Of a DNA stretch of 27,847 nt, positions 1 through 27,847 are shown piece by piece. The notes below the pieces were generated by a model. That model had not been told where the DNA came from and searched no databases. It saw only the letters and a list, made by a program, of their open reading frames with translations. Source of the stretch: a virus; IMG/VR virus record IMGVR_UViG_3300043425_000922, positions 1 to 27,847 of that record; one strand, given 5' to 3'. A program made the position numbers and the translations under genes. The first letter of the stretch is position 1. Every line of letters begins with the position of its first letter.

Positions 1-567
1 TCGGCATCTTGCTTAATTTATTCCGCCGCACTCAACAGATATTATGATGTGCGCATAAGTGCATCCATTGGCGGTGGAATGCTAGTATATAGCGGCACCA
101 CGGCTGCAAGCTGCAGTTTGCTAATTACCCGAGCAGGTACTACGGATTATATAGAAGCCTCTAGCAAAGCTGCAATTAATGCAGCCGGCACAGAATTACA
201 ATTTTTTGATTGGAGGCATTATTATAATTTTGGGGCAGGAACGACAACTCAGTACGTTCGAGGAGCAATCTATAATCCAACTACTGGCGCACTTGTTGGA
301 CAGAATTCTTATACTCCCGGAACTACTATAGAAGTACTTTGTGGTGCAACATATTTTCCCATTTACAATAGATTTATCGGAAGAACAAAATTTGGTGGAC
401 TTGTTGCCCTACGGATTACTGCACCATCCACACTAACTGTCAACTATAATTATAATGCTGGCTATCTATTGCCGACACTGGGGCAAAATAACATAGATAG
501 CATTATCTCTGCTCCTGCCGGACTTGTGACTATTGCAGACAACGGCCAAGGCTACACCAATCCATGA
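1..567 (+). CDS. Virion protein, C-terminal part (cut by window edge)
   Basis: The frame is open from the first base, so the gene begins outside the window; 188 residues are visible and the GTG at 49 is not needed as a start. The visible part is rich in Thr, Gly, Ala, Tyr and Asn with alternating hydrophobic residues, as expected of a beta-rich structural protein, and has no enzymatic motif I recognise. It ends 11 bases before a small membrane protein gene and is followed by tail-type genes on the same strand, so a head-tail or tail component is the natural inference. I cannot name the family. Confidence 0.7.
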   Translation, partial: SASCLIYSAALNRYYDVRISASIGGGMLVYSGTTAASCSLLITRAGTTDYIEASSKAAINAAGTELQFFDWRHYYNFGAGTTTQYVRGAIYNPTTGALVGQNSYTPGTTIEVLCGATYFPIYNRFIGRTKFGGLVALRITAPSTLTVNYNYNAGYLLPTLGQNNIDSIISAPAGLVTIADNGQGYTNP

Positions 568-578
568 CTTAAAATCCC

Positions 579-797
579 ATGGCGACGCAAGCTCCTTTCT
601 CCAGCCCCCTCACCGAAGAACAGATTGAGCACATTGCAGAAAGGGCTGCTGAGAAAGCTGCTCGAAAAGTAATGAGCACTCTGACGGATCATATGTACCG
701 AGAGGTTGGCAAAGGTGTAGTTAATAAGCTCTTTTGGATCATCGGCGTAATTTCTATCGGGCTCTACATGTGGTTGAAACAAAAAGGACTAGTCTAA
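579..797 (+). CDS. Small membrane-anchored phage protein
   Basis: This 72-residue protein has a charged, helical N-terminal half (about residues 11-45, rich in Glu, Ala, Lys and Arg) and one hydrophobic segment at about 51-66 near the C-terminus, followed by a short Lys-containing tail. That layout predicts a cytoplasmic helix with a C-terminal membrane anchor. Similar short Ala/Glu-rich proteins with a terminal membrane helix occur among tail genes of other phages, but their role is not known to me. The next gene starts 1 base after its stop, so the two are co-translated. The Shine-Dalgarno site is poor. A holin or spanin role cannot be excluded, but the lysis pair at 3527-4074 makes it less likely. 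Confidence 0.7.
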   Translation: MATQAPFSSPLTEEQIEHIAERAAEKAARKVMSTLTDHMYREVGKGVVNKLFWIIGVISIGLYMWLKQKGLV

Positions 798-798
798 A

Positions 799-2514
799 AT
801 GGCTGTTCAACGATTCAAAGTGCCGCTGAATAACGCGGCATTTCCACTTATCTCTGCGGAAGCTCCTCGGGCAGTATTTGTGCCGGGACTTGATGTTGCC
901 TCCCGTGCGCCCAGAGGCTTTGTTGCCAGCGACGATAGCGCAGATTATAATCTGGCACAGATCCTGTACGGAGAAAACTTCATGCCCGTGGGCAATGGAG
1001 TGCGATCTGTAGGGTACAGCCAACTTATTGCTCCTACCGCCAACACTGATTTTGATTCTATTTTTGCGCTGCGGGACGAAGATGAGAATGTCGTCTTGTA
1101 TAGTCCTGGTGGAGGAAAGAATTACGTCTATGATAATGCACTGGCCACTTGGTCATCTACCACTATTCCTACAATCTATTCCAAGACTTTCTCTCCCACG
1201 TCTGATCCTGCTACAAGCAAAGTCACATATGCGTATGTGCAAGGATACACTTTTGTCTGCTACAGCCGACTGAAGTCCAATGATGCCACTCCGGTGGACA
1301 TGAGTCTTTTGTACTGGAACGCAGCCACACAATCTCTGGCTGTGCCCACTGGGCTTATTGACAATCTGCCATTTCCCGCTGGGGAAATTGATGGTATCGC
1401 TGCCTCCAACGGCTATCTTATCATGTGGTCTGGCATTACAATTGCTTGGGCTGCATGGGTGGACACTAGCAATTCTTTCAACTTTGCTTCACAAGTTGAT
1501 GGAGAGTTGACTGGGTCCGGAAATAATATTCCTGAGGACATTCAAGGCACAATCAATGCCATTGTCCCTGTAGCTGGCGGATTCATTGCCTTCACTGTGC
1601 GCAATGCGATTGCGTACAATTATGTGGCAAACAACCTTGTGGCCCCCTGGGTCATGCGAGAAATTCCAAACTGCGGCGGCTTGGAAAGCTATGAACAAGC
1701 CACGGTGGAAGGTAGTCTTGGTAGAGTGTATGCCTACACGACTGCAGGAATGCAGTCTGCGTCGCTCAATTCTGCTGAGCTGATTTTTCCTGAGGTTGCA
1801 GATTTTATTGCATCTCGGGAAATTGAGACGTACAACTCCACTACTCGGCTGCTTTCACAAGCCACGACAACTACAGACTTTTACATCAAGGTCACGGTAG
1901 TTGGTAATAGATACCTTGTCGTATCGTACGGTACAGTTCCTGGAGTTTACTCTTACGCCCTTGTCCATGACTTCTCACTGAAGCGCTGGGGCAAGATGGC
2001 AATCATTCACAAGGATTGCTTCTATTATAACTATGGAGCCATTGCATCAACTCTCACTTACGCGATGCTGCTGAGCACGCCTTACAGTGATATGTTGGTA
2101 TCGCCAACGTACGCTGCAGCAAGTGAACAAAGTGGCGAGTTTGTCTCTGCTCCTCACGGTTTGGCGTTCCTACAAGACACTGGCAGAGTTGTGCTGGCAG
2201 ACTGGTCCAAGCAAGCTCGTGCAACTGCAGATGCCGGAGTTATTATTCTTGGTCGCGTGCAGCTGACTCGCAGCCGGAATGTGCAACTGAATCGTATAGA
2301 GATTGAAGGATTCAAGAATGGCAATGTTTTTGTTGTGCCTTCCTACGATGGGCGCAACTTGGCTGCTGCAGAACAGCTTACTGCTATTACCGTTGATAGT
2401 GATTATCGAGATTTCGGTGCTTTTGTAGACTGCAAAAATTTCAATATTATTATGCAGGGCACATTTGATGTCAGTACCATGATTCTTGAGGCCACTCCTA
2501 CTGGAGCATTCTGA
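799..2514 (+). CDS. Large tail-type virion protein
   Basis: The product is 571 residues, beta-rich, poor in Cys and full of repeated aromatic, Gly and Ser segments; no catalytic motif is visible. Near the N-terminus it has a stretch around residues 50-75 (YGENFMPVGNGVRSVGY) that resembles the start of podoviral tail-tube or nozzle proteins with a beta-propeller-like body. I infer a tail or nozzle protein from size, composition and position between a small membrane protein and the fibre-like gene; the exact family is not certain. An AAGGA lies 12 bases before the ATG, a rather long spacing. The stop overlaps the next start by one base (TGATG), implying translational coupling. Confidence 0.7.
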   Translation: MAVQRFKVPLNNAAFPLISAEAPRAVFVPGLDVASRAPRGFVASDDSADYNLAQILYGENFMPVGNGVRSVGYSQLIAPTANTDFDSIFALRDEDENVVLYSPGGGKNYVYDNALATWSSTTIPTIYSKTFSPTSDPATSKVTYAYVQGYTFVCYSRLKSNDATPVDMSLLYWNAATQSLAVPTGLIDNLPFPAGEIDGIAASNGYLIMWSGITIAWAAWVDTSNSFNFASQVDGELTGSGNNIPEDIQGTINAIVPVAGGFIAFTVRNAIAYNYVANNLVAPWVMREIPNCGGLESYEQATVEGSLGRVYAYTTAGMQSASLNSAELIFPEVADFIASREIETYNSTTRLLSQATTTTDFYIKVTVVGNRYLVVSYGTVPGVYSYALVHDFSLKRWGKMAIIHKDCFYYNYGAIASTLTYAMLLSTPYSDMLVSPTYAAASEQSGEFVSAPHGLAFLQDTGRVVLADWSKQARATADAGVIILGRVQLTRSRNVQLNRIEIEGFKNGNVFVVPSYDGRNLAAAEQLTAITVDSDYRDFGAFVDCKNFNIIMQGTFDVSTMILEATPTGAF

Positions 2515-3515
2515 TGCCGCAGCCATTAATTACTACTGGCCTGCCGTCATATCCTGCCGGACTTACGGACGATGACGCCAACCTGGTTGTGCCACTGTAT
2601 AAGGCCGTCAACACGTTGGCACAGCAGCTTAGTCTTACTACTGGCAATGTGCAGTACAGTCCTGGAGAGATGGCAGGGCTCAATCAGTTCACTACATTGC
2701 TGAATCAGAAGACTCAGAAGATATTCATAAAAGCTGGGGAGGCATTGAGTTATGGTAATGTCGTCACACTTTCTGTGTCAGGCGGCAAGGTTGTAGCGTA
2801 CAAAGCCAGCGCATCTGATCTGACAAAGCCAGCTCATGCAATTGTTGATGAGTCCGCAGGAATTGCAATCAATGAGTATGGGGAAGCTATACTGCTAATG
2901 GGGCTGACCGAAGGTATTACTGGCACTACGTTTGGTGCTGTGTATTACCTGAGCACAGCTGGACAAGTGCAGTTGGCACGGCCTCATGGTCCTAATATTC
3001 TCACACAAGTTGTTGGTTATGGATTGGGCAGCGCCGGATTTATGGCAGCTATTCAGGCGCCGGGAGATACTTCCTACGGCACATTCCTAGATACTACTAC
3101 TCAAGTACAGACTGCCATCAATACTGCTAAGGCAGTGACATTCAACACCACAGACATTTCCCGCGGGGTAACTGTTGGATCTCCAACCTCCCGTATTATT
3201 GTCTCCAAGCAAGGTGTCTACAATTTCCAATTCTCTTTGCAGCTGGATAAACTTTCTGGTGGCACCGGAATTGTGTGGATCTGGGTGCGTATTAATGGCA
3301 TAGACGTAGCAAACTCTGGCACACAGATTCGCATTCAAGGCAATGATGCTGAGACTGTGGCAGCCTGGAATTTTGTATATGCACTCAATGCCAATGACTA
3401 TTTTGAACTGATGTGGGAAGTGGACACCACAGATGCGCGTATTCAGTATTTTGCAGGCACTGGTGTGCATCCTGCAATCCCTTCTGCACTTCTGACTGTA
3501 ACAAATAATCTATAA
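2514..3515 (+). CDS. Tail fibre-like protein with C-terminal TNF/C1q-type jelly-roll domain
   Basis: The 333-residue protein has three parts. Residues 1-65 form a helical N-terminus that could attach to the virion. Residues about 66-190 form a beta-rich region with a pattern seen in phage fibre shafts and decoration proteins. Residues about 205-333 form a jelly-roll domain with the recurrent signature GVYNFQFSLQLD, a WVRINGIDV strand, an AETVAAWNFV strand and DYFELMWEV. This C-terminal module is common in fibres and appendages of aquatic phages and is usually a trimeric surface-binding domain. A receptor-binding role is therefore likely but inferred. A GGAG sits 7 bases before the ATG. It directly precedes the lysis genes. 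Confidence 0.8.
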   Translation: MPQPLITTGLPSYPAGLTDDDANLVVPLYKAVNTLAQQLSLTTGNVQYSPGEMAGLNQFTTLLNQKTQKIFIKAGEALSYGNVVTLSVSGGKVVAYKASASDLTKPAHAIVDESAGIAINEYGEAILLMGLTEGITGTTFGAVYYLSTAGQVQLARPHGPNILTQVVGYGLGSAGFMAAIQAPGDTSYGTFLDTTTQVQTAINTAKAVTFNTTDISRGVTVGSPTSRIIVSKQGVYNFQFSLQLDKLSGGTGIVWIWVRINGIDVANSGTQIRIQGNDAETVAAWNFVYALNANDYFELMWEVDTTDARIQYFAGTGVHPAIPSALLTVTNNL

Positions 3516-3526
3516 AAGAGGTAAGA

Positions 3527-3907
3527 ATGTTTAAGTTCAGTGCAAAAAGCATCAGGAATCTCGCAGGTGTGCATCCTGACTTGCAACTTGTGATGTATCA
3601 CGCAATCGTAAATAGTCCTCTGGACTTCTCAATCACTGAGGGGCGTCGCACAATGGATCGGCAAAAAGAGCTGATCAATGCTGGCGCATCCATGACTATC
3701 AATTCACGCCATCTGACTGGCCATGCTGTTGATGTGGCCGTGTTCATTGGCCGGGAAGTGCGCTGGGACTGGCCTCTTTACGATCGACTGGCTGAGCATA
3801 TCAAGGCAACTGCTCAGAAGTTGGGAATTCCAATCGAATGGGGCGGAGATTGGAAACGGTTCAAAGATGGCCCTCATTATCAACTTCCTTGGGAAAGGTA
3901 TCCATGA
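3527..3907 (+). CDS. Endolysin, M15-type L-alanyl-D-glutamate peptidase
   Basis: This 126-residue protein matches the single-domain peptidases of the T5 endolysin/VanY (M15) type that cut the L-Ala-D-Glu bond in peptidoglycan stem peptides. The zinc ligands and catalytic residue are all in place: H62 and D69 in SRHLTGHAVDV, and D114 and H117 in KDGPHYQLPW. The EWGGDW block at 104-109 is also typical. There is no signal peptide and no cell-wall-binding domain, so export would need a holin. An AGAGGT Shine-Dalgarno site precedes the ATG. The gene overlaps the holin-like gene by ATGA, forming a two-gene lysis cassette inside the structural operon. Confidence 0.93.
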   Translation: MFKFSAKSIRNLAGVHPDLQLVMYHAIVNSPLDFSITEGRRTMDRQKELINAGASMTINSRHLTGHAVDVAVFIGREVRWDWPLYDRLAEHIKATAQKLGIPIEWGGDWKRFKDGPHYQLPWERYP

Positions 3908-4074
3908 ACGCGACTATTGTCACTGCTGTTGTGCGCCATGTGTTGACTGCTGTTGGCGGAGGCCTTGCAGTTTCTTGGGGCATTGACGGTGCAGCTTGGG
4001 AAGGCATTGTTGGGGCACTTGCAACTCTGGCTGGCTTGGGCTGGTCTATTCTTGACAAGCGGCGTAACGCCTAA
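3904..4074 (+). CDS. Holin-like small membrane protein
   Basis: The ATG at 3904 overlaps the endolysin stop (ATGA) and has an AAAGG six bases upstream, so I take it as the start although the frame is open further upstream. The 56-residue product has two hydrophobic segments, about residues 4-24 and 33-50, separated by a short loop (GIDGAAWEG) and ending in a basic tail DKRRNA. Two membrane helices with a positively charged C-terminus next to an endolysin is the class II-like holin layout. The function is inferred from topology and position; no sequence family is claimed. No separate spanin gene was found nearby. Confidence 0.78.
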   Translation: MNATIVTAVVRHVLTAVGGGLAVSWGIDGAAWEGIVGALATLAGLGWSILDKRRNA

Positions 4075-4101
4075 GTTTGTCACGCCTCGTAAGAGGATTA
4101 G

Positions 4102-4154
4102 CGTCTGCTGAAGTTTCTGGCCGTGGCTAGAATATTTTCAGTAGACGTTTTTTT
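4102..4154 (+). terminator. Intrinsic terminator after the lysis genes
   Basis: CGTCTGCTGAA (4102-4112) pairs with TTCAGTAGACG (4137-4147) with one G-T pair, and an inner TCTGGC/GGCTAGA helix (4116-4131) fills most of the loop. Seven Ts follow at 4148-4154. It separates the lysis pair from the internal virion protein genes and probably lowers, rather than abolishes, downstream transcription, since I see no convincing promoter between it and 4172. Confidence 0.85.
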
Positions 4155-4171
4155 GCGCGGAGAAATAAATC

Positions 4172-5107
4172 ATGGCAACTGCTGCAAACCAGAAAGTTCC
4201 TCAAAGTTCTGGCTCTGATATTGCTGGAATCACCCAACTTGTTAGTTTGCTGGGAGGTCAGCGTGGCACTACCACGACGACTACTAATCCGGGTGATATA
4301 GCTGCACTGCAAGATGCTTTGGGGCAACTCAAAGCTGCAGATTATACTGCCATGTTGGAAGGCATCTTCCGACAAGCTGGCGCACAAATTCCTGGATTGC
4401 GCAATGCCTACACATCTTCTATTGGTGCCCGAGGCCGCAATAATTCTGGGGTAGAGTCGGCAATGGCACAGCTGTTGAAGGCCACTACTCTACAGGCACA
4501 AGAGAAGATTGCAGCTCAGCAACTGGCAAATCAGCAAACACAAGTGCAAGCTGGTAATGCTATTGCCAGTGCCACCAAAGGCACGCAGACTACGCAAGCT
4601 ACAAAAAGTGGACTTGATCTCGGCCGTGCCGCCGCACTGCTGGCGCTTTGGCAAGGCATTGGCCAACTTACTGGGGGCAAAAAGCTCACTGATATGTTGC
4701 CCAGCATGACTGGTGGGGCGGCTGGGGCTGGCGTGACTAGTACTGCTCCTGCGATTGCTGCACCTGCAGGCACTGTTATTCCTTCGCCTGCGCAGACTGT
4801 AGAACCAATGTCAGCCGCTCCAGTGACTAGCGGAGGTAATGCTATTGGAGATGTACTTTCCAATGCATTGAAAGCCATGGGAAATATTGTTGCATATGGT
4901 AGCACTACTCCTCCAATGATTGCGGCTCCTGGGGCAGCTTCTGAGCCTGGAATGTCACTAGACCCTAATGCAAATATGTTGGGGCTAGACTGGGATACCT
5001 TGTTGATGGGATCTAGCCCTCAGCAAAGTACTGCTATTTCCCCTAGTATGCCTATGCCTACAATAGATTGGAATCGTCCTTCCTTTGACATTGCTTACAG
5101 GGACTAA
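4172..5107 (+). CDS. Probable internal virion (ejection) protein, 311 aa
   Basis: The ATG has a clear GGAG upstream. The 311-residue product is rich in Ala, Gly, Thr and Gln. A helical region with likely coiled coil spans about residues 45-145 (repeated Gln/Ala-rich heptads around TTLQAQEKIAAQQLANQQTQ), followed by a low-complexity Ala/Pro/Thr region at 180-235. No enzymatic motif is visible. It is the first of four consecutive genes of increasing size between lysis genes and the end of the late operon, an arrangement typical of podoviral internal core or ejection proteins that leave the capsid with the DNA. The assignment rests on this context and composition. Confidence 0.65.
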   Translation: MATAANQKVPQSSGSDIAGITQLVSLLGGQRGTTTTTTNPGDIAALQDALGQLKAADYTAMLEGIFRQAGAQIPGLRNAYTSSIGARGRNNSGVESAMAQLLKATTLQAQEKIAAQQLANQQTQVQAGNAIASATKGTQTTQATKSGLDLGRAAALLALWQGIGQLTGGKKLTDMLPSMTGGAAGAGVTSTAPAIAAPAGTVIPSPAQTVEPMSAAPVTSGGNAIGDVLSNALKAMGNIVAYGSTTPPMIAAPGAASEPGMSLDPNANMLGLDWDTLLMGSSPQQSTAISPSMPMPTIDWNRPSFDIAYRD

Positions 5108-5109
5108 TC

Positions 5110-6225
5110 ATGGCCACTTCATTCGACATTGATCCGCGGATGGTTGGGGCTAGGCGCACGTTTATCCCCACTGACTACTCTCCTACTGCCCAACTTGGTA
5201 CTGCTGCGCTGGCAGACTCTGATGTCTTGGCACAGCTTATTGCAGGATTGCAATCATTTTATAATCCTTCCAGTGCTGGTGGCGGCCAAGGAGAGCCATC
5301 AATTATGGACGTGTTGAATCAAAACCAAGCACAAGGGCAGGTCAGTGTTGGTGATGGTGTGCAGGATAATCCTGGAGGCATGACTGTTGCGCCTGGCACA
5401 GCAACTGTTGATCCTGGCCTAGTTAGCACTCTCGGCAATATTATGAGTGCCGCTGGCACTTTGTCTAATTCCCCGACTACTGCGTCAGCAGGCAGTCTTC
5501 TTGGCTTGGCAGGGCCACTGAGTCAACAAAGTCCTGCTGACGCAGTGCAGACTTTTGGAACTATTGGAGCTGGAATTGCTGGGGCCAACCCGCTGGCAGT
5601 CAGTGGCATCAATGCGCTGATTGATATGATGCAGGATCCTGTGCCTGCCACTCCAGCAGATATTGCAGGAAAGCTCACAAACATTGCTTTGAGTGCTACG
5701 CCTCTGGGCATTGTCAATAGTATTGCTGGCATGTTGTTTGGCAAGAATGCTGGCAATGTTGTCAAGGGGGCACTAACGCCTGTGTCTGACATCAGTATTT
5801 CTGACGCACTTGCAAAGCAAGCCAATCAGGAAGCTGAGGCAAAGAACATTGATCCACTTGAAGCACTGCTGAGTCTTAATGAAGCATTTGGTACTGCACC
5901 TGCTGGAGTGAGTGGCCGTACTGCAGAGGCTGATGTTTCTACTATTGGCATGGATATGTTTGGTCCTAATCTTTCTATGGGACCATCTCCGAATGAGGCG
6001 TCTATTGCATCTGGTAGCTCTCCTAGTCTTGATGTCTCAGGCGGATCTGCAGATTTGATGGGTGCCGCTGCTGATGCTATTGCTGGGGCTCTGATGGATG
6101 CCATGAGTGCGGCTGGAGGGTCTGGGGATTTGAACACTGGAGACTCTAGTGGGTCTGGCGGAGACTCAGGCTCTGGAGGAGATTCTGGATCTGGTGTAGC
6201 TGGTGATGGGCTTGGGCTCTGGTAA
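5110..6225 (+). CDS. Probable internal virion protein, Gly/Ala-rich, 371 aa
   Basis: It starts 2 bases after the previous stop. The 371-residue product is dominated by Ala, Gly, Ser, Asp and small hydrophobic residues with several weakly amphipathic or hydrophobic stretches (about 140-165 and 185-215) that could insert in membranes. The C-terminus carries a short imperfect repeat of Gly-Ser-Gly-Gly-Asp units (about residues 345-362). Such composition is common in podoviral ejection proteins. No catalytic motif was seen. The GGAC before the ATG is only a moderate ribosome site, so coupling with the upstream gene is likely. Confidence 0.62.
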   Translation: MATSFDIDPRMVGARRTFIPTDYSPTAQLGTAALADSDVLAQLIAGLQSFYNPSSAGGGQGEPSIMDVLNQNQAQGQVSVGDGVQDNPGGMTVAPGTATVDPGLVSTLGNIMSAAGTLSNSPTTASAGSLLGLAGPLSQQSPADAVQTFGTIGAGIAGANPLAVSGINALIDMMQDPVPATPADIAGKLTNIALSATPLGIVNSIAGMLFGKNAGNVVKGALTPVSDISISDALAKQANQEAEAKNIDPLEALLSLNEAFGTAPAGVSGRTAEADVSTIGMDMFGPNLSMGPSPNEASIASGSSPSLDVSGGSADLMGAAADAIAGALMDAMSAAGGSGDLNTGDSSGSGGDSGSGGDSGSGVAGDGLGLW

Positions 6226-6252
6226 TCTACATAGCATCTGAGAGGAATAAAC

Positions 6253-8064
6253 ATGACTCCAATCACGGACATTGCAGCCACTGTACAGCAGATGCTGTCT
6301 GGGCTCACTGGCGCCTCAGATGCGCGTGTCAAGACAATTGAGCAACAGGCCAATGATCTGCGTAACAGCACGGCTGCTGTAGAATCTTTGCTTCGCACTA
6401 ATATTACTGAAGCTGGGCAAGTTGCACAGACGGCTGGTCAAATTGCTGCGCAGAAGGCAGAGACTGACTACATTCGCAACAGTGCGCTTGAGCGCTCTGG
6501 TGTAATTCTTGGCATGAATGCTGATGCTGAGAATTATATTCTTCCCAAGCGTATGGCAGAATATACGCAGCTGGAAGAGGAACGTAAGGTAGCAAAAGCA
6601 GAGTACGATAAGCTGGCACAGACTGACCTGCTGAGTAACCCTGTCGGTTACATTGTTGCCCAGCTGAAACTTCCGGCCGTGGCTGCACGCAACAATGCAC
6701 TTGTTGATGCACGAGATGCCGCAGTTGCAGATATTACTACTCGGCAGCAGTTGGCAATTGCTAACAAGAGTGCTGTCACCGCCAATACAGCTGACGCACT
6801 TCGTACTACTGCGCTGCTGGAAGCTCAGAACGCACAGGCTCAGGCTAACATTGCACTGCGGCAGGCTGAAGCTGACATGACTTCCAAGATGGCTGGTGCT
6901 CGTATGCAAGAGTTCCAGCTGCGAGATAAGGCAGCCGATCTACAGGGAGATCTGTTCAACAAGCAGCTTCAAGTTCAGCAGTTTGTTATGAACTTTGAAA
7001 GCCTGCAAGAACAGCGCAAGGCTGCACGTCTGGCGGCAGAGGAGAGAATTGCGGCACAAAGAGAACGTGCTGCTATGCTGAAAGATAAGGCTGAGCGTGA
7101 TGCTATTGAGGCAGCAGAGCAAGCTAGTTTGAATGCTGGGCTAGCTACTGTGTCTCGCTTCCTGGGCTCGCCGATTCCTATGACTCTGAGCACTTGGAAA
7201 CTCATTCCAGACAGAGCCACTAAGGAAGCCTGGCTGACTGCGGCGCAGTCTGGCGTGCTAGGAGATAGTATTGCTGAAGGGTTGCAGTTTATCAATCGCG
7301 CCTCTGGTAATACCCAAGTTCTGCGCACTACTAATCCTGGAGCTTGGCGAGCTGTTCAAGGATTTACTGAAGCACTGAATAGTGTTGTTGCCACGGAGCA
7401 GCGCAAGCCGGAGAATGCCAAGGCCAAGATGGCCGATATTGTTAAGGCTGCCTCAGATCAGTATTCCAATATTGTTGTACAAAGTGCATCCAACATTGCA
7501 GCCAAGGAGACTCTCAGCAGTCCTACATTTGACAAACTCTTTAATCCTTACAAGGCACAGCACAAGGTCATGATTGACCAATTTGGTGATGCCAACAATG
7601 CTATGGTTAAGGCACTGAAGTCAACAACTGTTGGCCGTGAAGCTGAAGTTGCTGCCATGCCTAACCTCAGTTCCGAGATGGAGCAGCAGGCACTCAATGT
7701 TGTGGTGGATCAAGTCGCATCTGGCAAACTTGGTCTGGATGATGCTGCACGGCAAATCAATTCCTATTATACTGCAGCTGCAAGAAAGAACTTTGAACTC
7801 TATCAATACAATCTGTTTGGCCTGCCGGCTCAAACCAACTATGCATTCCGCATGGCTCCGAGCAAGATGTTTGGAGATGTCGTAGCTGTAGACTTCATGG
7901 ACTTTGCATCTACCAAGATGGCATTGGCTGCGCAAACTCGGCAGAAACTTTCTCCTGGCATGCTTGGTCCCATACTGTTGCCGTTGCAAGTTGGTAGTGA
8001 AGTGGGCGCTGATTTCAATGAATGGTTGCGTGGTAGGTCTACTCCTGCAGCTGCGCCTCGTTAA
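6253..8064 (+). CDS. Probable internal virion protein with long coiled coil, 603 aa
   Basis: A good AGAGGAA site precedes the ATG. The 603-residue protein is mostly helical: residues about 15-60 and 95-300 are rich in Ala, Glu, Gln, Arg and Lys with heptad-like spacing, including a strongly charged block around 250-290 (EERIAAQRERAAMLKDKAER). The C-terminal third is mixed alpha and ends in a Pro/Ala tail. Length and helical content fit the second-largest core or ejection protein of podoviruses. No lytic transglycosylase or peptidase motif was recognised. The role is inferred from its position directly before the giant 1715-residue protein. Confidence 0.65.
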   Translation: MTPITDIAATVQQMLSGLTGASDARVKTIEQQANDLRNSTAAVESLLRTNITEAGQVAQTAGQIAAQKAETDYIRNSALERSGVILGMNADAENYILPKRMAEYTQLEEERKVAKAEYDKLAQTDLLSNPVGYIVAQLKLPAVAARNNALVDARDAAVADITTRQQLAIANKSAVTANTADALRTTALLEAQNAQAQANIALRQAEADMTSKMAGARMQEFQLRDKAADLQGDLFNKQLQVQQFVMNFESLQEQRKAARLAAEERIAAQRERAAMLKDKAERDAIEAAEQASLNAGLATVSRFLGSPIPMTLSTWKLIPDRATKEAWLTAAQSGVLGDSIAEGLQFINRASGNTQVLRTTNPGAWRAVQGFTEALNSVVATEQRKPENAKAKMADIVKAASDQYSNIVVQSASNIAAKETLSSPTFDKLFNPYKAQHKVMIDQFGDANNAMVKALKSTTVGREAEVAAMPNLSSEMEQQALNVVVDQVASGKLGLDDAARQINSYYTAAARKNFELYQYNLFGLPAQTNYAFRMAPSKMFGDVVAVDFMDFASTKMALAAQTRQKLSPGMLGPILLPLQVGSEVGADFNEWLRGRSTPAAAPR

Positions 8065-8075
8065 TCTTGTTGACA

Positions 8076-8091
8076 TTGCCCGAGGGGGCAA
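8076..8091 (+). other. Small hairpin before the 1715-residue gene
   Basis: TTGCCC (8076-8081) and GGGCAA (8086-8091) form a 6-bp stem with a GAGG loop just before the AAGGAAA ribosome site of the next gene. There is no T-run on either side, so it is not an intrinsic terminator. It could stabilise mRNA or expose the ribosome site; this is speculative. Confidence 0.4.
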
Positions 8092-8103
8092 AAAGGAAAC
8101 AAC

Positions 8104-11100
8104 ATGGCATTTGAGACTCCGCAATATCATCCCTTTGTGATGGCCGCTGATACCACTGACTATCAGGCCAACACGCTGACTCGCATCACTGAGGGATTTA
8201 CAAAGGGACTTCCTGCTGCTGCAGCCTCTGGGGCGCTGAGCATTGCTAACACTGTCATTGACTATGGTAATTTCTTCGGCATCACAGACAAGTCTCAGCT
8301 GGATATTGAGCAGCAGATCCGGCGCTATGGCGGCAATGCCATGGGAGATTATTATGTGGAAAACAAAGAAGCCATTGATGTCGTAGGTTTTGTTGGCACG
8401 TCTCTGATTCCTGGAAGCATTGGCATCAAGGGATTGCAGCTGGCCCGCAGTGGTAATACTCTTGGTAACTTTGGCAAGTTTCTGGCATTGCCTGGCACTC
8501 GCAAGAATGAGTACATGGCCAAAGCCTTGCAAGAAATGGCAGTAGAAGGTGGCGCCATCAAGTCTGTGCTCAGTGCCAATCAGCGTAATAGGCTGCTCTG
8601 GGAAACTGCGGATCAGACCCTGACTGCTACAGCTTTTGAACTTGGCGTAGTGGGGCTAATGAATGATAGTCCTATTTTTGACAATGCCTCGGCAACTGAC
8701 TTTGCCTGGAACATTGCACTAGGCGCTGGCATTGGTGGAGCGATTGGCGGAACATTTGGCAGTTTTGCTGCCCGAGGTATTCTTAAGTCTGCACAAGCTG
8801 AAGTGCAGGCACAGATGCGACTTGTTGACGTCATCACGGATCCCAGCAAACTTGGCATGACCAAGGGCACGGATGCGCTGTTGCTGTCTGAAAGCATCCT
8901 GAATCTGCCTGACACGTTCACCACTACTCCGTTCAAGTACAAGATCACGCAGCCTGATGGCAAAGTTGTGACTGAGACTATTGACTTGGCCACTGGCACT
9001 GCACTGCAGACTGCCAAGGAAAAGGCAGAACGCCTTGGCTATGACCAGCTCAAGTTCAAGTTCAATGAGATTGCTGCTGGTGACGAAGTCATTGGTCAGA
9101 GTTTCTTTGAGGCACTGCAGCGCGGCGTGGTTGCAGCTAAGGAGTCTGGCCTATCTTCCACTGAAACGCTGCAACGGCTGCATGGATACCTCAATCTGCT
9201 GGAGACTGCAAGGGCAATTGATCCAGAGAAGTTGGCACTGGAGTCTCGCAAATTCTACGTGATCATTCGTCCCGAAGCACTGCCCAAGGGGCCTAAGACT
9301 CTCAATGATATGTTCTCCTTGAAGCGACTCAAGGGAGACAAAGGGCAGGAAGCAACAAGCAAGCAGGCATACTATCTGTCTGAAGGCGTGACTGCGGATG
9401 ATATCAATGTTGTTGACTTCTTGCAGATGGGCGAGAAGAATGTCAATGACATCTTCAGGAAGAATCCTGGGACTGACGCTGTGCTGTTGCCTGATGGCAC
9501 ACTGCGTATCAATCGCAAGTCTGAAAAGATTCTGCGCTTCCGTGAGAAGCCTACCAATGTTCGCATGCTCCTGGATCTTGAGGAGTTGTCGCTCTCTCCG
9601 GAAGCTGTGCTGACGTTCGGAGACATTGTAACCAAGGGAAGTTTCAAAGCAACGATTGATGCAGCTTATGTTGGGCGCCGAGGTTTTGCTCAGGTGCCAT
9701 CAAAAGCTATCAACATTCTTGAAGATCCGATGCAAGCTGGTGCGCGTTATGCGTGGGCCAGCAATCTAAGTCCTTCTGATTTCAAGGCAGTTGTCAAAAG
9801 CACACTTGACACCAATGATCTGCCTATGGTTGATAGGCTGCTGGAACTCATTGCAGAAAAGAGTGTCAGTGAGCCATACTTGCGCAGCCTGAAGTTTATT
9901 GACAATGGCATTGAAAAGAGTTTCGATGACTTTGTGGACCTGCGGTTGCTGTCCAGTCAAAAGCGCCTGGAACTTCTGGAACAGCAACTCAACGACATTC
10001 CTCCCGGCTCCACTATTCCTAACTCCCATGCTATCGCAGCACATCTGAACACGGATCGCCTGTGGGTTGAGGATGCCATTAGCCGTGGCTTCACGCCTCC
10101 AAAGGAGAACACTCCTGGCCGCGTTCTTCGCACCAAGGATTCCTTGTTGCCGAGAACCATTCAGCTGGAATGGAACTTCTCGCCTGTATCTTCTGGCAAG
10201 GCAAACTATCTGTTGCCTGAAGAAGCATACAACATGAATATGGGTCCCAATCATTTGATGACCAAGGAGCTGACACGACAGTATCAACTGGAGATTGCAC
10301 GCAAGACTAACATCACTGCAGCTGACTCTGTGCTGTCTGCAGATGCTGCACTTGTGCCACATGAGAGTGAGTTTGTCGGCTCTGGTAACAAGTTCACCAA
10401 GAAGCTGAGCAAAACTAGCAGTCTTGAGGGTGCTGGTGCGACTCTGTTTGGTGCCAGCAATGCAGGATATGGGGATAAAGCTAAGCTCTTTGTGCAGGAG
10501 CTTGGCAAGAATGTGGCACTCATTAGTCAGCGTTGGCGAGATGCCACAATTGAGTCACTGTCTCCGTATGTCAATGCACTGCGAGACAATCAACGTGCAT
10601 CTGCAGAGCTTGGCGTGTTGACTACTGCACTTCGCAAGTCTGAATTCCGCTATGTGTTTGACCCGTCTGATCCCAGCTCTATGCGGATCATTTCTACGGA
10701 AGCTGCAAAGCTGGCACAGAAGCTGAATGATGACGTAGATCAGGCACTGCTGGCACTTGGAGGAAGTGCTAAGAGCCCGCACAGTTTTGAGCTCAAGAAC
10801 ATGGAGGTCAGAGATTTTCTGAAGGCCAGCACTGCCCGAAACGAAAGTCGCATGGGTAAGTTTACTACTCTGTACAATGCTGCAGGACTGGTAAAGCACT
10901 CTGACTATCGTGGTGTTATCTATGCACCCCCGGTCAACACTGTGCGGTACCCATATCATGCGTTTGTCAAGACCAAGGAGAAGCTGGGGCTTGGCACTGA
11001 TACTTCCATGATTGTTGCACGCAGTGAGGAACAGCTGCGGAAGCTGGCTGCAGAAGTCAGTGATGACTATGACGTGTTTTTCAAGGCAGATACGGATAAC

Positions 11101-13251
11101 TATTTTAAGGCCAAGGGGGAGTATGACTATCAGAATACTCTGAATGAGGCCTCTGTAAACAGTGACCTTGCTCGCCGCGGTGTCCTGGCTGACTTCTTCC
11201 CGGAGACGCGGCTTGAGAACATCATGGATGACTGGCTTGGCTGGCACGCTAAGCAAGAGGAGAAGCTGGTTCGTACTGCTGTGCAGACCAAGAATCGTGA
11301 GTTCTTCTCTGAGATGGAATTGCTGAGCAAGCAATATCGTTTGGAGTCTGAGTCCGTCACTCGTGGTCTTGGATCTCGCTTCCGTGCAAAGGTCGCTGAT
11401 CCGTTCGGTGATTATATTAAGACTGCACTGAATCTGTCCAAGCAGCAAGAGTTTCCGTTGCTGGACTCTTTGAATGAGTTTGTAGACAAGGTAGGCATCA
11501 AGGCTGGTGAAGCTATCAACACAGCTTTCTTCCAAGCCAAGAATGATTTGTTGCCCTGGCAAGAGGCTAATAAGATCATTGACCAGTATGGTCTGCCGAA
11601 AGCGTACACAAACATTGATACTTATCTGGAGGCCAATCAGCGAGTTCCCAAGAATGTGATTCGTGAGTTCTTCCAGAAGGCCAACATGGCGCTGGCTACA
11701 ACCACGCTACGCTTGGACTTCTTTAACTCTCTGATCAACATTATTTCTACGCCTATCATGCTGGCCACTGAGATGTCCAGCGTACGGCGGATGATGGCAG
11801 AGACTCCAGAACTGGCTGGCAAACTTTCTGAGCTTACTACTCTCAAAGTGCCTGGCCGGGATTATCGAGTCCCGACGACTACCAAGTTGCTTGCGGATTC
11901 CATTGCTAACTTCTTTGGCCCAGAGAAGACTGCACTGATTGAGCGGTACAAGGATATTGGTGCGATCAAAGAGATCAGCACTCTGTATCACGACATGGTG
12001 GATGATCTTGCCTATCGTCCCAACATTGCACCAAAGGAGTGGGTTGAGCGGGCAAACAAGGGGATTGAGACTGCTGCAAAGCTGGCAGGTAATAACTTCT
12101 CTGAAGACTTCACTCGATTTGTGTCAGCTGATGTAATGCGGCAAATGAGCGAGCCGCTTGTGCAAGCTGGCCGCATGAGTGTGAAGGAGCAGAATGCGTA
12201 CATCAGCACATTTGTGAACAGGACGCAAGGTAACTATGTTACCAGTCAGCGGCCCATTGTGTTCCAAGGCACGACGGGCGCTGCAGTCTCACTGTTCCAA
12301 ACGTATGCATTCAACGTTCTTCAACAGCTGCATCGTCACATGCAAGCTGGGGACAAGAAGACTCTTGCTATCTTTGGTGGGATGCAGGCAAGTATCTTTG
12401 GCTTGAACGGCTTGCCGTTCTTTGATGCAGCAAACACTTATATTCTTGGCCAGTGGCTTGCAGCCAATCCGCAACACAAGGATGTGTACAGCATTCTGCC
12501 GAGTTTCAATAAAGAGCTTGGTGATTGGATGCTGTATGGTACAGCTTCTGCATTCCCATTGTTCAGTGGCTCATTCCCTGCACTGTTCACACGGGGGGAC
12601 ATCAATCCTCGTCATGTGACTATTCTGCCCACCAACATTGTTGATGTGCCTGCAGTCAGTGCAAGCATCAAACTTGTAGACAATCTCTATGAGTTTGGCC
12701 GCAACATTGCTGGCGGTGCAGATATGTCCAATGCATTCCTGCGTGCAGTAGAGCATCAAGGATGGAACCGGCCACTTGCAGGGTTTGCACAAGTTCTGGC
12801 AGGACGCAGCACTACAAGCACAGGTAGTTTGATCTCAGCTGCAAATGAGTTTGAGACTACTTCTCTGCTTGCTGCTACTACTGACAGAATTGTCAACTAC
12901 GGCGGTGTTACCAGGTTGATGGGCAGCCGGCCGATGGATGAAGCTGTTGCGCTGCAAGCTCTGTATCGGGAGAAGCGATATGAGGCTATGGACAAGGCTC
13001 GTATCGAGCGTCTTGGTGAAGTTGTAAAGAGCAAACTGTACAATAATGAAGTTCCGACTGATGAGGAATATCAGGACTTCATGCAGAGATATGCTCGAAG
13101 TGGTGGACGCGCTGAGACATTTAATCAAGCGTATCTGCGCTGGACCAAAGATGCTAACCAAAGCGTAGTGAATCAAATGCTACGCAAGCATGAGAACCCA
13201 TTCAGCCAAAAGCTGTTTGAGATCATGGGCGGTGAGCCACTGTCTGAGTAA
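8104..13251 (+). CDS. Giant internal virion (DNA-ejection) protein, 1715 aa
   Basis: This is the largest gene of the window, with an AAGGAAA ribosome site. The product is mainly helical. Hydrophobic, Gly/Ala-rich segments lie near residues 199-232, 1200-1225 and 1389-1445 and may contact or cross membranes. The region near residue 1000-1070 contains the charged block DYQNTLNEASVNSDLARRG, and the segment near 1380 (TSQRPIVFQGTTGAAVSLFQ) resembles conserved stretches I associate with very large podoviral inner virion proteins. Size, last position in the late operon and lack of capsid or tail motifs support an ejection role similar in kind to T7 gp16 or the ejection proteins of BPP-1-like phages. 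I see no convincing transglycosylase active site. The function is inferred. Confidence 0.72.
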   Translation: MAFETPQYHPFVMAADTTDYQANTLTRITEGFTKGLPAAAASGALSIANTVIDYGNFFGITDKSQLDIEQQIRRYGGNAMGDYYVENKEAIDVVGFVGTSLIPGSIGIKGLQLARSGNTLGNFGKFLALPGTRKNEYMAKALQEMAVEGGAIKSVLSANQRNRLLWETADQTLTATAFELGVVGLMNDSPIFDNASATDFAWNIALGAGIGGAIGGTFGSFAARGILKSAQAEVQAQMRLVDVITDPSKLGMTKGTDALLLSESILNLPDTFTTTPFKYKITQPDGKVVTETIDLATGTALQTAKEKAERLGYDQLKFKFNEIAAGDEVIGQSFFEALQRGVVAAKESGLSSTETLQRLHGYLNLLETARAIDPEKLALESRKFYVIIRPEALPKGPKTLNDMFSLKRLKGDKGQEATSKQAYYLSEGVTADDINVVDFLQMGEKNVNDIFRKNPGTDAVLLPDGTLRINRKSEKILRFREKPTNVRMLLDLEELSLSPEAVLTFGDIVTKGSFKATIDAAYVGRRGFAQVPSKAINILEDPMQAGARYAWASNLSPSDFKAVVKSTLDTNDLPMVDRLLELIAEKSVSEPYLRSLKFIDNGIEKSFDDFVDLRLLSSQKRLELLEQQLNDIPPGSTIPNSHAIAAHLNTDRLWVEDAISRGFTPPKENTPGRVLRTKDSLLPRTIQLEWNFSPVSSGKANYLLPEEAYNMNMGPNHLMTKELTRQYQLEIARKTNITAADSVLSADAALVPHESEFVGSGNKFTKKLSKTSSLEGAGATLFGASNAGYGDKAKLFVQELGKNVALISQRWRDATIESLSPYVNALRDNQRASAELGVLTTALRKSEFRYVFDPSDPSSMRIISTEAAKLAQKLNDDVDQALLALGGSAKSPHSFELKNMEVRDFLKASTARNESRMGKFTTLYNAAGLVKHSDYRGVIYAPPVNTVRYPYHAFVKTKEKLGLGTDTSMIVARSEEQLRKLAAEVSDDYDVFFKADTDNYFKAKGEYDYQNTLNEASVNSDLARRGVLADFFPETRLENIMDDWLGWHAKQEEKLVRTAVQTKNREFFSEMELLSKQYRLESESVTRGLGSRFRAKVADPFGDYIKTALNLSKQQEFPLLDSLNEFVDKVGIKAGEAINTAFFQAKNDLLPWQEANKIIDQYGLPKAYTNIDTYLEANQRVPKNVIREFFQKANMALATTTLRLDFFNSLINIISTPIMLATEMSSVRRMMAETPELAGKLSELTTLKVPGRDYRVPTTTKLLADSIANFFGPEKTALIERYKDIGAIKEISTLYHDMVDDLAYRPNIAPKEWVERANKGIETAAKLAGNNFSEDFTRFVSADVMRQMSEPLVQAGRMSVKEQNAYISTFVNRTQGNYVTSQRPIVFQGTTGAAVSLFQTYAFNVLQQLHRHMQAGDKKTLAIFGGMQASIFGLNGLPFFDAANTYILGQWLAANPQHKDVYSILPSFNKELGDWMLYGTASAFPLFSGSFPALFTRGDINPRHVTILPTNIVDVPAVSASIKLVDNLYEFGRNIAGGADMSNAFLRAVEHQGWNRPLAGFAQVLAGRSTTSTGSLISAANEFETTSLLAATTDRIVNYGGVTRLMGSRPMDEAVALQALYREKRYEAMDKARIERLGEVVKSKLYNNEVPTDEEYQDFMQRYARSGGRAETFNQAYLRWTKDANQSVVNQMLRKHENPFSQKLFEIMGGEPLSE

Positions 13252-13283
13252 CGTAGCTTTGCTACAGTGTAGCTGAAAAGAAA

Positions 13284-13310
13284 AAGCCCCCGAATGGGGG
13301 CTTAGTTTTT
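13284..13310. terminator. Bidirectional intrinsic terminator between converging operons
   Basis: AAGCCCCC (13284-13291) pairs perfectly with GGGGGCTT (13296-13303) around a GAAT loop. On the plus strand TAGTTTTT follows; on the minus strand the stem is followed by TTTCTTTTC. It lies between the stop at 13251 and the stop of the leftward operon at 13322, exactly where both transcripts should end. A second small hairpin, GTAGC-TTT-GCTAC, sits at 13253-13265. Confidence 0.92.
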
Positions 13311-13321
13311 AGAGCCTGATT

Positions 13322-13687
13322 TCAAGGTCTCCAGTTGAACACTGAGCTTGGGACTGTAGCTACTCTCTTGCTATCCCGTGTTCTTACGACTTGTTGATCT
13401 CTCCAACGTTTTGTTCTAGTTGTGCCATTTTCCGGTGGAGGCCGCTTAGCATCTGGCTTGTTACCAAATGCATATATAGCTCTGGGGTATCGCTGCTTGA
13501 TTTCATCATCATGCGTGTAGGCATGGATATGAATGCACCTTGGTTTGATTGGCCTGTTCTTGCGTAGCAGTTCAAGTGCAGATGTTATGGTGTGCCTGTT
13601 GTGCGGAATGTGACGACACAATTCTGCAGTGGTGGCTGGCCCAAAATCTCTCAAATGCTGTATGACAAGATCAGTACACTTTGCCAT
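13322..13687 (-). CDS. Winged-helix-type DNA-binding protein
   Basis: The 121-residue protein begins with a helix-turn-helix-like region (about residues 5-50): helices LVIQHLRDFG, TTAELCRHI and HTITSALELLRKN have the spacing of a small winged helix. A basic, Pro/Arg-rich C-terminal tail (about 80-121) could add DNA contacts. AAGGA nine bases before the ATG supports the start. It is the last gene of the leftward operon, ending just before the bidirectional terminator, so it should be among the later-transcribed early genes. A transcription regulator is plausible, but no family is assigned with certainty. Confidence 0.72.
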   Translation of the reverse strand: MAKCTDLVIQHLRDFGPATTAELCRHIPHNRHTITSALELLRKNRPIKPRCIHIHAYTHDDEIKQRYPRAIYAFGNKPDAKRPPPENGTTRTKRWRDQQVVRTRDSKRVATVPSSVFNWRP

Positions 13688-13691
13688 TGTG

Positions 13692-14309
13692 TTATTCCTT
13701 TGGAGAGCTTCCTTGACGAATCTCAGCCTGGATGTAGCGAAGCAGCATAGGCTCAGGTTTCCAATATCCTGGCCCCTTCATGACTTTCCCCCTCGCATCA
13801 TAGATTGGCTTGCCATCTTCTCCCAACTTGCTCATGTTGCTGGCCATGATAATGCCAAGCACGTCTGACGGACGCAGCCCATACTTGGTCATTTCACTGG
13901 CGCAGTACACCATGATGTCACCAAGCCAGTCAGCAATGTCAGTCAGTGCAGCTTCTGCAGTAGTGTCTGCATCATCTAGCTGTTTGATAATGTCTCTGAC
14001 TTCTTCAAGCTCTTCTTTGAGAATGTTCCAAAAGCTATTGAGTTTGTTCTTTGTATCCTCTCGTGAACTGAGAGTAGGAACTGCAGGCATAGGCAGTTTA
14101 TAGAGCTTGTTGAATGCTCTGATCTTGCCATCAAGTGTACTGGATGCTGGCTCGTATGCTTGGACTTCTGGCTCTGCTAGCGCAGCTGTTGCTCCTTCGA
14201 CTCCATCAAGTGTGTAGCAGCGGGCTGCAACAATGTCTGTGAGTTCTGGAATATCCTTGGTGACGTCCAGAGTTACAGTGATGTGAACAGGTTTTGTTTG
14301 TCTTGCCAT
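13692..14309 (-). CDS. MazG-like (all-alpha NTP pyrophosphohydrolase) protein
   Basis: The 205-residue protein carries the signature of the all-alpha NTP pyrophosphohydrolase/PRA-PH-like phage family: an acidic EELEEV helix (E99, E100, E103) and a second helix DIADWLGDIMVY with D127 and D131, which would bind magnesium. It is followed by the recognisable segment NMSKLGEDGKPIYDARGKV and a KGPGYWKPEP block at 178-187. These enzymes hydrolyse nucleoside triphosphates to monophosphate and pyrophosphate, which may alter nucleotide pools or host signalling during infection. The N-terminal 75 residues look like a separate small domain. Its 4-base spacing to the winged-helix gene shows co-transcription. 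The substrate is unknown. Confidence 0.82.
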   Translation of the reverse strand: MARQTKPVHITVTLDVTKDIPELTDIVAARCYTLDGVEGATAALAEPEVQAYEPASSTLDGKIRAFNKLYKLPMPAVPTLSSREDTKNKLNSFWNILKEELEEVRDIIKQLDDADTTAEAALTDIADWLGDIMVYCASEMTKYGLRPSDVLGIIMASNMSKLGEDGKPIYDARGKVMKGPGYWKPEPMLLRYIQAEIRQGSSPKE

Positions 14310-14315
14310 GATATG

Positions 14316-14534
14316 TTACTTGAGTGTGAGGTGCATGGGTATAGTGATTGCAGAGATGACGACAATGATTGCAATCATAATGTAGAATACAATCCTATCC
14401 TCTCTCTTTTCTGTGTCAGTCAAATCTTCCAAGTCCTCCAAAGTTGTCAGGCTGTAGGGCGGCGCATAGAGGTCAGACTTGTCAGGGTGTCTACCCTGCT
14501 GATCACATCCTTTGGGAATATATGGTTCCTTCAT
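14316..14534 (-). CDS. Small single-span membrane protein
   Basis: The 72-residue product has a polar, Pro- and Asp-rich N-terminal part (1-46) and one strong hydrophobic segment at about 48-66 near the C-terminus. The ATG overlaps the upstream stop (ATGA) and has a near-perfect AAAGGAGGT ribosome site inside the end of the upstream gene, so translation should be efficient. No family was recognised. It lies among small early genes, where host-takeover membrane peptides are often found; that is only a possibility. Confidence 0.72.
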   Translation of the reverse strand: MKEPYIPKGCDQQGRHPDKSDLYAPPYSLTTLEDLEDLTDTEKREDRIVFYIMIAIIVVISAITIPMHLTLK

Positions 14535-14713
14535 TTCTTACCTCCTTTGTGCTCTTTCCGTTCACTGTGTTTATCCTCTTTGTCTTTCTTTCTTGCGTCT
14601 GCTTCCGTATACTCTCTGCCCACAGACTGAGGCACTCCAACTTTCTTGGCAAAGCTCAGACTGTGTGCAACCGCTTGCATGAAGTCATGCTGTTTTTTGC
14701 TCTTGCTTGGCAC
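14531..14713 (-). CDS. Small basic phage protein starting MPSKSKKQHDFM, GTG start
   Basis: I place the start at the GTG at 14713: an AAAGGAG lies eight bases upstream, and family members as I remember them begin Met-Pro-Ser-Lys-Ser-Lys. The longer frame would need a TTG at 14731. The 60-residue product has the recurrent pattern SKxQxxFMxAVAH, FAKKVGVPQSVG and an EYTEAD segment, followed by a highly charged Lys/Glu/His tail. This small protein family is common in phages and prophages of Proteobacteria; its function is unknown to me. It overlaps the upstream gene by 29 bases and the downstream gene by ATGA. Confidence 0.8.
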   Translation of the reverse strand: MPSKSKKQHDFMQAVAHSLSFAKKVGVPQSVGREYTEADARKKDKEDKHSERKEHKGGKK

Positions 14714-15074
14714 CGTATGGACTCCTTTCAAAGTGACGTTGAATGATGGCCTCGGGATAATTTGGGGATGCTACATGCTGTGAGATGTAGTTTAGCAGCC
14801 AGTGATGACTGTGGTGAACACGCACAGGATCTTGCTGTAGTTCATGCATGAGGGTGAACAATGTCTTGACTGCATCTTGCCATCCGCATGTGTAGATTTC
14901 TTTTGCCCTTGTAGTAATTTCCTGCTCCTGCTGCGCCAGCGCGGCGCGGAGGGCGGTGATAGCGTCTCCGCATCGTTTGGGACGGACATCGTCCGCTTGC
15001 AACGTGAACAGGCTTTCCAACGCCTTCAGCGCCTGCTGCAAAACATCCTTACTAACTACAACATTCTCAGACAT
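14685..15074 (-). CDS. Hypothetical phage protein of a Burkholderiales-type family
   Basis: The 129-residue protein has an Ala/Leu-rich N-terminal helix pair (VLQQALKALESLFTLQAD and AITALRAALAQQEQE) and a His-rich middle (VHHSHHWLLNYI). The first part is a recurrent module in small early genes of phages from Comamonadaceae and related hosts, according to my memory of such genomes. The sequence around 14930-14990 is clearly GC-richer than neighbouring replication genes, consistent with acquisition from a GC-richer pool. It overlaps the helicase gene by 8 bases at its start. No function can be assigned. Confidence 0.7.
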   Translation of the reverse strand: MSENVVVSKDVLQQALKALESLFTLQADDVRPKRCGDAITALRAALAQQEQEITTRAKEIYTCGWQDAVKTLFTLMHELQQDPVRVHHSHHWLLNYISQHVASPNYPEAIIQRHFERSPYGAKQEQKTA

Positions 15075-16347
15075 GGTTAGACTCTTTCAACAGTGAGAAG
15101 TCACAATAGATATGCTTATTGCTAAGCATCTTTCTTACAATCATGTAGCCTTGCACATTGCCTGATTTTGTTCTGGCCACATATTGTACCTTACCTGCCT
15201 GTATCAGACCTGCCAGTAGTTTGTTAAGATCCTCTGGCTTGTCAAGATCCGCACTGACTTGCTTCCACAAAGCTGGCAAATCAACTGGCAGTTTTGCATC
15301 TGTCAACACACTTACAATTCGTGCAGCAACGTCTGCATTTCTTGCCTTACCAAACTCACCCATAGCATTTGGCATACGGTGTTCAGTGAAGGTGAGCAGC
15401 GTGTTTGCAAACAGGACATCTTCAGCGCGTATCTCTGTGCGACATGCACTAGCAGCAGTCAACAAGCATACCTTCAACAAATGAGTGTAGCGGCGTGTGC
15501 TGTAATGCTTGAATCTTGCATCCTCCAAACCTTCAAAGCTATGATAGATAGTCTGAAGCATGTCTTTAGCTTTCTGCGTAAGTGTTGCTTCACCTATCAC
15601 ATTTGCTTTGATGTCTAGGAATGCGTCTATCAATGACTGCTTGAGTTTATCAGATGGCCGCTCTGGGAACGCAAACTTCTTACCGCTTGCTTCACCGTAG
15701 ACTAGCAGAATGCGCGATAGGAAACCTTGGCCAAGTGCCTGCGGTGGGAATGCTTCTGCAAAGCCTGCATGTGTGTTGCCACTTAGAATGTTGATTGTCG
15801 GCTGATAGATATTCACACTGCGCGAAGTCTTGAGTCTTTGCTTGAATGGTGCAGCTGGATCATCCCAATCCCATAATGCACCAAGCATGCTCAGGAACTC
15901 AAGGTTGCCGCTGCCAACAAATTCATTGAACTCATCTGCAACGATAAAAACCTCCTTGGGGTCTGACGTGTTAAAGTCATCGCCAAAGAGGTTCTTCATT
16001 ACTTTGTTCGCATTCAATGCACCGTTGTCTTCTTCCACACCTTCCAAGTCCAGCAGGAATTTCTCTTTCGATGTCTTCTCTGCACTGAACTTCTCATAGC
16101 CACTGGCACTCAGAATGCGCTTGCCCATTTTGATGGCTGTGCTTTTTCTGGTGCCTGGATCGCCTATCAGCATGACATACATATTTGGGAATATGCGAAA
16201 GTCTGCGAATGGCAGATAGTATTGCCGGCCGAGTGAAGCTGCTAGACAGCCCAGCAAACTCCATCGGTGAAATATCATTGGCGGCTCAGTGTTCTCCGCA
16301 TATCTGAAATACAAATCTGCAAGTGTTTGACCGGGCGGCAAACTCAC
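15067..16347 (-). CDS. DUF3987-like P-loop replicative helicase
   Basis: The start is the GTG at 16347, which overlaps the polymerase stop (GTGA) and has GGAG seven bases upstream; the longer frame needs a TTG. The 426-residue protein has a Walker A motif GDPGTRKST (about residues 62-70), an acidic Walker B IVADEF (D138, E139), a sensor-like NILSGNTHAGF segment near 190 and a conserved SRILLVY Arg near 212. This matches the phage DUF3987/primase-helicase type of RecA-fold ATPase. The C-terminal 110 residues may be a winged helix. Next to a family A DNA polymerase, a replicative helicase that unwinds DNA at the phage fork is the likely role. No primase domain is visible. Confidence 0.82.
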   Translation of the reverse strand: MSLPPGQTLADLYFRYAENTEPPMIFHRWSLLGCLAASLGRQYYLPFADFRIFPNMYVMLIGDPGTRKSTAIKMGKRILSASGYEKFSAEKTSKEKFLLDLEGVEEDNGALNANKVMKNLFGDDFNTSDPKEVFIVADEFNEFVGSGNLEFLSMLGALWDWDDPAAPFKQRLKTSRSVNIYQPTINILSGNTHAGFAEAFPPQALGQGFLSRILLVYGEASGKKFAFPERPSDKLKQSLIDAFLDIKANVIGEATLTQKAKDMLQTIYHSFEGLEDARFKHYSTRRYTHLLKVCLLTAASACRTEIRAEDVLFANTLLTFTEHRMPNAMGEFGKARNADVAARIVSVLTDAKLPVDLPALWKQVSADLDKPEDLNKLLAGLIQAGKVQYVARTKSGNVQGYMIVRKMLSNKHIYCDFSLLKESNHV

Positions 16348-18560
16348 TTCAGGTCTCCCCAATACTTTTCACCGGAGTTCATGTCCGGTGGAATAACCAT
16401 TGTTCTGACTACTCGGTCTGTCCCCTTGATATCCACAGGGCAAGTCATGCGGCTGAGTACCAAGTCTGGAGTATCACTGCCACGATAAGCAAAGAGCAGA
16501 GAGTCATGAATCTGCGCCTTGAGCCTAACTCTGCCTTGCAAATCACCATATACAGTATCTCGCCAGATAGAATAGAAGACAGTATTGATAATGCCAACAG
16601 ATAGGTTTTGAGGTCCATGTGCTACGGCTGCATTCAATGCTGGCTTGGAGGCCGTGGGGTCTGCAAAGAAGTACCGAGTCCAGCCAAGCGGACTGACAAG
16701 TTTCTTGGTCAGCTTGATAGTCTTCTTGACATCGTCATACCAGTCCTTCTTAACTTCTGGATAGGTTGATGCGTAAGTATTCAGCAGATGCTGACAGACT
16801 TGAATCAGACTCCAGGAAGCTGGAAGTTTGAGGAGAATCCTGGCTTCCGCAACCGCTTTCGGCCCCATAGTTTCCAGCAGGACTGTCGCGCCCATGTTGT
16901 AATTTGATCCGTGATTGACGCGCTTGGACAGATTTCGCAAGGGCTTGTCAACCTTTTCGTATGGAACTCCGAAAAACTTATGAGCATTCCAACTATGATA
17001 GTCTCTGTCTGACTCGACAAGATCAATGAGACTTTTACATCCTGAGAGGTATCCGACACAGCGAGCTTCGCTCTGAGCATAGTCACCCTCTGCAAGTCCA
17101 TCCCAGTCAGCGTCAGCACATATCCAGCTTTTGACTGCCTTTCCCTGGGGAATGTTCTGAATCTGTAGCCCAGTCCAGAAACTTGACTCAGTAGATGCAA
17201 GCCTGCCTGTATCAGTTCCAGCCGGGTTGGTCTTGTAGTAGAGTCGCTCATTCCAGAACTTGTTCCAATCAAGATAGGTGGAGAGGAGTTTAGCTTGCTC
17301 ACGATATGCCAGAATCTCTGACACAATGAGTTCATTGAATGGATGCACAGCTGCACACGCATTCATTGTCTTGGCATCAGAGCTTTCAACGTCTCCCATG
17401 CCTAGCACTTTCAGCACACGCTTGCACTGGTCTGGGCTGCGTGGATTGAAGCCATCACCAAACCATGCAGACAGTTTTGCACTGTGCTTCTCTAGCTCTT
17501 TCTCTGCCTTGCTCTTGGCAATCTCAAAGCGATTCTTGTCTAGCGACAAGCCATCAGCTTCCATGTGCAAGCACGGAAAGACTAGCGGAAATTCTAGAAG
17601 ATAATTTGTGCGGGCCCACTGCGGGAGTTCTAGCTGCATGGCTAGGTAAGTCATGAGTGTAGCCCAGCAATCGCGGGCATTGTACTCCATCAGATTGTAT
17701 TCACTGCCAGCAGAGTCATCTTTCCAATAGCGAATCTCCCGCACACAAAATGCAGTGATGAAGTCAAGCCGCTTGGGGAGCTCTGAATACCAAGAGTGAA
17801 ACATATGCTGCGTGTCATGCAGCCAGTTATTCACCGGCACATTGAACCGCAGAAAATATAGATTATCGTACATGCCATTCTGAAACAGCTTTGCTGGAGC
17901 AGAAGCATTTATGCGCCGGACAAACGCATGAGCCAGCATGTCTTTGAATGGCACAACAACTGTGTGCGTAGTGCCGTCAGGAAACAATGCACAATATCCT
18001 GCGCAGCGAATACGCCGCAGGTCATCACCAACATATGTTTCGATGTCAACTGAGATGATGCGGGCAGTATCAAAACGTGCAATCAATGCCTCAGACTTTG
18101 ATGCTTCCCACACTTCCCAAGTGAATGGTGTCTGCGGAAACCAAGCATCAGGCTCAGTCAGCTTAGAGATGAATCGCTTGAATATGAATGGGCCTTCTGG
18201 TGTGGTGACAAGATGTCGCAGCGGATTGAGAATAAGAACCTGTAGATCCTGTTGACTGCCAAGTTTGGCAGCAGGAATATGAAAGAAGCTACCTGCATAG
18301 TCATCAAGTGCCAGCCGCTTCTTTGTGCCACGCTTGTCAACCGGATGCCGAAAGTCTGGCAATGCAGAAAGCAGCATCGTCATAGTCTCAGGGTCAGTGA
18401 CAATGACGCCTTCAATGCCATTGGCTTTGACCTTCATGGCAAAGCTGGTAAGATATTCTTCTGGTGTCAGCGATACTTTGATGGCATGGGCACCAACCAA
18501 GCTGTTCAGCTTAGGAAGAAAGCTGCGGTCATCTGGTGTACCAAAGAATGCTAGCTTCAT
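16344..18560 (-). CDS. Family A DNA polymerase with 3'-5' exonuclease
   Basis: The 738-residue protein has the complete layout of a phage PolA. The proofreading exonuclease has SVDIETY (D172, E174), LFQNGMYDN (N228, D232) and YNARD (Y293, D297). The polymerase domain has motif A EGDYAQSEARC (D493), motif B RNLSKRVNHGSNYNMG (R542, K546, Y554) and motif C QIHDSLLF (H685, D686). The catalytic Asps are retained. Motif A has QSEAR in place of the common QIELR, and motif C has HDS in place of HDE, a variant form. The first 150 residues lack a recognised domain. GAGGAG precedes the ATG. The gene is coupled to the helicase by GTGA. Confidence 0.96.
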   Translation of the reverse strand: MKLAFFGTPDDRSFLPKLNSLVGAHAIKVSLTPEEYLTSFAMKVKANGIEGVIVTDPETMTMLLSALPDFRHPVDKRGTKKRLALDDYAGSFFHIPAAKLGSQQDLQVLILNPLRHLVTTPEGPFIFKRFISKLTEPDAWFPQTPFTWEVWEASKSEALIARFDTARIISVDIETYVGDDLRRIRCAGYCALFPDGTTHTVVVPFKDMLAHAFVRRINASAPAKLFQNGMYDNLYFLRFNVPVNNWLHDTQHMFHSWYSELPKRLDFITAFCVREIRYWKDDSAGSEYNLMEYNARDCWATLMTYLAMQLELPQWARTNYLLEFPLVFPCLHMEADGLSLDKNRFEIAKSKAEKELEKHSAKLSAWFGDGFNPRSPDQCKRVLKVLGMGDVESSDAKTMNACAAVHPFNELIVSEILAYREQAKLLSTYLDWNKFWNERLYYKTNPAGTDTGRLASTESSFWTGLQIQNIPQGKAVKSWICADADWDGLAEGDYAQSEARCVGYLSGCKSLIDLVESDRDYHSWNAHKFFGVPYEKVDKPLRNLSKRVNHGSNYNMGATVLLETMGPKAVAEARILLKLPASWSLIQVCQHLLNTYASTYPEVKKDWYDDVKKTIKLTKKLVSPLGWTRYFFADPTASKPALNAAVAHGPQNLSVGIINTVFYSIWRDTVYGDLQGRVRLKAQIHDSLLFAYRGSDTPDLVLSRMTCPVDIKGTDRVVRTMVIPPDMNSGEKYWGDLK

Positions 18561-18618
18561 GGTTCTCCTCGTTTAGGGCTTTTTACTTTGTATGCGCAGC
18601 ACAGTTTTACAAGCACAC

Positions 18619-18647
18619 AAAGGGAAAAGCCCACCGAAGTGGGCTTT
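18619..18647 (-). terminator. Terminator-like hairpin between the SSB-like and polymerase genes
   Basis: AAAGCCCAC (18626-18634) pairs perfectly with GTGGGCTTT (18639-18647) around CGAA. Read on the minus strand, the stem is followed by TCCCTTT, a broken and weak T-tract. It probably attenuates transcription from the SSB-like gene into polymerase, giving more of the former. The rest of 18561-18625 is AT-rich leader with no promoter I trust. Confidence 0.65.
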
Positions 18648-18664
18648 GATTCAATCACTCAAGC

Positions 18665-19135
18665 TCAGAGGACTACGACATCCCGGAGATTGAAGTTGAA
18701 CCGCTCAGGATCTTTCTTGTCCTGACGTCGCACCAGGCTTGCAGCAACACTGATCTTGTTGATCTGTGCAATGGTTTCACCCATAGCCCGTGTGCCGAAG
18801 TGTGCAGAGAACGGAGCGCAGGCTTCCTTCAGATAGCCAAGCCCGAACTCATTGACGGTGCCATCCTTCTTGAACGGCAAAAAGATCTGCGTGAACTTCT
18901 GGCCCACAGCAGCTTGCTTTTCTTCTTCCGGGTTCTTGACTTCGTTGACAGCTTCAACTTCGTAGGAGAACTTGATGTACTCGCTGCCGCTGCTCTCAGA
19001 AGTCTCACGGCTTGCAGTTACAGAAAGACTGTAATGCCCCGTGGGAGGAACACCAACAGGCGGCAGGTCATCGATGTCATCCATCGAAGCGTTCATCAGG
19101 GAATCGAGGTCAGCGAATGCGGCTTTGTTGCTCAT
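18665..19135 (-). CDS. Possible single-stranded DNA-binding protein
   Basis: The 156-residue protein has an acidic N-terminus, a beta-rich core (about residues 30-105: GHYSLSVTASRET, EYIKFSYEVEAV, GQKFTQIFLPFKK) and an ending FNLRDVVVL. The pattern resembles the DUF669/SSB-like beta-barrel proteins placed beside phage recombinases. I infer DNA binding from fold-like pattern and its neighbours: a Sak4-like ATPase and nuclease upstream, polymerase downstream. Unlike bacterial SSB, it does not end in the acidic DDDIPF-type tail; its acidic patch (SMDDIDDLPP) is at the N-terminus. A terminator-like hairpin follows the gene. It could instead be another structural replication accessory protein. Confidence 0.6.
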   Translation of the reverse strand: MSNKAAFADLDSLMNASMDDIDDLPPVGVPPTGHYSLSVTASRETSESSGSEYIKFSYEVEAVNEVKNPEEEKQAAVGQKFTQIFLPFKKDGTVNEFGLGYLKEACAPFSAHFGTRAMGETIAQINKISVAASLVRRQDKKDPERFNFNLRDVVVL

Positions 19136-19147
19136 GATGTTTGTCTT

Positions 19148-19492
19148 TCAAGAATTGTTTGATTGGTCTGTGTTGATTGCCCAGAATGATGGATTGAGAT
19201 GTGCTTCAGGAACTCCTTTCAGTCGATCAATAACAAGTTGTGTGTATCCGACGATGTCAACCCAAGAGTCAAGATAGTCTGGGTCACCATTGAGAATGCG
19301 CCCGATCTTGTGCGCAATCATGTCAAGTGCTTCTTTCTGGTCATCTGCCAGATTATGCCACTTCGGGCACAACCGCATGACCCCCTTCATGTCTTGCGTG
19401 ATTCGCGCATGCTGTGCAAAGACGCCGTAACGACTGCCACGCTCTGCAAGAATCTTATGAATGTCTTGGATGCTCTGAGATTCGGAACTCAT
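19148..19492 (-). CDS. Small phage protein, DUF6378-like
   Basis: I choose the ATG at 19492 (AAGGA seven bases upstream) over an upstream GTG at 19507 that overlaps the preceding stop. The 114-residue protein has a helical core: ILAERGSRYG, a KWHNLADDQKEALDMIAHKI helix and a NGDPDYLDSWVDIVGYTQL segment. This arrangement (RGxRYGxF, DQKEAL, DxWxDIxGY) is typical of a short phage family that I would place as DUF6378 from memory. The E/D-rich helices recall MazG-type nucleotide pyrophosphohydrolases, but the metal site is not proven. It lies 12 bases upstream of the SSB-like gene and is probably co-transcribed with it. Confidence 0.75.
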   Translation of the reverse strand: MSSESQSIQDIHKILAERGSRYGVFAQHARITQDMKGVMRLCPKWHNLADDQKEALDMIAHKIGRILNGDPDYLDSWVDIVGYTQLVIDRLKGVPEAHLNPSFWAINTDQSNNS

Positions 19493-19503
19493 AGTCTTTT
19501 CCT

Positions 19504-19722
19504 TCACAGTTTGTTTTCATCTAGCTTGTGATCTCCGCACCAGTCGCTAGAAAACACGGCCGGAAACCCCGACATTGTCGGTGCGTGTCTGCGGCAGCGT
19601 CCAAGATTGCCACGTTCTGCAGGCTGCGTCTCGGTATACTTTTCAACAAACCACATGCAAGTGGCGCACTTCATGCCAGCACTACGATGTTTCCATGGGT
19701 CTTGATTGAGATTCATAACCAT
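19504..19722 (-). CDS. Small Cys-rich, probable zinc-binding protein
   Basis: The 72-residue protein has the pattern CATC near residue 19, GRCRRHAP near 41-48, and DWCGDHKLDE near the end. The spacing of three cysteine clusters with His neighbours suggests a small zinc-binding fold. Similar short proteins with PTxxGxPxVxxxDWCGxHK occur in phages and prophages of Proteobacteria; their function is unknown to me. The ATG at 19722 or the one at 19716 may be used; neither has a strong ribosome site. A sigma-70-like promoter lies just upstream, so it is the first gene of a transcript leading into the SSB-like gene. Confidence 0.75.
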   Translation of the reverse strand: MVMNLNQDPWKHRSAGMKCATCMWFVEKYTETQPAERGNLGRCRRHAPTMSGFPAVFSSDWCGDHKLDENKL

Positions 19723-19760
19723 TCCAAATGACAGAGGATTTTACAAAGCAAGGGAAGATC

Positions 19761-19789
19761 ACTGTAGCAGCGTTCACTGCAAATGTCAA
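19761..19789 (-). promoter_or_regulatory. Sigma-70-like promoter before the Cys-rich gene
   Basis: On the minus strand TTGACA (19789-19784) is followed after exactly 17 bases by TACAGT (19766-19761), which matches TATAAT at four of six positions. The -35 overlaps the stop of the ATPase gene. It would start transcription near 19754 and drive the genes at 19722-18665. Host RNA polymerase use is implied. Confidence 0.65.
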
Positions 19790-20598
19790 CCCCTGCGGAA
19801 CAGACTTATCAGCGACAGTTCGCCTCCTTTCTTCTCATCAAGATCAATCGCCAGCCTTGATCCTGTAATGATTGTCGGGCTGTAAGTGCTGGAACTGAAT
19901 GCCCGATGTTGCTTATTGACAATGCTTGCATGCACCACAGTGTCAAAGTATTTTGCACTGGTCAGAGAGAAGTTGCGAGTGCCAGCTACAGGCACGATCT
20001 TCTCACGGCCTTCCAGACTTTCTGACTCAAGCTCATGGCTAATGGCAATGATGTTGATGTCTGCCACTTGAATAAAGCTGAGCACTTGTTCCATCAGTGC
20101 GCCTTGCACACCGTAGTCCACAAATGTCTTCTTGTATTCCTCGCCGCCGGGCTTCTGCAGTTCTTTGAGAATGCCCTTGTTCATGGCACTGTTGGCCAGC
20201 TGGCTCAGACTGTCAATGACAAGAATATCATTGTCTCCGAGCTTTGCCAAATCAACCTCTGAGAACTTGGCAGTGGTATCTTTTGCACACAGCGGGCAAG
20301 AGACTTTGCCATGAGATGTGCAGATACGCTTCATGCCCCCACGAAGAACTTCACGCACAGTGTCAATGGCGATAGGATAAAGCCTGTGATCTGGCACACT
20401 GATGACGTTGACATTCTTGCGAAACTCTGGTGCAAGAATTGCAGGATTGAGCAGTGTTTTGATCCCGTTCTCAAGGTCAAACCAGTGCAGCGTGAAATGC
20501 TCAGCAAGTTTGCCGACAAGCGCAGTCTTGCCAGACTTCGGTGCGCCATAGACAAGGACCTTGCTTTTGGCACTGTTGGAAAAGTCATTCAGATTCAT
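19786..20598 (-). CDS. Sak4-like RecA-fold ATPase (AAA_24 type)
   Basis: I choose the ATG at 20598 (AAGGAGA seven bases upstream) rather than the GTG at 20604. The 270-residue protein has Walker A GAPKSGKT (residues 18-25), Walker B DILVIDSLSQL (D124-D129 area) and a sensor-like IIAISHELES. It matches the short phage ATPases of the Sak4 group, which are single-strand annealing or strand-exchange recombinases known to work with SSB. A small Cys/His knuckle, C93-x2-H96-x4-C101-x2-C104, is inserted before Walker B, and may bind zinc. Nuclease and SSB-like genes nearby support a recombination module for replication-linked repair. Confidence 0.85.
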   Translation of the reverse strand: MNLNDFSNSAKSKVLVYGAPKSGKTALVGKLAEHFTLHWFDLENGIKTLLNPAILAPEFRKNVNVISVPDHRLYPIAIDTVREVLRGGMKRICTSHGKVSCPLCAKDTTAKFSEVDLAKLGDNDILVIDSLSQLANSAMNKGILKELQKPGGEEYKKTFVDYGVQGALMEQVLSFIQVADINIIAISHELESESLEGREKIVPVAGTRNFSLTSAKYFDTVVHASIVNKQHRAFSSSTYSPTIITGSRLAIDLDEKKGGELSLISLFRRG

Positions 20599-20622
20599 GC
20601 TCACTCTCCTTGGATAGATTGT

Positions 20623-21207
20623 TTAGATGTCATCAGTTGCTGGTGGGATAGATTTCGTTGTACTGTAAATCTCCTTCATGTTATTGATCTGCCTTTGCAT
20701 GAATGCCATGTTTCGTGCAATGAGTTCTGGGCCTACTTCAATACTGGCCATTGCATGATAGGCATACATATCATCCAGCTCATCAATATCCTTGTGTATC
20801 AGGATTGCAAACTGCTGATTGGCCGTGTCCACATTTGGCGCATTCTTGTGCAGTTCTTCCTGGTGATTCCGAATGGCAATCATTGGAGATGTTTCCAGCA
20901 GCCCTGCAATTGCCAAGGATACTTTGCGTGTGGAAACTTTCTCAGTGCACAGCACAACGACAGTGTAAAACAGTGAGTCGATGTAAGTATCGCTGGCACC
21001 AATGATCGGAGATGTGCAGACACGAATGTCCATCTGAAGCTCAGGGCATAGAAAGCGCACAGCTGGAAAGCCTGGCACTATACCAAAGTCAATTGAATGG
21101 TAAACATAATTGACCTTGGGCAGTTGAGAAGACTTGATGCCTTCTGGAATATTTTGGTTAAACTGCTGGACTAGCTTGTCGAAGATAGGGTCAGGAGTTT
21201 GTGACAT
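20623..21207 (-). CDS. Unknown protein inside the recombination module, 194 aa
   Basis: The frame is open further upstream, but that part lies antisense-free inside the nuclease gene and is rich in Ser, Arg and Leu, so I take the ATG at 21207, which overlaps the nuclease end by 17 bases. The 194-residue product has a beta-rich middle (about 30-105) and a helical, acidic C-terminal third (about 120-185, DIDELDDMYAYHAMAS). No motif was recognised. Its position between the PD-(D/E)XK nuclease and the Sak4-like ATPase suggests it acts with them. The ribosome site is weak, so coupling to nuclease translation is likely. Confidence 0.75.
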   Translation of the reverse strand: MSQTPDPIFDKLVQQFNQNIPEGIKSSQLPKVNYVYHSIDFGIVPGFPAVRFLCPELQMDIRVCTSPIIGASDTYIDSLFYTVVVLCTEKVSTRKVSLAIAGLLETSPMIAIRNHQEELHKNAPNVDTANQQFAILIHKDIDELDDMYAYHAMASIEVGPELIARNMAFMQRQINNMKEIYSTTKSIPPATDDI

Positions 21208-22219
21208 TTTGCAATCTTTCTTTCTGGCGGTGAACGATCTCTGACAGTGTTGTGGGGAAGTCAATTGGCTCAATAGCATCAATGTCTTCCAGCGATTTGA
21301 TTTCTGGAAGGTCTGAAAACTCCTTGCCAAAGACAGTCTTGGCTGCAAGGTCACAGTTCTCATAATACTCACAGCGCTTCATGAAGTTGAAGCATGACCT
21401 GCCGCGCTTGGGAAAGAAGTTGAGTGCGCTGTAGTGATCGACTTGCTGGTGAATGAGCAGCTGATCTTGAATCCACTCTGCTTTCTTGTTGGCATTCTTG
21501 ACAAAGGGGAACTGCATCCACTGCTGTGCAGTTGCACTGTAAACTGTGTACAGCACTTCATACTCTGAGCCGCCAAGCATGTCAACAACCACAGCATAGC
21601 TGAGTGCTTGGTCACTGTTAGCATAGAGCACAGGATCTACATTGGTGAAGCCTGTAGTCTTGTTCTCTTTGACTAGATAGCGCCCTGTGATTTTGTGCTG
21701 CAACACTTCGTCAATGTGGCCACTGTAGAAGTGACCATCCTCAAAGTCTACAGCAATCGTAGCTTCGATCTTGACAGTCTCGTAGTCTGAAAGCATGGTC
21801 TCAGATTGATAGAAGTTCTCGTAGGAATACAATGCCCAGACTGCTTCGTAGAAACTCTTGCCTGCCGCGCGTGAAGTCTTGCGTTCTTCAAGAAAGAGAT
21901 CAATGTCCCAGGCAAGAAAGGCTGCCCAGATAGATTGACGCAAGTCTTGAGTCTGATCGTAGACTGCAACACCTGCACCAACAGCATGGCCAAATGCAAA
22001 TGTTGGAGAGTTCATGCGCTGGCTAGTGCCAGCTTCAGCTTGCAGCTTCTTGATCTGATACTTGCGCGGGCAGCTGTGCAGAATATCAGACGTGGAATAC
22101 GTCATCAGATTTCTGTGTGCAGTCAGCTGGTCATAATGATTCTTGGTGACCTTGACTGCTGCACCAAACCCTGGTGTTGCATCTGTGACGTTTGTTTGGA
22201 GAATGTCATCCATGTTCAT
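21191..22219 (-). CDS. PD-(D/E)XK nuclease with four-cysteine (Cas4/AddB-like) site
   Basis: I choose the ATG at 22219 (AAGGA seven bases upstream), giving 342 residues. The RecB/Cas4-type nuclease core is clear: H78 in FGHAVGAG, D170 in GHIDEV, E185 and K187 in VKENK, and the QxxxY motif in DQALSY (about 203-208). Four cysteines, C50 in SCPRKY and C276, C283, C289 near the C-terminus, match the layout of iron-sulfur nucleases of the Cas4/AddB class, in which one N-terminal and three C-terminal cysteines staple the fold. Exonuclease action on DNA ends to supply single strands for the Sak4-like ATPase is the likely job. The iron-sulfur cluster is inferred, not seen. Confidence 0.9.
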   Translation of the reverse strand: MNMDDILQTNVTDATPGFGAAVKVTKNHYDQLTAHRNLMTYSTSDILHSCPRKYQIKKLQAEAGTSQRMNSPTFAFGHAVGAGVAVYDQTQDLRQSIWAAFLAWDIDLFLEERKTSRAAGKSFYEAVWALYSYENFYQSETMLSDYETVKIEATIAVDFEDGHFYSGHIDEVLQHKITGRYLVKENKTTGFTNVDPVLYANSDQALSYAVVVDMLGGSEYEVLYTVYSATAQQWMQFPFVKNANKKAEWIQDQLLIHQQVDHYSALNFFPKRGRSCFNFMKRCEYYENCDLAAKTVFGKEFSDLPEIKSLEDIDAIEPIDFPTTLSEIVHRQKERLQNVTNS

Positions 22220-22397
22220 GGCATGTTCCTTCCTGTTTCTGCTCCATCCTTGCCCGCGCCTTTGCATACGCTTCTCTCATCGCGTCACTCATGCGCTTCA
22301 TGTTAGCCCGCACAGTTCCCCACGCCCTACGCCGCCTTGCGGCGTCGATGTACCAAGGGTACAGGCGGTCTTTGATCCTGCGGATGCGGCGTCTCAT
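22206..22397 (-). CDS. Tiny Arg-rich protein in the small-gene cassette
   Basis: The ATG at 22397 overlaps the upstream stop (ATGA) and has AAGGGGG upstream, so I take it over longer options. The 63-residue product is very basic in its first 35 residues (MRRRIRRIKDR, AARRRRAW) and helical throughout, ending in an EGTCHEHG tail. A small nucleic-acid-binding peptide is possible; no family was recognised. Its last 14 bases overlap the nuclease start. It lies in a GC-rich cassette between two copies of a 20-bp repeat. Confidence 0.65.
   Translation of the reverse strand: MRRRIRRIKDRLYPWYIDAARRRRAWGTVRANMKRMSDAMREAYAKARARMEQKQEGTCHEHG
22215..22234 (-). repeat. Direct repeat copy A (nuclease ribosome site and start)
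   Basis: TTCATGGCATGTTCCTTCCT on the plus strand is identical to 22931-22950. Read on the minus strand it holds AGGAAGGA, the ATG at 22219 of the nuclease gene and an upstream ATG in another frame. Similarity continues weakly for about eight bases beyond the exact match. Confidence 0.95.
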
Positions 22398-22738
22398 TTG
22401 TTCCCCCTTGCACGGATGGCTGCGGTGAAGTAGTCGCCCCACACTTGACACTGTCCGCTAAAGGTCTCCTTCGCTTTGTCTTCACACACCTTCGCACACG
22501 CCTCACGCTCGGCCTCGACCTCGATCTTGATCTCGCGCTCGTAGCTCTGCTGCTGCAGGGCCAGGGTGTGCTCGTAGTTCTTGCGCTCGGCAGCGGCCCC
22601 TGCGGCGTAGGCCAAGACGGCAAAGCGTTTAAGTGCATAGGTGGACATGGCTCCGTCATTGGTGGCTCCCCAAAGGTCAGCACCAATTTCTGACCACCCA
22701 GCCTCCCGCGCCAGCTTGAGGATGTCTTCTCGGGTCAT
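22394..22738 (-). CDS. Hypothetical helical protein, Burkholderiales phage type
   Basis: The ATG at 22738 overlaps the upstream stop (ATGA) and has AAGGAG seven bases before it, so the longer frame from 22825 is not used. The 114-residue product starts MTREDILKLAREAGW, followed by an Ala-rich helix (RFAVLAYAAGAAAER), a charged coiled-coil-like region and EREACAKVCEDKAKET, then ends AAIRARGNK. This layout recurs in small early genes of Burkholderiales phages in my memory and often contains the EREACAKVC segment. Function is unknown. A hand count of plus-strand bases 22501-22560 gives 39 of 60 G or C, against 27 of 60 at 21241-21300. Confidence 0.78.
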   Translation of the reverse strand: MTREDILKLAREAGWSEIGADLWGATNDGAMSTYALKRFAVLAYAAGAAAERKNYEHTLALQQQSYEREIKIEVEAEREACAKVCEDKAKETFSGQCQVWGDYFTAAIRARGNK

Positions 22739-22935
22739 GTCCTGCTCCTTGCATTCCAAACAATCGCGCCAACGCTCCACAACACAGATGCGGCAAACGC
22801 ACAGGCCGAAGCCCAAAACACCCACTCATATTCTGGCTTGCGTGTGCCTACAATCTCGGTGATGCACTGCACGACAAACATGATGGCGGTGATATTGACC
22901 GCTGCACGCGGCCAGAAATAGTCGATTTTTTTCAT
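22735..22935 (-). CDS. Small two-span membrane protein
   Basis: The 66-residue product has two hydrophobic segments at about 11-28 and 38-60, with the basic start MKKIDYFWPR and a basic end NARSRT, suggesting a hairpin across the inner membrane. The ATG at 22935 overlaps the upstream stop (ATGA), and its ribosome site AGGAAGGA lies in copy B of the 20-bp repeat. No family was recognised. It is the first of the three genes between the repeats. Confidence 0.72.
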   Translation of the reverse strand: MKKIDYFWPRAAVNITAIMFVVQCITEIVGTRKPEYEWVFWASACAFAASVLWSVGAIVWNARSRT

Positions 22936-22950
22936 GGCATGTTCCTTCCT
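22931..22950 (-). repeat. Direct repeat copy B (ribosome site and start of membrane protein gene)
   Basis: This copy is identical to 22215-22234. On the minus strand it encodes the last residues (GRNMP and stop) of the upstream gene and contains the ribosome site and ATG of the next gene. The two copies lie 716 bases apart in the same orientation. Confidence 0.95.
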
Positions 22951-23276
22951 ATTTCAGCCGCAGCCCTGACGATGGCGCGGCGGGTGGCGGCGTAGGGGTC
23001 GTCGTTATGCGGTTCTGTAACGCATTCCAAAAGGCGGCCTATGGCCAAATTTCCAACAACAATGGTGTCGCCGTTGAATGAATCTGCTTCAACTTGGAGA
23101 TTTAACGCCACCGCCAACCGCAGCGCATCGCCATCGTCGGTGAGGGGGTTCCATTTATCCCAATATCCTGGGAGCATGTGCGGGCGGTGCTCGTAGTAAT
23201 CTTGGCACTCAGCAATCCATCGCACATCAATCCCCGCCGCCTTTACAGCAAGTTCTAACATTTCTCTGTCTGTCAT
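22932..23276 (-). CDS. Hypothetical phage protein ending in ATRRAIVRAAAEIG
   Basis: The 114-residue product has a helical start (MTDREMLELAVKAAGID), a Trp/Tyr/Pro middle (MLPGYWDKWNPLTDDGDAL) and a C-terminal DPYAATRRAIVRAAAEIG helix. The GDALRLAVAL and ATRRAIVRAAAEIG segments occur in a small phage family I have seen in Burkholderiales and Pseudomonas phages, without known function. Both ends overlap neighbours by ATGA, so it is embedded in a coupled run of small genes. Its C-terminal codons are part of repeat copy B. Confidence 0.78.
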   Translation of the reverse strand: MTDREMLELAVKAAGIDVRWIAECQDYYEHRPHMLPGYWDKWNPLTDDGDALRLAVALNLQVEADSFNGDTIVVGNLAIGRLLECVTEPHNDDPYAATRRAIVRAAAEIGRNMP

Positions 23277-23425
23277 GTCTTATCCTTTACTACGTCTTGC
23301 AGGTAAAAAAGAATCCAGATGACTCCGCTTGTGTATGCAAGAGCCATGCCAAAATCAGCTTTCCAGATGTAGTAGGCTATAAGGAATATGTGTACAAATA
23401 ATGATATAACTGCAAAAGCAATCAT
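23273..23425 (-). CDS. Very small two-span membrane protein
   Basis: The ATG at 23425 has AGGAGA seven bases upstream, which beats the longer frame. The 50-residue product is almost entirely hydrophobic, with segments at about 2-20 and 26-44 and a short charged end DVVKDKT. It could be an inner membrane peptide with a host-takeover or exclusion role; this is speculative. The ATGA overlap with the next gene shows co-translation. Confidence 0.65.
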   Translation of the reverse strand: MIAFAVISLFVHIFLIAYYIWKADFGMALAYTSGVIWILFYLQDVVKDKT

Positions 23426-23438
23426 AGCTTCTCTCCTG

Positions 23439-24140
23439 TCAAAGATCATCAACAGAAACCTTGGCCTTGCCACCGCCAGCCTTCTTAGTAGCAATGGCTT
23501 TGACAACCTCAGTCTTGGTATGCACTTCTGCTGCATCAATGATGCGTGCAATCTCTGCGTCATCAAGCAGATGCACAGTCTCAGGATAGCTGATAAGAAT
23601 ACTGTGAGTATTCCTGAGATGCTGCGGCATCATAGGATCTTTGTTGGTCAGAGTCTGCTCAAGAGATGCGAGAGACATCTCCAGCTTTTGGAGAATATCC
23701 TTGGGGATTGCTTCGCTAGTCTTCATGGTCATGGCTCTCCAGGTGAGTGGCTCGGCTGCACCGCCGCCGTTGCAAAATTCAAGAGTGATGTGGATCTGGT
23801 CCAGTGCAATTGGAACTTCTTCAGTCTTCAATTGCATGAATAACAGATGTGTGAATGCGAGATCAAGCTCGCACAGTTGCCTGCGCCAATGCTTTGATAC
23901 ATGATTCAACAATGCGAATACATGATATGAAAGCAATGGCACATGCTTGTCAATGTGAACAAACTCTGGCAAGCGAGGAAGAAGATTCAATGTCAACGGC
24001 AAAGCAAGCTGACTGTTGGGCCGCGGTGCCGTTGGCAATGAAGTGATATGAAAACAAAACCCCCGAGCCACATGAGCTACGAGGGTTCTGCGTTGCAGTT
24101 CCTCCGAAAGAGGAGGAACGAAGAATGGCACTCTTGCCAT
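23439..24140 (-). CDS. Unknown protein; N-terminal part doubtful
   Basis: The frame is open for 233 codons, but its first 30 codons coincide with a perfect 8-bp hairpin and a strong intrinsic terminator (24119-24051). The C-terminal half looks like normal protein: acidic and amphipathic helices such as KDILQKLEMSLASLEQTL, DDAEIARIIDAAEV and a Lys/Gly tail KKAGGGKAKVSVDDL. Possible later starts are ATG 23732 or 23726, downstream of GGAGA, giving about 97 or 95 residues. The segment from about residue 60 to 136 is also reasonably protein-like, so the true start remains open. No family was recognised. Confidence 0.5.
   Translation of the reverse strand: MARVPFFVPPLSEELQRRTLVAHVARGFCFHITSLPTAPRPNSQLALPLTLNLLPRLPEFVHIDKHVPLLSYHVFALLNHVSKHWRRQLCELDLAFTHLLFMQLKTEEVPIALDQIHITLEFCNGGGAAEPLTWRAMTMKTSEAIPKDILQKLEMSLASLEQTLTNKDPMMPQHLRNTHSILISYPETVHLLDDAEIARIIDAAEVHTKTEVVKAIATKKAGGGKAKVSVDDL
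24051..24087 (-). terminator. Strong intrinsic terminator inside the 23439-24140 frame
   Basis: On the minus strand AACCCTCG (24087-24080) pairs with CGGGGGTT (24065-24058) with one T-G pair, an inner AGC/GCT helix extends it, and TTTTGTTTT follows (24059-24051). It lies 55-90 bases after the stop of the preceding gene, the usual place for an operon terminator. Confidence 0.8.
24098..24119 (-). other. Perfect hairpin upstream of the terminator
   Basis: GTTCCTCC and GGAGGAAC (24098-24105 and 24112-24119) form an 8-bp perfect stem with a six-base loop. On the minus-strand RNA the 3' arm reads GGAGGAAC, a Shine-Dalgarno-like sequence held in the stem, but no start codon lies at useful spacing after it. 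Confidence 0.6.
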
Positions 24141-24142
24141 GA

Positions 24143-24358
24143 TTACTGATTAATCTCTATAACTCTCAGCAGATCATGAGATACAGAGATTGGAATCTCA
24201 GTATGGAATGCTTTGAGTCTAATACCAACCTCATTGCCCTTGTCATCTATGAATCTAATTTCAACGGAATGATGCTGATGACCACTCCGAAGGTACTCAT
24301 AGCGGTATGGCTGAAGTTCAATCTTAACAGCGTTAAAAACGGTGAGCTCAGGCAGCAT
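24143..24358 (-). CDS. Small unknown beta-rich protein (copy 1 of a likely pair)
   Basis: The 71-residue protein begins LPELTVFNAVKIELQPYRYEY and continues with alternating strands (HSVEIRFIDDKGNEVGIRL). An AAGGAT six bases before the ATG supports the start. Its first half resembles the next gene upstream (24368-24586): both have a V/I-F-x-x-x-K/R-I-x-I/L-x-P-x-x-x-x-Y pattern. No function is known. It is the last gene before the terminator at 24051-24087. Confidence 0.65.
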   Translation of the reverse strand: MLPELTVFNAVKIELQPYRYEYLRSGHQHHSVEIRFIDDKGNEVGIRLKAFHTEIPISVSHDLLRVIEINQ

Positions 24359-24367
24359 GATAATCCT

Positions 24368-24586
24368 TCAGTCGTGATTGAAGATTTCCGTGGGTGCAAA
24401 GGAAACTTCAGACTGTTCCTGAGCACTGTACAAACTAACATTGTTAGGGATACGCTCTCCCTTGATATTGTAAAGCTCTAGTGACAACGTAGTAAAATTG
24501 TTGCCATTTGCAGGACTAGGATAGACATGCTTGACGGGCTTGATAACGATACGATGGACACCGAAGATTTGGATTTGACTGGACAT
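24368..24586 (-). CDS. Small unknown beta-rich protein (copy 2 of a likely pair)
   Basis: The 72-residue product begins SSQIQIFGVHRIVIKPVKHV and is predicted beta-rich through FTTLSLELYNIKGERI. It seems distantly related to its neighbour at 24143-24358 by shared pattern rather than strong identity. There is no good Shine-Dalgarno site; instead the 22-base leader is CAATCAA-rich and matches a repeat near 26681. Function is unknown. Confidence 0.6.
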   Translation of the reverse strand: MSSQIQIFGVHRIVIKPVKHVYPSPANGNNFTTLSLELYNIKGERIPNNVSLYSAQEQSEVSFAPTEIFNHD

Positions 24587-24593
24587 GATGTTT

Positions 24594-24610
24594 GATTGGG
24601 TTGATTGGTT
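24594..24610 (-). repeat. 17-bp repeated leader motif, copy 1
   Basis: GATTGGGTTGATTGGTT on the plus strand matches 26681-26697 at 16 of 17 positions. It fills the leader of the 24586 gene. A related but rearranged pattern (GATTGGTCTGTGTTGATTG) lies at 19161-19179, upstream of the SSB-like gene. Confidence 0.7.
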
Positions 24611-24848
24611 AGAGTGCTGTGTTGTACAGGAGTGTGAACTTGATAAGGATGTGTGTGGATGAAAGCTCCTTTCTTTCTATGACTAGCTTGCTCCAGCCTA
24701 CCAAGCCTGATAGCCTGCGGGCCACATTCTCTGCAGTCTTGACGCGCTTCACGCCATCCTCAACAGTGCGAGCATGTTCCTTACTGACAGTCACTTCGGC
24801 ACTGCCAGTCTGCTTGATACTGTTCCAGATGACGTGATAGCGTGACAC
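24609..24848 (-). CDS. Small unknown basic protein, GTG start
   Basis: The 79-residue product starts at GTG 24848, two bases after the upstream stop, with no clear ribosome site, so it probably depends on coupling. Residues 17-45 form a basic helix (KEHARTVEDGVKRVKTAENV), flanked by short beta-like segments (SRYHVIWNSI and LVIERKEL). Nucleic-acid binding is possible but unsupported by any motif. No family was recognised. Confidence 0.55.
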   Translation of the reverse strand: MSRYHVIWNSIKQTGSAEVTVSKEHARTVEDGVKRVKTAENVARRLSGLVGWSKLVIERKELSSTHILIKFTLLYNTAL

Positions 24849-24850
24849 GT

Positions 24851-25123
24851 TTAGATGACTTTAGCCAAGTATTCTTTGGGCCGCCGCGGGCTATTTGTTT
24901 TGTCATCTAGCTTGAACATGGCATCCTTGCCATTGACAAAATTGCAACGAAGATACTTGTCATCGTATCCGGGAATGCCCAATGCCATGCATTGACTACG
25001 ATATGCACTGAACTTACGCACAAGTGCAACACGCAAAGAATTGTATTCTGATGTGGACATATCAAGAATCTCGACAGTCTCACCTTCGAGAACAACAGTG
25101 TTGAATAGGGATTGCAGGTTCAT
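24851..25123 (-). CDS. Small unknown protein, 90 aa
   Basis: The 90-residue protein has an acidic N-terminal part (VVLEGETVEILDMSTSEY), a basic helix (LRVALVRKFSAYRSQ) and a basic end (NSPRRPKEYLAKVI). No motif was recognised. It is the first gene after a double terminator, and its leader contains a 12-bp perfect inverted repeat and a weak promoter candidate (TTGTTT, 17 bases, TAGAGT). The ribosome site is poor. Confidence 0.62.
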   Translation of the reverse strand: MNLQSLFNTVVLEGETVEILDMSTSEYNSLRVALVRKFSAYRSQCMALGIPGYDDKYLRCNFVNGKDAMFKLDDKTNSPRRPKEYLAKVI

Positions 25124-25135
25124 GGTTGTTACAGG

Positions 25136-25190
25136 TTTTTTGCTTTGCTTTCACTCTAGTACAGACACAGATAAAAAACAAAGCAAAAAA
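25136..25190. repeat. 12-bp perfect inverted repeat in a leader
   Basis: TTTTTTGCTTTG (25136-25147) and CAAAGCAAAAAA (25179-25190) are exact reverse complements with 31 bases between them. The right arm overlaps the T-tract of the terminator at 25185-25212. The element could be an operator or allow alternative RNA folding. Confidence 0.75.
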
Positions 25191-25212
25191 AGAGGGAGCA
25201 CCCGCTCCCTCT
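25185..25212 (-). terminator. Intrinsic terminator, distal of a pair
   Basis: On the minus strand AGAGGGAG (25212-25205) and CTCCCTCT (25198-25191) form an 8-bp perfect stem with loop CGGGTG, followed by a run of Ts (25190-25185) and further T-rich sequence. It ends transcription from the 25928 gene. Confidence 0.92.
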
Positions 25213-25273
25213 AAAACCGGCCAGACTGCAGCTGTTAAGCTGCCACAGGAGGAGACGGAGCCATCTGGCCGGT
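25213..25273 (-). terminator. Structured element with terminator-like end, proximal of a pair
   Basis: On the minus strand ACCGGCCAGA (25273-25264) pairs perfectly with TCTGGCCGGT (25225-25216), followed by TTT. The 38-base interior has its own 6-bp hairpin GCAGCT-TAAC-AGCTGC and an unpaired CTCCTCCT at 25254-25247. It lies 16 bases after the stop of the 25928 gene. It is larger and more complex than needed for simple termination. Confidence 0.75.
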
Positions 25274-25289
25274 GCCCACAAAAAATGCT

Positions 25290-25928
25290 TTACAGCAGAT
25301 CCATGTTGAGCGCCTTCTCGGGCTCAGCAATCCACTTCTTGAACTTCTCGCTGATGCGCACAGCACAAGTGCCAGTGTCATCAAGATTGGCAGAGCTAGA
25401 CATATAGATGTCCAGTTGATCCACGAGAACTGCCAAGACTTCCTTGTTGGCCTTGGCCTTGGCGGGAGACTTGAACAGATTGATGTGGTTCTTGATGCGT
25501 TCTTCAGCCTTGCCAGTAGCGGCAACCATGACTGCCAGATAGTCATCAAAGAAGACCTTCCAGTCTTCGTCAGTGATGGCCGATGCACCACGGCGGGCGG
25601 GCGGAATGCTGGCGATGTAGACAAGATTCAGCTTGTCATAGTCCAGCATGCTTGCGCTGATGACCTTGCTTTCGTCGCTGCCAAAAGATTCAATCAGCTC
25701 ATCGAACTGTTCACGCGCTTGGCTGACGATGATTTCTGCGACAGCTTCACAGACAAGATCAGCTTCCTTGCCACCATTCTGAAGAATGGAAACAATCTCG
25801 TCAGCAGCAGGAACAGGAATGTCGCAGGTCACAGCATCCTGTTTGCGAGTGCGGCCGATTTCCTTGCCTTGCTCGTCAGTAATCTTGCGGCTCTTGAAGT
25901 TGAACTTGACAGACTTGGCGATAGCCAT
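25290..25928 (-). CDS. Unknown early protein with its own transcription unit, 212 aa
   Basis: I choose the ATG at 25928 with GAGGAAA about seven bases upstream; the longer frame lies in the structured leader. The 212-residue protein starts MAIAKSVKFNFKSRKI, is acidic in the middle (EAVAEIIVSQAREQFDELIESFGSD), and carries an Ala/Lys-rich segment near 165. No motif was recognised. A strong sigma-70-like promoter, a 110-base leader and two stacked terminators surround it, which suggests separate and high expression. A DNA- or RNA-binding early protein would fit, but there is no direct evidence. Confidence 0.78.
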   Translation of the reverse strand: MAIAKSVKFNFKSRKITDEQGKEIGRTRKQDAVTCDIPVPAADEIVSILQNGGKEADLVCEAVAEIIVSQAREQFDELIESFGSDESKVISASMLDYDKLNLVYIASIPPARRGASAITDEDWKVFFDDYLAVMVAATGKAEERIKNHINLFKSPAKAKANKEVLAVLVDQLDIYMSSSANLDDTGTCAVRISEKFKKWIAEPEKALNMDLL

Positions 25929-25968
25929 TTTGAATTTCCTCTGCGCTGTGCGCTTGGTTTGGAAAAAA

Positions 25969-25993
25969 TTTTGCAGACAGGATGTTTGCAAAA
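25969..25993. repeat. Inverted repeat in the leader of the 25928 gene
   Basis: TTTTGCA (25969-25975) and TGCAAAA (25987-25993) are perfect reverse complements with 11 bases between. On the minus-strand RNA this follows a CCGGG-T6 stretch. It could be an operator or part of a leader fold. Confidence 0.55.
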
Positions 25994-26018
25994 AACCCGG
26001 AGACTTAAGACTGCTGGC

Positions 26019-26028
26019 GCCCCGGCGC
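26019..26028 (-). repeat. 10-bp direct repeat downstream of promoter
   Basis: GCCCCGGCGC on the plus strand is repeated exactly at 26074-26083. The two copies lie 55 bases apart and bracket the -35 and -10 boxes. Confidence 0.7.
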
Positions 26029-26044
26029 TTGCCAGTGAATGTGT

Positions 26045-26073
26045 ACTATGTCACAAGGTCAAGGGGTTGTCAA
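26045..26073 (-). promoter_or_regulatory. Sigma-70-like promoter for the 25928 gene
   Basis: On the minus strand TTGACA (26073-26068), a perfect -35, is followed after exactly 17 bases by CATAGT (26050-26045), four of six matches to TATAAT. The -10 overlaps an imperfect palindrome TGTGACATAGTACACA. The -35 lies inside the end of the upstream gene. Transcription should begin near 26038. Confidence 0.75.
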
Positions 26074-26658
26074 GCCCCGGCGCCTTGAAATGTTTTGCTG
26101 CGGTGCAGAAGATGGCCACCAATAAGGAGAACCAATGCCGCGCCATGTAGCAAATGATGCTTTGTCCTGTATGTAATAGGATCTGTAAATTGTTACTGCA
26201 GCATCATGCGGAGTGTTAGTGCTGCGTAGAGATACTGACTTGACTGCCGTTGCAAAAGTCTCCGGCAGTCTGCTGTGTGTTGACAAATAATCTGTAATGT
26301 ATAAGCATTGGCAGAGTTGCGCAATGAATGGTTGGTATTGATGGTCTGCATTGAGTGGCCAGCGTACTTGTTTTTCTTCACATAGAGCATATGCAAGCTG
26401 TGCAAGATAGTTATAATGTATGATGTCTTGTTGCAGCCACAAAACACATGGATGCTTGGCATGGCCAGCGGCCAAAGGTTTGCATGGAGGCTTAAGACCT
26501 GAATCAGCGTAGCTGGGAAAGTATAGCGGCAGCGCTGTGACAAGCATTTGCACAGACTCAGTTATCATTTTGATAACATGTTTGTCACAATGAAATTGTG
26601 AGTTGAGTTTGTAATGCTTGAGAGGGTCAATCTCATATGTGAGAATGAAGATGTTCAT
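26059..26658 (-). CDS. Phage protein with CDKHxxKM motif, 199 aa
   Basis: The ATG at 26658 has AAGGA eight bases upstream. The 199-residue protein begins MNIFILTYEIDPLKHYKLN and has the family hallmark CDKHVIKM (C24, H27, K30), then a KHPCVLW segment (H69), a NYLAQLAYALCEE helix, and a late YRSYYIQDK and a TWRGIGSPYWW ending. Proteins with this layout are widespread in aquatic and other tailed phages. They are usually unannotated or loosely called DNA repair proteins; the biochemical function is unknown to me. The conserved Cys, His and Lys could form a metal or catalytic site. Confidence 0.82.
   Translation of the reverse strand: MNIFILTYEIDPLKHYKLNSQFHCDKHVIKMITESVQMLVTALPLYFPSYADSGLKPPCKPLAAGHAKHPCVLWLQQDIIHYNYLAQLAYALCEEKQVRWPLNADHQYQPFIAQLCQCLYITDYLSTHSRLPETFATAVKSVSLRSTNTPHDAAVTIYRSYYIQDKASFATWRGIGSPYWWPSSAPQQNISRRRGLTTP
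26074..26083 (-). repeat. 10-bp direct repeat upstream of promoter
   Basis: GCCCCGGCGC, identical to 26019-26028. It lies within the last codons of the CDKH-motif gene and next to the -35 box. Confidence 0.7.
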
Positions 26659-26662
26659 AGCA

Positions 26663-27046
26663 TTAGTCCTTGGGAAGATTGATTGCGTTGATTGGTTTGG
26701 ATGATGCAAGTTCAAAGTTAAGAATTGCGACTGCATACTCAGGAATTGCAGGACTTGCACGCAATTCTATTCTGATTATAAATGTTGCACTTTTTCCCTC
26801 CCACTCCATGACTGTAGGAATGTTATTGTAAGCCCAGAGGATTACATAATCCTTACCCTGGTAGTTAAGCAGAGTTTTTGTCTCATCAAGTCTATCTTCC
26901 AGCTCCTGCTTGCGCATGTAGATGTTACGCTTCCAGACAACAAGATCCTTTCCTGCTGGAGGAAGTTCATTGTACGGGAAGTATTTCACCTTGTACGCCA
27001 GCTGCGTTTGTTGACGGTCAGGCTTGGCAAGTTTCTTAAACAGCAT
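26663..27046 (-). CDS. Unknown early protein, 127 aa
   Basis: I prefer the ATG at 27046, giving MLFKKLAKPDRQQTQLAYKV; the frame is open upstream but that part is a His/Ser stretch produced by a short tandem repeat. The ribosome site is weak (ACGGAA). The 127-residue product has a basic helix at 25-60 (WKRNIYMRKQELEDRLDE) and a beta-rich end (VILWAYNNI, ATFIIRIELRA, YAVAILNFELAS). No motif was recognised. It ends 4 bases before the CDKH-motif gene start, so the two are likely co-transcribed. Confidence 0.65.
   Translation of the reverse strand: MLFKKLAKPDRQQTQLAYKVKYFPYNELPPAGKDLVVWKRNIYMRKQELEDRLDETKTLLNYQGKDYVILWAYNNIPTVMEWEGKSATFIIRIELRASPAIPEYAVAILNFELASSKPINAINLPKD
26681..26697 (-). repeat. 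17-bp repeated leader motif, copy 2
   Basis: GATTGCGTTGATTGGTT on the plus strand matches 24594-24610 at 16 of 17 positions. It lies in the end of the 27046 gene, about 23-39 bases before the ATG of the CDKH-motif gene. Confidence 0.7.
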
Positions 27047-27061
27047 GATTGTTCCGTTGAT

Positions 27062-27085
27062 GTGATGGCTGTGATGGCTGTGATG
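27062..27085. repeat. Short tandem repeat, 9-bp unit
   Basis: GTGATGGCT occurs twice in tandem and a third partial unit GTGATG follows. It lies between two early genes, in the leader of the 27046 gene. In the upstream-open frame it would encode His/Ser-rich residues. Confidence 0.8.
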
Positions 27086-27104
27086 ATGGTAGAAGGGGGA
27101 AAGA

Positions 27105-27847
27105 TTAAACAGCTCTGCTGCGTAGCAGCCCCCAGCGGCGAGAAAGAATGTTGTGTTGCGCTTGTGCTTTGAGGAACAAGCCCAGACTTGCAAAGTCTTG
27201 ACGCTTGGGCGCGGCAGGAAGCTCAGTCATGTTAGCAAGTCTTGAGTCAAATGACTCAAAGAATTCTGTCTCTTGTTGTGTTGGCTCATCGGCCGGTGTT
27301 GCAAGGTTTCCTGTATCTCCAGGTTTCGAGGAACTGTTCAGCGAAGCTGGAGAAAGCAGTGTGAAACTGCCATAGAATGAATTGATTGATGCTCTGATAT
27401 GATTCAGGCGCTGCCTGATGAAATGTGTGATCTCATTACCTTGATCGCAAAGATCAAAGATAGCTTCTGCAAGATCATCAATGTCATCACTGATCCAATT
27501 CTCAGGATCAAGATCACCACGCATAAAGAGAGTCTTGAGAGTCTCACGACGGCCAACAGGATATCTTGGGCTTTGTGAAATCTGATGCTCAATCCATGCC
27601 CAGACCTTGTTAAGGTCTATGCGCTTATAGATTGCAGATGACTTGATCTCTTTGGTTGCTTCTGCAGTCTTACGCTTCTGGTCTTCTGTAAAGACTCTAT
27701 CTCTGCCCTTCTCCCATTCTTCTTTGACGCTTTGCAATGCGTCAAGATATGCAGAGAAGTTTTCCCAGTGATCATTCTTTGTAGCTGATGCTGGGTGAAA
27801 TGTCGGCAGGGTTAAACGCTTGGATGAAAGATGATGATACCATAATG
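27105..27847 (-). CDS. Unknown early protein, start outside the window
   Basis: The frame is open to the right edge, so the gene starts beyond the window; about 246 codons are visible and the TTG at 27737 is not a convincing start. The visible part includes a helical, charged region (LDALQSVKEEWEKGRDRVF and EDQKRKTAEATKEIK), an acidic DDIDDLAEAIFDLCD helix, and a C-terminal Ser/Pro/Glu-rich linker with a basic end. No motif was recognised. It is the most upstream leftward gene seen and is likely part of the early operon. Confidence 0.65.
   Translation of the reverse strand, partial: LWYHHLSSKRLTLPTFHPASATKNDHWENFSAYLDALQSVKEEWEKGRDRVFTEDQKRKTAEATKEIKSSAIYKRIDLNKVWAWIEHQISQSPRYPVGRRETLKTLFMRGDLDPENWISDDIDDLAEAIFDLCDQGNEITHFIRQRLNHIRASINSFYGSFTLLSPASLNSSSKPGDTGNLATPADEPTQQETEFFESFDSRLANMTELPAAPKRQDFASLGLFLKAQAQHNILSRRWGLLRSRAV

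Follow-up and report, generated by a model that had tools for sequence, protein, structure and literature searches.

The window analysed here is a whole IMG/VR virus record (IMGVR_UViG_3300043425_000922; 27,847 nucleotides), and the genes of the locus lie on its minus strand. Read along that strand, P0007 (23439–24140; 233 aa) and a membrane-type peptide, P0006 (23273–23425; 50 aa), are followed by four small genes: P0001 (22932–23276; 114 aa), P0002 (22735–22935; 66 aa, with two hydrophobic segments), P0003 (22394–22738; 114 aa, MTREDILKLAREAGW... type), and the basic protein P0004 (22206–22397; 63 aa). They lead to a 342-aa nuclease (21191–22219) with a profile match to the PHROG 1218 exonuclease. 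Farther downstream lie a DNA polymerase, a primase/helicase, and a Sak4-like ssDNA annealing protein of PHROG 124 (19786–20604; E 2.5e-14), the candidate recombinase of this phage. Two further features were noted elsewhere in the window: a 1715-aa ORF (8104–13251), which matches PHROG 16165 in its C-terminal part only and lies near a switch in gene direction, and a 16-nt inverted repeat with poly-T/poly-A arms (TTTTTTGCTTTGCTTT; 25136–25190), possibly a two-way terminator.

P0001 belongs to PHROG 5086, which it matches over its full length (E 4.6e-32, residues 1–113 of 114). At the DNA level, the gene consists of three conserved islands separated by two variable linkers. DNA matches among isolated phages were confined to the middle island, in four records only, and the virus is therefore a phage without a close isolate. 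The protein is predicted to adopt an alpha/beta fold (pLDDT 88), whose PDB matches are weak (4qyb, a Burkholderia protein, and 1r7l, a Bacillus phage protein; E about 0.007–0.05); no function is therefore claimed. Neither P0001 nor any one of 62 relatives matched a Pfam family. Genes of the type found in the block are shared by phages of Burkholderiales and Pseudomonadales, which agrees with the link to Burkholderiales phages drawn in the original prediction.

Two exact copies of a 20-mer (AGGAAGGAACATGCCATGAA) occur in the same orientation, as had been stated before, both on the minus strand, at 22931–22950 (copy A) and 22215–22234 (copy B). The 20-mer is the only direct repeat of such kind in the window: no further copy was found there with up to three mismatches allowed, only one other 16-mer is repeated besides those within the 20-mer, and 100 shuffles yielded none. 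Beyond the 20-mer, the likeness of the two copies extends to 38 nt at 84%. Both contain a purine-rich Shine–Dalgarno-like run, together with an ATG at which an ORF begins in an ATGA overlap; the ATG of copy A, which also ends P0001, opens the 66-aa ORF at 22935, and that of copy B opens the nuclease at 22219. The earlier description of each copy as a ribosome site with a start codon is thus correct in its layout, and the use of both starts is probable from their sequence. The 696 bases between the copies hold three ORFs and are GC-rich (58.2%, versus 47.4% in the nuclease and 48.6% in the whole window), as had been noted for a supposed three-gene cassette. Gene 22932–23276, outside the repeat pair, is likewise GC-rich (54.2%), and the foreign block should therefore be counted as four genes, not three. 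Their GC contents range from 52 to 60%, against 47% in the nuclease and 37% in P0006 on the opposite side.

The surroundings of the block were compared with those of relatives, most of which are metagenome assemblies. P0007 and the nuclease are kept as the fixed left and right walls, and the interval between them ranges from 9 to 1219 bp. The region before the nuclease is a hypervariable accessory-gene slot, and the original prediction of a natural site for the swapping of accessory genes proved right in this respect. The closest relatives, L003 and L004 (99.9% identical to each other), have flanks 97–98% identical to those of the window at the nucleotide level (97.2% on the nuclease side in both, 98.5% on the P0007 side in L004) and lack P0001, P0002, P0003, and P0004. 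The missing block (22220–23276; 1,057 bp) has CATGA at either side, and in its absence the end of P0006 starts the nuclease through an ATGA joint, with no 20-mer present. The cut falls precisely at the ATGA, so that the expected seamless exchange at start sites is found in nature; the unit exchanged comprises all four genes and is not bounded by the 20-mers. L004 carries an additional small gene ahead of P0006.

Other empty and occupied pairs are found among the relatives. L127 and L128, whose sequences around the slot agree at 99.4% (over 6.7 kb) and 97.4%, differ by 281 bp that contain one PHROG 5086 gene; it sits precisely at the start of the nuclease, with AATCATGA repeats on either side. 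With flanks 88–95% identical, the slot is empty in L013, holds one PHROG 5086 gene in L012, and holds other genes in L009–L011; with flanks 98.7–99.0% identical, it is nearly empty in L005 and contains about 1 kb in L007, part of which is a PHROG 5086 gene adjoining the nuclease. A PHROG 5086 gene lies directly on the nuclease in four groups of relatives (L006, L007, L012, and L128/L129), with differing alleles. This is the arrangement predicted for homologues of gene 22932–23276. P0001 itself was not found in IMG/VR at 60% identity or more, and no relative was found with P0001 itself (at least 90%) joined to the nuclease. P0002–P0004 are present elsewhere in other orders (L135; L088), and a loss of the three genes by recombination between the two 20-mers was observed in none of the relatives. 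The start-site slot of the original prediction is right in outline, with a different unit, a different boundary, and a repeat of another nature.

Two side observations concern the same relatives. L003 and L004 also lack a 72-aa ORF (19504–19722) within about 240 bp at window positions 19495–19736, replaced by about 15 unrelated bases; this indel does not lie at an ATGA joint, and therefore not all gene gain follows the ATGA route. A small slot gene (M..W.KGPPPSIGWWPAS ... EWT.RP..WP.R..T), seen in L006 (1644–1877), L007 (2370–2600), and L009 (2190–2423), apparently resembles PHROG 5086 in that its ends are conserved and its middle varies.

The repeat is not primarily a start-site target; it corresponds to the 3′ end, conserved across the family, of a PHROG 5086 gene (…EIGRNM-x-stop). 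Copy A is the native 3′ end of P0001 (GRNMP-stop), which also supplies the Shine–Dalgarno sequence and ATGA start of the next ORF. AGGAAGGA and a stop/start overlap of the form ATGA lie in the 3′ end of PHROG 5086 genes, which would therefore start the next gene. Coupling was defined as an overlap of the ATGA/GTGA type with a following ORF of 25 aa or more; by this measure, 57 of 63 non-redundant PHROG 5086 genes qualify, and their next ORFs come from 28 families. The result was replicated in bacterial genomes, mostly of Burkholderiales and Pseudomonadales, where 50 of 71 PHROG 5086 loci are coupled. The Arg codon of GRNM, which forms the Shine–Dalgarno sequence, is AGG in 51 of 54 cases, and other conserved Arg columns use mostly CGC or CGG. 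In isolate genomes, the same PHROG 5086 gene is followed by different next genes (L185/L187, L100/L193, L252/L231). The searches made in the literature on boundary sequences and on mosaicism within genes returned no description of the island structure or coupling of PHROG 5086.

Copy B, which forms the Shine–Dalgarno sequence and ATGA start for the nuclease, appears to be the remnant, reduced to the tail, of a second PHROG 5086 gene formerly adjacent to it. This copy is out of frame with PHROG 5086 and sits inside the 3′ end of P0004. Homologues of P0004 match its first ~50 residues only and end before the repeat; the tail relic and the start of the nuclease gene would therefore account for the last ~11 residues of P0004. 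P0004 is followed within a few bases by the start of a PHROG 5086 gene in L042 and L046, and such a gene runs at its very end directly into the nuclease in L006 and L007. The L006 junction reads GCAGAAATAGGAAGGAACATGACATGAACATGG and copy B reads GCAGAAACAGGAAGGAACATGCCATGAACATGG; of the 23 bases preceding the ATG, 21 match, and the likeness continues to about 22246, 27 nt ahead of the nuclease ATG. The 20-mer with one base left free (AGGAAGGAACATGNCATGAA) has one other match in 2.9 million IMG/VR contigs, namely this L006 junction between PHROG 5086 and the nuclease. L006 contains the 20-mer core once.

The simplest history would begin with the order P0004–PHROG 5086 gene–nuclease, from which the middle gene was deleted except for its tail; the intact order was found in no contig. 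Because the relic measures only about 24–27 nt, its origin from a gene body is something that we infer. A tail-profile scan, for which the short relic of the window falls below the sensitivity and which may miss other short relics, returned two further tails outside family ORFs (L103, L065). L103 also has two tandem PHROG 5086 ORFs (3883–4662), and its out-of-frame tail before another gene (5451–5506) is a second possible relic.

Within PHROG 5086, the median pairwise nucleotide identity of the islands is 0.76 at the start, 0.84 in the middle, and 0.76–0.78 at the end, and that of the linkers is 0.51–0.54, the level of shuffled sequence. When linkers at 80% identity or more were taken as alike and those below 62% as unrelated, one linker was alike and the other unrelated in 35 of 64 informative pairs, compared to 3 of 65 in the nuclease control. 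Seven of the 14 repeated linker-A alleles pair with more than one linker-B allele, and linker-B allele 0 was recorded in combination with three linker-A alleles and with six next genes. The linkers, and likewise the next gene, assort independently, and for the linkers this indicates recombination at the islands. Abrupt switches at island edges are visible in four alignments (L053/L080, L096/L105, L068/L115, L064/L089); in L053/L080, an identical start is followed by an unrelated linker A and then by about 160 nearly identical bases. As in homology-driven mosaicism, the switches between sequences that are otherwise unrelated fall within short stretches of conserved homology. The intragenic switches come from metagenome contigs, though from several samples, and the isolates gave swaps of the next gene only.

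We consider it probable that the slot, the PHROG 5086 tail as a joint, the relic, and recombination at the islands belong to one process. Genes would dock between P0007 and the nuclease at ATGA stop/start overlaps, by which the neighbours would remain in frame and translated. A PHROG 5086 gene is often the last one, probably because its 3′ end (GGRAGGAACATGNNATGA) serves at once as protein C-terminus, ribosome site, and start for any next gene. The tail and the two other islands would act as short homology, at which recombination could exchange linkers, gene bodies, and the genes downstream. The direct repeat would have arisen when a second PHROG 5086 gene, located between P0004 and the nuclease, lost its body but not its tail. 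A phage annealase, Sak4-like in this virus, may carry out the recombination: short imperfect homologies of island size fit phage annealing recombinases (PMC3945230), and the window encodes a Sak4-like one. Among ten partial PHROG 5086 contigs, nine had no Sak4-like match at E≤0.001 and the tenth weak ones only, these carriers being mostly incomplete.

The exchange originally proposed would instead move a three-gene cassette in and out by homologous recombination between the 20-mers, from an ancestor in which this very P0001 was joined to the nuclease. It accounts for the exactness of the copies and the correct frame of the product, its architecture exists with other alleles in L006, L007, L012, and L128, and the rarer CCA codon precedes the stop in both copies, where L006 and L007 have ACA. 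However, the nearest relatives lack four genes and retain no 20-mer, the IMG/VR search returned no P0001 at the identity given above, and the three genes form no fixed unit elsewhere. Moreover, 20 bp is shorter than the minimal pairing length of 23–27 bp for Red-beta (PMC3945230), and we regard this history as unlikely. Assembly poses another problem, as assemblers could have joined unrelated sequences at short islands and so produced false mosaics and false slot states; the loci are mostly short-read metagenome contigs and the islands measure about 45–63 nt. Yet haplotypes recur across samples, L128 and L129 are alike in the gene and the next gene, L003 and L004 agree with each other almost entirely, linker combination A1/B0 occurs in four contigs and A3/B0 in two, and within the isolate pairs the next gene differs although the gene itself is the same. 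Such an artefact is highly improbable.

Separate origins of the two copies, each selected for a good Shine–Dalgarno sequence and ATG, would suit a place where such sequences are expected at coupled starts and where other genes of the operon are also ATGA-coupled. The identity exceeds these elements, however, both in the comparison of copy B with L006 and in the 38-nt likeness of the copies, and the pattern recurs otherwise only at the homologous L006 junction; the identity is too long for convergence on the ribosome site alone, which appears extremely improbable. Two further candidates were rejected. A moron, an autonomous accessory gene with its own promoter and terminator, finds no intergenic room between ATGA overlaps, and a scan gave one promoter-like site (1.1 expected by chance), on the opposite strand, and three weak terminator-like sites (1.0 expected). 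For a transposon or integron cassette, no inverted repeat pair bounds the block and no Pfam/PHROG recombinase occurs among the four genes.

The modular theory of phage evolution involves conserved gene-boundary sequences. Such boundaries, mentioned in PMC3974807, resemble the joint preferred here in that conserved border DNA lets different genes join undamaged, but the border here is a protein-coding 3′ end containing the ribosome site and start of the next gene. In lambdoid phages, De Paepe et al. (2014; PMC3945230) described mosaicism by relaxed homologous recombination with Rad52-like enzymes. Exchange at short imperfect homologies is common to both cases, and a phage-encoded recombinase, the likely actor there, may act here as well; the homologies here are, however, islands within one small gene family, and the candidate enzyme is Sak4-like. 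The SAS of cluster K mycobacteriophages, a 13-bp consensus (GGGATAGGAGCCC) just upstream of the start codons of many genes, with many copies per genome (PMC3203893), is likewise a short repeated sequence ahead of different genes. Unlike SAS, the 20-mer has two copies only, another sequence, and a position inside a coding 3′ end, and it is not a member of that group.

The PHROG 5086 family, whose tail constitutes the repeat, is more interesting than the repeat itself. Tentatively, and with the odds rather against it, its genes may be dedicated recombination and translation adaptors of Burkholderiales and Pseudomonadales phages, in which the three islands would be kept at the nucleotide level because annealases swap interiors and neighbours there, the next gene always being given a working start. 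It has long been asked how phages exchange genes without damage to the neighbouring ones, and the usual answer is random joining together with selection. A concrete and widespread joint that combines a protein end, a ribosome site, and a homology anchor, with natural empty and occupied pairs, allows this question to be tested in Burkholderiales and Pseudomonas phages.
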